The notes beneath the pieces were generated by a model that was not told the DNA's origin, searched no databases, and worked only from the letters and a program-made list of their open reading frames with translations. A program made the position numbers and the translations under genes. Below are positions 1 through 64,000 of a DNA stretch of 64,000 nucleotides, in pieces (the stretch's first letter is position 1; the number at the start of each line of letters is the position of its first letter). Origin of the DNA: Microbacteriaceae bacterium (lineage in GTDB: Bacteria; Actinomycetota; Actinomycetes; Actinomycetales; Microbacteriaceae); the NCBI GenBank assembly GCA_025464975.1, contig JAODMT010000005.1:1-64000 (forward strand), given 5' to 3'.

Positions 1-27
1 TCGCCGGTTCAAGTCCGGTCAGGGTCG
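1..27 (+). tRNA. tRNA-Asp, 3' end only (inferred identity)
   Basis: The first 27 bases form the T-arm (stem GCCGG/CCGGT around loop TTCAAGT), the 3' acceptor strand CAGGGTC and a G discriminator. The 5' part and the anticodon lie outside the window. The acceptor sequence and the position directly before tRNA-Phe match the Glu-Asp-Phe tRNA order common in actinobacteria, so Asp is the likely identity. No CCA is encoded. Confidence 0.65.
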
Positions 28-28
28 C

Positions 29-64
29 AAGGCACGGTCATCTCTCGCCAGACGGCCGTGCCTT
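29..64 (+). terminator. Hairpin between the two tRNA genes
   Basis: A perfect 9-bp stem, AAGGCACGG (29-37) and CCGTGCCTT (56-64), closes an 18-nt loop right after the tRNA-Asp end. There is no strong T-run, so it may act as a terminator or as an RNA-processing structure between the tRNAs. Confidence 0.5.
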
Positions 65-85
65 CTGCATAACTTAACAACGCAA

Positions 86-158
86 GGCTCTGTAGCTCAG
101 TTGGTAGAGCGTTCGACTGAAAATCGAGAGGTCACGGGATCGACGCCCGTCGGAGCCA
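86..158 (+). tRNA. tRNA-Phe (GAA anticodon)
   Basis: A complete cloverleaf: acceptor GGCTCTG pairs with CGGAGCC, the D-arm contains AGCTCAGTTGGTAGAGC, and the anticodon stem TTCGA/TCGAG flanks loop CTGAAAA with anticodon GAA. The T-stem is ACGGG/CCCGT. The T-loop reads ATCGACG, so position 54 is A rather than the usual T. The discriminator is A and CCA is not encoded. Confidence 0.95.
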
Positions 159-160
159 CT

Positions 161-201
161 GTCCCGCTTTCCGGCTTCTACGGGGGGTGGGACTCTTTTT
201 T
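161..201 (+). terminator. Intrinsic terminator of tRNA-Phe
   Basis: GTCCCGC (161-167) pairs with GTGGGAC (187-193, one G-T pair), and a run of T residues follows (196-201). It lies 2 bases after the tRNA end, as expected for a rho-independent terminator of a tRNA unit. Confidence 0.8.
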
Positions 202-202
202 A

Positions 203-626
203 TGCGCGGTCGCGTTTTTTTGCGCGGTCGCGGCCACGGCCGGTTCAGCATCGTTTGCCGACATTTCATGCAAGCGCGGTGTGATTGAGGGCACCCGCTA
301 CCGGTTGGTACATACAGCGTCACCGCAGCGCCAGCGCGCGACGTCGACCGACGTTTGGGCAGGCCCGTTCATCTGCGCGGGGGTGGTCTGCAGTCACCTC
401 CGGACCGGCCGATGCGCCTGGCGCCAGTCCCGTGCTCACGACGGTCGTAGCTGGCGGAGCCGGCGGAGCCTCCTAGCTGGCGGTTCCTTGGGACTTGCTT
501 CTCGTGCTTCTGCTCGTCGCCCGCCATCGTTGGCGCGCTCATCACTGCTCGGCGTTTCGCGCCGCCAGCGGCCTGCCCGCAAAGTGCCATTACGATTGGG
601 TTACGCAACGGTGATTGAAGGTGATG
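203..626. other. Long intergenic region, no convincing gene
   Basis: No frame here has both protein-like composition and a ribosome binding site. The only structure seen is a direct repeat GCGCGGTCGCG (204-214 and again from 221) around a T-run. The rest is presumably the upstream region of the ROK regulator. Confidence 0.4.
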
Positions 627-1886
627 ATGCCCCGCGGATCAAATCTGCCGGCAGTCGCCGGCTTCAACGAGACGGTCGTGCTCGATCAGATCCGTCGATC
701 CGACGACGGTGTCAGCCGCGTCGAGTTGGTCGCCCTGACGGGACTGTCGCCACAGACGATCAGTAACGTGACGCGAAAACTGCTGCAGCGGGGCCTTGTT
801 CACGAAACCGGCAAATTAGTCGGGGGTCCGGGCGCCCCGCGGACGATCCTTCAGCTCAACCCGGTTGGTGGTTTCGCCATCGGCGTGCACATCGATCCAG
901 TTGTGATCACCTGCGTCCTGCTTGACCTCGAAGGCAATCTCGTCGCGCATTCGCACTTACGCGCACCGTCTGTCGCTATCGAAGATCCGGAAGAAGGGAT
1001 TGCTGCGATCGCCGCGGCTGTTGACAAGCTCATTGTGAGCACTGCCGTACCCCGCGACCGCGTGATCGGCCTCGGCGTGGCCGTCCCGGGCCCAGTCGAT
1101 GCAGAACGCGGCCGTGTGGTGAAGCCACCGTTGATGCTCCCATGGAGCGAATTTCCGCTCAGGGAGTCGCTTGAGACGGCCATCGGTTTGCCGACATTGA
1201 TGATCAAAGATGTCACAGCAGCTGCCGTCGCCGAGCGTTGGATGAACGCTGAAAACCCCAGCCGCAATTTCGTGTTTTTTTACTATGGCACCGGCGTCGG
1301 GGTCGGAATGGTCTTGAACGACGAAGTGCACAACGGGGCATCCGGCAATTCCGGGAATGCCGGGCACTTTCGCATTGCACAGGATGGACCGATATGCCGC
1401 TGCGGTCGACGCGGCTGCTTCAGCCAGGCGGTTCGCCCCGCTCGACTTGTCAACCAAGCACAACAGCTCGGCCTCCTCGATGCTGCGGCGGCTACGACCG
1501 ATTTACACTCCGTCTTCGGACTATTCGAGCAGCTCGTAGCGTCTGCGGAGGAGGGCGAACCTCGCGCCCGCCAGCTGCTGATCGGCAGCGTCGAAGCGAT
1601 CGGAGCGTTTATCGTCAACGTCACCAATCTTCTCGACGTTGATCGGATTGTCTTCGGGGGCCCTTACTGGTCGACAGTTGAAAAATTCTTTCACCGCGAG
1701 TTGCAGGAACGAACTCGTTTCTCAGAAATCGATAATCTTTCTCATTCAGTGAATGTGGTCAGTAGCGTTGTCGGGAAAGACGTAGTCGCAGTCGGTGCGG
1801 CGTGTTTGGTACTGGCCGGAACATTTTCACCCCATTCGTCAAAATTGCAGATCGCCCCCGCTGCAATGAAGGTGGGAGCCCGCTAG
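627..1886 (+). CDS. ROK-family transcriptional regulator
   Basis: The protein has an N-terminal winged helix-turn-helix (about residues 10-70, with the phrase SRVELVALTGLSPQTISNVT) followed by a ROK sugar-kinase-like domain. The kinase phosphate-binding Asp-Gly pattern is not kept, and the domain reads as a sugar sensor. The zinc motif CxCGxxGC is present as CRCGRRGC, but the Glu usually found just after it is replaced (FSQ). Start: ATG 627 has GAAGG five bases upstream; an in-frame TTG at 615 is the alternative. It points at the sugar ABC genes, which converge on it, and probably controls them and the dehydratase at 5343. A repressor role and a sugar or sugar-acid ligand are inference. Confidence 0.85.
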   Translation: MPRGSNLPAVAGFNETVVLDQIRRSDDGVSRVELVALTGLSPQTISNVTRKLLQRGLVHETGKLVGGPGAPRTILQLNPVGGFAIGVHIDPVVITCVLLDLEGNLVAHSHLRAPSVAIEDPEEGIAAIAAAVDKLIVSTAVPRDRVIGLGVAVPGPVDAERGRVVKPPLMLPWSEFPLRESLETAIGLPTLMIKDVTAAAVAERWMNAENPSRNFVFFYYGTGVGVGMVLNDEVHNGASGNSGNAGHFRIAQDGPICRCGRRGCFSQAVRPARLVNQAQQLGLLDAAAATTDLHSVFGLFEQLVASAEEGEPRARQLLIGSVEAIGAFIVNVTNLLDVDRIVFGGPYWSTVEKFFHRELQERTRFSEIDNLSHSVNVVSSVVGKDVVAVGAACLVLAGTFSPHSSKLQIAPAAMKVGAR

Positions 1887-2027
1887 TCAGACACCCATTC
1901 TCAGGGGCCTGATGTTGTCACGATCTGACGTGAACACCCCGTCGGTGCGACGCGAGTACGCATGCCACCAACGGGAGGACGGGAGGCCGACCTCTCCCTG
2001 AGCACAAGCTCCGGATGCGGCTCCCGA

Positions 2028-2864
2028 TCATCCTTTCACCGCGCCGGCCAGTGCCGACGGCCCACCCACCCCTCGAGAGATGATGACGTAGAGCACCAGA
2101 ACGGGAATGGAGTAAACGAGTGAATAGGCTGCCAGCTGACCGTAAGCGATCGCGCCATTCTCTCCGAAGAACGTATAGATACTCACGGCAGCCGGCTGGT
2201 TCGCCGGGCTGAGCAACAGAACGAATGGGATGAAGAAATTGCCCCAGGAGTGAATGAAGACGTAGATGAAAACCACCGCGATGCCGGGGCGCATCAACGG
2301 CACCACCACTGAACGAAGCGTGCGCATGCTGGAAGCGCCATCCATCCATGCCGCCTCTTCCAGCGAAGCTGGAACACCGTCTACGAAATTCTTTGTCATC
2401 CAAATCGCTATCGGAAGTGACGAGGCCGCCATGAAGAAGATTGTGCCGAGCAATGAGTCGACCAGGCCGACGCGCACGAAGAGGCTGTAAACGGGAACCA
2501 TCATCGCTGTGATCGGCAGTCCCGTCGCGAACAACACCCCATACAGAAACGGCTTGTTGAATCGTGTCTTGAACCGTGACAGCGGGTACGCGGCCAGAAT
2601 CGCCACAACAACCGTGATCAGAGCGCTACCGGCCGAGATCAGAAAACTGTTCCAGAGCGGCACAAATGATAAGGCAGGCGTGAGCACCTCAGTGAAGTTG
2701 CGAAGCGTAGGAGTCCCCGGAAGCTCGGCGCTCAGACTTGCCCTGCTGTTAAACGACGCGAGAACCAACCAGACGAGAGGCGCGATGAACGTCAGAGCAA
2801 TCAGGAGAAGGACCACGTTTGAGGTCAGGCGCAATCCGCGCCCTGATGGAGACGACAGACTCAT
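2028..2864 (-). CDS. Carbohydrate ABC transporter permease, MalG type
   Basis: Inner-membrane permease of a CUT1 sugar importer, 278 residues with about six hydrophobic segments. The cytoplasmic EAA loop that contacts the ATPase is present near the C-terminal third (EEAAWMDGAS and following). The ATG at 2864 is chosen because it lies one base after the stop of the upstream permease; a longer reading to 2960 would overlap that gene by about 95 bases. It is the third gene of the binding protein-permease-permease operon. No ATPase gene lies nearby, so the importer probably uses a shared MsiK-like ATPase, as is known for actinobacterial CUT1 systems. Confidence 0.9.
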   Translation of the reverse strand: MSLSSPSGRGLRLTSNVVLLLIALTFIAPLVWLVLASFNSRASLSAELPGTPTLRNFTEVLTPALSFVPLWNSFLISAGSALITVVVAILAAYPLSRFKTRFNKPFLYGVLFATGLPITAMMVPVYSLFVRVGLVDSLLGTIFFMAASSLPIAIWMTKNFVDGVPASLEEAAWMDGASSMRTLRSVVVPLMRPGIAVVFIYVFIHSWGNFFIPFVLLLSPANQPAAVSIYTFFGENGAIAYGQLAAYSLVYSIPVLVLYVIISRGVGGPSALAGAVKG

Positions 2865-2865
2865 T

Positions 2866-3795
2866 TCAGTCAACTTCCGGCTTGAGGGCTCTGATGTAGA
2901 TGAACGAGAAGACAGCGCCAACCAAAAGCAGGATGGTCGCGATGGCGGTGCCATACCCAAGTTGCGAGAATTTGAATGCTTCTTGGTACGCGAGCAATGG
3001 CAGGGTCGTGCTTGCCGTTCCGGGGCCGCCGGCGGTCATCACAAAGATCAGTGTGAAAACCGAGAGCGTCTGGAGTGTGGTCAGCATCAGGTTGGTTGAA
3101 ATGCTTCCGCGAATCATCGGCACGGTGATGAGAAAGAAGCGCTTCGCGCCGGAAGCTCCGTCCATTTCGGCCGCCTCGGTGATCTCCGGTGGCACATCCT
3201 GCAACGCTGCCGAGTAGACCAGCATCGAGAAGGCAGTACCCCGCCAAATGTTGGCGAGGATCACCGAAAGCATCGGGAAAGTGAACAACCAGTTCGGCCC
3301 GTCGATGCCGACGAGGCTGAGCAGGTTGTTCAGCGTGCCCTGTTCGCTGAAGAACGCGTAGGCGGCAAACGCACTGACGATCTCTGGCAGCACCCATGCC
3401 GCGACAACGGCGGTTCCGACAATCGCGCTGACCACGCTGCCGCCCGACCGCATGAGCGCTGCCAGGAGCATTCCAACCACATTCTGGCCGATCACTGCTG
3501 AGCCGAAAATGAAGACGATGGTGAGGATGACCGCACCCGGGAATCCGGGACTTTTGAAGAGGTTGACGTAGTTGTCGAATCCGACGAACGAGGGGTTCTG
3601 TGCTGCGGCCCCGGTCAGCGCCGAGTTGGTGAATGAGCCGTAGAACGAGGAAATGATCGGCCCGAGCAGAAAGATGGCGATGAGCACAATGGACGGGAGG
3701 AGGGGAAGAGAGCGGGCCACCTTGCGTGCCCGAAGAACTCGAGTCCTCCGGGCACGCAGTGGATGATCCGCCGGGGTGGTGGCGGAGGAAGTCAT
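2866..3795 (-). CDS. Carbohydrate ABC transporter permease, MalF/UgpA type
   Basis: Integral membrane partner of the MalG-type permease. It has a basic N-terminal tail, six or so hydrophobic helices and an EAA motif (EITEAAEMDGASG). The 309-residue length is usual for the family. It begins 7 bases after the binding-protein gene and ends one base before the next permease, so the three genes are almost certainly one transcript. The sugar carried cannot be read from the sequence; the neighbouring dehydratase suggests a sugar acid or an oligosaccharide yielding one. Confidence 0.9.
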   Translation of the reverse strand: MTSSATTPADHPLRARRTRVLRARKVARSLPLLPSIVLIAIFLLGPIISSFYGSFTNSALTGAAAQNPSFVGFDNYVNLFKSPGFPGAVILTIVFIFGSAVIGQNVVGMLLAALMRSGGSVVSAIVGTAVVAAWVLPEIVSAFAAYAFFSEQGTLNNLLSLVGIDGPNWLFTFPMLSVILANIWRGTAFSMLVYSAALQDVPPEITEAAEMDGASGAKRFFLITVPMIRGSISTNLMLTTLQTLSVFTLIFVMTAGGPGTASTTLPLLAYQEAFKFSQLGYGTAIATILLLVGAVFSFIYIRALKPEVD

Positions 3796-3802
3796 GAAGC
3801 GG

Positions 3803-5161
3803 CTATTTGCCCTTCGTCGTATTGTCGGCCCCGACGATTCCCGTCACGGCATTGTCATAGGCCTTCGCCGCGTCCGCCGGACTTTGTTGCCCGGTCATGA
3901 CAGCTTCAGTTGCCACCTGGATCTGGCTGGAGACTTGTGCGTACTGTGAGGTCGCCGGGCGGAAATGGGTGTCGGGTATCAATCCGGCGAAGAATGCCGC
4001 GTTCTTGTCAGACGCGAGGTAACCCGGGTCCGTTGCCACATCGTGGCGAACCGGGATCAAGCTGTAATTGATGGCCAGTTTCTTCGCATTGTCTTTATTC
4101 AGCGCGGTGGAAATGAAGCTGAAGGCCGCGTCTTGCGCCTTCGTTTTGCCCCCAACAGCCAACGTCCAGCCGCCCGACACGCTGTTCTGCCCGTGCGCCT
4201 GACCCGCTTCGGTTGGCATTGCTGCCACGGCCATGACGTTCTTCCACTCGGGCCACGGTGTGGCTGCAGTCGCGCCCCAGTTCTGCGGAATGTACGAGCC
4301 ATCGAGATCGATGGCGAGCTTTCCGGCAGGCAGATCTTGCGTGCGAACCTGCGTCGAATAGTTGGTGCTGCTAGTCACCTGTGGGCCGTAGCCGAGCTTC
4401 TCGCTATACACGGTGTCGACGAATCCAAGCGAATGGACGAATCCCGTGGACCCGGTCAGCCATTTGCCGGAAGTGTCAGTGAGCCCGCCGTTCTTGGCGC
4501 CGTAGTCAAGCATCAAGAAGCCCTGCGTGCTACTGCCTTCGCCGTTCGCCGTTCCCGAATAGACGTTCAAGGGCGTCACGTCGGGAACTTTCGATTTGAT
4601 GGTGCGTGCCGTGTTCAGCACGTCATCCCACGTTTTCGGCTGCCACGGGACAGCAATCCCGGCCTTGGCGAAGATTTCTTTGTTGTACCAAAGAGCCCGC
4701 GCGTCCGTGCCGACCGATACCCCGTACGTCTTGCCATCACTGCCCTGGCCGGCCCGCTTGACGCTGTCGCTGTACTGCGACCAATCGCCCCACCCGGCAA
4801 GGTTTGCGTCCAGCGGCGCAAGGTACCCCGCCTCCGCATCGGACTTCAACTGAAAGCTGTCTTCGTAAATGACGTCCGGCGCAGTCGACGGGTTGCTGTT
4901 CATTAGCGCCAGCTTCGTGTAGTAGTCGGTGACTGCACCCTTTATTGGCTCGAGATCGACCTTGATGTTCGGGTTCGATTTTTCAAACTGTGCGGTCACG
5001 TCAGTGAACCATGAAACCAAGGCCGCACTATTGGAGTCGGAGTAGACGACCTTGATTGTTTTCGGCGCATCACCTTGACCCTGGCTAGAGCCGCTGCATC
5101 CGGTCAGTGCGGCGGACACTGCTAGCACAGCGGCGGCCGCCCCGATCATCTTGTTCTTCAT
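3803..5161 (-). CDS. Sugar ABC transporter substrate-binding lipoprotein
   Basis: An extracellular solute-binding protein of family 1 type, about 452 residues. It starts with a lipoprotein signal peptide (MKNKMIGAAAAVLAVSAA followed by lipobox LTGC), so it is tethered to the outer face of the membrane. Conserved family pieces include IKVVYSD, a WFTDVTAQFEKSNPNIKV-type early helix, and the ALWYNKEIFAKAGI stretch. The start is ATG 5161, four bases from AAGGAG; ATG 5164 is too close to that site. It heads the importer operon and is divergent from the dehydratase at 5343. Confidence 0.9.
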   Translation of the reverse strand: MKNKMIGAAAAVLAVSAALTGCSGSSQGQGDAPKTIKVVYSDSNSAALVSWFTDVTAQFEKSNPNIKVDLEPIKGAVTDYYTKLALMNSNPSTAPDVIYEDSFQLKSDAEAGYLAPLDANLAGWGDWSQYSDSVKRAGQGSDGKTYGVSVGTDARALWYNKEIFAKAGIAVPWQPKTWDDVLNTARTIKSKVPDVTPLNVYSGTANGEGSSTQGFLMLDYGAKNGGLTDTSGKWLTGSTGFVHSLGFVDTVYSEKLGYGPQVTSSTNYSTQVRTQDLPAGKLAIDLDGSYIPQNWGATAATPWPEWKNVMAVAAMPTEAGQAHGQNSVSGGWTLAVGGKTKAQDAAFSFISTALNKDNAKKLAINYSLIPVRHDVATDPGYLASDKNAAFFAGLIPDTHFRPATSQYAQVSSQIQVATEAVMTGQQSPADAAKAYDNAVTGIVGADNTTKGK

Positions 5162-5225
5162 CATGCTCCTTTGCGAGATGCCGGTCGCTTGCGTCCCCAG
5201 TGATAGCGACGACCCGGTTAAACAA

Positions 5226-5254
5226 TTACTACAATAAATAGATGAACTCGTCAA
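5226..5254 (-). promoter_or_regulatory. Candidate promoter of the sugar importer operon
   Basis: On the minus strand TTGACG (complement of 5249-5254) is followed after 17 bases by a weak AT-rich -10 (TAGTAA). The stretch is far more AT-rich than its surroundings. Predicted transcription would begin near 5219, leaving a leader of about 58 bases. Confidence 0.4.
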
Positions 5255-5284
5255 ATTAGTAGCATTTTGGAGAGCACCCCCGGT

Positions 5285-5333
5285 TTGACACCGGACCAGG
5301 ATGAGCCATACCGTCAGGGATTGGAGTTAATCC
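5285..5333 (+). promoter_or_regulatory. Candidate promoter and dyad before the dehydratase gene
   Basis: TTGACA (5285-5290) is followed 18 bases later by TACCGT (5309-5314). Immediately downstream, GGATT (5318-5322) and AATCC (5329-5333) form a dyad with a 6-base centre, well placed for a repressor such as the ROK protein. The assignment is by pattern only. Confidence 0.35.
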
Positions 5334-5342
5334 ATTTACTAG

Positions 5343-6704
5343 ATGGTAACCACGGCCCACAACCCTCACGCCGCACGATCGGACCAACCTATGACTACGC
5401 TCGCCAGCGCCGAAGCCGGGCAAGCAATCCCACCGGAGGCACCTGCCATTTTGGCAAGAGCTCCGTGGAGCACTACCCGTGAGTCCCGGTTGCGCATCAC
5501 GAACGTTCGAACGTTCATGACTGCACCCCAAGGCGTTCCGTATCTGATTGTGCGCGTCGAAACGAACGAACCGGGTCTTTACGGTCTCGGGTGCGCGAGC
5601 GATCCGCAGCGTACTCATGCCGTGCGATCTGTTGTCGAGGACTACTACAGGCCGACGCTTCTCGGGCGCGACCCAGCTGATATCGAAGACATTCATCGCC
5701 TCCTTCTGAACTCCGGCTACTGGCGGGGCGGATCAATCCAAGGCAACGCGCTTGGCGCAATCGACGTTGCCCTCTGGGATCTCAAAGGCAAAGCGGCCTC
5801 GATGCCGCTGTATTCGTTGCTCGGAGGTCAAGCCCGAATGCACGCCGAAACCTATACGCACGTTCACGGCCATACTGCCGCCGAAATTGTCGACCGGATC
5901 GAGAAACGACGGGACGACGGCTACCGTCACTTCCGGGTTCAGGTCACCGTTCCCGGATCCGACACCTATGGCACCACTTCGACCGGGGTATTCGGTCAAT
6001 CGTCAGATCTTCGCAACGGAACTTGGGATGCGCTGAGTTACCTGACGTATGTGCCCAAGGTCCTCTGCGATGTGCGGGAGCTCATCGGCGACGGAGTCGA
6101 ATTGCTGCACGATGCCCATCAGCGTCTTTCTATCGCGCAGGCCCGACAGTTCGCGCGAGCGGTCGAACCTGCCCGATTGTTTTTTCTCGAAGATGTGCTT
6201 GCCCCCGAGGACATCGAGTGGTTTCCACAACTTCGTGCATCAACCACCACACCCCTCGCGGTGGGTGAGGTTTTCGGCGACGTTCACCAATACCTCCGCC
6301 TCATTGAAACGCGAAGTGTGGACTTCATTCGGATCCGAATACCGACACTCGGAGGGATAACTCCGGTGCGAAAACTAGTGGCCGCTGCCGAGCTCTTCGG
6401 GATCCGTACCGCCCCGCACGGCCCTGGCGACGTGAGCCCGGTAGGTCAAGCCGCCAACCTTGCACTGAACATTTCGGCACCCAACTTCGGCATCCAAGAG
6501 GCCGCCGCCTTCCGAGACGAAACGATCGATGTCTTTCCAGGCACTTTCGTTCCTCAACACGGTGTCCTCATTCCCAGCGAAACGCCTGGCCTTGGCGTCG
6601 ACTTCGATGAGCGCCTAGCAGCGCGATTCCCTGCCCCCGCCCCGCTAGAACATGACCGGTGGGCAATGTTGAGGAACACCGACGGCAGCGTGCAACGACC
6701 GTAA
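5343..6704 (+). CDS. Mandelate racemase/enolase-superfamily sugar-acid dehydratase (RspA/ManD type)
   Basis: The protein has the two-domain layout of the enolase superfamily: an N-terminal capping domain (about residues 50-165) and a TIM barrel. Barrel motifs resemble the RspA/mannonate dehydratase branch: LLHDAHQRLS, FFLEDVLAPED, TPLAVGEVF and the late HGPGDVSPVG. The family dehydrates aldonic acids such as D-mannonate or D-gluconate with Mg2+. The N-terminal 45 or so residues before RITNVRTF are not conserved-looking and no clear Shine-Dalgarno marks ATG 5343, so a later start (ATG 5391 or beyond) is possible. Divergent from the importer operon, which suggests that the imported compound feeds this enzyme. 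Exact substrate unknown. Confidence 0.8.
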   Translation: MVTTAHNPHAARSDQPMTTLASAEAGQAIPPEAPAILARAPWSTTRESRLRITNVRTFMTAPQGVPYLIVRVETNEPGLYGLGCASDPQRTHAVRSVVEDYYRPTLLGRDPADIEDIHRLLLNSGYWRGGSIQGNALGAIDVALWDLKGKAASMPLYSLLGGQARMHAETYTHVHGHTAAEIVDRIEKRRDDGYRHFRVQVTVPGSDTYGTTSTGVFGQSSDLRNGTWDALSYLTYVPKVLCDVRELIGDGVELLHDAHQRLSIAQARQFARAVEPARLFFLEDVLAPEDIEWFPQLRASTTTPLAVGEVFGDVHQYLRLIETRSVDFIRIRIPTLGGITPVRKLVAAAELFGIRTAPHGPGDVSPVGQAANLALNISAPNFGIQEAAAFRDETIDVFPGTFVPQHGVLIPSETPGLGVDFDERLAARFPAPAPLEHDRWAMLRNTDGSVQRP

Positions 6705-6766
6705 CAACATGGACCGAAACTGGCTGCTGATGGTCGTCGAGGTCGGCGCCCTCGTAGGTTTTGCGG

Positions 6767-7804
6767 TTAGCGAGTTGCGGTGTGCTCGTGGCGCCGGGCG
6801 GCCCCGGTGGATTCGCGCACGACCAGCTGCCCGGGAACGAGCCGCTGATGACCAGCGCGCGTACCTGACTCAAGGCATTCGACGAGATACCGCATCGCCT
6901 CGCGACCCATTTCATGGGGGGGCGGACTTACCGTTGTGAGCGATGGAACGCTAGTCTCTGCGGTCTCCACCGACGAGAGCAGAGCGACGATGGAGATGTC
7001 GTCGGGCACCGCCAGCCCGGAGCGGGTGATGCCATCCACGACGCCCACGAGAGCCTTCTCGTTGACGCTCACGATCGCGGTCACCTCCGGTCGCTCTCGC
7101 GACAGGGTCACGAAGGCGTCAGAGCCGGCTCGGAACTGAGGGTCGCAGGCCACGGAGACCAGGTCGAGCTCGAGGGCGAGGGCCGCCGTCTCCATGGCGA
7201 GCTGCATTTTCAGCGCCAGACCGTACCCCTTCTCGATCGTTGACCGGGAATGGTTTATGAAGGCGACCGCCCTGTGGCCGATTGATTCCAGGTGGGCCAG
7301 AGCATCCCGCGCGGTGCCGTCAAAGTCCGTGTCGACGTACGGGGCGTCTCCTTCGAGTCCAGAGCGGCCGATACTGGAGAACGGAATGCCGGCGTCGGTC
7401 AGGAAGCGCACCCGCGGGTCATTCTGGCGGACCTCCATGAGGATGACGCCTTCGACCAGTCCCTGCTGGGTCAGCTCCTCGAGCCCGTCGATGTCTTCAA
7501 CGGCGGTGGTCCAGAGCAGCATGTTGTAGCCCGCTTCCCGCGCTTGCGCCGCTGCGGCCCCGATGTGATCAAGGCCCGACAGGTTCACACCGCGTTCCAG
7601 CAGCGGATAGAGCATCGCAATGATCCCGCTTCGCTTCGACGCCAAGCCTCGAGCCAGCGCGTTCGGCGAGTAGTCGAGCTCTCGCATCGCGGCGCGCACC
7701 CGCTCTCGAACATCGTCGGAGATCGGGCGGATGCCGCTCAAGGTATATGACACGGTGCTGCGCGAGACGCCCGCCTTGCGTGCGACATCTGCCATAGTCG
7801 CCAT
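6767..7804 (-). CDS. LacI-family transcriptional regulator
   Basis: The N-terminus is a typical LacI DNA-binding head (MATMADVARKAGVSRSTVSY) with a hinge helix (SPNALARGL), followed by a periplasmic-binding-protein-like sensor domain. The 345-residue length is normal. ATG 7804 places the helix-turn-helix at the extreme N-terminus, as the family requires, with GAGAGG about ten bases upstream. It is the last gene of an operon with the ThuA and Gfo/Idh/MocA genes, so it is probably autoregulatory and controls that operon in response to a sugar. Confidence 0.92.
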   Translation of the reverse strand: MATMADVARKAGVSRSTVSYTLSGIRPISDDVRERVRAAMRELDYSPNALARGLASKRSGIIAMLYPLLERGVNLSGLDHIGAAAAQAREAGYNMLLWTTAVEDIDGLEELTQQGLVEGVILMEVRQNDPRVRFLTDAGIPFSSIGRSGLEGDAPYVDTDFDGTARDALAHLESIGHRAVAFINHSRSTIEKGYGLALKMQLAMETAALALELDLVSVACDPQFRAGSDAFVTLSRERPEVTAIVSVNEKALVGVVDGITRSGLAVPDDISIVALLSSVETAETSVPSLTTVSPPPHEMGREAMRYLVECLESGTRAGHQRLVPGQLVVRESTGAARRHEHTATR

Positions 7805-7838
7805 ACCCGAATCGCCTCTCCGCCCGTTCACCCTCGGT

Positions 7839-8594
7839 TCAGGCCGCGAACCAGCCAAGCGGATGCTGGTCCGCGGTGAGCTGACGCCGGGGCGCCACCG
7901 GCGCAGCCCATCGCACGGCGTTGGCCAGCACTCGATGGATGTCGGCGTGGTGGTAGACAGGAAAGTCCTGGTCGCCGGGCGAGAAGTAGAACACCTTTCC
8001 AAGCCCTCTCGTGTAGGTGACTCCAGACCGGAAGACCTCGCCGCCGGCGAACGTCGAGAGGAAGACCGTCTCGTCCGGGGTCGGAATGTCGAAGTATTCG
8101 CCGTACATCTCCTGTTCCGGGATCAGGATGGGGCTTGGTACGCCTTCGGCGATCGGATGCGTCGGTGCGACGGTCCACACCAGCTCGCGCTCCCCGTCGT
8201 TGCGCCATTTGAGCGAGCAGCTGCTTCCCATGAGCCGCTTGAAGATCTTCGAGAAGTGCCCGGAATGCAGCACGAGGATTCCCATCCCCGCATGAACCGC
8301 GGCCTGAACTCGATCGACTACCTCATCCGATACCTGATCATGACCGATGTGGCCCCACCAAAGCAGCACATCCGTTTCGTCGACGACATACTGAGGTAGC
8401 CCGTTCTCCGGCTGAGACATCAGCGCCACCCGGATGTCGGCATCCGCGCCGAGTAGGTCGGTGAGGCCACCGGCGATGGCGCCGTGGATGCCGTCGGGGT
8501 AGATCCGCGCGACCAGTTCGTCGCCCCTCGTTTCATGAATGTTCTCATTCCACACGGTGACCCGGACGCTGCGCGCGGCCTCATTGGCGTTCAT
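7839..8594 (-). CDS. ThuA-domain protein (trehalose-utilisation type)
   Basis: A 251-residue ThuA-like protein, a fold related to class I glutamine amidotransferases. It begins [12 protein letters not shown], the usual first strand of ThuA, and contains the [19 protein letters not shown] and [19 protein letters not shown] stretches and an [12 protein letters not shown] segment. ThuA proteins act in oxidation of trehalose-like disaccharides together with dehydrogenases. ATG 8594 overlaps the stop of the upstream oxidoreductase by four bases, giving translational coupling. This pair plus the LacI gene looks like a small glycoside-oxidation operon. Confidence 0.88.
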
Positions 8595-9706
8595 ACGATT
8601 GCAACCTCTCGGCTTTCCAGAATGGATTGATAAATGGCGTCGACGATGCGCGAGCGGTGGAGTGCGAACTCTCCGTGGTGCCCGGCATGATCGTTTGATT
8701 GCACGGCGGCAATGAACTCGGCGATCACTGCCTTGTGATGCCCCGAAGGAACCCGAACGTCCGGAGAGACGATCGACGGGGCGCCGGCCACGTCGGCGTA
8801 GAGGGTGAGGGTTCCCGAGGTCGCATAGTTGTCCACGTGCAGGCGTGCGCCGCCGACCGATCCCAGAAGTTCCACTTCGATGTCCTCGTTCGCCTTGGAA
8901 TACGACGCCCACGAGGCTTCGAGCTGCATGCTCGAACCGTTGTCGAAGCGGATCAGCGCGCTGGTGAAGTCCTCGACGTCGAAGTCGAGTCCCGCAGCGC
9001 CGCCCGAGACGCGGTGGTTGCCTCCGCCTCGGCCCGCCCGGCCCAACTCGCTGTGACCAACTGCGCTGACGCTGATGGCACGCGGTTCATCGAGCAGATA
9101 GAGAGCGATGTCGAGCACGTGGGACCCCAGGTCGATCAGCGGGCCTCCGCCGGCAGTCGCCTTGCTCGTGAACCATGAGCCGAGCCCCGGGATGCCCGAG
9201 CGTCGAAGCCAGCTGGCGCGCGTGTGATAGACGGATCCAAGCGGCTTCTCGTCGAGATACCCGCGAAGGTATTGCACGTCGGCCCGGCGGCGGTGGTTGT
9301 ATGCGACCTCCAGCACTCGGTTGTTGCGCCGCGCCGCCTCCACCATCTGGGCGGCGAGTTCGCCGTTGATGGCTAGCGGTTTCTCGCAGAACACATGTTT
9401 GCCGCTGTTCAGCGCCGCCATCGCGATCGGATGATGCAGATCGTTTGGCACGCCGATCGAGACGACATCGAGGTCGTCGCGGGCGACCAGGTCCTCCCAG
9501 TCCGCGTAAAGGTGGGGCACCCTTCGGCTGCTGCCGAGCTCGGCGAGGCGCTCCGGTTCCTTTCCGGCCAAGGCGACGACCGTCGCCCCCGGAAGGGCGG
9601 TGAACGCGTCAAGGTGCGTGCTGCCCGCGAATCCCAGCCCGATGACTCCGACCCGAAGCGGAGGGAACCCCGTGGCCTGCTCCGCGTCCGGCGTGATGTG
9701 CGACAT
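8591..9706 (-). CDS. Gfo/Idh/MocA-family oxidoreductase
   Basis: An NAD(P)-dependent sugar dehydrogenase family member of 371 residues. The Rossmann motif [13 protein letters not shown] is near residue 20, and the family signature HVFCEKPLA with its catalytic Lys lies near residue 105. The C-terminal sheet domain includes [26 protein letters not shown] lies 9 bases before ATG 9706. First gene of the operon with ThuA and LacI. Substrate is probably a disaccharide or inositol-like polyol, by analogy with ThuB. Confidence 0.9.
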
Positions 9707-9842
9707 TGCGACTTACTCCTTCGGTGATGCGCGAACCGAGATGGAGCCGGATGCTTGCCTCCCGGGAAGCCGCACCCATCGTCGACGCGCTTCGATGAAT
9801 CTAGCGCCCCACCGTCGGCCCTCGCAAATTTCGTTGTCTCCC

Positions 9843-9863
9843 CCGCGGCGTCTTCCGCCGCGG
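9843..9863. repeat. GC-rich perfect hairpin
   Basis: CCGCGGCG (9843-9850) and CGCCGCGG (9856-9863) form an 8-bp stem with loop TCTTC in the divergent gap between the oxidoreductase and DUF1206 genes. There is no T-run on either side, so termination is unlikely. Confidence 0.35.
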
Positions 9864-9874
9864 CCGTTGCCATA

Positions 9875-9888
9875 AACTGTCGTCAGTT
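9875..9888. promoter_or_regulatory. Candidate operator dyad with central CG
   Basis: AACTG (9875-9879) and CAGTT (9884-9888) flank TCGT. The axis falls between C and G as in LacI-family sites, but the half-site spacing is shorter than the LacI consensus. It sits in the divergent promoter gap upstream of the LacI-containing operon. Confidence 0.25.
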
Positions 9889-9954
9889 GATTGGGTCCCG
9901 CAAGTCCGTTTGCTCCAACCTGCAGCCGGCCGGGCTCCGCCAGAGGAGGTACCG

Positions 9955-10005
9955 ATGGACAGAAATATCCGTTCGCGCGCACTGCCCGGCAGCAGCGACT
10001 CATGA
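9955..10005 (+). CDS. Short leader ORF coupled to the DUF1206 gene
   Basis: A 16-codon frame starting at ATG 9955, five bases after AGGAGG, the best ribosome binding site in this part of the window. Its TGA (10003-10005) overlaps the ATG (10002) of the DUF1206 gene in an ATGA arrangement, while the DUF1206 start itself lacks a good Shine-Dalgarno. It reads MDRNIRSRALPGSSDS. Either this is a translational-coupling leader, or a one-base difference separates the true N-terminus from the body of the gene. Confidence 0.5.
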   Translation: MDRNIRSRALPGSSDS

Positions 10006-10805
10006 AGGGCACCGCCGTTCGCGGAGCCGCTAAAGCTGAGAACAGCCGCCCGCTCCGCATGGGCGCCCGGGTCGGATACGCGGTCAATGGGCTGGTGCAT
10101 CTGCTCATCGGCGTGATCGCAATCAGTGTCGCGGTGGGAACCGGCGGCGAGGCGGACCAGTCCGGCGCGCTCGGTCAGCTCGCTGGCTCCCCGGGCGGTC
10201 TCGCGCTGCTCTGGATCACGGTGGTCGGACTTACCCTGTTGGGCATTTGGCAGATCTTGCACGCCTTCCTCAGCTCCGGGTCCGACTCGACTCGCAAGTG
10301 GGCCCACCGAATCGGCGAACTCGGCAAGGCCGCCGCCTATCTCTTCGTTGCCGCGACGGCGTACACCTTCGCCAGCGGCTCGACAACAAACTCGGTCGGT
10401 TCGACCCAATCGCTCTCGGCGAGGCTGCTCGCCCTCCCGGGGGGAATCTTCATCCTGTTTGTCTTTGGCGCGCTCATCGTCGGGATCGGTGTCGCGTTCG
10501 TGGTTCGCGGACTCACCAGACGCTTCCTGAAATCGGTGAATGTACCTCATGGACCGCTGGGAAGGGTGGCCGTTGCGCTCGGAGTGGTCGGATACGTGGC
10601 CAAGGGGATCGCCCTTGCGGTGGTGGGGGTGCTCTTCTGCGTCGCCGCGGCAACCATCAATCCGAGCGAAGCCACCGGCCTGGACGGGGCGCTCAAAGCA
10701 CTGACCGCGCTGCCATTCGGCACCGTCCTTCTCGTTCTCGTCGGAGCCGGCCTGATCGCTTACGGCGTGTATTGCGGCTTTCGGGCCCGCCTCGCGCGCC
10801 TGTGA
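10002..10805 (+). CDS. DUF1206-family membrane protein
   Basis: About 267 residues with six hydrophobic helices arranged as three similar two-helix units, the layout of DUF1206. Each unit opens with a phrase of the type ARVGYAVNGLVHLLIG, IGELGKAAAYLFVA or LGVVGYVAKGIALAVVG. The function of the family is unknown; it is common in actinobacteria and cyanobacteria. The start at ATG 10002 removes an unlikely upstream extension and overlaps the leader ORF. The phosphatase and polyphosphate kinase genes follow on the same strand but with gaps, so co-transcription is uncertain. Confidence 0.85.
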   Translation: MKGTAVRGAAKAENSRPLRMGARVGYAVNGLVHLLIGVIAISVAVGTGGEADQSGALGQLAGSPGGLALLWITVVGLTLLGIWQILHAFLSSGSDSTRKWAHRIGELGKAAAYLFVAATAYTFASGSTTNSVGSTQSLSARLLALPGGIFILFVFGALIVGIGVAFVVRGLTRRFLKSVNVPHGPLGRVAVALGVVGYVAKGIALAVVGVLFCVAAATINPSEATGLDGALKALTALPFGTVLLVLVGAGLIAYGVYCGFRARLARL

Positions 10806-10900
10806 GCAGCCGACCAAGACGACTCCGCCGCTCTGGCCAGTGATTGGCTCCCGAAAACAACGCGCCCGCTCGAAATGCGGATCGCTGAAAGGACACCTTC

Positions 10901-11680
10901 GTGGCCACTGAGACGGAAGTGAGCGGGGATCGCTCCGGGTTCTGGCGTTCCAAATTTGTCGTGGAGGAACGCTACGTATCGCGTGCGACGAGGTCCCGGC
11001 TCTACGCGACCTCGGCGATCCTCATCGCGCTCGGTGCCGTGCTCTTCGTGACCATCCTGATCGGGGTGCTGCAGCATTCCGGTGTCACCGTGCTCGACCG
11101 GCCGGTCGAACGCTGGATGAACGCGGATCGAACGGCGGCGGTCACCCTGGTAATGACAGTCCTCACCATCGCGTTCGGACCGGTGGTGCTTCCGATCATT
11201 GTTTTGATCGTCACGGTGCTGTGGGTTGCGATCGGCAAGCACGCCTGGCGGCCGCTCCTTCTCGCTGGCGCGATGATTGCGGGCGTCGGCGTGGCCAACC
11301 TCATCGCCTACACCATCCAACGGCATCGCCCACCGACCAATTTCATGCTGATCGGCAATGACACGACATTCTCGTTTCCGTCCGGCCACGTGCTCGGCGC
11401 AAGCGACTTTCTCGTCATCACCGCCTTCCTCATCATCTCCCGGGCACCGAAGATTCGGCGAGTTCTCATTGCGCTGCCCATCGCGTGGCTCGGCGTTCTT
11501 TTGGCGATGTTCAGCCGGATGTACCTTGGTTACCACTGGTTTTCGGACACCCTCGCCTCCCTCACCCTGTCGTGCATCATCGTTGGCGCAGTCATTGCGA
11601 TTGACACCTGGCGCACCGTTCGCGTGGCTGGCGAACCGGTGACTGGGGCACTCTCCCAACCGCAGGCAGATGGCACCTAG
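10901..11680 (+). CDS. PAP2-family membrane phosphatase
   Basis: A 259-residue membrane protein with about five or six helices. All three PAP2 motifs are visible: a basic QRHRPP segment, FPSGHVLGAS with the general-acid His, and SRMYLGYHWFSD with the nucleophile His and supporting Asp. Such enzymes hydrolyse lipid phosphates such as undecaprenyl pyrophosphate or phosphatidic acid at the outer membrane face. GTG 10901 follows AAAGGA by about eight bases. Undecaprenyl pyrophosphate recycling would suit an EPS-producing cell, but the substrate is not determined. Confidence 0.85.
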   Translation: MATETEVSGDRSGFWRSKFVVEERYVSRATRSRLYATSAILIALGAVLFVTILIGVLQHSGVTVLDRPVERWMNADRTAAVTLVMTVLTIAFGPVVLPIIVLIVTVLWVAIGKHAWRPLLLAGAMIAGVGVANLIAYTIQRHRPPTNFMLIGNDTTFSFPSGHVLGASDFLVITAFLIISRAPKIRRVLIALPIAWLGVLLAMFSRMYLGYHWFSDTLASLTLSCIIVGAVIAIDTWRTVRVAGEPVTGALSQPQADGT

Positions 11681-11825
11681 GGTCGCGGCGCGAGCCATCC
11701 GGCGCCTCGATGGTCTGAGCGCGTACTGTGTGTAACCAATGGGGGACGGTCGGCGCGCCTGGCGCGATTCGAACGACCGGCGCCCCTCGCCGCCGGCCTA
11801 CTTGAGAGACAGTTGGGACACCCAC

Positions 11826-12647
11826 ATGCCAGGCACCAAGAAGAAGTCAGCCCGCAAACGAGTGCCGAAAAGCGCCTACGAGGCCGAGCTCGAGCGGCTG
11901 CAGGTCGATCTGGTTGACATGCAGCGGTGGATCACGACCACCGGCGCGCGTGTCGTGGTGATCTTCGAAGGGCGCGACGCGGCGGGCAAGGGCGGCGCAA
12001 TCAAACGCGTTGCGCAGTATCTGAATCCGCGCACTGCGCGAGTCGTCGCGCTTCCCAAGCCGAGCGAGCGGGAGAGCGGGCAGTGGTACTTCCAGCGCTA
12101 CATCGAGCGTCTGCCCACTGCGGGAGAGATAGTGCTGATGGACCGGTCCTGGTACAACCGCGCCGGGGTCGAACACGTGATGGGCTACTGCACCCCGGAG
12201 GAGTACGCACGATTCCTGCGGCAGGCCCCCGTCTTCGAACGGATGCTCGTTGAAGACGGAATCATCCTGCTCAAGTACTGGTTCTCGGTGTCCGACAAGG
12301 AGCAGGAGGCACGATTCCGCTCGCGCCTCAAGGACCCGATGCGTCGCTGGAAACTCTCGGAGACAGACATGCTCTCAATCACCAAGTGGGAGGACTACTC
12401 CCGCGCGAAAGACGAGATGTTTGAGTACACCGACCTCGAGGAGACTCCGTGGTGGACAGTGGAGAGCGAGGACAAACGGGCGGCGCGGCTCAATGTGATC
12501 AGCCACCTGCTCTCACAGGTGCCGTACGAGCGCCTACAGCCGGAAGAAGTGAAGATTCCACCGCGACCGGACGCGGCGAACTACGAGCGGCCGTCCAAGG
12601 AGCTGTACCAGTACGTTCCGGACCACGCCGCGACGCTTCGCGGATGA
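11826..12647 (+). CDS. ppk2: Polyphosphate kinase 2
   Basis: A 273-residue PPK2-family enzyme that moves phosphate between polyphosphate and nucleotides. Walker A GRDAAGKGG lies at residues 49-57, and the lid/Walker B region LMDRSWYNRAGVEHVMG follows, with the conserved QWYFQRYIERLP before it. Single-domain length fits class I (nucleoside diphosphate phosphorylation). ATG 11826 gives the usual short basic N-terminus (MPGTKKKSARKR); an in-frame ATG at 11739 would add 29 unconserved residues. Its stop faces that of lepB, nine bases away. Confidence 0.92.
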   Translation: MPGTKKKSARKRVPKSAYEAELERLQVDLVDMQRWITTTGARVVVIFEGRDAAGKGGAIKRVAQYLNPRTARVVALPKPSERESGQWYFQRYIERLPTAGEIVLMDRSWYNRAGVEHVMGYCTPEEYARFLRQAPVFERMLVEDGIILLKYWFSVSDKEQEARFRSRLKDPMRRWKLSETDMLSITKWEDYSRAKDEMFEYTDLEETPWWTVESEDKRAARLNVISHLLSQVPYERLQPEEVKIPPRPDAANYERPSKELYQYVPDHAATLRG

Positions 12648-12656
12648 CGGGCGAGC

Positions 12657-13406
12657 CTACTTGGTCGGGCGGCTGACGCCGCTGAATACGTCTGGATAGT
12701 CGCTCAGGATCGTCCAACGGCTGGTCGGCCAGCTGATGAGAAACGCCCGACCGACGACATCATTCATGGGAACGAATCCCTTACTCGGCGTATCCCGGTT
12801 GTAACGGGAGTCCTTGGAGTCGTAGCGGTTGTCCCCCATGACCCAAAGTCGGTTCGGCGGCACCGTAACGGAGAAATTGTCCGCGGACACGCTCGTGCTG
12901 CCCTGCGGCAATTTCACATACTCATGCTCGTCAAGGGGGATTCCGTTGACCGTCATTTGGCCGAATGCGTTGCAACAGGCCACCTTGTCCCCCGGCAGAC
13001 CGATGACCCGCTTGATGAGGTGGTCGTTGCTGTCAGAGGTGCTCAGGCCGACGACTGACAGGACCCAGTCGATGCCGGCCGCGATCCCGCTCTGCGGAGC
13101 AACCGGCGCCGGGGGCAACCAGCCGCCGGGATCCTTGAACACGACAACGTCCCCGCGCTGAATAGGGACCACGTTCGGCACGAGTTCGTCGACGATGATG
13201 CGGTCGTTGATTTGAAGCGTGTTCTCCATCGACCCCGATGGGATGTAGAAGGACCGGATGAGGAAGGACTTGATTCCGACGGATACGACGATTGCCACAA
13301 CGACAATCAGCACGATGTCGCGAATGAATAGTTTCGTGCCGCGACCCTTGCGGCTTGTGGATTCTGCCGCGCCGACGCTCGTCGTGGCACTCTTACTGTC
13401 AGTCAC
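12657..13406 (-). CDS. lepB: Signal peptidase I
   Basis: A type I signal peptidase of 249 residues with a single N-terminal membrane anchor (about residues 28-50). The catalytic serine is Ser59 in IPSGSM and the general base is Lys132 in IKRVIGLPGD; box E, WVMGDNRYDSKDSR, is near the C-terminal third. It cleaves signal peptides of secreted proteins outside the membrane. The insertion between boxes B and D (a Gly/Pro-rich segment with PPAPVAPQSG) is typical of actinobacterial enzymes. Monocistronic and convergent with ppk2. Confidence 0.95.
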   Translation of the reverse strand: MTDSKSATTSVGAAESTSRKGRGTKLFIRDIVLIVVVAIVVSVGIKSFLIRSFYIPSGSMENTLQINDRIIVDELVPNVVPIQRGDVVVFKDPGGWLPPAPVAPQSGIAAGIDWVLSVVGLSTSDSNDHLIKRVIGLPGDKVACCNAFGQMTVNGIPLDEHEYVKLPQGSTSVSADNFSVTVPPNRLWVMGDNRYDSKDSRYNRDTPSKGFVPMNDVVGRAFLISWPTSRWTILSDYPDVFSGVSRPTK

Positions 13407-13474
13407 TTAACCCCCGGGGTATCTTCACCAGTCTGCACTACGCAACCCCCACGTTTTCCGTGTCCCACCCCGAT

Positions 13475-13560
13475 GGTCGAGTCGCGCCGCCAGGAGGCGT
13501 ATCGAGGCACGCACCGCACACGCGGCGCTCTCGATACGCTCGCAAGCTCGCTACTCGACC
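13475..13560. repeat. Imperfect inverted repeat of Micrococcales intergenic type
   Basis: GGTCGAGT (13475-13482) with ACTCGACC (13553-13560), and CGTATCGAG (13498-13506) with CTCGATACG (13530-13538), make a nested hairpin between lepB and the SRAP gene. The right arm (TCGATACGCTCGC...CTACTCGACC) resembles a short repetitive sequence I recall as scattered through Microbacteriaceae genomes. Confidence 0.6.
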
Positions 13561-13583
13561 CGCAGAAACGCGAGAATGGGTTC

Positions 13584-14297
13584 ATGTGCGGACGCTTCGC
13601 GATGGACAAGAGCACCGACGAACTCATCGAGGAGTTCACGGCCACCGGCGGCGACTTCCGCGACTGGCGCCCCGGATGGAACATCCGGCCGACCGATCCG
13701 ATCGCGACAGTTATTGAATCGGCAAAGGACGGGCGGGAACCGGTTCGTCGGCTCGAACTGGCGCGGTGGTCCCTCACCCCCGGTTGGTCGAAGTCCCTCA
13801 GAATGAAGGTGCCCACGTTCAATGCCCGCAGCGAGGGCATCACCGAAAAGGCCTCGTTCAAGGCCGCCATCCGATCGAAGCGCGCTCTCATCCCGGCGTC
13901 GGGCTACTACGAGTGGCGGACCGATCCCCTGACGAACAAGAAGACCCCCTTCTACATCCGGCCCCTGGAGAACGAGGTGATGGCGTTCGCAGGAATCTAC
14001 TCCTGGTGGAGAGATCATTCCGTCGCCGACGACGACCCCACGGCGTGGACTCTCACCACGACCATTCTGACCGCGGATGCCGTGCACACTCTCGACCACA
14101 TCCACGACCGGAACCCGGTGCCGTTGCCTCACGAAATGTGGGCCGAATGGCTCGATCCCCGGGTGGAGGGCACCCAGGACTTCGTCGACCGCGCGGTGGC
14201 GGCTGCCGTCGCCGTGGCCGAGCAACTGGAGATTGTGGAGCTCTCGGCGGTAACGGACGAAGGACCAAAGGAACTGGATATTCCGACGGCGGAGTAG
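13584..14297 (+). CDS. SRAP-domain protein (YedK/HMCES family)
   Basis: A 237-residue SOS-response-associated peptidase fold. ATG 13584 gives the required MCGRF N-terminus: Cys2 is exposed after Met removal and forms the DNA-protein crosslink with abasic sites in single-stranded DNA. Other conserved pieces are PTFNARSEGI, the ALIPASGYYEW stretch with the active Glu, and the IHDRNPVPL segment with the His. It protects abasic sites from error-prone processing. The upstream 13475-13560 repeat may be part of its leader or just intergenic. Confidence 0.92.
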   Translation: MCGRFAMDKSTDELIEEFTATGGDFRDWRPGWNIRPTDPIATVIESAKDGREPVRRLELARWSLTPGWSKSLRMKVPTFNARSEGITEKASFKAAIRSKRALIPASGYYEWRTDPLTNKKTPFYIRPLENEVMAFAGIYSWWRDHSVADDDPTAWTLTTTILTADAVHTLDHIHDRNPVPLPHEMWAEWLDPRVEGTQDFVDRAVAAAVAVAEQLEIVELSAVTDEGPKELDIPTAE

Positions 14298-14305
14298 CCG
14301 CCCGG

Positions 14306-16375
14306 CTAGGACCTCGTCTTCAGCGTCTTCTCGCGCAGCGGCTCGGCGCCTGACTCACGACGGCGCCGGTAGTAGTCCGCGGCCTCCTCCTGCCGGATGC
14401 GCTCGGCGCCGGTCGCAATCGGAGCCCGAACGTGCTCGGGTTCAAACCCGAAGGCATCCACAAGGTCGGTGGCGTGAGGGCGGAGGCGCGGCAGGAGCCG
14501 ATCGTCGATGTAGTCGGTGATGGCCGTCGCCCGCTGGGCCGAGAGGCGTCCGTTGATGAGATACCACGCGAGGTTCTTCTCGATAAGTCCCAGGCCGAAG
14601 AGATCGCGCAGCCCGGTGAGCACCTCGCTGGTCTTCGCATCCGTCACTTGCTCGAGGGCCTCCGTGAAGGCCTCCCACTGCAGCAGTTCGGCGTGCGCTC
14701 GAGCGGCGCCGATGAGCTCGTTCTGATTCGAGTTGAACAGCGCGGCGGCATCCGTGGCCGACAGCTTGTTGGCGCTTCGAAGTCGACCGGCGAGGGAACC
14801 GACCATGGTCTCGACGCGATCGGTGAGCAACTGCCGTTGCGCCTCCTCGTCGCGCACCGAGCCGACCGCGCGCGCGGTCGAACCGAAGTCCACGACGGTT
14901 TGGGCGAGGCGGCGAAGGCCGGAGCGACTGATTGCGGTCGTCCCGACCCGGCCTACGAGGTACCCGGCCACCGCGCGCGCATCGGCCTTACCCAGCTTGC
15001 GGGAGAAGTCGGTGAGAAGACGCTTCGCCACGAGCTGTAGCAGAACGTTGTTGTCACCCTCGAAGGTCACGTAGATGTCGAGGTCCGCCCGCAGCTGGGT
15101 GAGACGGTTTTCGGCGAGGTATCCGGCACCGCCGCATGCCTCGCGGGCCTCCTGCAGGATCTCGAGCGCGCTCCAGGTACTCAGCGACTTGAGCGCCGCC
15201 GCGAGGGTCTCGAGATCCTCGCGGTCCGCGTCGGTCGCTCGTACGCCGGAGAAGACGCCGTCGAAGACGGTGAGGAGCTTCTCGTGGGCGAAGGACATCG
15301 CGTAGGTCGTCGCGAGCTTAGGAAGCAGCCTGCGCTGGTGAAGCTGGTAGTCGAGGATGACCTCTTCCTCGATAGGACTGGCCGCCGAGAACTGCCGGCG
15401 CTCCGCCCCGTACTTGATGGCGATGAAGAGGGCCAGCTTGCTCGCAACGACGGAGGCCCCGTCGAGCGAGACGCGGCCCTGCACGAGGGTTCCGATCATG
15501 GTGAAGAATCGCCGACCGGGACTCGCGATGGGCGACGAGTAGCTGCCGTCGGGCGCAACATCGCCGTACCGGTTGAGCAGATTCTCTCGGGGTACGCGCA
15601 CGTCGTGAAAGTGCAACCTGCCGTTGTCGATTCCGTTCAATCCACCCTTTGGCCCGTCGTCTTCTCCGCCGACGCCAGGGAGGAAGCCGTTCTCGTCCCG
15701 GATCGGCACGTAGAAGGCGTGAACACCGTGATTGATTCCCCCCGTGATCAGCTGCGCGAAGACCACGGCCGCCGTTCCGTGCAGCGCCGCATTACCGAGG
15801 TAGTCCTTCCATGCGGCGCGGAACGGGGTGTCGATCACGAATTCTTCGCTGAGGGGGTCGTAGGTCGCCGTCGTGCCGATTGCCGCAACATCCGATCCGT
15901 GTCCGGTCTCGGTCATAGCAAAGGCTCCGGGAGTCTCGAGGCTCATGATCGCGGGAAGGAATCTCTCGTGGTGCCGCTCCGTGCCGAGGTGCAGCACCGC
16001 CGCCCCGAACAGGCCCCACTGCACACCGGACTTGATCTGCAGCGACGGATCGGCGATGACGACCTCTTCGAAAGAAGCGATGTTGCCGCCGTGATCGTCG
16101 TTTCCGCCGAGCCGGGTGGGAAACGCCCGCAAAACGGACTTCGTTCCGGCAAGGAGCTTCAACTGGCCGAAGACACGGGTGCGCTGTTCGTCGAGCGTCA
16201 ACCCGTCGATGCGGTGAAACTCTTCCCGCTTCATGAATTCGCGGGACTCGCGCCGCGCCCCCGCCCAGTTTCCAAGCAAGTAGTCCCCGAGCCACGCCGT
16301 GTCGATTCCGCCGCCCGATCCGGCAGACGGACTCAGTGCGGATGCGGTCGCACTCTGATCGGCGAGTTGAGTCAT
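14306..16375 (-). CDS. Acyl-CoA oxidase / acyl-CoA dehydrogenase-family protein
   Basis: About 689 residues, the length of acyl-CoA oxidases rather than of 380-residue dehydrogenases. It contains the FAD/substrate motif AFAMTETGHGSDV, a KDYLGNAA segment, the GRVSLDGASVVASKLALFIAIKY helix region, and EACGGAGYLAENRL followed by TFEGDNNVLLQLVAKRLL, which carries the Glu typical of ACOX. It would oxidise acyl-CoA to enoyl-CoA in beta-oxidation. ATG 16375 leaves the usual Ala/Ser-rich leader; a reading to 16558 would cross the neighbouring promoter. No other beta-oxidation genes lie nearby. Confidence 0.87.
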   Translation of the reverse strand: MTQLADQSATASALSPSAGSGGGIDTAWLGDYLLGNWAGARRESREFMKREEFHRIDGLTLDEQRTRVFGQLKLLAGTKSVLRAFPTRLGGNDDHGGNIASFEEVVIADPSLQIKSGVQWGLFGAAVLHLGTERHHERFLPAIMSLETPGAFAMTETGHGSDVAAIGTTATYDPLSEEFVIDTPFRAAWKDYLGNAALHGTAAVVFAQLITGGINHGVHAFYVPIRDENGFLPGVGGEDDGPKGGLNGIDNGRLHFHDVRVPRENLLNRYGDVAPDGSYSSPIASPGRRFFTMIGTLVQGRVSLDGASVVASKLALFIAIKYGAERRQFSAASPIEEEVILDYQLHQRRLLPKLATTYAMSFAHEKLLTVFDGVFSGVRATDADREDLETLAAALKSLSTWSALEILQEAREACGGAGYLAENRLTQLRADLDIYVTFEGDNNVLLQLVAKRLLTDFSRKLGKADARAVAGYLVGRVGTTAISRSGLRRLAQTVVDFGSTARAVGSVRDEEAQRQLLTDRVETMVGSLAGRLRSANKLSATDAAALFNSNQNELIGAARAHAELLQWEAFTEALEQVTDAKTSEVLTGLRDLFGLGLIEKNLAWYLINGRLSAQRATAITDYIDDRLLPRLRPHATDLVDAFGFEPEHVRAPIATGAERIRQEEAADYYRRRRESGAEPLREKTLKTRS

Positions 16376-16581
16376 GATTGGTTGGCGCCTTCTCGTTGGG
16401 ATGGGTCTCGTCATCCGACGGTACGATCCGGGCGGTACCGCGCAAAAACCATCGTGTGCCCCGCACGAAACGAGGCGCCCGAGGGGCCCATCCCTTGTGG
16501 AATTCCACAGTGGCCGGCCGTCGGGGGAATGCGGACACCTACCACCGACGTTGCCCAAGGTTGTCTAGTGAAGGAGAAAAT

Positions 16582-16971
16582 ATGCCCACCATCAACCTGA
16601 CGACGGATGCCTTCGAGAAGACCGTCATCTCGTCCGGAATCACGCTGGTCGACTTCTGGGCCGACTGGTGCGGCCCGTGCAAGATGTTCGGACCGATCTA
16701 TGAGGCCGCGAGCGAGAAGAACCCGGACATCACCTTCGGGAAGGTCGACACCGAGGCGGAGCAGGCGCTCGCCAGCGCTGCCGGCATCACCTCGATCCCC
16801 ACACTGATGGCGTTCCGAGATGGGGTGCTCGTATTCGCGCAGCCGGGCGCGCTTCCGGCCCCGGCACTCGACCAGGTGATCGAAGCAGTCAAGGCGCTCG
16901 ACATGGACGAGGTTCACGCGAAGGTCGCCGAGCAGGCCGCGGCAAACGGATCGGCGACGCCCGAGGCATAG
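16582..16971 (+). CDS. trxA: Thioredoxin
   Basis: A 129-residue thioredoxin. The redox centre WCGPC is at residues 29-33 (Cys30, Cys33), preceded by LVDFWAD and followed by the cis-Pro loop GITSIPTLMAF. It reduces disulfides in the cytoplasm. A C-terminal tail of about 25 residues beyond the fold (VHAKVAEQAA and following) is helical and Ala-rich. AAGGAG stands five bases before ATG 16582. Confidence 0.93.
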   Translation: MPTINLTTDAFEKTVISSGITLVDFWADWCGPCKMFGPIYEAASEKNPDITFGKVDTEAEQALASAAGITSIPTLMAFRDGVLVFAQPGALPAPALDQVIEAVKALDMDEVHAKVAEQAAANGSATPEA

Positions 16972-17065
16972 TCGCGACACACGCAGGCCCTCAACGCCGG
17001 GTCTCGCCGGGCTTGCTCCCCCAATGGGCGCCCCCGAAATAGGCTGGCCGAGGAACGGAGTTGCC

Positions 17066-17881
17066 GTGCAAGTCGAGTCACGTGACACGCTGCGACAGTT
17101 CGTTGTGCTCGTGAGCGCGGTTCTCGCCGTTGCTGGTGCCTTTGTTGGGACCGGAGCGGCCGGGGGAATTCCGATTCAGAGCGCAGCCGGGGGCGCCCTC
17201 GCCGCCGATGCCACCGCCATTGCGCCGGGCGGCCCCGCTTTCGCCGTCTGGACGCCGATCTACCTCGGCCTCGTAGGCTACGCGGTGTGGCAATCGCTGC
17301 CCAACCAGAAATCCGACGCCCGGCAGCGTCGCCTCGGTTATCCGGTGGCCGCGTCGCTGTTGCTCAACGCGGCGTGGATCCTGAGCGTGCAGGTCGGGAT
17401 GCTCTGGCTGAGCGTCATCCTGATCGTCGCCCTGCTTGCCGTGCTCGTTTCCGCCTTCCGCGTGACAACCGCCTCGCGACCGAAGAACATCGTGGAGACC
17501 ATCCTCACCGACGGGACCGTCGGACTATACCTCGGCTGGGTATGTGTGGCGACTGCCGCCAACATCACGGCGTCTCTCGTCGCCACCGGGTTCCGCGGCT
17601 TCGGCTGGAACGAGGATGTCTGGGCGGTGGCAGTAATCGTCGTCGCCGGGGCGGCCGGAGTTCTGCTCGCCATTTTCGGGCGGGGTCGCTTTGCGCCCGC
17701 GGTTGCGCTCTGCTGGGGACTGGCTTGGGTGGCGGTCGCCCGACTAAGCGGTGACCTCATTTCCACTCCGACGGCGACCGCCTCGATCATCGCCATTGCA
17801 GCGGTGGCGCTCTTCACCGCGATCGCACGACTCCGCGCGTTCCGGGCATCCCCGCGGGTCGGGAACGCTAGCGCCGCTTAG
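17066..17881 (+). CDS. TspO/MBR-like (tryptophan-rich sensory) membrane protein
   Basis: About 271 residues with roughly seven or eight hydrophobic helices. The segment PGGPAFAVWTPIYLGLVGYAVWQ corresponds to the conserved PPAWVFxPVW region of TspO proteins, and LLLNAAWILSVQ corresponds to the later LNxAWS motif. The family binds porphyrins or sterol-like ligands, but this long, divergent form has no assigned function. GTG 17066 is preferred because CGGAG lies five bases before it; ATG 17024 is an alternative. Its stop overlaps the convergent proline iminopeptidase by four bases. Confidence 0.6.
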   Translation: MQVESRDTLRQFVVLVSAVLAVAGAFVGTGAAGGIPIQSAAGGALAADATAIAPGGPAFAVWTPIYLGLVGYAVWQSLPNQKSDARQRRLGYPVAASLLLNAAWILSVQVGMLWLSVILIVALLAVLVSAFRVTTASRPKNIVETILTDGTVGLYLGWVCVATAANITASLVATGFRGFGWNEDVWAVAVIVVAGAAGVLLAIFGRGRFAPAVALCWGLAWVAVARLSGDLISTPTATASIIAIAAVALFTAIARLRAFRASPRVGNASAA

Positions 17882-18834
17882 TCCGCGAAGCCGTCGGTCG
17901 CGCGAACTAGCGCATCCAGGATGCCCGGCTCATCGAAGGAGTGCCCAGCGTCGGGAATTATCACGAATTCGGCCTCCGGCCAGGCCCGGTGCAGATCCCA
18001 CGCGGTGACCGCCGGAGTGCAAATGTCGTACCTGCCCTGCACGATGACGCCCGGGATGCTGGCAAGGCGGGACGCGTCCCGGATGAGCTGTCCCTCATCG
18101 AAAAAGCCACGGTTCACGAAATAGTGATTCTCGATGCGCGCGAACGCCACGGCGTAGCGTGGGTCAGAGAATGTCTGCACGACGTCCGATCGCGGCAGGA
18201 GCGTCAGGGTCGACGCCTCCCAGGTGGACCAGGCCACGGCCGCCGGAACGTGGACGGCCGGGTCCGGGTCGTGGAGAAGCCGGCTGTATGCCTGTATGAG
18301 CATGCTTCGGTTTTCAAGCGGCACCGGCGCAATGAAGTCCTCCCATCTATCGGGGAAGATCGCCTCGGCCCCGCCCTCGTAAAACCAGTCCAGTTCGCTC
18401 TTTCGCAGGGTGAAGACGCCCCGCAGCACAAGCTCCGTTACCCGCTCGGGATGAGTCTCGGCGTACGCGATAGCAAGCGTGCTGCCCCACGATCCGCCGA
18501 AGACCAGCCACCGATCTATCCGCAAGTACTCCCTCAGAAGCTCGAGGTCATCGACCAGATGCCAGGTCGTGTTGGTACTGAGGTCGATTCCGGGTTCGCT
18601 CGCGTGCGGCTCACTCCTACCCGCGCCGCGCTGATCAAACAGGACTATGCGGTACTTCTGGGGGTCGAATACTCGCCGATGGTTGGGGTTGGTGTGCCCA
18701 CCCGGGCCGCCGTGCAGGAAAACGGCAGGCTTGCCATCCGGATTTCCGGAGGCCTCCCAATAGATACTTTGGCCGTCGCCGACGTCGAGGAGGCCCGAAT
18801 CGTACGGTTCGAGTTCCGGATAAAAAGTGCGCAT
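17878..18834 (-). CDS. pip: Proline iminopeptidase
   Basis: An alpha/beta-hydrolase of 318 residues, the family's normal length. The oxyanion segment FLHGGPGGHTNPNHRRVFDP is near residue 40, the nucleophile Ser is in FGGSWGSTLA near residue 114, and the catalytic Asp and His are in QGRYDICTP and PDAGHSFDE. It releases N-terminal proline from peptides in the cytoplasm. It is transcribed away from the EPS cluster with a 300-base divergent gap. Confidence 0.93.
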   Translation of the reverse strand: MRTFYPELEPYDSGLLDVGDGQSIYWEASGNPDGKPAVFLHGGPGGHTNPNHRRVFDPQKYRIVLFDQRGAGRSEPHASEPGIDLSTNTTWHLVDDLELLREYLRIDRWLVFGGSWGSTLAIAYAETHPERVTELVLRGVFTLRKSELDWFYEGGAEAIFPDRWEDFIAPVPLENRSMLIQAYSRLLHDPDPAVHVPAAVAWSTWEASTLTLLPRSDVVQTFSDPRYAVAFARIENHYFVNRGFFDEGQLIRDASRLASIPGVIVQGRYDICTPAVTAWDLHRAWPEAEFVIIPDAGHSFDEPGILDALVRATDGFAD

Positions 18835-19135
18835 TCTCCAAGCCTAGGTCGCAGCTTCGACCGTGCGCCGTGTCCCGTCCGCCCGGGTCGATACCCCGAG
18901 AAGAGGGGGTAGAAGCTCAAAGCAAATCAGTCGTATCCTTTCGGGCAATCCACATGTATTGTGGAGAAACCCGCAGCGAGGCAATCCCCCCCGCAGCTCT
19001 CGGTACCCGCCGAGAGCGTTCTCGGTACCCGCCGAGAAAAGCTTCGGTCCCCGCCGAACGCTTGTGTGCTTCGTGCGCCATCACCCCCGGCGGCGCGTGC
19101 AGGTCCCTGTAAACCCGAACTACAGGACAACCCGA
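18835..19135 (+). promoter_or_regulatory. Leader region of the EPS cluster with three serial hairpins
   Basis: No gene is seen in this 301-base divergent gap. It holds a dyad ACCCC (18893-18897) / GGGGGT (18905-18910), a dyad CCACA (18950-18954) / TGTGG (18960-18964), and three consecutive hairpins. Hairpin 1 is GCTCTCGG/CCGAGAGC (18996-19017), hairpin 2 is TTCTCGG/CCGAGAA (19019-19038), and hairpin 3 is TTCGG/CCGAA (19043-19058), extendable by AGC/GCT with a bulge. Loops are TACCCG, TACCCG and TCCCCG. None is followed by a T-run, so they look like repeated protein or RNA-binding elements in the leader of the glycosyltransferase gene. Confidence 0.5.
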
Positions 19136-20656
19136 ATGAATGCCTTTACGGTCCCCCGAACCGAAAAACACCCGATAAGCAATTGGCGCCTGCTGTCTTT
19201 GCTTCGCGTCGGCTCAGCACCGGCTCGCCGCTCCACGACCCCCTGGCCAAGGGCCTACAACTCCAAGCTCCGCATTACCGATTCATTGGTGATCTTGATC
19301 GCGGTGGCTTTGGCGTACTGGGGCAGATTCACCTTCGAAGACCCCGCTTCGTTTACCGCCGACGTTGCGGCACGATTCTCCGTCCTGTGCCTCCTGACGC
19401 TTCTGTGTTGGGGCGTCGGGCTCGCCGTGTTCCGTTCGCGCGACCCCAAGGTGATCGGCGTGGGTGCCAGCGAGTACAAACGGGTGGTCAACGCGACGAC
19501 CACCGTCTTTGGTCTCATCGCCATAACGTTTGTTGTGGCCGAGGTCGCAACCGCCCGTTGGTTCTTCACCATCACCCTTCCCGTAGGTCTTGCGGGCATC
19601 GTCGGCTCTCGCTGGCTCTGGCGACAGTGGCTGGTGAGCCGACGCAAGTCCGGCCAGATGTTCTCCCGGGTCGTGGTCGTGGGCAGACGCTACGACGTGG
19701 AGAAGGTCGTGCGTCAAATTGGCGCCAATCGCGGCTCGGGCTATTTCGTGATGGGCGCCGTTCTTGACGACGGGGACGACGCGTGGGACGGACCCGTCCT
19801 TCAGGGCATGAGCATCAGGCGCGGCCTCGACGCGGTACCTCAGTACGCCGAAGAGCTCGGGGCGGACGCGATCGTCGTGGCCGGGCAGCCGAGGGGCGAC
19901 GGCGAGTTCATCCATGACCTCGCCTGGCAGCTCGAGGGCAAGACGGTCGAGCTCATTCTCGCCACGAGCCTCGCCAATGTCGCCGGTCCCCGAATTCACT
20001 TCCGCCCCGTGGATGGCCTGCCGCTGCTTCACGTGGAGATCCCTCAGTTCGAGGGCGGAAAGCACCTCTTCAAACGGATGCTCGATGTCGTCATCGCCGG
20101 CCTGGCACTGCTCCTGCTTGCTCCGCTGTTCGCGCTGATCGCGCTGCTGATCAGGGCCGACAGCCCCGGGGGCGCCTTCTTCTGCCAGGAACGCGTTGGA
20201 CGGGGCGGACGGCTTTTCCGCATCTGGAAGTTCCGGTCGATGGTTGCCGCAGCGCCCCAGCTTCAGGCCACGTTGGCGGCGCTGAGCGAGGGCAACGGGG
20301 TTCTGTTCAAGATGAAGAACGATCCCCGCGTGACCCGGTTGGGCAGAACACTTCGCAAGTACTCCCTGGATGAGCTGCCTCAACTGTGGAACGTTTTCGT
20401 CGGCGACATGAGTCTCGTGGGGCCGCGGCCCCCGCTGCCCAACGAGGTCGAGGAGTACGAAGAGCACGTGCTTCGTCGTCTCTACATCAAGCCCGGCCTC
20501 ACGGGCATGTGGCAAATCAACGGGCGTTCCTCCCTGAGTTGGGAAGACAGCGTACGGCTTGACCTCTATTACGTAGAGAACTGGTCGGTAGTGGGCGACA
20601 TCATGATAATGTGGCGCACCTTCCGGGTGCTCATCAGGCCCGTCGGCGCGTACTAG
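19136..20656 (+). CDS. EPS-initiating polyprenyl glycosylphosphotransferase
   Basis: First enzyme of EPS repeat-unit assembly: it moves a sugar-1-phosphate from a nucleotide sugar to undecaprenyl phosphate at the membrane. The 506-residue protein has several N-terminal helices (about residues 40-170), a Rossmann-like middle with VVVVGRRYDVEKVV, and the C-terminal bacterial sugar transferase domain (about 315-500). That domain carries KRMLDVVIAGLALL, FRIWKFRSM, SLDELPQLWNV and GDMSLVGPRPPLP. ATG 19136 excludes the hairpin leader from the coding region. It opens a plus-strand cluster with the glycosyltransferase at 20683. Confidence 0.93.
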   Translation: MNAFTVPRTEKHPISNWRLLSLLRVGSAPARRSTTPWPRAYNSKLRITDSLVILIAVALAYWGRFTFEDPASFTADVAARFSVLCLLTLLCWGVGLAVFRSRDPKVIGVGASEYKRVVNATTTVFGLIAITFVVAEVATARWFFTITLPVGLAGIVGSRWLWRQWLVSRRKSGQMFSRVVVVGRRYDVEKVVRQIGANRGSGYFVMGAVLDDGDDAWDGPVLQGMSIRRGLDAVPQYAEELGADAIVVAGQPRGDGEFIHDLAWQLEGKTVELILATSLANVAGPRIHFRPVDGLPLLHVEIPQFEGGKHLFKRMLDVVIAGLALLLLAPLFALIALLIRADSPGGAFFCQERVGRGGRLFRIWKFRSMVAAAPQLQATLAALSEGNGVLFKMKNDPRVTRLGRTLRKYSLDELPQLWNVFVGDMSLVGPRPPLPNEVEEYEEHVLRRLYIKPGLTGMWQINGRSSLSWEDSVRLDLYYVENWSVVGDIMIMWRTFRVLIRPVGAY

Positions 20657-20682
20657 GCGAGTCGGACAGGAGCGTCACGGGC

Positions 20683-21864
20683 ATGACACGAAGCGACCAT
20701 AAACCAGACGGACGCAGAACTGTGCGGATCTTGGGCACCCATGGGGTGCCCGCCGCGTATGGCGGGTTTGAGACGGCTGCCGAGAACGTGGGGCTGTATC
20801 TGCGAGACCAAGGCTGGCGAGTGATCGTCTATTGCCAGGTCGAGGGCCATGGCCCGATGACCGAAGATGTCTGGAACGGCCTCGAGCGGGTCACGATTCC
20901 CGTGCAGCGCGGGGGATGGCTTGGCACGTCCCAGTTCGACTGGCGCTCGATCATCCACGCGTCCCGGTCGCGGGACGTGTGCCTCACCTTCGGTTACAAC
21001 ACCGCGCTGTTCAACATCGTGCAGCGAGCCAGGGGTATCCCCAACGTCATCAACATGGACGGCATCGAATGGTCCCGGGCTCGCTGGGGAAAGTTCAAAC
21101 AGGGCATCCTCTGGGTCAACGAACGCATCGCCTGCTGGGTTGGAAACGACCTGATCGCCGACCACCCGGTGATCGAGGAATACCTGGCTACCCGCGCCAG
21201 GCGATCAAAACTCTCCACCATCACCTACGGGGCAAACGCCCTGGTATCGGCATCCACAGAGCCCGTCACTTCGCGCGGGTTGCGGCCGGGGTCCTACCTC
21301 ACCCTGATCTGTCGCCCGATTCCGGAGAATTCGATTCTGGAACTGGTGCAGGCATTCTCCAGCCAACGGCGGGGACACACTCTGGCCGTCCTCGGTGACT
21401 ACCGCCCGGACACCGATCCCTACCATCGGGCGGTCGTCGAGGCAGCGAGCGACGAAGTGGTGTTCCTCGGTGCCATCTACGAGCCCCAAGAGGTGGCTGC
21501 GCTGCGATTCCACTCCTCCGGCTACCTCCACGGCCACACCGTCGGCGGAACGAATCCGTCACTGGTCGAGGCGCTCGCCGCCGGCAACCCGGTGGTCGCT
21601 CACGACAACGCCTACAACCGCTGGGTCGCTGGGTCGGCGGCCCTCTACTTCACGAACGCCGAAGATGCAGCGCTGCAGATCGGCAGGATCCTCGGCGAGT
21701 CGGACCTTCGGGAGCGTCTCGGCAGGGCCAGCCGCATCCGACACGCCGAGGAGTTCACCTGGGAGCACGTCGCAGGTCAATACCAGGACCTCCTTAACCG
21801 CCACGTCGACGCTCACTCACGCTCCATCTCAGAGAAACCCGAACTCTCGAAGGAAGAACATTGA
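20683..21864 (+). CDS. Glycosyltransferase, DUF1972/rhamnosyltransferase type
   Basis: A 393-residue GT-B glycosyltransferase. The N-terminus RILGTHGVPAAYGGFETAAE is the DUF1972 signature, found in enzymes that add a rhamnose or similar sugar to the lipid-linked EPS unit. The C-terminal donor half has HTVGGTNPSLVEALAAGNPVV with the paired acidic/GGTN motif. AGGAG lies ten bases before ATG 20683. Its stop overlaps the TTG start of the following oxidoreductase (21861-21864). Confidence 0.88.
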   Translation: MTRSDHKPDGRRTVRILGTHGVPAAYGGFETAAENVGLYLRDQGWRVIVYCQVEGHGPMTEDVWNGLERVTIPVQRGGWLGTSQFDWRSIIHASRSRDVCLTFGYNTALFNIVQRARGIPNVINMDGIEWSRARWGKFKQGILWVNERIACWVGNDLIADHPVIEEYLATRARRSKLSTITYGANALVSASTEPVTSRGLRPGSYLTLICRPIPENSILELVQAFSSQRRGHTLAVLGDYRPDTDPYHRAVVEAASDEVVFLGAIYEPQEVAALRFHSSGYLHGHTVGGTNPSLVEALAAGNPVVAHDNAYNRWVAGSAALYFTNAEDAALQIGRILGESDLRERLGRASRIRHAEEFTWEHVAGQYQDLLNRHVDAHSRSISEKPELSKEEH

Positions 21865-22955
21865 TAAAGCTAGGAGTCGTAGGACTCGGCAAGATGGGGC
21901 TGTCCCACCTCGCCATGATCAAGGCGCATCCGGATGTTCAGGTTGAGGCGGTGGTGGACTCAAGCGGCTACATCCTGGACGTTCTCGGCAAGTACACGGG
22001 CCTTGCCACCTTCACCGACTACGAGACGATGCTGGAATCGGTTCCTCTGGATGCGGTGCTGATCGCGACTCCCACACGTTTCCACGGTCCGATGGTGCGC
22101 GCGGCCCTGGAGAGAGGGTTGCACGTCTTCTGCGAGAAGCCGCTCTGCCTGACCTCCGAGGAGTCACAGCAATTGGCGGCCCTCGCGGCAGAGAAGGGCC
22201 TGGTCACCCAGGTCGGCTATCACAACCGCTTCGTCGGCGCCTTTCGTGAGGTAAAGGAGCTGCTCGACGCGGGGGCAATCGGTCGGGTCACTCACATCCT
22301 CGCCGAGGCGTACGGCCCGGTAGTTCTGAAGTCCAAGGGCACCACCTGGCGGAGCCAACGGACCGAGGGTGGCGGCTGTCTCTACGACTACGCCGCGCAT
22401 CCCGTCGATCTCCTCAGCTGGTACGTGGGTGCCCCCATCGGCGTGGGTGGCACGATTCTCGGTAGCGTCTTTTCCGAGAACACCGAGGACGAGGTGTTCA
22501 GCACGTTGTATTACGACAACAACGTCAGCGCTCAGCTCTCCGTCAACTGGTCGGACGAGTCGTATCGCAAGATGACCACGCAGATCACCATCACCGGCAC
22601 GGCGGGAAGAATCCACGCCGACCGACAAGAGATTCAGGTGCACCTGGGCGGGGCCGCACCAACGGTCCAGGGATACGAGAAGGGCTGGAACGTTCGCTAC
22701 ACGACGGAGTTGACCGAGAATGTCTGGTTCTACCTCCGCGGCGAGGAGTACAGTGCACAGCTCGATCACTTCGTGAAGAGGATCGAGAACGCGGATCTTG
22801 ACGGAATCAACAGCTTCGCTAGCGCCGCGGTCACAGACCGCGTGCTCGAATTGCTGACCATCGACGCGGAGGCCGGGCCGGCCACACGAGACGCGGAAGC
22901 GGTCGTTGCGGCTGCTGCACCCGCGCCGCGCCGCGGACTTCTGAGGAGGCGCTGA
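21861..22955 (+). CDS. Gfo/Idh/MocA-family oxidoreductase of the EPS cluster
   Basis: A 364-residue NAD(P)-dependent oxidoreductase with Rossmann motif GVVGLGKMGLSH at the extreme N-terminus and [10 protein letters not shown] near residue 95. In EPS loci such enzymes make nucleotide-linked keto or uronic sugars. The start is TTG 21861, preceded by AAGGAAG and overlapping the preceding stop; ATG alternatives further in would cut the nucleotide-binding loop. Its TGA shares one base with the next ATG. The extended Ala/Arg-rich C-terminus is not part of the fold. Confidence 0.87.
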   Translation: MIKLGVVGLGKMGLSHLAMIKAHPDVQVEAVVDSSGYILDVLGKYTGLATFTDYETMLESVPLDAVLIATPTRFHGPMVRAALERGLHVFCEKPLCLTSEESQQLAALAAEKGLVTQVGYHNRFVGAFREVKELLDAGAIGRVTHILAEAYGPVVLKSKGTTWRSQRTEGGGCLYDYAAHPVDLLSWYVGAPIGVGGTILGSVFSENTEDEVFSTLYYDNNVSAQLSVNWSDESYRKMTTQITITGTAGRIHADRQEIQVHLGGAAPTVQGYEKGWNVRYTTELTENVWFYLRGEEYSAQLDHFVKRIENADLDGINSFASAAVTDRVLELLTIDAEAGPATRDAEAVVAAAAPAPRRGLLRRR

Positions 22956-23884
22956 TGAGCGAGAACGCAACACTAATTGAGACGAGCGCGGGAGCCACCC
23001 ATATGGACCGACTGCTCTTCGGCGACAATCAATTCTTCGGCGTCAACCACATGTCCGAAGAAAAGGCCCGGGCTCAGGCGATGCGCTTCCAGAATCTGGA
23101 TGCGGTGCTGGCCGTGCTCGACACGGCCTATGACGAGGGCATCACCACCTTCATGTGCACAACCCACGAGCGCATTGCGGAGGTGGCCGAGCGGGTCAGG
23201 AGCAACCCGGCGCGCTACCCCGACTTCCGCTTCTACCCCTGCATGCCCTACGCGCACAAGTACGCCGATGCGGTCACCGAGTACGGGATGCTCGGCGCTA
23301 TTCGGCGCTTCCTTCCCGACGAAGGAATGATGAACGCGATGCTGCGCGGCGGTTCGTCAATTGCCAAGAAGGACGCCGAGGGTCTGATCACCCTTCTGGT
23401 GGATGCCGAAATGGCGGCCTTCCGCGGACTTTCCACACCGGTCATCTGGTTGCAGAACGTCGTTGTCGACCTGCTGCTCGGGCTCGGCTTCACGGAGGCA
23501 TTCGTGATTTTCGCGCAACACATCAAGAAGCGGTACAACGCCGAACCCGGGTTCATCACGATGAACCTGCCCCTGCTTCTGGACGCCCTCGAGAAGGCCG
23601 GCATCGAGAACCCGCTGGTGTGTTCGAATATCAACAAGATCGGGTTCCGGATGTCCGGCGGCATCGAGGGTTACGCCGAGGCGCTTGCTGGTCGCACGTG
23701 CCGGGCGGTGGCGATGTCGGTCTTCGCGTCGGGCGCCATTCCCGCGCGGGAGGCGATCGAGTGGATCAGCGAGCAGCCCAACATCCAATCCATTGTCTTC
23801 GGGGCGTCGAGCCAGGCGAACATCCGGAGCACCAAGCAATTGGTTGACGAATTCAGCGGCACACGGCCGAAGCGAGAGAGGTAA
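22955..23884 (+). CDS. Unrecognised protein with faint aldo/keto-reductase-like barrel features
   Basis: A 309-residue protein I cannot place in a named family. Its opening LLFGDNQFFGVNHMSEEKA and the AVLDTAYDEGITTFMCTTHE stretch, and the late IVFGASSQANIRSTKQLVDEF, sit where AKR enzymes have their first strand, first helix pair and the final GAS helix. The AKR catalytic Asp-Tyr-Lys-His set is not seen. No signal peptide or clear membrane span. It starts on the base where the oxidoreductase stops (TGATG) and is followed six bases later by a glycosyltransferase, so it belongs to the EPS assembly operon. A role in sugar-nucleotide modification is inference. Confidence 0.7.
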   Translation: MSENATLIETSAGATHMDRLLFGDNQFFGVNHMSEEKARAQAMRFQNLDAVLAVLDTAYDEGITTFMCTTHERIAEVAERVRSNPARYPDFRFYPCMPYAHKYADAVTEYGMLGAIRRFLPDEGMMNAMLRGGSSIAKKDAEGLITLLVDAEMAAFRGLSTPVIWLQNVVVDLLLGLGFTEAFVIFAQHIKKRYNAEPGFITMNLPLLLDALEKAGIENPLVCSNINKIGFRMSGGIEGYAEALAGRTCRAVAMSVFASGAIPAREAIEWISEQPNIQSIVFGASSQANIRSTKQLVDEFSGTRPKRER

Positions 23885-23889
23885 CCCAC

Positions 23890-24990
23890 ATGCGAATCCT
23901 GTTTGACGGATTCTGGTGGGTGACCGGGCCGGTGTCGAACAAACAGGTGATGCGCGAGTTCGTTCTCGCGTGGGAACGCGAATTCCCGGACGACGAACTG
24001 ATCCTCGCCGTGCCGCGCTCCGACCTGACGGCCGTTCGAGGCCAGGTGCCCGGCCGCATCAGGTTGGTCGCCACCACGCTACGACCGCAAGGCATCAGCG
24101 CCATCGTCGAGTTGCCCTTCGTCGCACGGCGGCTGGGGGTGGACGTGACCATCGTGCACAACTTCACGCCGCTGTTCGGAGCGTCGGCAGTGTTTGTGCA
24201 TGATCTGATGTTCGTCACGAGCCCGCAGTGGTTTACCGCGAAGGAGCGTCTCTACTTCTCTCTGATGACTGTGACAGTCGGGCGCGCCCGCTGGGTGCTG
24301 ACCTCCTCCCAGTCGGAGGCGAACCGGATCTCGCGGCTGACGCGCTACCGAGCCGAGGTCACCCCGATCGGCCTCGGACTTTCTCGCGGATTGAACACAG
24401 CCGTGCCGGTCCGGCCCGCGGGGCTGGAAGACGTCGAAAGCTTTGTGCTGACTGTCGGGCGACTCAACGCTCGAAAAAATCTCGCCACCTGCATCGACGC
24501 GGCGCTCGCGTCCGGTGTGGTGACGCCGCGCAATCCGCTGATCATTGTCGGTGAACCGGGAGGGAAAAAAGCGACTCTCCCGCGAGCCGAGGCGGACGCG
24601 GTGTCCTCACGCGCCGTTCGATTCCTCGGTTTCATCACCGACGACGAGCTCGCGTACCTGTACGCCCACGCACAGGTGTTCCTTTTTCTCTCGCTCGACG
24701 AGGGTTTCGGGATGCCCACCCTCGAGGCTCTGCGGTTCGGAGCGCCCATCGTGGCGAGCGATATTCCCGTTTTCCGGGAGATTCTGGGCTCGCGCGCGCG
24801 GTTCGTGCCTCCGCTCGACGTGGAAGCGACCGCGGCGGCCATCCGCGACTCTGCCGGTGCCGGTCGATTCGACGCCGTCGACGTCGAGACGCTGGGCTAT
24901 TCCTGGGAACTCAGTGCTCGCCGAATGCGAACTGCGGTGTCGGGCGCGGCGTGGATCAAAAAAGATGAGTCTATTGAATTTACCGAGTGA
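23890..24990 (+). CDS. GT4-family glycosyltransferase
   Basis: A retaining GT-B enzyme of 366 residues. The C-terminal half has the FVLTVGRLNARKNLATCIDA strand-helix and the EX7E motif (DEGFGMPTLEALRFGAPIV) that binds the nucleotide sugar. The N-terminus MRILFDGFWWVTGPVSNKQV reads as the acceptor side. It would extend the lipid-linked EPS repeat in the cytoplasm. Fifth gene of the tight plus-strand operon that starts at 19136. Confidence 0.88.
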   Translation: MRILFDGFWWVTGPVSNKQVMREFVLAWEREFPDDELILAVPRSDLTAVRGQVPGRIRLVATTLRPQGISAIVELPFVARRLGVDVTIVHNFTPLFGASAVFVHDLMFVTSPQWFTAKERLYFSLMTVTVGRARWVLTSSQSEANRISRLTRYRAEVTPIGLGLSRGLNTAVPVRPAGLEDVESFVLTVGRLNARKNLATCIDAALASGVVTPRNPLIIVGEPGGKKATLPRAEADAVSSRAVRFLGFITDDELAYLYAHAQVFLFLSLDEGFGMPTLEALRFGAPIVASDIPVFREILGSRARFVPPLDVEATAAAIRDSAGAGRFDAVDVETLGYSWELSARRMRTAVSGAAWIKKDESIEFTE

Positions 24991-25038
24991 GCGGTAAGGT
25001 TTGCTTTCCCGATAACCACTAACATTCAGGAGCGCCGG

Positions 25039-25752
25039 ATGGCGGCCGAGAAACCCGACTCAGCCTCGCGACAACCCACACCAAAGCCTGAGGCCAAGCC
25101 GCCGGACGCGGGTTGGAGCACCCGGCGCAAGGTTCTCGTTGCCGCGGCCGCGGCAGTGCTCCTGGCGGGAGGGATCACCGCCACGGTCCTCACCAGCCTC
25201 GGCGCACCCGGCAGTGATCGACAGGCCGGCCCGCCCCAGTCGGGCGCCCCGGCCAGTCCGAAGAGCAGCGACACCTCGGCCACCCCGACCAGCCCCGATC
25301 CGGCGGCCACCCCGACTAGTCCCGATCCGGCGGCCACCCCGGGTCCCGCCGTGCCGGCTGCCCCGGTAGCTCTGGACAAGCCAGCGCAAATCGAGCCGGG
25401 ACTGTCCGCAGCGATCACCAAATTCGAGGCCGTCGACGGTAAGGCGCTCACACCCGGCGAGGTGTCCGCCCCATCGGTCAGGACGACGGTCACGATCCGG
25501 AACGCCAGCAGCGAGTCGGTACCGCTGACGACGGCGGTGGTCACGGCCTACTACGGACCCGACCAGACACCGGCGCTGGAACTCACCTCGCCGGGCGGCG
25601 CTCCCTTCCCGACCAAGGTAGCGGCGGGCCAGAGCGCTACCGCCGTTTACCTCTTCAGCATCCCCGTCGACCAGCGCGATCGAGTGCGAATAGTCGTCGA
25701 CTATTCGGTCAAGGTCTCCCCGGTCGTGTTCGAGGGGGCGGTTCCTCGGTAG
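25039..25752 (+). CDS. Membrane-anchored or secreted protein with Pro/Ala-rich linker
   Basis: A 237-residue protein with a basic cytoplasmic start, one hydrophobic segment (about residues 32-52), a Pro/Ser/Ala-rich linker (about 55-115, with two TSPDPAATP units), and a compact beta-rich domain. That domain (VRTTVTIRNASSESVPLTTAVVTAYYGPD and the VAAGQSATAVYLF stretch) has the ring of a DUF4352-like extracellular immunoglobulin-type fold. AGGAG precedes ATG 25039. It probably stands on the outer face of the membrane between EPS assembly genes and the large secreted proteins. Function unknown. Confidence 0.75.
   Translation: MAAEKPDSASRQPTPKPEAKPPDAGWSTRRKVLVAAAAAVLLAGGITATVLTSLGAPGSDRQAGPPQSGAPASPKSSDTSATPTSPDPAATPTSPDPAATPGPAVPAAPVALDKPAQIEPGLSAAITKFEAVDGKALTPGEVSAPSVRTTVTIRNASSESVPLTTAVVTAYYGPDQTPALELTSPGGAPFPTKVAAGQSATAVYLFSIPVDQRDRVRIVVDYSVKVSPVVFEGAVPR
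25282..25335 (+). repeat. Two 27-base tandem units in the linker coding region
   Basis: Units 25282-25308 and 25309-25335 are nearly identical (differing at three positions, synonymous) and encode two TPTSPDPAA segments in the Pro-rich linker of the anchored protein. Confidence 0.7.
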
Positions 25753-25870
25753 TCCCCAAAACTGCCTCCCGGTAGGGGTTTACTCGCCTGCCTGCCGTAA
25801 CTACGCTTTCTCGCAATCGAGCGGTCTACCCGAGCCCGCTTTACCCGAGATTTCGATTTGAGGCCACGCG

Positions 25871-28800
25871 ATGGCGCGTTTCTCTCACCCTGTTTTTCTT
25901 GCCGTCGCGACCGTCTCAGTTGTGCTGGCTGCGACCCTCGTGAGCGCCGGGCCGGCCCTCGCCGACACGTCCCCGCCGGATGCCTCGGTGCCGCAGACGG
26001 TCGCCGCTGACTCCCTGCCGACCGCCCAAATCAACGGGGTGGCCTGGGATCAGGCGATCGTCGGCAACACCGTCTATGTCGGCGGCAACTTCACCACGGC
26101 GCGGCCCGCCGGATCGGCAAGTGGAAGCAACACGGTGTCGCGCACCTACCTGCTGTCCTACAACCTGACCACAGGTGCGCTCAGCAATTGGGCGCCGACG
26201 CTGAACGGTCAAGTGCGCGCCATCGTTGCGTCGCCGGATGGCTCGAGGTTGTACGCCGTAGGCGCATTCACCACGGTCAACGGGGCGACCCGGAACCGCA
26301 TTGTCGCCTTCGACACCGCCACCGGCGCCGTCAATTCGAGTTTCGCCGCGGACGCGAACGGCGAGGTGTTCGCCGTTGCCGCCACCAACTCGACCGTGTA
26401 CTTCGGCGGCAACTTTAGCTCCGCCAAGGGCGTCTCGCGACCGGGAAGGGCCGCCGCGGCCACTGCGGCGTCGGGCGCCACAACGTCGTGGGCTCCCGTG
26501 CTGGCGAACGGTCGCGCGTACGGGCTCGAGGTGGCGCCAGACGGCAGCAAGGTGGTCATCGCCGGCAGCTTCACCACCCTCAACGGAAGCGGCAACCCGG
26601 GCTACGGCATGGGCGCCGTCACTCCGGACACCGGCGCATCCCTTCCCTGGGCAGCGAACGCTATCGTGCGAGACGGGGGAACCGAATCTGCCGTGTACGG
26701 ATTGTCGTCGGACGGAGACAGCGTCTACGGCTCGGGTTACGTCTACCCCACCGGTGGCAATTCGGAGGGCACGTTCCGGATGTCCTGGGCTGGCGGCGAA
26801 CTGAAGTGGATCGCCGACTGCCGCGGCGACAATTACAGTGCCGCCGCTCAGGGAAACGTCGTCTACATCGCCGGCCATTCCCATCAGTGCCAGTGGGTCG
26901 GCGGCTTCCCGCAAAACGATCCATGGACTCACTACCGGGCGCTGGCTTACACCAAGGAACCATATGGAGTCGTACGCGCCGACGTGCAAAAAGGTCAGCC
27001 TGCCACTCGGCAGCTTGCCTTCTTCCCCAACATCAACACGGGAACCTTTACCGGCCAGGTTCAAGGGGCGTGGACCGTACAAGCCAACGCGCAATACGTG
27101 CTGTACGCGGGTGAATTCACCCAGATCAACGGAGTCGGCCAGCAGGGTCTCTCCCGGTTTGCGCTTCCGAGCGTGGCACCGAACAAGCGCGGCCCGCAGA
27201 TCAGCGGATCGGGCTGGCCGCTCAGCACTGCCTCCTACTCGGCCAGCACTGTGCGCCTCAGTTGGCCATCGAACCGGGACCAGGACAACGAGCAGCTGAC
27301 CTACCGCGTGTACCGGAACGGCAACCTGACCACGCCGGTCTTCACCACCGCCGGCTTGTCGCGGTTCTGGGATGAGCCGACCATCAACTGGGTCGACACC
27401 GGTCTGTCGCCGGGCACAAGTTACAGCTACCGGGTCAGCGCAACCGATGCGTATAACAACATCGCGTGGACCAACACGGTGAACCAATCCACCGCTACGA
27501 GCGGGACGTACAGCTCGTACGCACAGACCGTGACCAAGGACAGTCCGACGTTCTACTACCGGCTTGGTGAGTCGAGCGGAACCACGGTCGCGAACCTCTC
27601 CGGTCCGGTCGGCAACACGACTCAGGTGGTATCGACGACCAATACCGTGGATGCCACGGCGGGTTCCGGCGTGAGCCGCGGCGTCACCGGACCGATTGCT
27701 GGTGACCCGAACACGGCGTCCAAATTCAACGGAACGACGAGTGGGCGGGCCGTGACCTCCCCGCAGGTGTACTCCGACGACAGCATGACCGTGGAAACCT
27801 GGTTCAGGACAACCGCCGCGAGCGGCGGGATGGTCGGCTTCGGCAACTCCAGCAGCGTGACCGGGAATTCCTCGGTGTACGACCAGTCCCTGTATCTTGC
27901 CTCCGGCAAAGTGGGCTGGGCCGTTTACGATTCGGCCACCCGCGCCATCCAAAGTCCGTCAAGCTACAACGATGGCAACTGGCACCACGCGGTGGGGCGC
28001 CTCGGTCCCGACGGGATGAGCCTCTTCGTCGACGGATCGCTCGTCGCAACTCGCGCGTCCACAACCTACGCTCGCGGCTTCTACGGGTACTGGAAGATCG
28101 GCGGCGACACCAACCCGTCGGGCAACGCGAACTTCACCGGCGACCTCGACGAGGTGGCGATCTACAAGACGGTGTTGACCCCGGCGCAGGTGGTGCAGCA
28201 TTACCAGCTGCGCGGAGGGGGAGCCGCGAACGTGAGCCCGACGGCTTCCTTCACGGCCACCACCAGCGGGCTGACCGCGACAGCGAATGGTGCAGCGTCA
28301 ACCGACTCCGACGGATCGATCTCGTCCTGGAACTGGGCCTGGGGCGACGGCACCACCGGCACAGGCTCGACCGCGACGCACACGTACGCGACAGCCGGGA
28401 CATATACCGTCACCCTCACCGTTACCGACAACGGCGGCGCAACCGGAACGGCAAGCAAGCCCGTGACTGTCGCAGCCGGTAACCAGGCGCCGACGGCATC
28501 GTTCACCACCTCGGTCAATGCCCTCACCGCGAGCGTCAACGGGTCTGCCTCGAGCGACCCGGATGGGTCCATATCCTCGTGGTCGTGGAGCTTCGGCGAC
28601 AGCAGCGCCGGAACCGGCTCGACCAGTTCCCACACCTACGCCGCCGCGGGAACGTACACGATTACCCTCACGGTCACCGATAACGGCGGCGCCACGGCGA
28701 CGACGACCCGCACGGTAACGGTCGCCTCTGCCGGTGGCACAACGACGCTCGCGCGGGACGCCTTCGAGCGGACTTCAGCCTCAGGCTGGGGCGCTGCGGA

Positions 28801-29365
28801 GGTCGGGGGAACGTGGTCGGCGGCCGGCACGAGCTACGTGGCGAACTCCGGCTCCGCGGCCGCAGTCCACTCCGCCGCTGGAACAACACGGCGGTCGCTG
28901 CTCAGTGGCGTATCGACCCCATCGTCCGACATCACGGTTCAGGTGGCTCTGGACAAGGCGTCCACCGGCGGTGGCGTGTCGGTGGGGGCGGTAGGTCGTC
29001 AGGTTGGCGTGGACTTCTACCAGGCCCGCATCCGTTTCCTAGCGGACGGAACGGTTGGCCTGCAGCTGCTGTCTGGCTCCTCCACGGTTCTGGCGAACAC
29101 GACGGTTGCCGGCCTCACATACGCGCCAGGGTCCACGCTCGTGCTTCGGGCGCAGGTCTCCGGCACAAATCCAACCACGATCAGGGGCAAGGTCTGGGAC
29201 ATGGGGAGCGCCGAACCTGCCGCCTGGCAGCTCACGGCAACCGACTCGACTGCCGCTCTTCAGACAGCCGGGTCGATCGGGCTCGAAAGTTACCTGTCCA
29301 GTTCGGCCACCAATGCTCCGCTAATGGTGCGTTACGACAACTTCTCGGCATCCTCGGTCGGCTGA
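25871..29365 (+). CDS. Large secreted propeller/FnIII/LamG/PKD protein (smaller paralogue)
   Basis: A 1164-residue exported protein with a Sec signal peptide ending near ALADTS. In order: a repeat-rich propeller-like region (about 45-435, with recurring VYVGGNFTTA, RLYAVGAFTTVNG and VVIAGSFTTLNG), a fibronectin III-like domain (about 440-545), a LamG/concanavalin-like domain (about 550-778, SKFNGT to DLDEVAIYKT), two PKD domains (about 790-870 and 873-953, with the phrase PTASFT and GDG/GDS turns), and an unnamed C-terminal module (about 958-1164, opening DAFERTSASGWG). No LPXTG or membrane anchor is seen, so it is probably released or bound to the glycan. Sits inside the EPS cluster beside its larger paralogue. 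Confidence 0.85.
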   Translation: MARFSHPVFLAVATVSVVLAATLVSAGPALADTSPPDASVPQTVAADSLPTAQINGVAWDQAIVGNTVYVGGNFTTARPAGSASGSNTVSRTYLLSYNLTTGALSNWAPTLNGQVRAIVASPDGSRLYAVGAFTTVNGATRNRIVAFDTATGAVNSSFAADANGEVFAVAATNSTVYFGGNFSSAKGVSRPGRAAAATAASGATTSWAPVLANGRAYGLEVAPDGSKVVIAGSFTTLNGSGNPGYGMGAVTPDTGASLPWAANAIVRDGGTESAVYGLSSDGDSVYGSGYVYPTGGNSEGTFRMSWAGGELKWIADCRGDNYSAAAQGNVVYIAGHSHQCQWVGGFPQNDPWTHYRALAYTKEPYGVVRADVQKGQPATRQLAFFPNINTGTFTGQVQGAWTVQANAQYVLYAGEFTQINGVGQQGLSRFALPSVAPNKRGPQISGSGWPLSTASYSASTVRLSWPSNRDQDNEQLTYRVYRNGNLTTPVFTTAGLSRFWDEPTINWVDTGLSPGTSYSYRVSATDAYNNIAWTNTVNQSTATSGTYSSYAQTVTKDSPTFYYRLGESSGTTVANLSGPVGNTTQVVSTTNTVDATAGSGVSRGVTGPIAGDPNTASKFNGTTSGRAVTSPQVYSDDSMTVETWFRTTAASGGMVGFGNSSSVTGNSSVYDQSLYLASGKVGWAVYDSATRAIQSPSSYNDGNWHHAVGRLGPDGMSLFVDGSLVATRASTTYARGFYGYWKIGGDTNPSGNANFTGDLDEVAIYKTVLTPAQVVQHYQLRGGGAANVSPTASFTATTSGLTATANGAASTDSDGSISSWNWAWGDGTTGTGSTATHTYATAGTYTVTLTVTDNGGATGTASKPVTVAAGNQAPTASFTTSVNALTASVNGSASSDPDGSISSWSWSFGDSSAGTGSTSSHTYAAAGTYTITLTVTDNGGATATTTRTVTVASAGGTTTLARDAFERTSASGWGAAEVGGTWSAAGTSYVANSGSAAAVHSAAGTTRRSLLSGVSTPSSDITVQVALDKASTGGGVSVGAVGRQVGVDFYQARIRFLADGTVGLQLLSGSSTVLANTTVAGLTYAPGSTLVLRAQVSGTNPTTIRGKVWDMGSAEPAAWQLTATDSTAALQTAGSIGLESYLSSSATNAPLMVRYDNFSASSVG

Positions 29366-29590
29366 GTCCACGTCTTCCGTCGGCTGAGTCCGCGTCGAGC
29401 GGCGCGCTCACGCTGTAGGACAAGCACCGCCGACGCGGTGATTCCCTGGGCGTGTGCCCCCAGTATGGGGAACGCGTTGCCCCAGTTCGGGGGGTATTTG
29501 TATTGATCCCTATGGTTCAGGTGGATTCTTCCTTATGCTGCTGCTACTCGGCGATACCCGAAATCGCCGGATAACCCGATCGAGGACACC
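29366..29590 (+). promoter_or_regulatory. Gap between the paralogues with two CCCC/GGGG dyads
   Basis: CCCC-AGTAT-GGGG (29458-29470) is followed 22 bases on by CCCC-AGTTC-GGGG (29480-29492). The regular two-turn spacing and shared AGT centre suggest a tandem regulator site upstream of the larger paralogue at 29591. A direct repeat GTCGGCTGAGTCC also lies at the end of the preceding gene. Confidence 0.4.
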
Positions 29591-32500
29591 GTGGGTCTAC
29601 CCAGCCCTGTGTCGCAGCGACGCCGCTCCCCGGTGGCAGTCGTCACGACAGTTGCAATAATCTTCTCCTTTTTCGCCTTCAGCCAGCCGGCCGCGGCCGA
29701 CACAGTTCCGCCCGTCGCGACGGATCCGGCAACCGTGTCAAGCGATGCGCTTGCCACACCCCAGATCAATGGGGTGGTGTGGGATCAGAAGATTGTCGGC
29801 AACACCGTGTACGCGGCGGGCGACTTCACCAGGGCGCGGCCAGCCGGGTCCGCTCCCGGAGTCAACGAGGTCGTGAGAAGTTACCTCCTGTCCTACGACG
29901 TGACGACCGGCGCGCTCTTGCCATGGGCACCGGCGCTCAACGCGCAAGTGCGCAAGCTCGCCGTCTCGCCTGACGGCACCCGTCTCTACGCCGTAGGTGA
30001 CTTCACCACCGTCAACGGTGTCGCGAAGGGGCGCATCGCCGCCTTCGACGTTCCAAGCGGCGCGCTGAATTCCGCTTTCACCGCTACCGCGAACAACCGG
30101 ATCTATGCCGTCGCTGCCACAGCGAGCACGGTCTACATCGGTGGCGCGTTCTCCTCCGTAAAGGGCGTCACTCGGGTCGGAGCGGCCGCGGTGTCGGCCA
30201 GCAACGGGACCCCGACAGCCTGGTCCCCGACGCTCACGGGTGGCCGCGCCTACGCGATGATCGTCTCGCCCGACCAGTCCAAGGTCGTCATTGGTGGGGA
30301 CTTCACCAGCATGAACGGATCGAACAACCCGGGCTACGGGCTAGGGGCGGTCGACTCCACTACCGGTGCATCCCTGCCATGGGCCGCCAACAATCTGATC
30401 CGCAATGCCGGTGTCAATGCGGCGATCTTCAGTCTCGCTTCCGACTCCGACAGCGTCTATGGCACCGGCTACGTGTTCGGAGACGGTGGAAACCTCGAGG
30501 GCACTTTCCGCGCCGGCTGGTCCGACGGGAACATCAACTGGGTGCAGGACTGCCACGGTGACGAGTACTCGGTAGCGGTCACGGGTGACGCGGTCTACAT
30601 TGCCGGGCACCCGCATTACTGCGGAAACGTCGGGGGCTTCCCGCAGACCGACCCGTGGACATTTCACCGGGCGCTGGCCTTCTCCAAGGCCGCCACCGGT
30701 ACCCTCACGGCCGATCCGAACGGCTATTACAACTTCGCCGGCACACCGGCGCCATCCCAACTGAACTGGTTCCCAGACATCAATCTCGGATCGTTCACCG
30801 GGCAATACCAGGGTCCGTGGAGCGTCGCCGCGAATTCGAATTACGTCGTCTACGGCGGAGAGTTCACCACCGTCAACAACAAGGCGCAACAGGGTCTCGT
30901 GCGGTTCGCCTCCAAAGCCATCGCCCCCAATCTCGACGGCCCGCGCCTGACCGGTGACAATCTGAAGCCGACTCTGCAGTCGGCCAGTCCGACGACCATG
31001 ACTGTCAGCTGGCCAGCGGACTGGGACCGCGACAACGAGTCGCTCAGCTACCAGGTCATCCGCGATGGCAAGACGTCGACTCCGGTTTACACCACCACTC
31101 GGAACTCGCGATTCTGGGATCAGCCAACCATTTCCTGGGTCGACACCGGCCTGAATCCGGGCCAGACCTACAGCTACCGCATCCGCGCCATTGACCCTCT
31201 GGGGAACAGCGGCTGGGGAACCACAGTGTCCGCAACCGTCGCGATAACGGGCACACAGAGCGACTACGCCAAGGCCGTCATCGCCGCTCAACCGACCGAC
31301 TTCTGGCGACTCGGAGACTCCGCGGGCCCGACCGCGACCGATTCCGTGGGACGCTACGACGCCGCGGCCGGAACCGGCGTGACCTTTGGCCAGCCGGGGG
31401 CAATCATCGGTGACCCCAACACCGCGGCCAGCTTCGACGGGACCGGTAATGGCCTCGTGGCATCCAGCGGCAAGGTGTGGGGCGACAACACGTTCTCAGT
31501 GGAGACGTGGGTCAACACGACGTCCTCAAGCGGGGGCAAGATCGTCGGCTTTGGTGCGCAGAACACGGGCAATTCGAGCAGCTACGACCGACACATCTAC
31601 ATGAACGCGGCCGGGAATCTCATGTTCGGGGTGTACCCGGGCTCGCCGAAGGTCGTGCAGTCGTCGAAGAAATACAACGACGGCCAATGGCACCACATTG
31701 TCGCTTCGCTCGGTGCCAGCGGGATGAGGCTCTATGTGGACGGCAAACGGGTCGGCTACAACCCGGACGTAACGACGGCGCAAGGCTATTGGGGATACTG
31801 GCGGATCGGCGGGGACAACTCCTGGGACGGCAGTCCGTACCTCAGCGGATCCATCGACGACACCGCGGTCTACCCCACCGAGCTAACGCAGCAGCAGATT
31901 CTCGACCACTACTCCTTGTCCGGACGCACCGTCAACGTGCCGGTAGCGCCGACGGACAGCTACGGCGCCGCGGTGTACGCGAGTGACCCGCTCTTGTATT
32001 ACCGACTTGGCGAGGCGAACGGCAGCACGGCTGTCGATTCGGGGAACCAGGACAACCCGGGCAGCTACGCCGGCTCCTACAGCCTTGGATCCGCCGGGGC
32101 CGTTAAAGGGACGGCCGACACCGCCGCACAATTTGACTCGGGATCGGTCGCCAGCAATTCCTCGTTCAACGGACCGACAACATACTCGACCGAGATCTGG
32201 TTCAAGACGACCACGACCCGAGGTGGAAAGCTCACCGGGTTCGGCAGCTCGAGTTCGGGCCTTTCCAACAGCTACGACCGACACGTCTATATGCAAGACG
32301 ACGGCAAGCTGGTCTTCGGCGCCTGGACGGGCCAGACCAACACCGTCACCTCGCCGTCGTCCTACAACGACGGCACGTGGCACATGGCGGTTGCGACCCA
32401 GTCATCGGCTGGGATGAAACTCTACGTCGATGGCACCCTCGTGGGAACGAACCCGCAGACCGGCGCGCAAGACTACGTCGGATACTGGCGAGCCGGCGGC

Positions 32501-35182
32501 GACAACACCTGGGGTTCGAGTGACGCGTATTTCGCCGGGACCCTGGATGAGTTCGCGGTGTATCAGACGGCGCTGAGCCAGTCGACCATTGCGCAACAGT
32601 TCGCGTTGGGGGCGCCCGAACCACAAAATGTGGCGCCGACCGCCGCCTTCACCAGCAGCGTTGCAGGCAGGACCGTGACTCTGGATGCGACCGCCTCGAG
32701 CGACGGCGATGGGACCATCGCGAGCTACGCCTGGAACTTCGGCGACGGGTCTCCGGTCGTGACGAGTTCCAGCGCCACAGGCAGCCACACCTATTCCGCC
32801 GCCGGCACCTACCAGGTGACGCTGACCGTCATCGACAATGACGGGGCAACCGACAGCGTCAGCCACGACGTTCAGATCACCCAGTCGAACACGCCTCCGG
32901 TGGCGATCTTCACCGAGTTGTCCACCGACCTGACGGTCACGTTCGACGGAACCGGCTCATCAGACCCAGACGGCAGCATCGCCTCCTACGCCTGGGCCTT
33001 CGGCGACGGAGGGGTCGGCACCGGTTCATCCAAGGCACACGACTACGCCGCCGCGGGCACCTACGTGGTGACCCTGACGGTCACCGACAACGACGGGGCA
33101 TCGACAGCGGTCAGCCACAATGTCACGGTGACAGCGGCGAACCAGGCGCCAACGGCGAGCTTTACCAGCAGCACCAGCGACCTCGGTGCGTCGTTCAACG
33201 GGACGGCCTCCACCGATCCGGACGGCTCCATCGCCGGTTACGACTGGGACTTCGGAGACGGATCGGCGCACGCGACGGTGGTCAGTCCGTCCCACACCTA
33301 TGCCGCTGCCGGTGCCTATTCGGTGACGCTCGTCGTCACAGACGACCGAGGCTCGAGTGCGTCGGTGACCCACACGGTCAACGTCGTCAAGCCAAACGGA
33401 GCGCCCACGGCATCGTTCACCGCCTCGACCTCCAGCCTCACGGTCGCGGTGAACGGCTCCGCCTCGACCGATGACGGGACGATCAGCGGATACGCCTGGA
33501 ACTTCGGCGACGGATCATCCGGGGTCGGCGTCACCGCCTCGCACACCTACGCCGCTGCCGGCGACTACACCGTGACCCTGACGGTGACCGACAACGGGGG
33601 GCTCACGGCGACCGCCAGCAAGCCGGTAACCGTGTCGGCCAGCTCGACGCTCGCGGAGGATCAGTTCGAACGGACGACAGCCTCCGGCTGGGGCACGGCC
33701 GGAACCGGCGGACAGTGGACCTCCTCCAGCACCGCAAATTCGAGTGTCGGTGCCGGCACCGGGGCCCTATCCCTAACCGCAGGAGCGACGCGGAAGGTGA
33801 CTCTGAACGGGGTCTCAACCACCGATGCGGACATCAGCACCGACATCTCCTTCGATAAGCCCATGACCGGAGGCGGCGCCTACGCCGGCATCATCGCCAG
33901 ACAGACGGCCAGTGACTACTACCAGTCACGCATTCGATTCCTGGCCAACGGAACTCTCGCCGCGCAGATTCTGCAGGGCGGTTCGACGGTGCTCGGAAAC
34001 GCGACCGTGCCTGGGACCTACACGCCGGGAACGTCGCTGACCCTCCGCACGCAGATCAGCGGGGCTTCACCCACCACGGTTCGGGCGAAAGTCTGGCCGA
34101 CCGGCACCGCAGAGCCGGCGGCCTGGGCCGTGACCGCAACGTCAAGTGCGGCCGGGCTACAAGTCGCGGGATCGATCGGCGTCGTGAGCTACGCGTCCAC
34201 CTCGATCACCAACGCTCCTCTGTTGGCAAAATACGACAACTACCTCGCTAGCTCTGGCGGAGCAGTCGTGCCGCCGCCGCCCCCGCCCCAGAACGTCCCC
34301 CCGACTGCCGCGTTCACCAGCTCGGTGAGCGGACTCGCCGCGACGGTCGACGCCAGCACGTCGACCGATTCAGACGGAACCATCGTCGGATACTCGTGGA
34401 ACTTCGGCGACGGATCCACCGGAACCGGCGTCACCGCCTCCCATAGCTACGCTGCCGCGGGAAGCTACACAGTGACCCTGACGGTAACCGACAACAGTGC
34501 CGCGACGGCAACGAAAACGGGATCGGTCAGCGTGACCGCTCCGCCGCCGGGCGACCCCAACCTGCTCGCAAACGACGATTTCGAGCGCACGACGACCGCC
34601 GGATGGGGCAGCGCCACGGTCGGCGGCCCGTGGACATCAACAACCAACGCCAGCTCCTTTGTCAACACCGGTTCCGGAGCCTTCGTCCATTCCGCTGGTG
34701 CCACGCGTCGCGCCCTGCTCAACGGCGTTAGTGTGCGCGATGTCGAGTTGCAGGTACAGGTGGCGAGTGACAAACCCGTGCTGGCCGGCCAGATTGTGGC
34801 GGGACTCGTCTCGCGGCAGGTCGGCACGGACTTCTATCAGGGACGCGTCCGGCTCTTGCCGACTGGCGTCGTCGCCCTGCAACTCGTCCACGGCTCCGGC
34901 ACGATCCTGGCGGATGTCACCATTGCCGGTCTGACCTATAGCCCCGGAGACCAACTGATGCTCAAGGTCCGCGTCACGGGAGCGTCGCCCACCACCATCC
35001 AAGCCAGGATATGGCGTGCCGGCACCCCTGAGCCGACAACGTGGCAGGCCAGCGCTACAGACTCGACGGCCGCCCTGCAGGCGCCCGGCACGGTGGGAGT
35101 GGAAAGTTACGTCTCTACGTCGGCCACGAACACTCCCGTGACCCTCCGCTACGACACCTTCTCGGCACGATCTGCACAGTAA
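29591..35182 (+). CDS. Giant secreted propeller/FnIII/LamG/PKD protein (larger paralogue)
   Basis: An 1863-residue paralogue of the previous protein with a Sec signal peptide ending near PAAADT. In order: propeller-like repeats (about 45-445), FnIII-like (about 449-552), two LamG domains (about 558-778 and 791-1006), four PKD domains (about 1013-1350), the DxFERT module (about 1353-1555), a PPPPPP linker near 1560, a fifth PKD (about 1567-1650), and a second DxFERT module (about 1657-1863). GTG 29591 follows GAGG by about five bases. No sortase signal is visible. LamG and PKD domains commonly bind glycans or proteins outside the cell; catalysis is not evident. Confidence 0.87.
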   Translation: MGLPSPVSQRRRSPVAVVTTVAIIFSFFAFSQPAAADTVPPVATDPATVSSDALATPQINGVVWDQKIVGNTVYAAGDFTRARPAGSAPGVNEVVRSYLLSYDVTTGALLPWAPALNAQVRKLAVSPDGTRLYAVGDFTTVNGVAKGRIAAFDVPSGALNSAFTATANNRIYAVAATASTVYIGGAFSSVKGVTRVGAAAVSASNGTPTAWSPTLTGGRAYAMIVSPDQSKVVIGGDFTSMNGSNNPGYGLGAVDSTTGASLPWAANNLIRNAGVNAAIFSLASDSDSVYGTGYVFGDGGNLEGTFRAGWSDGNINWVQDCHGDEYSVAVTGDAVYIAGHPHYCGNVGGFPQTDPWTFHRALAFSKAATGTLTADPNGYYNFAGTPAPSQLNWFPDINLGSFTGQYQGPWSVAANSNYVVYGGEFTTVNNKAQQGLVRFASKAIAPNLDGPRLTGDNLKPTLQSASPTTMTVSWPADWDRDNESLSYQVIRDGKTSTPVYTTTRNSRFWDQPTISWVDTGLNPGQTYSYRIRAIDPLGNSGWGTTVSATVAITGTQSDYAKAVIAAQPTDFWRLGDSAGPTATDSVGRYDAAAGTGVTFGQPGAIIGDPNTAASFDGTGNGLVASSGKVWGDNTFSVETWVNTTSSSGGKIVGFGAQNTGNSSSYDRHIYMNAAGNLMFGVYPGSPKVVQSSKKYNDGQWHHIVASLGASGMRLYVDGKRVGYNPDVTTAQGYWGYWRIGGDNSWDGSPYLSGSIDDTAVYPTELTQQQILDHYSLSGRTVNVPVAPTDSYGAAVYASDPLLYYRLGEANGSTAVDSGNQDNPGSYAGSYSLGSAGAVKGTADTAAQFDSGSVASNSSFNGPTTYSTEIWFKTTTTRGGKLTGFGSSSSGLSNSYDRHVYMQDDGKLVFGAWTGQTNTVTSPSSYNDGTWHMAVATQSSAGMKLYVDGTLVGTNPQTGAQDYVGYWRAGGDNTWGSSDAYFAGTLDEFAVYQTALSQSTIAQQFALGAPEPQNVAPTAAFTSSVAGRTVTLDATASSDGDGTIASYAWNFGDGSPVVTSSSATGSHTYSAAGTYQVTLTVIDNDGATDSVSHDVQITQSNTPPVAIFTELSTDLTVTFDGTGSSDPDGSIASYAWAFGDGGVGTGSSKAHDYAAAGTYVVTLTVTDNDGASTAVSHNVTVTAANQAPTASFTSSTSDLGASFNGTASTDPDGSIAGYDWDFGDGSAHATVVSPSHTYAAAGAYSVTLVVTDDRGSSASVTHTVNVVKPNGAPTASFTASTSSLTVAVNGSASTDDGTISGYAWNFGDGSSGVGVTASHTYAAAGDYTVTLTVTDNGGLTATASKPVTVSASSTLAEDQFERTTASGWGTAGTGGQWTSSSTANSSVGAGTGALSLTAGATRKVTLNGVSTTDADISTDISFDKPMTGGGAYAGIIARQTASDYYQSRIRFLANGTLAAQILQGGSTVLGNATVPGTYTPGTSLTLRTQISGASPTTVRAKVWPTGTAEPAAWAVTATSSAAGLQVAGSIGVVSYASTSITNAPLLAKYDNYLASSGGAVVPPPPPPQNVPPTAAFTSSVSGLAATVDASTSTDSDGTIVGYSWNFGDGSTGTGVTASHSYAAAGSYTVTLTVTDNSAATATKTGSVSVTAPPPGDPNLLANDDFERTTTAGWGSATVGGPWTSTTNASSFVNTGSGAFVHSAGATRRALLNGVSVRDVELQVQVASDKPVLAGQIVAGLVSRQVGTDFYQGRVRLLPTGVVALQLVHGSGTILADVTIAGLTYSPGDQLMLKVRVTGASPTTIQARIWRAGTPEPTTWQASATDSTAALQAPGTVGVESYVSTSATNTPVTLRYDTFSARSAQ

Positions 35183-35267
35183 GCAGTCAGCACAGTACTC
35201 TGAGCGCAGCACGAGTCAGACAAGGCACCACGAAGACGATTCTCGGGCGACGAGTGGGGAGGTGCCG

Positions 35268-36482
35268 GTGAAACGGGACGCTCTCGGCGCCATCGGCGCC
35301 CAAGCCACGCAGGCTCTCGCCAGTTTCGTGATCCAAGTACTGGTCGCCAAGAGCCTCGGCCTCGACGGGCTGGGCACTTTCTCGATCCTGTACGGGGTGA
35401 TCGTGCTGGTCACCGCGCTCCTCACCGGCTTCGTCGGCGACTCCCTCGTGGTTCTTGACCGTCGAGAGCGGTCGATCCGATCCGCGTTGGAGCAGTACGC
35501 ACTTGGGCTCTCGGTCCTCGCCGCGGTGGCCTGCTCCGCCGTGGCGTTTCTCTCCGGTTTGGTGACTCTGGCGCAGGCGCTCCTGTTCGGGCTTGCCCTC
35601 GTGCTGTTCGTGCTCGAAGAGATGATGCGCAGGCTCCTGATGGCCAACCTCGGATTCTGGCGCGTCGCCGCAATCGACTTCACGGCATTCATCGGGATGA
35701 TCTGCGTGGTCGCTCTTTCCGTCGTGTTCGACGACCTGACACTGGGGCGGTTCCTGCTGGCAATCTCGGTGGGCCAAGTGGTCGCAATCGCATTCGGCGT
35801 TGTTTTCCTACCGTCCGAGGAACGGTTCGCCGTCGCATTCACGACCGGGGGTCATCGGGCGGTCGCCGCCTACGGTTCGTGGCGGGCGAGCCAGCAGTTG
35901 CTCCGACCGGCGCTGTTGACCGCGGTTCGGACCCTCGTCACGATATTTCTGGGCCTTGCCGCCACGGGACTCCTGGAAGCCGGGCGCGTGTACGTGGCGC
36001 CAGCAATGCTCGTGGTGTCGGGATTCACCTCGTTCCTGTTTGTCAGTTTCGCCAAGAACAAGAACGCGAGAGTCAGTGTTCAGCTGCCAAAGGCCGACAA
36101 GGCCGTCTGGGCGCTGTTCGGCATCACCGTGGTCCTCGGCGCGATGATGGTCCTTGCGCTGCCGATCGTTGGCCGAGTGCTGTTCGGCACGGCGCCCCAA
36201 CTCAACGCCGTTCTGGGTTGGCTGGCCTATACCGCTTCGGTATCTGCCGTAACTCCGTACGGTGCACTTGCCGCCGTCGGCAACAAGCAAGCCTTCGTGT
36301 TCGGCATTCGCTTGACCGAGACCCTCGTCTCGGTGCTTGCAGTCCTCGCGATGATGGCTCTCGGCGCGGACCCCGGCCTTGTCCCCATCGTGCTGGCGGT
36401 GAGTTCCACGCTCGGCGGTCTGGCCATCCGCACCTTCATCCTTTCCCCGTTGGCCCGCGGCGAGCGGGGCCCCGCCGACTGA
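35268..36482 (+). CDS. Polysaccharide flippase (Wzx/MATE-like)
   Basis: A 404-residue membrane protein with about twelve hydrophobic helices, the shape of polysaccharide-export flippases. The opening KRDALGAIGAQATQALASFVIQ and VAKSLGLDGLGTFSILYG is the usual first helix pair. It would move lipid-linked EPS repeat units to the outer face. GTG 35268 is chosen because GGGGAGG stands five bases upstream; GTG 35262 would overlap that site. It is the only flippase candidate in the cluster. Confidence 0.8.
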   Translation: MKRDALGAIGAQATQALASFVIQVLVAKSLGLDGLGTFSILYGVIVLVTALLTGFVGDSLVVLDRRERSIRSALEQYALGLSVLAAVACSAVAFLSGLVTLAQALLFGLALVLFVLEEMMRRLLMANLGFWRVAAIDFTAFIGMICVVALSVVFDDLTLGRFLLAISVGQVVAIAFGVVFLPSEERFAVAFTTGGHRAVAAYGSWRASQQLLRPALLTAVRTLVTIFLGLAATGLLEAGRVYVAPAMLVVSGFTSFLFVSFAKNKNARVSVQLPKADKAVWALFGITVVLGAMMVLALPIVGRVLFGTAPQLNAVLGWLAYTASVSAVTPYGALAAVGNKQAFVFGIRLTETLVSVLAVLAMMALGADPGLVPIVLAVSSTLGGLAIRTFILSPLARGERGPAD

Positions 36483-36509
36483 ATCGCGGCAGACCCCGGT
36501 CGGCGTGGC

Positions 36510-38309
36510 CTATTTGACGCCGACCGCCGGCACGGGGTCTTCCCACTGCAGCAGGGCGCTGATGGATTCCGGAAGTCGACCGCCACCGGTTGCCGCCGCC
36601 CGATCTGTCGCGGACTGGCGCCAGCTCGCCTTCGTCGCCGACTCGAAGCTCAGCTCGGCGCCGTGCTTCTCCTGCTTCGCCGCGGTCTGAAAGGCCTTCA
36701 GCGACCTGTAGGTGTGCGGTGAACCTTGCCCGCGGGACCAGACCACCAACCACCGTGGGCTCGCTGCTTTCTGCCGCTGGTAGGCGTTGCCGTCGAGGAT
36801 GACGCCCATTTGCTTCGCGGTCATCTCTCCGGAGTAGTCCTCGACGCAGACGACACAGTCCGCCTTGGCACCGGAGAAGACGTTGTTCTTGACCGTGACC
36901 GCCCCGACCACCCACGGCATCTCGTCGCTGGCCAGACCGGGTCGTCGATCATGCCCCGGGATCGTCGTGTCGCTGGCCCGCCTGTCATCCTGAACAACGC
37001 TGAGATCCCGACCGTTCGTAGTGACCGTGTTGTTCCAGATCTGCACATTGCTCGTGTCATTGACCTTGATTCCGCTGTCCCGGTTATCGAAAATGCGGTT
37101 CCCGGCGACGACAAATTTGGCGGAGATCTCCAGAATCAGCCCGTGCCCCCGGTTGCCGTGGATGTCATTGCCGACCACGTTTGAGTCGTACACCGATTGG
37201 TCGAACCACACCCCTGGGCCCGCATTGTCGGAGAACCGGCTTCGCTCTATGGTGACGCCTCGGGATCGGGTGATCTTCAAGCCGCCAGAGACCGGGGCAT
37301 TGTTGAAGTGCTCCCGGTTGTTCCCGCTCGACGCGAGTCCGGTCACTCGCAATCGGTCGGCGTAGTTCGCTCCCATTCCGAGCAATCCGTTGTCCCGCAC
37401 CGTGACGTGGCTCACGACTGCATCGGCGGCCGCGACGAAGAGCCCGGTGGTGGCGTTGTCCTCGATGATTATGTTTTCAATGCGCACCCCCTTCGCCTCG
37501 ACGGTTACCGTGCCAAAGCCGGGCACAGAGGTGGCGTACCGCCGCACTCCGACGCCCCGGAGAATGCTGTCCTTCGATTGGACGCTGAGCGCCTTGACCT
37601 TGTCGCTTGCGCGCACCTCACGACCGGTGGGATCGGATCCGAGGTAAATCTTGCTCGCGGCCTCGTCAACCGCGAAGGTGCCCGGCGCGACGTCCGCGAC
37701 CGTCGCGACCTGGCGTTGGCTCCTGCCGTCGATCCAGACCTGCTCCGGATGCGCGGCGAAGGAATAGTCGGGGTTAAGGAACACCCAACCCGGTTCGGTG
37801 TTATCCGGCGCGCCACGCTGATAGGTCGGACTCGAGTCGAAGCGGGCTGCCCAGCCATCCACACTCCAGAGGGCACCGGCGCGTTTCCAACCCTCCACAA
37901 CGGTGCTGCCGTCGAACCATACGACCTCGCGGCGGTACGGCTGGATGGTGACCGTCTTGTCCTTGGTCACGGTGACGCGCTCGTGGTAGGTGCCGGCCCG
38001 CAACACGATGGTTTGACCGGATCGAGCGACAGTGATCGCCCGTTGCACGGTGGCGAGCGGACGGGCCTTCGTGCCCGGGGCGCTGTCCGACCCGATCACC
38101 GAGACAAAGAGCGCATCACGCGGGGCCGAATACGAGACAGACCCGAGCGGCGCGGCCCCTGCTGGTTCCGGAGGGGTTCCGGGCCGCTGAACGAGTTCGA
38201 GGACGGCGACGGCGCAAACCAGCAGAGCGAGCAAGGCCGCGATGGCTCCCCAAAAAACTCGCCGGGGACGAACCACCGTTGACCCGGTTCGCGCACCAGA
38301 TTGAGTCAT
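36510..38309 (-). CDS. Membrane-anchored right-handed beta-helix protein
   Basis: A 599-residue protein with one N-terminal membrane helix (about residues 18-40) and an outer domain beginning DALFVSVIGSDSAPGTKARPLATVQRAI, the usual entry to a parallel beta-helix. Runs such as GVRIENIIIEDNATTGLFV, GVTIERSRFSDNAGPGVWF and VAGNRIFDNRDSGIKV are beta-helix coils of the pectate-lyase/NosD type. The fold occurs in polysaccharide lyases, epimerases and hydrolases. ATG 38309 is used with GGAAGA nine bases before it. Being in the EPS cluster on the opposite strand, it may trim or modify the polymer outside the cell; catalytic residues cannot be picked out by eye. Confidence 0.8.
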   Translation of the reverse strand: MTQSGARTGSTVVRPRRVFWGAIAALLALLVCAVAVLELVQRPGTPPEPAGAAPLGSVSYSAPRDALFVSVIGSDSAPGTKARPLATVQRAITVARSGQTIVLRAGTYHERVTVTKDKTVTIQPYRREVVWFDGSTVVEGWKRAGALWSVDGWAARFDSSPTYQRGAPDNTEPGWVFLNPDYSFAAHPEQVWIDGRSQRQVATVADVAPGTFAVDEAASKIYLGSDPTGREVRASDKVKALSVQSKDSILRGVGVRRYATSVPGFGTVTVEAKGVRIENIIIEDNATTGLFVAAADAVVSHVTVRDNGLLGMGANYADRLRVTGLASSGNNREHFNNAPVSGGLKITRSRGVTIERSRFSDNAGPGVWFDQSVYDSNVVGNDIHGNRGHGLILEISAKFVVAGNRIFDNRDSGIKVNDTSNVQIWNNTVTTNGRDLSVVQDDRRASDTTIPGHDRRPGLASDEMPWVVGAVTVKNNVFSGAKADCVVCVEDYSGEMTAKQMGVILDGNAYQRQKAASPRWLVVWSRGQGSPHTYRSLKAFQTAAKQEKHGAELSFESATKASWRQSATDRAAATGGGRLPESISALLQWEDPVPAVGVK

Positions 38310-38382
38310 CGACGATCTTCCGGGTAAGCGAATCGGCTCTGAGCTTGACGCCTCGCGCCGGCGCTGTCGGGAATCAGCGCTG

Positions 38383-38412
38383 CTGATATTGTGCCAGATG
38401 GGGGCATATAAT
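38383..38412 (+). promoter_or_regulatory. Candidate promoter of the Wzz-like gene
   Basis: CTGATA (38383-38388) and a perfect TATAAT (38407-38412) are separated by 18 bases. A second possible -10, TATACT, lies at 38445-38450. Both precede the ATG at 38498 and stand in the divergent gap with the beta-helix gene. Confidence 0.55.
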
Positions 38413-38497
38413 GCGCCTCCTGACCGATGTCCGGGCCGAAACGGTATACTTCTTGTCTCCATTCACGTGTCGCGCTCTACCCGAAGGAGAAGGCTCG

Positions 38498-40066
38498 ATG
38501 GAAAATCAGGGGTATTTCCGTATCTTCCGCGATCGCTGGATCGCGCTGATTCTCGGGGTGCTGGTTGGAGTCTGGGTTGCCTCGGCGGTTGCGACATCCA
38601 TTCCGCGAACGTACACCGCGTCCGCGATGTCCTTCCTTTCGGTGCAATCCGGAACCGGCTCGCTAGTCGAGCGGTCTCAGTTCAGCCTGGCGCGCATCAC
38701 GTCCTACCCAGAGCTGGCCCACAGTTCGGAGGTTCTGAGTAACACCATCCGGGATCTTGGGTTGAATACGACTGTGCAGCAGCTCGGCGCCAGGGTGACC
38801 GCGGAGAATCCGCCGACAACCGTGCTTCTGCAAATCTCCGCCGACGCCCCCACCCCCCAGCAGGCCGCGGCGATCGCGAATTCCGTCGCCGCGAACGTGG
38901 CGGCCGTGGTGAGCAACCTCGAGAACTCGGCGGGTGACACCCGCTACTCGGTCACCCTCGAGCCACGGATCCCCGCGCAAGCTCCCACCCAACCCTCGGC
39001 CCCGCAATTGCCGATCATCCTCGGCCTTGGGGCAATCGCCGGCCTCGCCCTGGGGCTAATCGTGGCCATTCTGTGGGCGCGCCTCGACACCGGAATCCGT
39101 TCGGCAAGCCACGTGCGGCGAATCTCCGGACTACCCGTGCTCGGGGAACTCCCGTGGCGTTCTACCCCCCGGTCCGACCGGCGAAGGTGGGTTGCGCGGC
39201 GAGAACGTATCTTCCGGGAAACGCAGCTGACCATCAGGCAAGCCAATGGGGCCGTGATACCCGATTTTCTGCTGCTTGTTCCCGCTAGCCGATCGGCGAG
39301 CCAGCCCGGAGTGAGACTCGGACTCACCGAAGCACTCGCGTGGACCGGTCGGTCGGCGTGCCTCGTCGAGGGGGACTTCTTTGGCGGCATCCGCTCCCAC
39401 CTCGAGGTCGCCGGCACCGGCGGTCTGGCTGAGGTGCTGAACGGGATGGCGTCGCTCGATGACGCGATAGTGCCGGTGGACGGGGAACGGTTCAGTCTGC
39501 TGCCCGCCGGCTCACCAAAACACCTTCCCCGGGAGTACGACGCAGAACAGCGCATCCGTGGCACCATCAGCAACCTGGTTTCCTCCTTCGATGTCACCAT
39601 CATGGAAGCGACCTCAATCACGCAGCCGGCGACCCTCGAACTCGTGGGCCCGTATGCCGACGGCGTTGTGGTGCTGGTGCGCTACGGCCGGACCCGTTCG
39701 GCGGACCTCGCGCAAGTGATGGTCAGACTACGGGTCATGGGAATCCGGCCACTCGGCGTCGTGCTGACCGGCGTGCCGCCGTTCCGCCGCAGCGACCTTG
39801 CGGCGGGGTGGTTGCCAGAAGACTTCAACGAGGTGCCGCGCCGCTCAATGTGGCCGTTGAACGATCCGATCGACGCCGAAGCCACGTTTTCGAAGCACCG
39901 CACAGGGCTTCGGGATGGCGCGGGGCCATTCACAGCGATAACGTCCGAGGTCGAGCCGGTACTTGAGCGCGGTGCCGAGTTCGACAGCGACGAGGTCGAC
40001 AGCGACCGGGACGCCGAGGTCTCGCCACGGGCGACCAGAGTCGCCGCCGACGAAACTCGTCAGTGA
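38498..40066 (+). CDS. Wzz-type chain-length protein with degenerate tyrosine-kinase domain
   Basis: A 522-residue protein with two membrane helices (about residues 16-38 and 170-195) around an outer Wzz domain (RTYTASAMSFLSV), then a cytoplasmic BY-kinase-like domain. In true BY-kinases this domain has a Walker A (GxGKS/T); here the equivalent stretch LLLVPASRSASQPGVRLGLTE has neither the Gly-Lys-Ser nor a plain Walker A', although ACLVEGDFF and a VVVLVRYGRT strand keep the fold. No Tyr-rich tail follows; the C-terminus is acidic. ATG 38498 follows GAAGGAG. It would control EPS length with the Wzy-like protein next door, probably without kinase activity. Confidence 0.78.
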   Translation: MENQGYFRIFRDRWIALILGVLVGVWVASAVATSIPRTYTASAMSFLSVQSGTGSLVERSQFSLARITSYPELAHSSEVLSNTIRDLGLNTTVQQLGARVTAENPPTTVLLQISADAPTPQQAAAIANSVAANVAAVVSNLENSAGDTRYSVTLEPRIPAQAPTQPSAPQLPIILGLGAIAGLALGLIVAILWARLDTGIRSASHVRRISGLPVLGELPWRSTPRSDRRRWVARRERIFRETQLTIRQANGAVIPDFLLLVPASRSASQPGVRLGLTEALAWTGRSACLVEGDFFGGIRSHLEVAGTGGLAEVLNGMASLDDAIVPVDGERFSLLPAGSPKHLPREYDAEQRIRGTISNLVSSFDVTIMEATSITQPATLELVGPYADGVVVLVRYGRTRSADLAQVMVRLRVMGIRPLGVVLTGVPPFRRSDLAAGWLPEDFNEVPRRSMWPLNDPIDAEATFSKHRTGLRDGAGPFTAITSEVEPVLERGAEFDSDEVDSDRDAEVSPRATRVAADETRQ

Positions 40067-40076
40067 CCTGAATGCC

Positions 40077-41363
40077 ATGGAGAAAACCCTTCGCCACAAT
40101 CTGAGCCCCCGGGGGTTATGGATTCTGGTCTTCGCCATCCAGTCCGTTCTCGTCATGAGCGTGGTCCCCTGGCGTCAGGGCGTCCTGTACGGCGGGGGTG
40201 TTGACCCGGTGGTCCTTGCGAAGGCGGCCATCGGCACGCTGGCCTTCGGCAGCGCGATGGCCCTGTACCTCACGGCCAGGGTGCATAGCCGTGTCGGTAT
40301 GCGGTCGCTGAGCCTCTTGTCGTTGATCGTCTCCATCGCCCTGCTCGGCGCCTTCGCCAATGGGTCGTCCGTTGCCGCTGTTGTGCTCTCGGTCCGCATT
40401 GCGCTCATCGCCGCGACGGTCGTGCTGATGGTCGCGTCAGTTCCGCCGAGAGTCGTGCTTATGACGCTTCTTGCCGCACTCGGTGTCGTGGCAGCGGCGG
40501 CGGCAATCACCGGCGCGGCGAAGGGGCTCTCCCTGGGGCGTCTCGGCGGAGGAATCCCCGATATGGCACCGAACGTTCTGGCCGGACTCGCGGCGGCGCC
40601 GGCAATCGGGCTTGCCGCCGACATCGCCGGCCGCGGGGTTCGTCTGTGGAATTTGGCAGCATTCGCGGCAATGTTCGCCATCGTCTTTGCTACGCAGTCT
40701 CGCACCACCCTGATCGTGCTCGTGCTCGGGGTCGTGCTTGCGTTCCTCTGCACGCCGCGACTAACCACGTCGGCGGCCATGTTGACCATCGCCGCACTGC
40801 CTTTTTCTTACCTGCTGCTGGCGTTCACCGACATCGTGCCGCGAATCCTCGGGCGCGGTCAGAGCGTGCAAGAGCTTTCCACCTTCAGTTCGCGAACGGT
40901 GGCCTGGGATGCCGTTCTTGCCACGCCATTCGATTCCTGGGCGAAATGGATCGGCGTTGGCTTGGCCGCCAAGACGGTGCCAGTGCAACAACGCTGGCGC
41001 GACGAACAGGTGCTTGACAGCAGCTGGGTTTCGGTGATCGCCCAGGCCGGCCTGATCGGCACTGCGCTCCTCGGCATCTGGATAGTGTTCTCAACGGTTG
41101 AGAGTCTGCGGCGATCGAGCCTCAAGCCAATTGCTCTGCCACTGCTCGTGACGCTGCTCATCCGCAGCTTTACCGAGAGCGGGCTCGTCGACTCGAGCGC
41201 CACCTTCCTCATATTTCTCACCGTCTCGCTCCTCCTGGAACCCGGCACACGGGTGCCACACGAAGCGATGCTGCCGGCTCCCTATCAATTGGCGGCGCCG
41301 TTGCCGATTGCCAAACGCGATCGCGCGCTGGCGACCGCCGCGACGAGTCCGCAACAGCCGTAA
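40077..41363 (+). CDS. O-antigen ligase/polymerase-like (Wzy) membrane protein
   Basis: A 428-residue protein with ten or more hydrophobic helices and a larger outer loop (about residues 285-345, with SSRTVAWDAVLATPFDSW), the layout of Wzy polymerases and WaaL-type ligases. The conserved RTVAWDA and GVGLAAK stretches agree with the O-antigen ligase family. It would join exported EPS units. ATG 40077 lies ten bases after the preceding stop. It is the last plus-strand gene of the cluster and faces the APH-like gene thirteen bases away. Confidence 0.78.
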   Translation: MEKTLRHNLSPRGLWILVFAIQSVLVMSVVPWRQGVLYGGGVDPVVLAKAAIGTLAFGSAMALYLTARVHSRVGMRSLSLLSLIVSIALLGAFANGSSVAAVVLSVRIALIAATVVLMVASVPPRVVLMTLLAALGVVAAAAAITGAAKGLSLGRLGGGIPDMAPNVLAGLAAAPAIGLAADIAGRGVRLWNLAAFAAMFAIVFATQSRTTLIVLVLGVVLAFLCTPRLTTSAAMLTIAALPFSYLLLAFTDIVPRILGRGQSVQELSTFSSRTVAWDAVLATPFDSWAKWIGVGLAAKTVPVQQRWRDEQVLDSSWVSVIAQAGLIGTALLGIWIVFSTVESLRRSSLKPIALPLLVTLLIRSFTESGLVDSSATFLIFLTVSLLLEPGTRVPHEAMLPAPYQLAAPLPIAKRDRALATAATSPQQP

Positions 41364-41376
41364 CCGCGCATCCTCT

Positions 41377-42291
41377 TCAGGCGACCGGTACCGTCGCCAA
41401 GAGCTCGAGAAGGCGGCTATTGATGGAGTTGGCGCCCTCCTCGGGCGCGAGCCTCCGTCGGACGACCTCTGCCATCCACCGTGCCGAGTCCACACTCGCC
41501 AACGGCGGCAGCGGCGTGCCGAAGGTCAGGTGAGAGGTCAGGTCACCGTAGAGCAGGTCGACGTTGGCCGGGGCGAAGGCCGCGTCCTCCCAGTCGATCA
41601 CCCGCACACGACCGGATAGCTCGGTGCGAAGGTTCCACGGCGCGAAGTCACCGTGACTGCCCCTCCAGTTGGAGGGAGCGTCCGCGGGGCGCGCAAGGAA
41701 TCCGTCGAGGATGGCCGAGATCTCCTCGGCGACCGCATGCCGCACCGAGTGCCGCCTCAGCGCGCCGAGCGGATAGTTGGGCACGGATTCGGTGCCAACC
41801 CACGACCATCCGGCCTCCGTTCCACAGCCGACCGGCCGCGCAATGGCGAACGTCGAGGGACGCGCGGCATGCACACCCTTCATCACGGAGAACTCGCGGG
41901 CCACCCGAGCGGAATCTGGCGAGATCCGGACAAAACCAACGCCGCGTCCGCGCCGCAGCAGCAATAGCGTGCACCCGGTGCGCCCGAGTTGCGGCCGGCG
42001 GTACAGCGCCGCGCTGTCCCACGGGCCGAAGGAGTCCCGCCACTCGTCAACGAATGTCTGCCACACGTCCGCCTCGATCGGCTCGCTCCACGATTCGCGA
42101 CGACCGGGCAGAATTTTCGGGCCGAGCAGCCGGACGGCCACGTACAGTGTGCGCTGGGCCAGAATGGCAGGTGCCACGCACGGAGAGTACATCGAGATCC
42201 CTGCACCAGCTGCCCGGCGGCTACTGCGCGGAACCCAGATGTGTTGGAAGGCCGGGAAGCGGATGCTCTCGCGCGAAAAGCCGGTCGTCAT
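41377..42291 (-). CDS. Aminoglycoside phosphotransferase (APH)/choline-kinase-fold protein
   Basis: A 304-residue protein whose C-terminal half carries the APH catalytic loop GSHGDFAPWNLRTEL with the HGD base and Asn, and the metal-binding VIDWEDAAF. The first 120 residues are less typical. The family transfers ATP gamma-phosphate to sugars, choline or antibiotics. The start is ATG 42291, which overlaps the sulfotransferase stop (ATGA), so the two are translated together. Given the company, a sugar or lipid-linked sugar acceptor is more likely than an antibiotic. Confidence 0.75.
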   Translation of the reverse strand: MTTGFSRESIRFPAFQHIWVPRSSRRAAGAGISMYSPCVAPAILAQRTLYVAVRLLGPKILPGRRESWSEPIEADVWQTFVDEWRDSFGPWDSAALYRRPQLGRTGCTLLLLRRGRGVGFVRISPDSARVAREFSVMKGVHAARPSTFAIARPVGCGTEAGWSWVGTESVPNYPLGALRRHSVRHAVAEEISAILDGFLARPADAPSNWRGSHGDFAPWNLRTELSGRVRVIDWEDAAFAPANVDLLYGDLTSHLTFGTPLPPLASVDSARWMAEVVRRRLAPEEGANSINSRLLELLATVPVA

Positions 42292-43208
42292 GCCCAAGGG
42301 AGACGGCGACCAATCAAAGTCTCGAGGTCGGCATTGTCTTCCGCGAAGAGCGCGGAGAGCCGAGCACGAGTCTCCGGGTCGACATCCCTACCGGCAGCCG
42401 CGTTAAGGTGCTCCGCCTCCGCTACGGGGACGTAATCCACACCAAGGAAGGCGGCCACATTGCCAAGGGTTGCGGCCGGGTCGGCGTAATACTCCTCGCT
42501 GGGCAGAACCAGGACCTTCTCGGGACCGAACAGATCGACCCACCGCGTGAGTGAGCGCACATACCGGCTCTGGGCGACGTAAGACTGCTGCTCGTGGGGG
42601 TAGCTGTAATAGGAGGGGTCGTTGCGCAACCGCTCTTCTTCGCCGTCGAGTCGCGATGATTCCGCCTCCAGCGCGTCGACGAAGTCCAGCGGTTCTGCGT
42701 TGCTCCGCCGCCGTTCCTTCCAGTGCGAGTAGGTGCGCATCACCGGATCGCGCAGCAGGGCGATGATCCGCGCATCCGGAACCATCGCCGCCGCTCGTTC
42801 GGCCGCGAGCGGGTGGAAGAGGTAGTACGGTGAGGCTTCTCCGACCACTACCGGTTTTCCCAGCGCACGTTCGTCCCGCGAACGTGCGGCCTTAGTCGGC
42901 ATGTGCGAGCGATACCAGCGTTCGCCTCTCCAGTAGTTCGAATCGAAGTAGTGAACACCCTTGGTCTCGTTCGCCTTCGGAAGGTGCTTGGCCGAGGGGA
43001 ACAGGGTGCCGACCTGGGGCATCTTCAGAATGTCGTAGTAGAGCGATGTCGTTCCGCCGCGCTTGGTGCCGATCAGCAGAAAATCGGGTAAGGGTCGAGA
43101 ACTCGCCGTGGCCGCACCGAGCACGCGAAACAGGCTACTTCCCGCCACCTTGACCAGGCTCTTGGCTGGTCGCAACGCCTGCCCTACGGATGCCACATTG
43201 CTTGTCAC
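42288..43208 (-). CDS. PAPS-dependent sulfotransferase
   Basis: A 306-residue cytoplasmic sulfotransferase. The 5'-phosphosulfate loop IGTKRGGTTSLY is near residue 46, and the 3'-phosphate binding region LLRDPVMRTYSHWKE lies near residue 152, followed by a HxW-type helix. It would move sulfate from PAPS to a hydroxyl acceptor, here probably a glycan or glycolipid. GTG 43208 has AGAGG eight bases upstream. It follows cysN by 33 bases on the same strand, so its co-substrate supply is built into the operon. Confidence 0.9.
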   Translation of the reverse strand: MTSNVASVGQALRPAKSLVKVAGSSLFRVLGAATASSRPLPDFLLIGTKRGGTTSLYYDILKMPQVGTLFPSAKHLPKANETKGVHYFDSNYWRGERWYRSHMPTKAARSRDERALGKPVVVGEASPYYLFHPLAAERAAAMVPDARIIALLRDPVMRTYSHWKERRRSNAEPLDFVDALEAESSRLDGEEERLRNDPSYYSYPHEQQSYVAQSRYVRSLTRWVDLFGPEKVLVLPSEEYYADPAATLGNVAAFLGVDYVPVAEAEHLNAAAGRDVDPETRARLSALFAEDNADLETLIGRRLPWA

Positions 43209-43240
43209 AGTACTGACCTCTCTCTCGGTACGGGATTCTC

Positions 43241-44485
43241 TTAGTTGTCGGTGATGACTCCGGCGCCCACTGTGCGGTTGGTCACCTCGTCGATGATGAT
43301 GAAGCCTCCCGTGTTCCGGTTGCGTCGGTAAGCATCGACCAGGAGGGGTTGCGTCGTCCTCATTCGAACTCGACCAATCGCGTTGAGGCCAAGTGAGTCC
43401 GCGCTCGGGGTGCGGTGAAGGGAATTGATGTCAAGTTCGTACTGAATCTCGTTGATGAGGGCACGCACCGTTCTCGTCGTGTGCTTGATCGCGTACTTCT
43501 GGCCCGCCCTCAGCTCGCTTTCGTCCATCCAGCAGACCATCGCATCGATGTCTTGCGTGACGGTCGGCTGGTTGTGCTGGCGGCAGATCATGTCCCCCCT
43601 CGACACGTCCAGCTCGTCGTCTAGTCGGATGGTGACCGACATCGGCGGGTACGCCTCCAAGACCTCACCGTCCGCGGTATCGATGGCGCGGATGCGGGTC
43701 GGCAGGCCACTTGGCAGCACCACCACCTCATCTCCGGGCTTGAGAACTCCCCCGACCACCTGTCCCGCAAACGCTCGATAGTCGCCCCGGCCGTTCTGCG
43801 GCCTGATCACGTATTGCACCGGGAAGCGCACGTCGGTCAGGTTCCGGTCACTCGCGATATAGACGTTTTCGAGATGGTGGAGCAGCGACGCCCCCTCGTA
43901 CCACGGCATGTTGCTTGACCGACGAACGACGTTGTCGCCCGCCAACGCTGAGAGCGGGATCACCGTGACATCCGTGAAGTCCAGCCGGGTTGCGAATTCG
44001 AGAAACTCGGTGCGAATGGACTCGAAGACTTCCTCGGACCAGTCGACCAGATCCATCTTGTTGATTGCGAGAACGATGTGCGGAACCCGAAGAAGGGACA
44101 CGATCGTCGCGTGTCGCCGACTCTGCTCCACCAGACCCTTGCGCGCGTCGACAAGCACGACGGCAAGGTCCGCGGTGGACGCCCCGGTGACCATGTTGCG
44201 CGTGTATTGGATGTGACCGGGGGTGTCGGCGATGATGAACTTGCGTCGAGGGGTGGCGAAGTACCGATAGGCCACGTCGATGGTGATGCCCTGCTCTCGC
44301 TCGGCTCGCAGCCCATCGGTCAATAACGCGAGGTCGGTATACAAGTCGCCGCGCAACTGGCTGGTGCGTTCGACCGATTCGAGCTGATCGGTGAACACAG
44401 CCTTCGAATCGAAGAGGAGTCGCCCGATGAGGGTGCTTTTGCCATCGTCCACGGAGCCGGCGGTCGCGAACCGCAAGATGTCCAT
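43241..44485 (-). CDS. cysN: Sulfate adenylyltransferase subunit 1 (GTPase)
   Basis: A 414-residue EF-Tu-like GTPase: G1 GSVDDGKST at residues 10-18, switch DTPGH, and NKMD. It couples GTP hydrolysis to APS formation by CysD. No C-terminal APS-kinase domain is fused here; the kinase is the separate gene at 49541. The ATG shares one base with the CysD stop (TGATG), so the two subunits are coupled. Confidence 0.95.
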   Translation of the reverse strand: MDILRFATAGSVDDGKSTLIGRLLFDSKAVFTDQLESVERTSQLRGDLYTDLALLTDGLRAEREQGITIDVAYRYFATPRRKFIIADTPGHIQYTRNMVTGASTADLAVVLVDARKGLVEQSRRHATIVSLLRVPHIVLAINKMDLVDWSEEVFESIRTEFLEFATRLDFTDVTVIPLSALAGDNVVRRSSNMPWYEGASLLHHLENVYIASDRNLTDVRFPVQYVIRPQNGRGDYRAFAGQVVGGVLKPGDEVVVLPSGLPTRIRAIDTADGEVLEAYPPMSVTIRLDDELDVSRGDMICRQHNQPTVTQDIDAMVCWMDESELRAGQKYAIKHTTRTVRALINEIQYELDINSLHRTPSADSLGLNAIGRVRMRTTQPLLVDAYRRNRNTGGFIIIDEVTNRTVGAGVITDN

Positions 44486-45405
44486 CAGAAGTACCCTTCC
44501 TTCTTTCGATCTTCCATTGCGGCCTCGCTCACTCGATCGTCTCCGCGGGTCGCACCACGCTCGGTGAGACGCGACCCGGCGACCTCCATGACAACCTTCT
44601 CCGGGGTGTCAGCCTCGGATTCGACCGCAGCGGTGAGTGTCGCGTCGCCGACCGTGCGGTACCGCACCTTCGCGGTGAACACCGGTTCGTCCGAGCGCGG
44701 CTGAAGGTGCCGATCCACCGCGAAGAGCATGGAATTGCGCAGGAACACGTTCCGAACGTGCGCGTAGTAGATGGAGGGCACCTCGATCTTCTCGCGCGCG
44801 ATGTACTCCCAGACATCGAGCTCGGTCCAGTTCGAGATCGGGAACACCCGCATGCTCTCGCCTTGGTTGATTCTCGCGTTATAGAGCGACCAGAGTTCCG
44901 GCCGTTGGTCCTTGGGATCCCATTGGCCGAACTCGTCGCGGAACGAGAAGACGCGCTCCTTCGCCCGGGCCTTCTCCTCGTCCCGCCTCGCCCCTCCCAT
45001 CAGGGCCGTAAACCCGTTAACCTCCGCGGTGTGCAGCAGGACCGGAGTCTGGATGCGGTTGCGTGAGCCCCCTACCCCCTCCCGGATTCGACCGGAATCG
45101 ATCGCCTCCTGCACTGACCCAACCACGAGCCGGATCCCTAGCTCGGCCACGCGCCGGTCCCTGAACTCCAACACTTCCGCGAAATTATGGCCGGTGTCGA
45201 TATGCACGACGGGAAACGGCACTGGGCCCGGTGCGAATGCTTTGACGGCGAGGTGCAGCATGACGATCGAGTCTTTGCCACCCGAGAAGAGCATGGCCGG
45301 GTGCTCGTTCTCGGCGGCGACCTCCCGAATAATAAAAATGGCCTCAGACTCGAGGTAGTCAAGTTGGCTCAGCCCATAGCGCGGGGCATCGTGGAAGTCA
45401 GTCAC
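44485..45405 (-). CDS. cysD: Sulfate adenylyltransferase subunit 2
   Basis: The catalytic PP-loop subunit of ATP sulfurylase, 306 residues. The PP-loop FSGGKDSIVML lies near residue 40, with the RDRRVAELG helix and the ARINQGESMRVFPISNWTELDVW segment that follow in the family. It makes APS from sulfate and ATP. GTG 45405 overlaps the cysQ reading frame by eight bases. Confidence 0.95.
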   Translation of the reverse strand: MTDFHDAPRYGLSQLDYLESEAIFIIREVAAENEHPAMLFSGGKDSIVMLHLAVKAFAPGPVPFPVVHIDTGHNFAEVLEFRDRRVAELGIRLVVGSVQEAIDSGRIREGVGGSRNRIQTPVLLHTAEVNGFTALMGGARRDEEKARAKERVFSFRDEFGQWDPKDQRPELWSLYNARINQGESMRVFPISNWTELDVWEYIAREKIEVPSIYYAHVRNVFLRNSMLFAVDRHLQPRSDEPVFTAKVRYRTVGDATLTAAVESEADTPEKVVMEVAGSRLTERGATRGDDRVSEAAMEDRKKEGYF

Positions 45406-46171
45406 GGGCGTCCTTCGTGTAGCTATTCATCGCGGCGAGGAGGTGTTCGGCGTTGGCCGGCGCACACACCAGGAGGTCGGGAAGGTAGGGGTCGATTTGG
45501 TTGTATTTCAGCGGGGAACCGTCGATCCGACTCGCGAACAGGCCGGCCTGCCTCGCCACCGCGACGGGCGCCGCAGAGTCCCACTCGAACTGCCCGCCCG
45601 CATGAATGTACGCGTCAGCGTCCCCCCTGACCACCGCCGTCGTCTTGAAACCGGCCGATCCCATCGGCACCAGATCCAGGTCGAGGTGTTCCACCAAGTA
45701 GTCGACGATCTTCGGCGGTCGACTGCGGGAGACAGCGAGTCGAATACGGCTGGGACGGGTAACTGGACGGGCGGGATCCGCAGACGAAAGCGCGGAACCG
45801 ATTCCGGGAAGGGCGACCGCGCCTGCCACCAGGTCGCCGTCCTCCCAAAGCGCCACATGGACCGCCCAGTCATCCCGACCATCGGAGAACTCGCGAGTCC
45901 CGTCGAGCGGGTCGATGATCCAAACTCGCCGAGCGGAGAGTCGCTCGCCGCTATCGGGAGCCTCCTCGGAGAGGATCGCATCGTTCGGATGCTCGCGTCG
46001 AAGACGTTCGTTCAAGTACTTCTGGGCGACGGCGTCTCCGCGGGCTTTAAGTACGTCGGTGCCGATTTCGCCGGGCAGCGCGGACTTCTGCACATTCACC
46101 AGCAACTCGCCGGCCCCCAGAGCAAGCGCGAGGGCATACGTCGCGCTGGAAATTTCATCTGATTGCGGCAT
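45398..46171 (-). CDS. cysQ: 3'(2'),5'-bisphosphate nucleotidase (PAP phosphatase)
   Basis: A 257-residue inositol-monophosphatase-fold enzyme. Metal sites are SEEAPDSG and DPLDGTREFSDG, and the late VGSAGF-like region (MGSAGFKTTAVVRGDAD) with QFEWDSAAPVAVA completes the signature. It clears PAP, the product of sulfotransferases, which otherwise inhibits them. ATG 46171 follows AGAGG by about six bases. Its place between the regulator and cysDN, in an operon ending in a sulfotransferase, fits that job. Confidence 0.9.
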   Translation of the reverse strand: MPQSDEISSATYALALALGAGELLVNVQKSALPGEIGTDVLKARGDAVAQKYLNERLRREHPNDAILSEEAPDSGERLSARRVWIIDPLDGTREFSDGRDDWAVHVALWEDGDLVAGAVALPGIGSALSSADPARPVTRPSRIRLAVSRSRPPKIVDYLVEHLDLDLVPMGSAGFKTTAVVRGDADAYIHAGGQFEWDSAAPVAVARQAGLFASRIDGSPLKYNQIDPYLPDLLVCAPANAEHLLAAMNSYTKDARD

Positions 46172-46237
46172 GTCTGCCTCTCGTCGGGTTCGAGTTAGTT
46201 GATACTCTGCCACGAACAGAGCACTTACGGGAGAACC

Positions 46238-46729
46238 TCATTTTGAGCCGGTGGAAACACCGGCGTCCCGGGGCCTCCGGCGTTCCCAGGCTCCGGGCCG
46301 CTCGAGCAGTTCCGTCGCCGCCACGGGCAAGCTGCCGGACACCAGCGACTCGACCGTCGTGTCTTCGAGCACACCCCGCATGCTGGCCCTCAACGCCACC
46401 CAAATCTCCTGGATGTGACGGGAACTTGCGGGGTAGCTGATCTGTTCAGGGGGCGCTCCGCGAACGGCGGCCAGCGGGCCATCGACCACTCGAATGACGT
46501 CGGCGACGCTGATCTGGCTCGGGGCGCGCCCGAGCGAGTAGCCGCCCCGAGAGCCACGAGCCACAGTCAGAATTCCCGACCGCGCGAGCTGAATGAGAAT
46601 GTTCTCGAGAAAGCGGGCGGGGATTTCTTGCCTTTCCGACAGCTCTCGTTTGGTGGTCACTCCCCCGGGGTTGGTCGCTATTTCTACAACCGCTCTCAGC
46701 GCGTAGTCCGCGCGGGCACTTACCTGCAT
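46238..46729 (-). CDS. Rrf2-family transcriptional regulator without cluster cysteines
   Basis: A 163-residue Rrf2 protein with the MQVSARADYALRAV start and the winged helix IPARFLENILIQLARSGILTVARGSRGGYSL. It contains no cysteine, so it cannot carry the Fe-S cluster of IscR/NsrR and resembles CymR, which senses sulfur supply through other proteins. It lies 20 bases after the permease and 66 bases before cysQ, so it is probably transcribed with the sulfur genes it may control. A Shine-Dalgarno AAGGGAG is eight bases before ATG 46729. Confidence 0.88.
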   Translation of the reverse strand: MQVSARADYALRAVVEIATNPGGVTTKRELSERQEIPARFLENILIQLARSGILTVARGSRGGYSLGRAPSQISVADVIRVVDGPLAAVRGAPPEQISYPASSRHIQEIWVALRASMRGVLEDTTVESLVSGSLPVAATELLERPGAWERRRPRDAGVSTGSK

Positions 46730-46749
46730 GTTCCGGCTCCCTTGCTGGC

Positions 46750-47610
46750 CTAAAGCCTGACGACCCCCATGCCCCTGCGAGAGCGGACACCGTTGGCCAG
46801 GGACGAGAAGATGGAGTCGACGAGAACCCCTATCAGCAGGATGACCAGCATGATCGCGAGCAGGCCGGGCGCATTCGCGAACTCGCGAAAGAACTGAAGC
46901 TGGACGCCGAGGGACGGCCGCGAGGCGATGATGACCAGAAGTTCTCCGGCCATGAGGCTTCGCCAGGCGAAGGCCCAGCCCTGCTTGAGGCCGGCAACAT
47001 AAGAGGGGAGCGCCGCCGGAATCATGACGTGTCGGTACATGCTCATCCCTTTGGCACCGAGCACCTGGGCCACCCGTTGCAGTTGCGGGGAGACATCGTC
47101 AACACCGGACACCACGCCGTTCGCGATCGAGGGAGCGGCACCCAGCACCACGACGAAGGCAATCGCCTGCTCGGAGAGGCCGAAGAGCAGAATCGCGAGG
47201 GGAAACCAGGCAATGGACGGCATGGTCTGCAGGCCGGTGATGAGCGAGCCAATGGCCGATCGAAGCACTCGCGATCGCGAAACGGCGATTCCTATCGCCG
47301 AGCCGAGAAGCACCGAGATTGCGAAACCAACGAGAGCTCGATTGAGCGTCGTGGCAACCGCGAGCCAGAATTTCGGCTCCCCTAACTGCCCCACCAACGT
47401 TTGTCCGACCGTCAACGGCGCGGGCAGGACGTATTCCGGCCGCCAGCCCGAGAGCACCACGATCTGCCAGATCAGCAGCGCGATAATCACGGCGAGCAGC
47501 GGGGGCCACGCTCGATCCCACAGTCGCTTGCCTCTCGGGACGGCCAACTGCGCCCCCCGTTCCGTGCCTGCGGTCGCACGCTTCCGCGGCCGGATCGCGT
47601 GTTCACTCAT
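46750..47610 (-). CDS. ABC transporter permease, SsuC/TauC type
   Basis: A 286-residue membrane permease of nitrate/sulfonate/taurine importers: basic N-terminus, about six helices, and the EAA-loop region around VAQVLGAKGMSMYRHVMIPAALPSYVAGLK. It overlaps the ATPase gene by eight bases. Together with the binding lipoprotein it would import a sulfonate, sulfate or related anion. Substrate inferred only from neighbours. Confidence 0.88.
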   Translation of the reverse strand: MSEHAIRPRKRATAGTERGAQLAVPRGKRLWDRAWPPLLAVIIALLIWQIVVLSGWRPEYVLPAPLTVGQTLVGQLGEPKFWLAVATTLNRALVGFAISVLLGSAIGIAVSRSRVLRSAIGSLITGLQTMPSIAWFPLAILLFGLSEQAIAFVVVLGAAPSIANGVVSGVDDVSPQLQRVAQVLGAKGMSMYRHVMIPAALPSYVAGLKQGWAFAWRSLMAGELLVIIASRPSLGVQLQFFREFANAPGLLAIMLVILLIGVLVDSIFSSLANGVRSRRGMGVVRL

Positions 47611-48385
47611 GGCCTGCCTCCTGTTCCTGCAGAAGTTCGTGCAGGTCGGCTGCGCTCTTTGCGACCGACAGGTCTTCCATTCGCCGAGGGCGCGGGATGT
47701 CGATCGAGAATTGCGATCCTATCCGCCCGGGTGCCGGTTTCATCACGATCACCCGATTGGCTAGCCGCGCCGCCTCCCTCACGTTGTGCGTCACAAAGAC
47801 GATGGTGAGATGGCGTTCTGCCCAAATGCGCTCGGTCTGCTCGTGCATGGCATCACGAGTGATGGCGTCGAGGGAGGCGAACGGTTCATCCATCAGCAGA
47901 ATCTCGCAGTCTTGGGCGAGGGTTCTGGCAAGGGCAACCCGCTGACGCATTCCACCGGAAAGCTCATGCGGCCGTTTCGCTCCCATGCCTGAGAGCTGAA
48001 CGGTCTCGAGGAGCTCCTGGATTCGATCGCCGCGAAGGTCCTTTGGCACTCCGGAGAGTTTGAGCGCGAGATCGATGTTTCCGCGCACGGTGAGCCACGG
48101 GAACAGGCTCGCCTCCTGGAACATCACGCCTACTTTGCGGGCGCCGACGTCGATGAATCCCTCACTCGGGCGGTCGAGATCGGCGATCAGGTTGAGGAGG
48201 GTGCTCTTGCCGCAGCCCGACCGCCCCACGACACACAGGAATTCACCTGGCCTGACCGTGAGGGAAACGTCCCGCAGCGCAACAGTCTGCTCGCCGTCGC
48301 GGCCGAATCGCTTCGTGACGTTCTGCACCCGAATCGCGGTCGACTGAATGATGGTGGCAGTTGCCTGGGCCTCAGAGAGTGTCAT
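47603..48385 (-). CDS. ABC transporter ATPase, SsuB/TauB type
   Basis: A 260-residue ATPase with Walker A VGRSGCGKST near residue 65, Q-loop MFQEASLFPW, signature LSGGMRQRVALARTL, Walker B ILLMDEPFASLDA and H-loop VTHNV. It energises the SsuC-like permease. ATG 48385 overlaps the stop of the binding protein gene (ATGA); a reading extended to 48556 has a non-protein-like N-terminus. Confidence 0.93.
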   Translation of the reverse strand: MTLSEAQATATIIQSTAIRVQNVTKRFGRDGEQTVALRDVSLTVRPGEFLCVVGRSGCGKSTLLNLIADLDRPSEGFIDVGARKVGVMFQEASLFPWLTVRGNIDLALKLSGVPKDLRGDRIQELLETVQLSGMGAKRPHELSGGMRQRVALARTLAQDCEILLMDEPFASLDAITRDAMHEQTERIWAERHLTIVFVTHNVREAARLANRVIVMKPAPGRIGSQFSIDIPRPRRMEDLSVAKSAADLHELLQEQEAGHE

Positions 48386-49443
48386 GGCACTGTGATCTTC
48401 GAGTCGCCGCGCTTGGTGAGCAGAGCGTTGAGGGCGGAGAGATCGTAAATGCCCGCTAGATCCACGCTGTCGAGCAAGCCCACCGCGCGCGCATGATTGG
48501 CCGAAGCGAGAAGGGTCGACGGCAGCGGGTCGATCGTGAAGTCGACGTTGCTCCATGCCTTGTCGAGGTAGGCGGGATCGATTTGGCTTCCGGTGATCGT
48601 TTTGATGTGAGCGTTGACCAACGATTTCGCCTGATCCGGATTCGCCTTGATGAAGTCGATGGCATCCAACTCGGCGGCGACGATCGCGGAGATGGCGGCC
48701 GGATACTTATCGACGAAGGTGGTCGCCGCAATGGTGTTGGTGACGACGAATTTGCCCTTTGGCCACAGGGTCGCCTCGTCGACGAGCTCCGTTCCGTTGC
48801 CCTCGGCGACGAGCCGGGTGACCCACGGTTCGGGCACCCACGCGCCATCCAGCTTTCCGGCAACAAAGGCGGCGAGAGCCGTCGCGTTGTCCTGGGGAAC
48901 GATGTGCACGTCGCCCCCGCCTTCGGTGGTCGTGCTCAGATTGTGCTTCTTCAGCCAGTACCTCAACGCGACGTCCTGCGTGTTGCCGAGCTGCGGTGTG
49001 GCGATGGTCTTCCCCTTGAGATCCGCGGGCGAGCCAATCCCCGCACGGACCACGAGTCCGGCTCCGCCAGAGGCGGCTCCTGAGATGACCCTGAGGGCGG
49101 CGCCCTTGCTCTGGGTGAAGCCGGTTATCGTCGGGTTCGGGCCAGCGAGTGTCACATCGACGGCACCCCCGAACAGCGCCTCAATGGCGGCGGGGCCGGC
49201 GTTGAAGGTCACGGGCGTGAGCGTGACCTTAGAGCCGAGTCGTTTTTTGAGGTATCCCTTGTCAAGGGCAACGATCGCCACCGCGTGGGTGAAGTTGGGA
49301 AAGTAACCGAAACGCACTTCGGACGGCATTTCGATCTGCGCTTTTGCGACGGTGGGTGACGCCGCCGTCGAGGCGCACGATGCGAGTAGAAGGGAAAGGC
49401 CAAGGGCGGCGGCCGAAATGAGGGTACGACGAATTGAACTCAT
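48382..49443 (-). CDS. ABC transporter substrate-binding lipoprotein, SsuA type
   Basis: A 353-residue lipoprotein with signal MSSIRRTLISAAALGLSLL and lipobox LASC. The mature part reads VRFGYFPNFTHAVAIVALDKGYL, GGAVDVTLAGPNPTI and GLVVRAGIGSPADLKGKTIATPQLGNTQD, a SsuA/NMT1-type aliphatic sulfonate or nitrate binding protein. It opens the minus-strand operon that runs through cysQDN to the sulfotransferase, so a sulfur source is the likely ligand. Confidence 0.9.
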   Translation of the reverse strand: MSSIRRTLISAAALGLSLLLASCASTAASPTVAKAQIEMPSEVRFGYFPNFTHAVAIVALDKGYLKKRLGSKVTLTPVTFNAGPAAIEALFGGAVDVTLAGPNPTITGFTQSKGAALRVISGAASGGAGLVVRAGIGSPADLKGKTIATPQLGNTQDVALRYWLKKHNLSTTTEGGGDVHIVPQDNATALAAFVAGKLDGAWVPEPWVTRLVAEGNGTELVDEATLWPKGKFVVTNTIAATTFVDKYPAAISAIVAAELDAIDFIKANPDQAKSLVNAHIKTITGSQIDPAYLDKAWSNVDFTIDPLPSTLLASANHARAVGLLDSVDLAGIYDLSALNALLTKRGDSKITVP

Positions 49444-49472
49444 GGAAACTCCTCGGGTAAAGATCCACTAAG

Positions 49473-49512
49473 TCGGTCGAGTATACCGATTTCCCTCCGC
49501 CAATTGGGAAAT
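49473..49512. promoter_or_regulatory. Two dyads in the ssuA/cysC divergent gap
   Basis: TCGGT (49473-49477) and ACCGA (49485-49489) form one dyad with a 7-base centre. ATTTCCC (49489-49495) and GGGAAAT (49506-49512) form a second, perfect 7-bp dyad with a 10-base centre. Both lie between the start codons of the two divergent sulfur transcription units, the natural place for the Rrf2 protein of this operon to bind. Binding is inferred. Confidence 0.45.
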
Positions 49513-49540
49513 TCTTTTTCTGCCTGCGGAGAGATCGACC

Positions 49541-50878
49541 GTGCAAGAATCGGCAACTAACGCCGTCGCTGCACGCGAAGGGCCCGCATGCCGCCTCATC
49601 ACGGTGACGGGATGCTCACCGAACCCGAAGTGGAGCGTCGCAATGGAGACCTCGGAACGCGGCGGCGCCACCCTCGCGCTCGACGGTTCGCGCCTCGATG
49701 CTCTCGAGCTGATCCTCGAGGGTCTCCTGGCGCCCATCGACGGGTACTGCCTTCCCGGCCAGAAGCCGGACGGCTGGCCGTTCGAGTCGGTCCTCGCCCT
49801 GCCCCCGGCCGTTGCCGCGGCCGCACTCGTGCACGGAAAACTGACGCTGACCGACCCGGACGGCACCCCGCTGGCCTCCCTCGCCGTCTCGGCGACCGCC
49901 GGCACGGATGATTCCGGGAACATCGCGGGCACCCTCACCGCTCTTCGACGCGCGGAACATCCTCCCGCCCGGGACATCCGCCTCACCGTCGCGGACGGCT
50001 CGCCCGACGTTGTCGCGATTTTCGCGGAGGAGCCGGAGCCGGCGCAGCTGGCGCGCGCCATCGTGTCGGCGTCCGGACGCACTCTGCTCTTTCTCACCGC
50101 CTCCTGGAACATCGGTCACGCCGATTACGCAATTTCGAAAGCCGTCAACGCCCTTCGGCGATGCTCCGCCGAGGTGCCGGGTTCCTCGGCCCGGTTCGTT
50201 GCCCTCGCGCCGCTCGCGCCGGAAATGAGCCGCGCCACCGTGCTCGCTCACGTGCTCGGCATCCTCGGCGCCGGGAGCACTCTCGACTTCTCGCCGGATG
50301 AGGATCCGGGGTCGGACCTGGCCTCGAGCGCGCAGCACGGGGGCTGCGTGGTGCTGTTCACCGGGCTATCCGGATCGGGCAAGTCGACCGTGGCCAGAGC
50401 GCTGTCGGAGCGACTGGCCGGAGAAGGCCTCCGGCGCACTGTGCTCCTGGACGGCGACGACGTCCGTCGCATCCTTTCCCCCTCCCTCGGATTCACCGAG
50501 CGCGACCGCGAGGAAAACCTTCGCCGGGTCGGCTGGGTGGCGGCACGGATTGGCTCCGTCGGCGGTGTGGCGATTTGCGCCCCGATCGCGCCGTTCGCGC
50601 GAATGAGAGCCGAGATCCGGGCGATGGCCGAGGAAACGAGCCGATTCGTTCTTGTGTATGTCGCGACGCCCCTCGCCGTCTGCGAAACGCGCGACCGCAA
50701 GGGGCTATATGCGCGAGCCCGCGCTGGTGAGATCACGGACTTCACCGGGATCGACTCCCCCTACGAGGCGCCGGACGACGCGGACATCGTGATCGACACG
50801 ACAGCGGAAGCCGTCGACGATCAAGTGGATGCCATCATCCGATTGATCACTCCATCCGACGATTTCGCGCAACTCTGA
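49541..50878 (+). CDS. cysC: Adenylyl-sulfate kinase fused to a sulfurylase-like N-terminal region
   Basis: A 445-residue protein. The C-terminal 180 or so residues are APS kinase: P-loop FTGLSGSGKST (about 273-283), LLDGDDVRRILSPSLGFTERDREENLRRVG, and the VYVATPLAVCETRDRKGLYARARAGEI tail. The first 265 residues are unusual. ELILEGLLAPIDGYCLPGQK and LTLTDPDGTPLASLAV resemble the PUA-like N-terminal domain of ATP sulfurylase (Sat), but the Sat catalytic motifs are missing from the middle. It converts APS to PAPS. GTG 49541 follows GGAGAG. Divergent from the importer-cysQDN operon. Confidence 0.87.
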   Translation: MQESATNAVAAREGPACRLITVTGCSPNPKWSVAMETSERGGATLALDGSRLDALELILEGLLAPIDGYCLPGQKPDGWPFESVLALPPAVAAAALVHGKLTLTDPDGTPLASLAVSATAGTDDSGNIAGTLTALRRAEHPPARDIRLTVADGSPDVVAIFAEEPEPAQLARAIVSASGRTLLFLTASWNIGHADYAISKAVNALRRCSAEVPGSSARFVALAPLAPEMSRATVLAHVLGILGAGSTLDFSPDEDPGSDLASSAQHGGCVVLFTGLSGSGKSTVARALSERLAGEGLRRTVLLDGDDVRRILSPSLGFTERDREENLRRVGWVAARIGSVGGVAICAPIAPFARMRAEIRAMAEETSRFVLVYVATPLAVCETRDRKGLYARARAGEITDFTGIDSPYEAPDDADIVIDTTAEAVDDQVDAIIRLITPSDDFAQL

Positions 50879-51079
50879 GTCGTCTCTTGACGCGTGTCGG
50901 CGCGCAGGACGGCATCGCGAAATGAGCCGCTGTCGTCGGAGAATACGTGGTTCAACGAGCCGAAAATTCTCGATCCGACAACCTGCGCCGCACCCCATGG
51001 ACAAGGCCCCGTTGCCGCGTACTTTGTTTCGGACCGGGCCCCGCAACCGAGGAGACCCGCCGAATCAAGGAGGATCCGA

Positions 51080-52294
51080 ATGTCAAGCAACAGAGCAGTG
51101 GCTTACAAGGAGCCGGGCAAGGTCGAGGTCATCGACACCGAGTATCCCACCTTCGAATTGAAAGACGGGCCGGGCGTCAATCCCGCGAACATCGGGCGCA
51201 AAGTGCCGCACGGAGCCATAATCCGCACGGTTGCGACGAACATCTGCGGATCGGACCAGCACATGGTGCGTGGGCGCACCACCGCCCCCGCGAACCTCGT
51301 ACTCGGACACGAGATCACGGGTGAGGTGGTCGAAGTCGGGCCTGGCGTCGAGTTTGTGAAGGTCGGGGACATCGTCTCCGTTCCGTTCAACATCTCGTGT
51401 GGCCGTTGCCGCAACTGCAAGGAACGCAAGACCGGCATCTGCCTGAACGTCAACCCGGATCGGCCGGGTAGCGCCTACGGCTACGTCGACATGGGCGGGT
51501 GGGTCGGCGGCCAGGCCGAGTATGTGCTCGTCCCCTACGCCGACTGGAACATGCTCGTGTTCCCCGATAAGGATCAGGCTCTGGCGAAGATCATGGACCT
51601 CGCCATGCTCTCCGACATCTTCCCGACCGGGTTTCACGGAGCGGTGTCGGCCGGAGTGGGCGTCGGATCCACCGTCTATGTGGCAGGCGCCGGTCCCGTC
51701 GGGCTTGCGGCCGCGACATCCGCGATGCTGCTCGGAGCGGCCGCGGTGATCGTCGGCGACTTGAACGCCGAGCGTCTCGCGCAGGCACGCAAGTTCGGAT
51801 GCGAGACCATCGACCTCTCGTCGGGCGACATCGCCGACCAGATCGAACAGATTCTCGGCGTTCCGGAGGTCGACTGCGGTGTCGACGCCGTCGGGTTCGA
51901 GGCCAAGGGACTCCATGGCGGGGAGGAGGCTCCGGCCACGGTGCTCAACGCGCTGATGGACATCACGGCGGCCGGTGGCGCGCTGGGAATTCCCGGTCTG
52001 TATGTGACGGCCGACCCGGGCGGCGTCGACGAGTCCGCGAAAAAGGGTTCGCTGTCGCTCAGCCTCGGCACCGGCTGGGCGAAGTCGCTGTCGTTCACGA
52101 CCGGCCAGTGTCCGGTGATGAAATACAACCGCGGCCTGATGATGGCGATCCTGCACGATCGGGTGCACATCGCGGATAACGTCAACGCGAAGGCGATCAC
52201 GCTCGACGACGCACCGCGCGGGTACGCCGAGTTCGATGCCGGAGCCGCGACGAAGTACGTGCTGAACCCGAACGGATACCTCGACGCCGCGTAG
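51080..52294 (+). CDS. fdhA: Glutathione-independent formaldehyde dehydrogenase (zinc ADH family)
   Basis: A 404-residue medium-chain dehydrogenase of the formaldehyde dehydrogenase/dismutase branch. It has the catalytic zinc Cys in NICGSDQHMVRG, GHEITGEVVEVG, structural zinc cysteines in CGRCRNCKERKTGIC, NAD-binding VAGAGPVGLAAATSAM, and the long IPGLYVTADPGG and SFTTGQCPVMKYNR segments of the subfamily. It oxidises formaldehyde to formate with bound NAD. AAGGAGG stands six bases before ATG 51080. The upstream 200 bases hold no gene. Confidence 0.92.
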   Translation: MSSNRAVAYKEPGKVEVIDTEYPTFELKDGPGVNPANIGRKVPHGAIIRTVATNICGSDQHMVRGRTTAPANLVLGHEITGEVVEVGPGVEFVKVGDIVSVPFNISCGRCRNCKERKTGICLNVNPDRPGSAYGYVDMGGWVGGQAEYVLVPYADWNMLVFPDKDQALAKIMDLAMLSDIFPTGFHGAVSAGVGVGSTVYVAGAGPVGLAAATSAMLLGAAAVIVGDLNAERLAQARKFGCETIDLSSGDIADQIEQILGVPEVDCGVDAVGFEAKGLHGGEEAPATVLNALMDITAAGGALGIPGLYVTADPGGVDESAKKGSLSLSLGTGWAKSLSFTTGQCPVMKYNRGLMMAILHDRVHIADNVNAKAITLDDAPRGYAEFDAGAATKYVLNPNGYLDAA

Positions 52295-52303
52295 CGCGGA
52301 GGT

Positions 52304-52366
52304 GCGTGACCCTCTGTCCATGGCGCCTTCCGCAGGCTGCGGAGGTACTGCGGACAGAGGTCACGC
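52304..52366. terminator. Long bidirectional hairpin between fdhA and recQ
   Basis: GCGTGACCCTCTGTCC (52304-52319) pairs with GGACAGAGGTCACGC (52352-52366), one C bulged. An inner arm (CTTCCGCA with TGCGGAGG) extends the stem. It lies between two convergent stops and has no T-run, so it is a likely barrier for both genes. Confidence 0.65.
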
Positions 52367-52380
52367 CGCCAGCGTGCCGA

Positions 52381-54345
52381 TCAGTTGGCCAGCACGGTCA
52401 GGATCGCTTCGCCATACCGGGCAAGCTTGTTCTCACCAACACCGCTGATCGTCCCGAGCTCGGCGAGGGTGGTCGGAAGCCCGGTCGCAATCTCGCGAAG
52501 CGTCGCGTCGTGGAAGATCACATAGGCGGGCACGCCCTGCTCCTTTGATTCGGCTGCACGCCAGGCCCGCAGAAGTTCGAAGACGCCAACGGCACCGGCC
52601 GGGAGCGAGACCGCCGTCGCGCCCCGGCGCGTTTTCGTCGGCCGCTCCGGCCGCTCCGGCTCCCGCCGCAGCATCACCTCCCGCTGGCCGCCGAGCACCG
52701 ATGCGCTCTGCTCGGTCACGAGAAGGGTTCCGTACCCGTCGCTGTTGACCGCGAGCAGCCCCTGAGCGAGCAATTGCCGCACGACCCCGCGCCACTCCTG
52801 CTCGCCGAGCTCCGTTCCGATGCCGAAGGTACGAAGGCTCGAGTGGTCGTGCTGGCTGACCCGAGCGGTGGTCCTGCCGAGCAGGATGTCGATGATCTGA
52901 CCCGCCCCGAATCTCTGGTTGCGCTCGCGATGAAGTCGGACGACGGTGGACAGCAGTTTTTGCGCCGGCACCGTGCCGTCCCAGGATTCCGGCGGCGACA
53001 GACAGGTGTCGCAATTGCCGCACGCGGTCGAGGTCTCCCCGAAGTAGGCGAGAAGTTGCACCCGGCGGCACTCCACGGTCTCGCACAGCGCGAGCATGGC
53101 ATCCAGATGCATGCCGAGACGGCGGCGATGTTCTGCGTTCTCTGCGGCATTCGCTTGCGCTGAGCCTGTCGAAGCGTCGATCATCCGACGCTGCTGCACC
53201 ACGTCCTGCAGCCCGTAGGCGAGCCAGGCGGTGGACGGAAGTCCGTCACGCCCGGCCCGGCCGGTCTCCTGGTAGTAGCCCTCGACCGATTTCGGCAGGT
53301 CGAGGTGCGCGACGAAGCGCACGTCGGGCTTGTCGATCCCCATCCCGAACGCGATGGTGGCCACCATGATGATGCCGTCCTCGCGAAGGAACCGGGCCTG
53401 ATTCGCCGCCCGCACCCTCGAGTCGAGGCCGGCGTGATACGGCAGCGCGGGGAAGCCGTTTTGCACGAGGAATTCAGCCGTCCTCTCGACCGACGCGCGC
53501 GAGAGGCAATAGACGATTCCGGCGTCGCCGGGGTGCTCGGTGCGCAGCAGTTCGAGAAGCTGCTGCTGCGGCGCGTTCTTCGCCGCGATGCGGTACTGGA
53601 TGTTCGGGCGGTCGAAACTCGCGACGAAGTGCCGCGCATCCGTGAGCTGCAGCCGCTTCTGGATCTCGAGGTGGGTCTGCTCGGTCGCCGTCGCGGTAAG
53701 CGCGATCCGCGGCACCGTTGGCCAGCGTTCGTGCAGCACGGAAAGCTGGAGGTAGTCCGGCCGGAAGTCGTGCCCCCACTGCGACACACAGTGGGCCTCG
53801 TCGATGGCGAAAAGCGCGATGGTTCCGCGATCAAGGAGATCAGCGGTCGCCGACACGCGAAGGCGCTCCGGGGCGAGGTAGAGCAGGTCGAGGTCGCCGG
53901 CGAGGAACGCGTGCTCGACTCTCATCCGCTCGGAAGAATCCTGGGTCGAGTTCAGGAAGGCCGCTCGCACGCCGACGGCGGAGAGCGCGTCCACCTGGTC
54001 TTGCATGAGCGCGATGAGGGGGGAGATGACGACTCCCGTTCCCTCCCGCACGAGGGCGGGAATCTGATAGCAGAGCGACTTGCCGCCGCCGGTCGGCATC
54101 AGGACGAGGGCGTCGCCACCGCCAACGACCTGCTGGATGATCTCCGCCTGGTCGCCGCGGAAGGAGTCATATCCGAAGACCGCGTGCAACGCGTCGCTCG
54201 CGCTCGAGAATCGCGCCGGGGACGGTCGAGCAGGCTCGCTCGCGATGAACGTGCGCTCGGCGTCGTCCGGGAATGGCGGCTCGAAATCGTCGTCGGGCGG
54301 CACGAGATCATCCGGGTCCCAGGGGATCTCTGCAGTCCAGCTCAC
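52381..54345 (-). CDS. recQ: ATP-dependent DNA helicase RecQ
   Basis: A RecQ helicase of about 654 residues. Motif I is [13 protein letters not shown], motif [20 protein letters not shown], motif [15 protein letters not shown]; the zinc cysteines follow in CETVECRRV and CGNCDTC, and an HRDC domain closes the protein (VFELLRAW to the end). It unwinds recombination intermediates. GTG 54345 is preferred: TAGACT eight bases upstream looks like a -10 and no Shine-Dalgarno exists, so the message may be leaderless; TTG 54354 is an alternative. Between the helicase core and zinc domain is a small extra segment encoded by a repeat (see 53153-53177). Confidence 0.93.
53153..53177 (-). repeat. Short Micrococcales-type repeat inside recQ
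   Basis: On the minus strand it reads CGCTTCGACAGGCTCAGCGC and on, a sequence that I recall as common between genes of Micrococcales. Here it lies in frame and encodes part of the [14 protein letters not shown] stretch of RecQ. Confidence 0.55.
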
Positions 54346-54399
54346 GAGGCGCAAGTCTAATCGTCGCCTCCGACGCTGGCTGCTGCGATGATCAGAGCC

Positions 54400-55281
54400 A
54401 TGAGTGCCCTCCTCGCGTTTCTCGGATCGCTCGTCTATGGCGCGAGCGACTTCTTCGGCGGTCTCGCGGCCGGCCGAATGAGTTCGATCAGGGTCACCGC
54501 GATCAACTCCGTCGCCGGGGTTCTGCTGTTGTCCGTCGCATCCTGGTTCATACCCGGCCGGTGGAGCGTCGGCTCCGTGGTCTTCGGCGGGCTCGCTGGT
54601 GCGGCTGGGGCCGTTGCCCTCGGTCTGCTGTACGCGTGCCTCGCGCTCGGGCCGATGAGCATCCTTGCGCCGATCATGGCCCTCGTCTCGGCGATCGTTC
54701 CGATCGGGGTGGGGTTCGCCGCCGGCGAGCGCCTGACCGCGATCGGCTATCTCGGGCTGCTGGGCGGCCTGACCGCGGTCATCCTTATCTGTCTCGTGCC
54801 GGGAGCCCGCACGGTGCGGCCGGGCCGGCGCGGCATCCTGATGGCGGTAGGCGCGGGCATCGCGGTGGGCCTCTACCTCGTCTTCATAAACCTGACCCCC
54901 GGTGACAGCGGCATCTCGCCGCTGATCGTCACCTTCGCCGTGGCCGGCCTCGCCACGGGCGCGATCCTGCTCGGCCAGTTGTTCGTACGACGGATGACTC
55001 GCCGCCAGGCACCGCCGAGTCTGGCGCTGTCCGGCACGGCGGCGTTGCGCTCACCGGCCGCCCTCGCCGTCTACTCGGGACTCACGGATGCGGGCGCCTG
55101 CGTGCTCTTCCTCGTCGCCCTCCGCATCGGTGACCTTTCGGTGGTCTCCGTGTTGAACGCCCTGTCCCCGGCCGGCACGATCCTGCTCGCCGCGCTCGTG
55201 CTCAAGGAGCGGATCGCGCCCGTGCAGTGGATCGGTCTGGCGCTTGCCCTCTGCGCAGCCGCCATGCTCGCGGTGGCGTAG
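54400..55281 (+). CDS. EamA/DMT-family transporter
   Basis: A 293-residue membrane protein of two repeated EamA halves with about ten helices. The first half opens [23 protein letters not shown] and the second has [35 protein letters not shown], the usual pore-helix pair. Such permeases export or import metabolites; nothing fixes the substrate. ATG 54400 gives the common MSALLAF start; ATG 54388 is possible. Divergent from recQ, convergent with kynU. Confidence 0.85.
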
Positions 55282-55314
55282 GCAAAAGCTGCCCGGCGCG
55301 GTGAAAACCAGCAA

Positions 55315-56541
55315 TCATCGACCGGCCAGCAGCTCCCGCACTGCTTCGACCCCGGCCTGGAGTTCAGCAAAGCTGGTGGTCAGCGGGGACAGTCCGAGCC
55401 TCAGGCCGTCCGGCGAGCGAAAGTCGGGTATGACGCCGCGCTCCCAGAGCGCGGCCGTGACCTCGCGAAACCGGGGGTGGCGCAGCGTGACATGGCTGCC
55501 CCGTCTGGCGGCGTCCCGCGGGGAGGCGATGGTCACGCCGTGCTCGGCGAGCAGGTCATCCGCGAGCTCGATGGCGAACTCGGTGAGCGCCACAGACTTG
55601 GCACGGATTTGCTCCATTCCCGCCTCGGCCACGAGCGCGATCATGTCCTGCATCGCGAGCATGCCGACGACGGCTGGCGTGCCACTGAGGAAGCGACGAA
55701 TGCCATCGGCCGGAGCGTACTGAGGACCCATCTCGAACGGGGCGCTGCTGCCGATCCACCCCCAGATCGGCTGGGTGAGGGTGGGCTGCAACTCGGATCG
55801 AACATACCCGAACGCCGGGGCGCCCGGTCCCCCGTTGAGGTACTTGTACGAGCATCCGGCGGCTAGATCGACCGCCCAGTCATCGAGCTGAATGTCGGTC
55901 ACGCCGACCGAATGGCAGAGGTCCCACAGCACGAGCGCCCCGGCGTCGTGCGCAATGCGCGTGATTTCCGGCACGTCGGCGAGGAACCCGGAGCGATAGG
56001 CAACCTGGCTGAGCACCACGATGGCGGTCTGCGGGCCCACCGCGGCGGCGACCTGTTCCGGCGTGACGCCGGACGCGGTGTCCGCGTCGATCCAACGCAG
56101 GGTTCTGCCGGTCTCTGCGGCGATGCCCTGCAGCACGTAGCGGTCGGTCGGGAAGTTGTCGGTGTCCACCACGATCTCGGTTCGCTCCGGGCGGGCATCA
56201 ACCGCCGCGCGTAGCAGCTTGTACAGGATGACGGTGGTCGAGTCGCCGACGAATACCTGCCCGGCGTCCGCCCCAAGGGCCGCGCGCCCGAGGGCATCGC
56301 CGATGCTCAGCGGCAGCCGCATCCACTCCTCATCCCACCCGCGGATCAGGCGACCGCCCCACTGCTCGGTGACGAAGCGAGTGATTCGGTCTGCGCTGGC
56401 CCTGGTCGGCCTCCCGAGCGAATTGCCGTCGAGGTAGGCGACTACCTCGCTGTCGTCGGTTCCGACGAAGAGCTCGCGGTAACCGGCAAGCGGGTCGGCC
56501 CCGTCGAGGGCGGCGGCGCGAGCCGCGAGGGTGTCGGTCAC
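55315..56541 (-). CDS. kynU: Kynureninase
   Basis: A PLP enzyme of 408 residues that splits kynurenine into anthranilate and alanine. The family pieces YLDGNSLGRP, FVGDSTTVILYKLLRAA, WDLCHSVGV and the PLP-lysine loop CSYKYLNGGPGAPAF are all visible. GTG 56541 follows GGAGGAG by seven bases and overlaps the amidohydrolase stop (GTGA), so the three kyn genes are coupled. Third gene of the operon after kynA. Confidence 0.93.
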   Translation of the reverse strand: MTDTLAARAAALDGADPLAGYRELFVGTDDSEVVAYLDGNSLGRPTRASADRITRFVTEQWGGRLIRGWDEEWMRLPLSIGDALGRAALGADAGQVFVGDSTTVILYKLLRAAVDARPERTEIVVDTDNFPTDRYVLQGIAAETGRTLRWIDADTASGVTPEQVAAAVGPQTAIVVLSQVAYRSGFLADVPEITRIAHDAGALVLWDLCHSVGVTDIQLDDWAVDLAAGCSYKYLNGGPGAPAFGYVRSELQPTLTQPIWGWIGSSAPFEMGPQYAPADGIRRFLSGTPAVVGMLAMQDMIALVAEAGMEQIRAKSVALTEFAIELADDLLAEHGVTIASPRDAARRGSHVTLRHPRFREVTAALWERGVIPDFRSPDGLRLGLSPLTTSFAELQAGVEAVRELLAGR

Positions 56542-57566
56542 GAGAGAGTCTCCTCCAGGTCGGATGTGCCGAGAACGAATGACGTGGCAAGCCAGGCGGC
56601 GAGGTCGTCCCGGTCGGTCGGCAGGCCGGGTGCGTAGGAAAACCGCGGCCCGAAGTCGGACGACGGCTCGGGCGTGATTGCCCGTACCAGGTCGACCGTA
56701 CACTCGGCGAGCGCGCCAAGTTCCCGCGGGTTGATTCCCGCGGGGAGCGCGCCGTTGCCGAGGTCGGTGCCGTAACGGACGTCTCCGCCGAGCAGGGCGA
56801 AGCGGCGAACGTTGTCCATGGCGGCTTCGGCGTTCGATCCGCCGCGATGGATGTCGAGCGTGCTCACCCAGGACATACGCCCAGCCATGGCTGAGAGCAG
56901 CGAGTCGGGGAGTGCCTCGCTGAACGGCGCGTGCGCGAGACGGTCGACGCCGGCGTCGAACGCCCGCCGCGTCTGTCCCGGCCCCTCCGCGTGGGCGACG
57001 GCGGTTACTCCGCGGGCGTGGGCCGCGGTCACGATCGCCCGGAGGGTGTCATCGTCGAGCACCGGGCCCGCGACGGAATTGAGGGCAATCTTCACGAAGC
57101 TGGCGCCGGCGCCGCGTTGCGCGGCGACGGCATCCACGGCCTGCTGCGGCGACCCGATTTCGACGACCGACCCGCCCGGCGCCCAACTCCGGTCCGATGG
57201 GTACCCGCCCGGCGCCCAACTCCGGTCCGATGGGTACCCGCCCGGTGCGGTGAGAAATGCTCCCGCGAACCGGATGGCGGGCATTCCCGGTATGCGGGAC
57301 CAGTCCCGCGCGACATCAGGGATCCACCCGAGGTCATCGACCGCCGCGATACCGGCGCCCGGCAGCTTGGTGCCGTCGATCAGGCCGAGGTGCACGTGGG
57401 AGTCAGTGAAACCGCCGAACACGGTGCCCGCCATGGTCTGCGCGGGGCCGGCACCGCGGGGCGCGAGCACGAGCGAGCCGCTCGAGGCATCGAAAGTCGT
57501 CGGCCCGAGCCACGATCCGAGCCAGCACTCCGCAAATCTCACCAGCTTCTGGGGTCCCACCGGCAT
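56538..57566 (-). CDS. Amidohydrolase-superfamily protein in the kyn operon
   Basis: A 342-residue metal-dependent hydrolase. The metal motif is DSHVHLGL, further ligands are likely in VAHAEG, DRLAHAPF and YGTDLGNG, the order of amidohydrolase barrels of the imidazolonepropionase type. A perfect internal duplication adds a second GYPSDRSWAPG unit near residues 120-140. It lies between kynA and kynU with overlaps on both sides (TGATG and GTGA). The pathway step missing there is removal of formate from N-formylkynurenine, normally done by unrelated KynB or serine-hydrolase enzymes. A formamidase role is inference. Confidence 0.8.
   Translation of the reverse strand: MPVGPQKLVRFAECWLGSWLGPTTFDASSGSLVLAPRGAGPAQTMAGTVFGGFTDSHVHLGLIDGTKLPGAGIAAVDDLGWIPDVARDWSRIPGMPAIRFAGAFLTAPGGYPSDRSWAPGGYPSDRSWAPGGSVVEIGSPQQAVDAVAAQRGAGASFVKIALNSVAGPVLDDDTLRAIVTAAHARGVTAVAHAEGPGQTRRAFDAGVDRLAHAPFSEALPDSLLSAMAGRMSWVSTLDIHRGGSNAEAAMDNVRRFALLGGDVRYGTDLGNGALPAGINPRELGALAECTVDLVRAITPEPSSDFGPRFSYAPGLPTDRDDLAAWLATSFVLGTSDLEETLS
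57171..57250 (-). repeat. 33-base tandem duplication in the amidohydrolase gene
   Basis: Units 57171-57203 and 57204-57236 are identical, and a partial third runs to 57250. In frame, they duplicate eleven residues (GYPSDRSWAPG). Identity of the copies points to a recent event or a slippage site. Confidence 0.85.
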
Positions 57567-58405
57567 CAGCGAATCTCGGTTCGCACCGCAAACAGTTCGG
57601 GAAAGAAGGTGGTTTCGAGCGCCTTCTGCAGGAAGCCGACTCCACTTGATCCACCGGTACCGGTCTTCATCCCGATGGTGCGCAACACGGTCTTCATGTG
57701 GCGGAACCGCCAGAGCTGGAAGTTGTCCTCGAGGTCGACGAGTTCCTCGCACGCCTCATAGGCCCGCCAATTGTCTGCCGCGTTCTCGTAGATGCCGGTG
57801 AAGACCGGGACGAGTTCGGGCACGAATGCCCAGGCCTCCGTGACATCGCGCTCGAGCACCGAGCTCGGGATGGCGAACCCGGCTCGACTCAGATAGCGAA
57901 GAAACTCGTCGTAGATGCTCGGCTCGAGCACGAGAGCTGACAGCAACTCGTGGGCGGCCGGGTCGGACTCGAAGACCGGCAGCATTCGGGGATTCTTGTT
58001 GCCGAGCAAGAACTCGACGGCGCGGTATTGGGAGGACTGGAAACCGGATGAGTTGCCGAGGTAGCCGCGGAATTCCGAATACTCGGTCGGGGTCAGGGTC
58101 GCAAGCACCGACCACTGCTCGGTAAGGGTCCGCTGGATGTGCTTCACCCGCGCAATTCGCTTGAGGGCAAGCGGCAGGTTGTCCGCCCGCAGCAGATCGC
58201 GCGCGGAACGGAGCTCGTGAAGCACGAGTTTGAGCCAGAGTTCCGTGGTCTGGTGCTGGATGATGAAGAGAAGTTCGTCGTGATGCTCCGGCTCGCTCAG
58301 CGGCGCCTGCGCCGAGAGCAAGGTATCCAGCCGCAGGTAGGCACCGTAGCTCATCGTTTCGCTGAAATGGGTGACGAGCCCGTCGTCGAGGGGGCGCTCA
58401 CTCAT
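57566..58405 (-). CDS. kynA: Tryptophan 2,3-dioxygenase
   Basis: A 279-residue heme dioxygenase that opens tryptophan to N-formylkynurenine. The opening [29 protein letters not shown] with the active-site His, [19 protein letters not shown], and the C-terminal [21 protein letters not shown] (heme ligand His and tail) mark the family. ATG 58405 follows AAGG. First gene of the operon, divergent from a LysR regulator. Confidence 0.95.
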
Positions 58406-58517
58406 GGCTTGCCTTTCGTCACACTCCCGTGACGGCCGCCACGAACATCTCATGAAAGTAGCAGAGGCGCCTCGCCCATCTGCCCGCCGCGCAAGTCAAT
58501 CACGACCCACTGATCGC

Positions 58518-58523
58518 TACAAT
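58518..58523 (+). promoter_or_regulatory. Candidate -10 giving a leaderless LysR message
   Basis: TACAAT (58518-58523) ends six bases before ATG 58530, so the predicted first transcribed base is at the A of the start codon. A -35 is weak. No Shine-Dalgarno is present, consistent with a leaderless mRNA. Confidence 0.45.
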
Positions 58524-58529
58524 CGCACA

Positions 58530-59459
58530 ATGGAACTTCGCCAACTCGAGCATTTCGTCGCCGTCGCCGAGGAACGCCACTTCACCAGGGCTGCCGACCT
58601 TTTGCAGATCTCCCAGTCCGGGCTCTCGGCATCCATCCGGTCCCTCGAGCTTGAACTCGGAACATCGCTCTTTATTCGCAGCACCCGACGCGTGGAACTC
58701 ACCGCGGCCGGGCAGGCCCTGCTCGCCGATTCCATACGCACCCTCGCGAGCGCCGCTGCCGCCCAGAACGCCGTCGCCGCCGTGCGCGGCCTCGTGCGCG
58801 GAACCCTCACCGTCGGCGCGGAACCCTGCCTCGGATCCGTGGATCTGCCCGCCGAACTCGGCAGGTTCCGGGTCGCCAACCAGGGCGTTGAGGTTCGCCT
58901 GCGTTACGCCGGTTCCCTCGAGATCATGGAGAGCGTTGCGAGTGGAAAAACGGATGTCGCCCTGGTCGTCACGACCGGCGCGACGGCACCCGGCGTTCAG
59001 ATCCGCCCGTTCCACCGGCAGAAGCTCGTTGTGCTGTGTCATCCGGACCACCGATTCGCCGGAAGGAGCGAGGTAGACCTCGAGTCGCTCCACGAGGAAT
59101 CCCTGATCGGCTTCCAGCCCGGCTGGGGCGCCCAGGTGCTGGCACGCCGCGCGTTCGCGGCCGCCGGGCTCGACTACCGGGCGGCCATGGAGGTCAACGA
59201 TGTGCATCCGCTGCTCGACCTCGTCGGGTTCAACCTCGGAGTCGCGATTGTGCCGGAGAGCTTCGCACAGAAGCGCCCGGACGAATTGTGTTCGATCGCG
59301 CTGCCTTCCGGTACCCCGGAATGGACGGCGGTCGTGGCTGCGGCGGCGGAGCCAAGCCCCGCCGCCGCAGCGTTCCTCGCCCAACTGGCGAGGAGTTCGA
59401 ATCAGGCCGCGTCGAGCGTGGCCAGCTCTTCCGGCGACAGCGTGACATCCGCCGCCTGA
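58530..59459 (+). CDS. LysR-family transcriptional regulator
   Basis: A 309-residue LysR protein. The DNA-binding head MELRQLEHFVAVAEERHFTRAADLL with QSGLSASIRSLELELGTSLF is classical, followed by a type 2 periplasmic-binding-like sensor. It is divergent from kynA with 124 bases between starts, so it probably controls tryptophan catabolism, sensing kynurenine or a relative. Its last 58 bases overlap the convergent aldo/keto reductase gene. Confidence 0.9.
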   Translation: MELRQLEHFVAVAEERHFTRAADLLQISQSGLSASIRSLELELGTSLFIRSTRRVELTAAGQALLADSIRTLASAAAAQNAVAAVRGLVRGTLTVGAEPCLGSVDLPAELGRFRVANQGVEVRLRYAGSLEIMESVASGKTDVALVVTTGATAPGVQIRPFHRQKLVVLCHPDHRFAGRSEVDLESLHEESLIGFQPGWGAQVLARRAFAAAGLDYRAAMEVNDVHPLLDLVGFNLGVAIVPESFAQKRPDELCSIALPSGTPEWTAVVAAAAEPSPAAAAFLAQLARSSNQAASSVASSSGDSVTSAA

Positions 59460-60262
59460 ACCGAATTGCGGATGCTCTCCGGGCGCGAAGCGCCAGGGAT
59501 CGGGATCACGTAAGGAGACTTCGCCAGTTCCCAGGCCAGGCAGACGACCTGCGGGGTGAGGCCGCGCTCATCCGCAATCGCCTTGAACGGAGCGAACCGA
59601 TCGCCGAGGGCGGCGGCCGAACTGATGCCGCCGAGCGGGCTCCACGGAAGGAAGGCGATTCCCATCTCGTCGGAGAGCACGAGCTCCGGCTCGCTGCTGC
59701 GGAACGCGGGCGAGAACTGGTTCTGCACCGAGACAAGCCGGCCGCCGAGGATCTCGTTCGCGAGCTTGATCTGCTCGGGGTTCGCGTTGGAGATACCCGC
59801 CATGCGGATCTTGCCCTCGTCGAGCAGGTCCCGGATGGCGCCGATCGAGTCCGCGTAGTCGACCGCGGGGTCCGGGCGGTGGTACTGGTAGAGCCCGATC
59901 GCGTCGACGCCGAGCCGCTTGAGCGAGGCTTCCGCAGCCGTCTTCAGGTAGGCGGGATCGCCGTTGACGTACCAGCTGCCGTCGCCTGGACGGAGGTGTC
60001 CGCCCTTCGTGGCGACGAGCACCGAGGAACTGTCCCCGCCCCACGAGGCGATCGCCTTCGCGATGAGCGACTCGTTGTGGCCGACCTCGTCGGCGAACTG
60101 GTGGTAGGCGTCCGCGGTGTCAATCAGGGTGACCCCGGCGTCGAGTGCCGCGTGGATGGTGGCGATGGAGCGGGCCTCGTCCGGCCGACCCTCGATCGAC
60201 ATCGGCATGCCGCCGAGGCCGATTGCGCTGACGTCGAGATCGCCGATTTTCCGTGTCTTCAT
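59402..60262 (-). CDS. Aldo/keto reductase
   Basis: A 286-residue NADPH-dependent (beta/alpha)8 oxidoreductase. The catalytic set is visible: Asp and Tyr in LIDTADAYHQF, Lys in LVATKGGH, His in LYQYHRPD. The GAS motif for cofactor binding is IPIPGASRPESIRNS. ATG 60262 follows AGAAGGA. Second gene after another AKR 40 bases upstream, so a two-gene unit. Substrate unknown. Confidence 0.9.
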   Translation of the reverse strand: MKTRKIGDLDVSAIGLGGMPMSIEGRPDEARSIATIHAALDAGVTLIDTADAYHQFADEVGHNESLIAKAIASWGGDSSSVLVATKGGHLRPGDGSWYVNGDPAYLKTAAEASLKRLGVDAIGLYQYHRPDPAVDYADSIGAIRDLLDEGKIRMAGISNANPEQIKLANEILGGRLVSVQNQFSPAFRSSEPELVLSDEMGIAFLPWSPLGGISSAAALGDRFAPFKAIADERGLTPQVVCLAWELAKSPYVIPIPGASRPESIRNSVQAADVTLSPEELATLDAA

Positions 60263-60302
60263 TACTGTCCTTCTGGTGGTGGTACTGGTCGGGGGTTGGG
60301 GG

Positions 60303-61274
60303 TCACCAGGCGTAGTCTTCCGGCGCCGGCTTGTGGCCGGGGAAGATCGCATCGAGTCGGGCCAGGGCGTCCGCATCGAGCTTTATCGCGAGCGCACGGA
60401 CTCCGCCATCGAGTTGTTCCTGCGTGCGCGGGCCGATGATCGGCGCCGTCACGGCGGGCTGGTGCAGCAGCCAGGCGAGCGCGAGGTCGCCGGGCTCGTG
60501 GCCGAGATCATCCGCGAACGCTTCGTATTCCTCGATCGCGGCGCGGTTCTTCTCCACCGCTTCGGCGGAGCGGCCTTCCAGACGACGCACACCGTCGCGC
60601 TGCTTGCGCACGACGCCGCCGAGGAGACCGCCGTTGAGCGGCGACCACGGGATGATGCCGAGGCCGTTGGCCTGAGCCGCCGGGATGACCTCCAGCTCGA
60701 CCTCACGCTTGAGCAGGTTGTAGATCGACTGCTCACTCACGAGGCCCGTGTAGTTGCGCTTGCGGGCCGCCTCCTGAGCGGAGGCGATATGCCAGCCGGC
60801 GAAATTGCTACTGCCGTTATAGAGGATCTTGCCCTGCGAAACGGCGGTCTCCATTGCCTGCCAGATCTCGTCCCACGGGGTGTCCCGGTCGATGTGATGG
60901 AACTGGTAGACGTCGATGTAGTCGGTCTGCAACCGCTTGAGGCTCGCGTCCAGCGCACGACGGATGTTGAGAGCCGAGAGCTTGCCCTCGTTGGGCCAGT
61001 CCGTCATGTCGCCGTACAGCTTGGTTGCGAGCACCGTGTGCTCACGGCGGTTGTCGCCCTTGGCGAACCAGCGGCCGACGATCTCTTCCGTCGCCCCCTT
61101 GCCGAGGTTGCCGCCGTAGCCGTTGGCTGTGTCGAAGAAGTTGATGCCGTACTCGTGGGCGGAATCCATGATCGAGTGCGAGTCCGCCTCGCTCGTCTGC
61201 GGACCGAAGTTCATGGTGCCGAGGCACAACCTGGAGACCTTAAGGCCGGAACGGCCGAGATGTGTGTAGTCCAT
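60303..61274 (-). CDS. Aldo/keto reductase, second copy
   Basis: A 323-residue AKR of the longer YghZ/potassium-channel-beta-like branch. Catalytic Asp and Tyr are in FFDTANGYGG, Lys in VLATKLYG and His in VYQFHHIDRD; GPRTQEQL is the cofactor loop. ATG 61274 is used, with MDYTHLGRSGLKVSRLCLGT as the usual start; ATG 61289 adds five residues. It leads the AKR pair. The two are only distantly alike, so this is not a recent duplication. Confidence 0.9.
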   Translation of the reverse strand: MDYTHLGRSGLKVSRLCLGTMNFGPQTSEADSHSIMDSAHEYGINFFDTANGYGGNLGKGATEEIVGRWFAKGDNRREHTVLATKLYGDMTDWPNEGKLSALNIRRALDASLKRLQTDYIDVYQFHHIDRDTPWDEIWQAMETAVSQGKILYNGSSNFAGWHIASAQEAARKRNYTGLVSEQSIYNLLKREVELEVIPAAQANGLGIIPWSPLNGGLLGGVVRKQRDGVRRLEGRSAEAVEKNRAAIEEYEAFADDLGHEPGDLALAWLLHQPAVTAPIIGPRTQEQLDGGVRALAIKLDADALARLDAIFPGHKPAPEDYAW

Positions 61275-61536
61275 GACCCCAGATTGCACTCGTCCGCTGT
61301 GACAAGTCCAACCGCTCAGAGGGATGCGACTGTGCGCCCAAGCTTCTGAATCGCGCCTGGCCCCGGTTCCCGGCTCGGTAATTGTTGCCTCGGGCGCTAA
61401 ATCGCGGGGATTTCACCCTCGGCGCGGCTGAACCCGATCTCCCTCCTCCGGCACAAAATGTACAGCAAGCTCACAGCTTCACGAGCGGATTCAACCGGGC
61501 CATCGCCCTTGGCCCAGGATCGCTCACGGTCCCGCG
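61275..61536. other. Gap between AKR and helicase genes, nothing coding seen
   Basis: About 260 bases before the helicase terminator carry no frame with protein-like content or a ribosome binding site. It must hold the promoter of the AKR pair. Confidence 0.4.
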
Positions 61537-61570
61537 AAAAAGGCGCCCACCCCGAGGGATGGACGCCTTT
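61537..61570 (-). terminator. Intrinsic terminator of the DEAD-box helicase
   Basis: Read on the minus strand, AAAGGCG (complement of 61564-61570) pairs with CGCCTTT (complement of 61539-61545) and a run of T follows. It lies 25 bases after the helicase stop. Confidence 0.85.
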
Positions 61571-61594
61571 CGCGTTGCGACGGTGTTGCTGTGA

Positions 61595-63553
61595 CTACAG
61601 CGCCGCGAGTTCTTCGATCACGCGGTCGCCGGGGGCGGCCACGACGATGGACGCGTCGATCTCGGCACGGCCGAGCAACTCGTCCATCCGGCGACGACGC
61701 GACTTGGAAATCAGCGTGACGACGGTCCCGACCTTGCCGGCACGGCCCGTGCGGCCCGAGCGGTGGAGGTACGTCTTGTACTCGTCCGGTGCGTCGGCCT
61801 GGATCACGAGGCTGATGTCATCGACGTGGATTCCGCGGGCTGCGACATCCGTGGCGACGAGTACGTTGACCCGACCGCTCGTAAGCAGCTGGAGGTTGCG
61901 CGTGCGGCGGGACTGATTGAGGTCACCGTGCAACGAAGTGGCCGGAATTCCGGCATCCTCGAGCTGGTCGGCAAGCTGCTCGGCGAAGGCACGGGTGCGG
62001 GCGAAGATCAGCGTCTTTCCCTCGCCGCCCGCGAGCTCCTCGATGATGCGGGTCTTGTCGCGCTGCTCAATGAGCAGAACACGGTGGTCGATCGTGGACG
62101 AAGCCTGATCTTCACCGGCAACCTCGTGAACCGACGGGTCCTTGAGGAACTGCTTGACGAGGGTGGCAACACCCTTGTCAAGAGTCGCCGAGAACAGGAG
62201 CTTCTGGCCGCCCTGCTTCGTTTCCTCGAGGATGCGCTGAACCGGCTCGAGGAAGCCGAGGTCGCACATGTGGTCGGCCTCGTCGAGCACGGTCACGAAG
62301 ACCTCGCTCAGGTCGAGACGACCCTGCTCGATGAGATCCTCGACGCGACCCGGGGTGGCGATGACGATGTCAACGCCACGCTGAAGCGTGGAAACCTGCT
62401 TGTACTGCGGCACGCCACCGACGATGGTCGTGGTGAACAGGCCGACGCTACGGGCAATCGGCTGCACGGTGCGGTCGATCTGCATGGCGAGCTCGCGGGT
62501 CGGGGCCAGAATGAGCGCGCGAGGCTTGCGGCCGGGCTTACGGCCGGCGCCTCCCATGTTCTCCATGAGGCGTTCGACCAGCGGTGCGCCAAAGGCGATG
62601 GTCTTGCCGGATCCGGTCTTTCCGCGACCGAGCACATCCTTGCCGGCGAGAACGTCGGGGATGGTCGCGGCCTGGATCGGGAACGGGGTCTCGGCACCCA
62701 TGGCAATGAGTTGACGAGTCATGTTGTCGCCGATGCCGAGGTCGCCCCAGGTCTTGCCCTCGGCGTCACCAGCGGTGATCACCTTGGCTTCAAGACGCTC
62801 GAGCACGACGTCGTCGTGCGGCTGGAAGCCGGCGGAGTGCCCGGTGCGCTCTGCGTCGTTTCCGAACGCGCGCTTGGCCGGGTAGAAATCGCTGTCGCGG
62901 CGCGGGGCGCGATCCTCGAAGGATCGGGCCGGACGGTCGTTGTACGACGGACGCTCCGTGCGAGCCGGACGGTCGTTATACGCCGGACGTTCCGTACGAG
63001 CCGGACGATCCCCATACGCCGGACGGTCGGTGCGAGCCGGGCGATCGTTATACGCCGGACGCTCCGTACGAGCCGGGCGATCGTTATACGCCGGACGCTC
63101 CGTACGAGCCGGACGGTCGTTATACGCCGGACGCTCCGTACGAGCCGGACGGTCGTTATACGCCGGACGTTCCGTGCGAGCCGGACGGTCGTTATACGCC
63201 GGACGCTCGGTGCGATCGCCGTAGGACGGACGCTCGGTGCGCTGCGGACGGTCACCATAGGACGGACGCTCAGTGCGCTGCGGACGGTCACCATAGGACG
63301 GACGAGCCGGGCGCTCGTTGGTCGGGGTCCAATTAGGGCGACGGTCGCCGGATGCCGGGCGGTCGGTCCCGGACGGACGGTCGCCGGTGCGGGCGGCGCG
63401 GTCATCCTGCGTCCAGCGCTTCTTCACCGGTGCGGCATCCCCGTGGAATCCACGGTGACCTTCGCTGCGGCTTCCCGGGCTCTTGGCCCCGCCGGTCGAG
63501 TTGTACTTCTTGACGGGACGGCCCGAGGCCGCCTTCTTGTCGAATGTAGGCAT
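61595..63553 (-). CDS. DEAD-box RNA helicase with N-terminal 12-residue repeats
   Basis: A helicase of 652 residues. The core (about 250-640) has the Q motif TPFPIQAATIPDVL, motif I GKTGSGKTIAF, Ia APTRELAMQ, motif II LDEADHM, motif III FSATL, and motif VI HRSGRTGRAG. The first 230 residues are a charged, disordered-looking tail of ERPAYNDRPART-type units. Such tails bind RNA and can drive condensate formation. The helicase would remodel RNA, often in the cold. ATG 63553 gives the short basic MPTFDKKA start. Confidence 0.92.
   Translation of the reverse strand: MPTFDKKAASGRPVKKYNSTGGAKSPGSRSEGHRGFHGDAAPVKKRWTQDDRAARTGDRPSGTDRPASGDRRPNWTPTNERPARPSYGDRPQRTERPSYGDRPQRTERPSYGDRTERPAYNDRPARTERPAYNDRPARTERPAYNDRPARTERPAYNDRPARTERPAYNDRPARTDRPAYGDRPARTERPAYNDRPARTERPSYNDRPARSFEDRAPRRDSDFYPAKRAFGNDAERTGHSAGFQPHDDVVLERLEAKVITAGDAEGKTWGDLGIGDNMTRQLIAMGAETPFPIQAATIPDVLAGKDVLGRGKTGSGKTIAFGAPLVERLMENMGGAGRKPGRKPRALILAPTRELAMQIDRTVQPIARSVGLFTTTIVGGVPQYKQVSTLQRGVDIVIATPGRVEDLIEQGRLDLSEVFVTVLDEADHMCDLGFLEPVQRILEETKQGGQKLLFSATLDKGVATLVKQFLKDPSVHEVAGEDQASSTIDHRVLLIEQRDKTRIIEELAGGEGKTLIFARTRAFAEQLADQLEDAGIPATSLHGDLNQSRRTRNLQLLTSGRVNVLVATDVAARGIHVDDISLVIQADAPDEYKTYLHRSGRTGRAGKVGTVVTLISKSRRRRMDELLGRAEIDASIVVAAPGDRVIEELAAL
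62925..63310 (-). repeat. 36-base tandem repeats in the helicase N-terminal coding region
   Basis: About ten units of 36 bases encode the repeated RPARTERPAYND cycle. Central units are almost identical at the DNA level, the outer ones diverge (PSYGDRPQRTER). The array is coding and has no unique spacers. Confidence 0.9.
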
Positions 63554-63839
63554 GGTTCTTTTCCGGGTTGTGTTTAGTTGCATGGCAGCGCGCAACCAAC
63601 AAGCAGCGCTTCTGCTGGAACCCGGGCGATCTTTGGCCAGGACCGTTCACATACGTGATTTTTCCCACGTATTCCAAGGAGTAGTTGGAGGAGGGAAACC
63701 GGCCCACAAGACTTACAAACCCATTCGCGAGATTTCGCGATGTCTAGAGCCGACTGCATTACAGTACCGGATGGTCCGGCAAATGGCTACTGGACCGGCC
63801 CGGGCGGCGCGGCGCGGGTCGCGACCGTCGGATGAGGCG
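63554..63839. other. Upstream region of the helicase gene, no gene seen
   Basis: This 286-base stretch between the helicase start and the NUDIX stop has no supported frame. A long untranslated leader is usual for cold-inducible helicases, but no specific structure is evident by eye. Confidence 0.4.
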
Positions 63840-64000
63840 CTAACGCTCAAACCGCGTGGTGCCGTCGGTCTCGACTGCCGCCCGGATCCGTTCGCGCATG
63901 GCCTCCGACATTTCCGGGAGCGCGTCGAGAGGGAACCAGCCGGCCGCCGTGTTTTCTCCGTCCGCAGGAAACGGGGTTCCCGAGACGTACCCGCAACGGA
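63840..64000 (-). CDS. NUDIX hydrolase, C-terminal fragment (runs off window)
   Basis: The minus strand reads from the window edge to a TAG at 63840-63842. The last residues are ENTAAGWFPLDALPEMSEAM and RERIRAAVETDGTTRFER, the usual C-terminal end of NUDIX hydrolases with the Trp-Phe-Pro-Leu-Asp-Ala-Leu-Pro strand. The NUDIX box itself and the start lie outside. The other two minus-strand frames lack this family pattern. Confidence 0.75.
   Translation of the reverse strand, partial: RCGYVSGTPFPADGENTAAGWFPLDALPEMSEAMRERIRAAVETDGTTRFER

What the first reader, a model, noticed from the sequence alone, without database searches (positions are those of the whole stretch)
56538..57566. Amidohydrolase replacing the formamidase in a kynurenine operon
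Seen: kynA, this gene and kynU overlap as one coupled unit. Known: between TDO and kynureninase a kynurenine formamidase is needed, and KynB (cyclase-like) or alpha/beta-hydrolases are the described types. This protein has amidohydrolase-superfamily metal motifs (HVH, HAE, D in YGTD). Inference: a non-orthologous N-formylkynurenine formamidase, or an enzyme for an unknown side reaction.
Basis: partly seen in the sequence, partly recalled or inferred. Interest (0 to 1): 0.65.

Follow-up and report, generated by a model that had tools for sequence, protein, structure and literature searches.

The report
Metal amidohydrolase inside kynurenine operon
A gene wedged between the first and third steps of bacterial tryptophan breakdown encodes a metal-type amide-cutting enzyme that probably does the middle step, a job so far credited to two unrelated enzyme families; no enzyme test has been done.

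Summary
Window 56538-57566 (minus strand) encodes a 342-aa protein, "X", between kynA (tryptophan 2,3-dioxygenase, TDO) and kynU (kynureninase), with overlaps of 1 and 4 nt. X is a conserved family: 79 copies form one clade (100/99). kynU is next to X in 101 of 102 loci with room, kynA in 85 of 104. The six ligands of a binuclear amidohydrolase site are kept in 102 of 104 copies; the other two are broken genes. A confident model (pLDDT 94.8) matches the prolidase / arginine carboxypeptidase / ochratoxinase branch.

Best reading: X hydrolyses N-formylkynurenine, in place of KynB or an alpha/beta-hydrolase formamidase. X-less kyn regions often carry an alpha/beta hydrolase (11 of 38); X loci hardly ever (1 of 73). 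Activity is inferred only. Lack of kynB is weak support: KynB is rare across these Actinobacteria.

Against: 12 of 13 X genomes tested without a local kynA lack TDO altogether; a sister family without kyn linkage shares X's conserved residues; two strains keep kynA and kynU with a broken X; many kyn clusters have no linked formamidase. The window copy carries a unique 11-residue duplication in a conserved loop.

The parts
56538..57566 (-). X: binuclear-type amidohydrolase, 342 aa (stop codon included), candidate N-formylkynurenine formamidase
57566..58453 (-). kynA, tryptophan 2,3-dioxygenase; likely start at about 58405 (ATGAGT after GAAAGG)
   Evidence: TIGR03036 392.3 bits, PF03301; start judged from the sequence
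55315..56541 (-). kynU, kynureninase, GTG start overlapping the X stop by 4 nt, 408 aa
   Evidence: TIGR01814 244.4 bits (cut-off 246.4), PF22580; junction
57170..57245 (-). 33-bp tandem duplication (2.3 copies) that repeats APGGYPSDRSW, residues 107-117 and 118-128 of X; seen in 1 of 104 X copies
58530..59459 (+). divergent LysR-type regulator; no relative at E<=1e-10 in any of 80 X-locus flanks, so not part of the system
54388..55281 (+). EamA-type transporter, convergent with kynU; a relative lies in 6 of 80 X-locus flanks

Best explanation
X is a metal-dependent amidohydrolase that converts N-formylkynurenine to kynurenine and formate. TDO makes N-formylkynurenine; in X two divalent metals held by H57, H59, H192, H212 and D268 and bridged by a carboxylated K159 activate water, which attacks the formyl amide; kynurenine passes to KynU, whose gene overlaps that of X. 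Shown here: operon structure, conservation, metal-ligand set, predicted fold, kyn linkage. Inferred: metal binding, lysine carboxylation, substrate, product. It would be a non-orthologous replacement of KynB (cyclase-like fold) and of the alpha/beta-hydrolase formamidases.
For: Linkage: kynU beside X in 23 of 23 (order sample), 77 of 78 (named) and 1 of 1 (G468) loci with room, kynA in 22 of 24 and 63 of 80 (three named copies duplicate order-sample ones). Co-occurrence: 22 of 24 X genomes have TDO against 75 of 273 others (Fisher 5e-10, kinship not corrected), 16 of 16 against 0 of 7 in the window's family. Metal site complete in 102 of 104. Fold: VIA-align Z 30.5 to Zn arginine carboxypeptidase 3be7, 28.9 to ochratoxin hydrolase ADH3, 26.9 to phenylurea hydrolase B, an N-aryl urea cutter (its chemistry is recalled). 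Slot exclusion: alpha/beta hydrolase in 11 of 38 X-less kynA regions but 1 of 73 X loci (Fisher 2.3e-5). No KynB over cut-off in 24 X genomes or in ten more, one of them with a broken X.
Against: No biochemistry. 12 of 13 X genomes tested that lack a local kynA have no TDO. X is broken in 2 of 104 copies while kynA and kynU still match over their length. The sister family, with no kyn gene found within about 1.5 kb, shares Y122, P123, W128, Y265, G270 and N271, so these do not mark kynurenine specificity. 27 of 38 X-less kynA regions have no linked alpha/beta hydrolase. The two hydrolase queries came from two of the 11 positive regions, the 38 regions were picked by hand, and six of the 11 are one genus, so that p-value overstates. 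One locus, L129, has kynA-X with no kynU in the next 6 kb. Nearest solved folds cut peptide-type amides. Four X genomes also carry a 137-140-bit KynB-like cyclase away from kyn genes.
Confidence: 0.58

Rival explanations
1. X releases kynurenine (or N-formylkynurenine) from another conjugate, such as a kynurenine-containing dipeptide or an N-alpha-acyl kynurenine, and so feeds KynU. TDO would be one source among several.
For: Nearest folds are carboxypeptidases and prolidases; X-kynU survives without TDO in 12 of 13 genomes tested; kynA beside X changes at least 7 times on the X tree (two of its 12 kynA-less rows, L174 and L206, have TDO elsewhere).
Against: 85 of 104 X copies sit directly after TDO, and the near-exclusion with the alpha/beta hydrolase points to the formamidase step.
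Confidence: 0.19
2. X acts after KynU: KynU takes N-formylkynurenine directly and X deformylates the N-formylanthranilate.
For: X stays with kynU even without TDO; same bond chemistry.
Against: Where both are present X lies between kynA and kynU; it needs a KynU that prefers the formylated substrate, for which nothing here speaks; L129 has X with kynA and no kynU nearby.
Confidence: 0.08
3. X does an unrelated side reaction, and the true formamidase is an unlinked hydrolase.
For: 14 of 38 X-less regions have kynA and kynU with no alpha/beta hydrolase found nearby, so unlinked enzymes must often suffice; two strains have lost X.
Against: Tight linkage over several families in a single clade.
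Confidence: 0.15

Closest known systems
Bacterial kynurenine formamidase KynB (TIGR03035, PF04199 cyclase-like; structures 4cob, 4co9, 4cog)
   Same: Proposed reaction; metal-activated water; place in a kyn operon
   Different: Unrelated sequence and fold; X has no PF04199 or TIGR03035 match. PMC4243253 (passages) says KynB matches no known amidase or amidohydrolase and has a different fold from the amidohydrolase superfamily.
Alpha/beta-hydrolase arylformamidase (eukaryotic KFase type; relatives beside kyn genes in other Actinobacteria)
   Same: Proposed reaction; extra gene of a kyn cluster (L046, L047, L057, L060, L062, L063, L194, L195, L230-L235)
   Different: PF07859/PF20434 fold in the two proteins scanned, not an amidohydrolase; that these are formamidases is inferred
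Zn arginine/lysine carboxypeptidases and Xaa-Pro dipeptidases of the amidohydrolase superfamily (3be7, 3mtw, 2qs8)
   Same: Fold (Z about 30) and the metal-ligand stretches
   Different: About 20% identity; most X copies are shorter (window 342 aa against about 400); kyn context; NF051886 match far under cut-off (36.9 of 500 bits)
Ochratoxin hydrolases ADH3/LlADH and ochratoxinase (8ihq, 9l6p, 4c5y)
   Same: Among the best profile matches in the PDB and same fold
   Different: The GGYP..W loop of X stands where they have GGHAD; different substrate expected
ACMSD (amidohydrolase of the 3-hydroxyanthranilate branch)
   Same: Amidohydrolase superfamily (cited in PMC13151070, one reference seen), kynurenine pathway
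   Different: Window X gave no PF04909 match at E<=1 and 4 of 23 members only weak ones; best profiles and folds are of the prolidase branch

Membership tests
Amidohydrolase superfamily, binuclear prolidase/carboxypeptidase branch | HxH, bridging Lys, two His and Asp metal ligands | tested here: met
   102 of 104 copies keep all six; the other two are broken; the stretches align with those of ADH3 and relatives. That these are the ligands there is recalled.
Amidohydrolase superfamily, binuclear prolidase/carboxypeptidase branch | Fold of solved members | tested here: met
   Model pLDDT 94.8; Z 28.9-30.5 to 3be7, 2qs8, 3mtw and 8ihq over 306-315 residues, rmsd 2.9
Amidohydrolase superfamily, binuclear prolidase/carboxypeptidase branch | Over a curated family cut-off | tested here: not met
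   Window X is under cut-off for PF01979 (15.2 of 25), PF07969 (16.2 of 29.7) and NF051886 (36.9 of 500); 19 of 23 members match PF01979 at E<=1, best 2.3e-8
KynB (TIGR03035) | Match to the family model | tested here: not met
   No match at E<=0.001
Kynurenine formamidase by activity (EC 3.5.1.9) | Hydrolysis of N-formylkynurenine | not testable with these tools
   No assay possible
Kynurenine formamidase by activity (EC 3.5.1.9) | Genomic tie to TDO and kynureninase | tested here: met
   exceptions
Kynurenine formamidase by activity (EC 3.5.1.9) | No other formamidase in the same genomes | tested here: inconclusive
   No KynB over cut-off, though that cut-off also misses the kynU-linked G033 protein (214.9 of 223 bits); no relative of one alpha/beta hydrolase in the window's genome (no positive control); other serine hydrolases not surveyed
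ACMSD | Amidohydro_2 (PF04909) match | tested here: not met
   Window X no match at E<=1; 4 of 23 members weak, best 2.4e-4

The most novel reading that the evidence does not exclude
X-kynU is a self-standing salvage module for N-formylkynurenine made outside the cell, for example by light or oxidants acting on tryptophan in proteins, in some lineages joined to TDO; and the unlinked sister family with the same conserved residues, found in nine genomes of the class sample that all have TDO, is the same formamidase working from elsewhere in the genome.
Probability: 0.17. Interest if true: 0.7.

Novelty: new variant of a known kind. Interest (0 to 1): 0.52.

Why it matters
The second step of tryptophan breakdown is noted as the exception in a conserved pathway, carried out by two non-orthologous enzymes (PMC4243253 and PMC4217691, passages). 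A further solution from the amidohydrolase superfamily would fill the gap in Actinobacteria that have TDO and kynureninase but no recognised KynB. One search counted 478 stretches that encode relatives at E<=1e-3, of which I examined the best 80. One enzyme and one assay would settle it.

Tried and rejected
ACMSD (recalled as the known amidohydrolase of this pathway) was my first idea; profile and fold point to the prolidase branch instead.

KynB elsewhere in the window's genome: three PF04199 proteins on contig C17, best TIGR03035 score 51.5 of 223 bits, in frames of 308-383 aa with other neighbours: not KynB by these measures.

Compensation in broken-X strains: the cyclases of G227 (89.5 bits) and G566 (84.1) looked like replacements, but G567 (92.2) and G569 (88.1), Cryobacterium with intact X, have them too, and G568 has none. 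No signal.

A conserved regulator: no LysR relative at E<=1e-10 in the flanks of 80 named X operons. Promoter and terminator scans found nothing.

IDO as a substitute for TDO: no match in 14 genomes, but the control genomes were silent too, so this shows nothing.

Literature: searches listed no paper on an amidohydrolase-superfamily N-formylkynurenine formamidase. I saw passages of PMC4243253, PMC13151070, PMC5341072 and PMC4217691; all else as search listings. Subscription papers, among them the Streptomyces coelicolor kyn paper in the reference list of PMC4243253, were not available.

Rows dropped: L029 (broken) from A1; from A2 also L160 (broken), rows at 85% identity or more to a kept row, and seven further non-redundant rows left out by hand (L128, L143, L146, L148, L149, L169, L171). 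One search puts all 104 back. L018 has no start codon near the match and was begun at the match start.

Full report
WHAT IS THERE. X occupies 56538-57566 on the minus strand (342 aa). Upstream is kynA (TIGR03036 392.3 bits over its 390.7 cut-off), downstream kynU (TIGR01814 244.4 bits, just under 246.4; PF22580 KYNU_C matched). The kynA stop and X start share one base; the X stop and the GTG start of kynU share four, with GGAGGAG ahead of it. A LysR gene is divergent from kynA and an EamA transporter converges on kynU; at E<=1e-10 relatives of these lie in 0 and 6 of 80 other X-locus flanks, so neither is part of the system.

A CONSERVED, KYN-BOUND FAMILY. In 297 genomes of the order, X gave matches in 30; 24 are strong (E 6e-26 or better, the window's own included) and six are weaker (best E 8.5e-16 to 1.6e-12) and fall outside X in the tree. 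Of the 24 loci, 23 have kynU next to X and one (L008) ends there; 22 have kynA. A scan of the named genome collection found 478 relatives and kept 80. Of these, 60 are kynA-X-kynU, 17 X-kynU and 3 kynA-X; two of the last three (L099, L170) end just after X, but the third, L129, a metagenome-assembled Actinomycetota contig, has 6 kb more and no kynU in it. So kynU is beside X in 77 of 78 named loci with room and kynA in 63 of 80. One more, G468 from the class sample, is X-kynU with TDO on another contig. In all: kynU 101 of 102 loci with room; kynA 85 of 104 (G468 not counted). Three named copies duplicate order-sample ones. Named hosts include Cryobacterium, Leifsonia, Microbacterium, Frigoribacterium, Salinibacterium, Cellulosimicrobium, Oerskovia, Isoptericola, Rhodococcus and Nocardia. 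In a tree of 79 X and 20 outgroup proteins X is one clade with 100/99 support.

CO-OCCURRENCE. TDO is in 97 of 297 genomes of the order. 22 of 24 X genomes have it, 75 of 273 others do; in the window's own family 16 of 16 against 0 of 7; outside that family 6 of 8 against 75 of 266 (Fisher 5e-10, 4e-6 and 0.009). Related genomes are not independent, so these p-values overstate.

THE ENZYME. Across 79 copies the invariant residues include H57, H59, K159, H192, H212 and D268; across all 104 copies each is kept except in two broken genes. HMMER aligns these stretches with those of ADH3 and relatives; that they bind the metals there is recalled. The AlphaFold2 model (79 rows, pLDDT 94.8, pTM 0.93) matches Zn arginine carboxypeptidase 3be7 (Z 30.5, 315 residues, 2.9 A), Xaa-Pro dipeptidase 2qs8 (29.9), 3mtw (29.8), ADH3 8ihq (28.9), ochratoxinase (28.6) and phenylurea hydrolase B (26.9) (Foldseek). 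So X is a binuclear-type amidohydrolase by predicted fold and ligands, though the window copy is under every curated family cut-off tried. Metal, lysine carboxylation and substrate are inferred. I had no model coordinates, so pocket geometry was not measured.

WHY FORMAMIDASE. The step between TDO and KynU is deformylation (established; PMC4243253 passages). In X-less relatives the kyn cluster often holds an alpha/beta hydrolase: 11 of 38 regions of 9-10 kb around kynA (18, 20) against 1 of 73 X loci with flanks of about 13 kb, the one being a weak partial match 0.6 kb upstream of kynA in L155 (E 2.7e-6; Fisher 2.3e-5). Limits of this test: the two hydrolase queries come from two of the 11 positive regions, I picked the 38 regions by hand, and six of the 11 are one genus. 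In a second set, 30 kynA-centred loci with 1.5-kb flanks, 7 have X, 6 others have a hydrolase, none has both. Two of the hydrolases match PF07859 and PF20434; that they are formamidases is inferred from place and from the HGG motif (recalled). One genome, G033, has a KynB-like protein (214.9 bits, cut-off 223) next to kynU. So the slot is held by X, by an alpha/beta hydrolase, by KynB, or by nothing found: 14 of 38 X-less regions have kynA and kynU only, and 13 of 38 kynA alone.

KYNB ABSENCE IS WEAK EVIDENCE. No X genome passes the KynB cut-off: 0 of 24 in the order sample, 0 of 10 named, one with a broken X; window genome 51.5 of 223 bits. But neither does any of 297 genomes of the order or 296 of the class, although 97 and 181 have TDO, and the cut-off itself narrowly misses the kynU-linked G033 protein. 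Four X genomes (G065, G107, G135, G177) carry 137-140-bit cyclases beside a creatininase-like frame (label from my reading of the sequence), not beside kyn genes.

RESULTS THAT CUT ACROSS. (1) TDO-less X. 17 of 80 named loci and 2 of 24 in the order sample lack kynA beside X. I searched 13 of these 19 genomes with PF03301: 12 have no TDO; Nocardia transvalensis has it elsewhere. On the tree kynA beside X changes at least 7 times, with 12 of 79 rows scored as lacking it, two of which (that Nocardia and G468) have TDO elsewhere. If X is the formamidase, the TDO-less strains must meet N-formylkynurenine from outside. (2) Broken X. In G227 one metal histidine is changed and the C-terminal half is largely gone; Frigoribacterium CG_9.8 (L160) has an in-frame stop; both keep long matches to kynA and kynU. 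X is dispensable there. (3) Sister family. Nine amidohydrolases of the class sample, with no kyn gene found within about 1.5 kb and five of them beside a dnaE-like frame (my reading of the sequence), share Y122, P123, W128, S235, Y265, G270, N271 and the ligands with X. All nine genomes have TDO, against 172 of 287 others (Fisher 0.014). They may do the same job unlinked, or the shared residues may not speak for kynurenine at all.

THE WINDOW COPY. A 33-bp tandem duplication at 57170-57245 repeats APGGYPSDRSW, the loop with invariant Y122, P123 and W128; model confidence falls to about 61 at residues 111-120. None of the other 103 copies has it. The frame is kept and a full second copy of the loop remains, so the enzyme may work, but tests should start from another copy.

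VERDICT. Observation confirmed; interpretation plausible at about 0.58. It is a new family of a known superfamily, probably serving a known step. Ten searches of an open-access library listed no paper describing it (see Tried and rejected), which does not exclude subscription papers.

Noticed in passing
57170-57245: Unique in-frame 33-bp tandem duplication inside X, in the conserved GGYP..W loop; 1 of 104 copies has it.
   Followed up: partly
L208-L216 (G389, G445, G454, G436, G427, G323, G328, G345, G305): Sister amidohydrolase family with the same conserved residues, no kyn gene found within about 1.5 kb; all nine genomes have TDO.
   Followed up: partly
L120, L137, L139, L140, L148, L154, L165, L166, L167, L171, G065, G177: X-kynU pairs in 12 genomes without any TDO match.
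   Followed up: partly
L029 (G227) and L160 (G566): Broken X copies between kynA and kynU that still match over their length.
   Followed up: partly
L129:112-7149: kynA-X without kynU in the next 6 kb, the one exception to kynU linkage among loci with room.
   Followed up: partly
L021 and L025: kynU (L021) and both kynA and kynU (L025) match in two pieces in different frames, so these may be frameshifted genes or sequencing errors.
   Followed up: no
61595-63595, minus strand: DEAD-box-like helicase frame (name from reading) with roughly ten tandem RPAYNDRPARTE-type repeats near its N-terminus.
   Followed up: no
L047, L057, L060, L062, L063, L230-L235: kynA/kynU clusters with a further gene for an alpha/beta hydrolase, likely the local formamidase.
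   Followed up: partly
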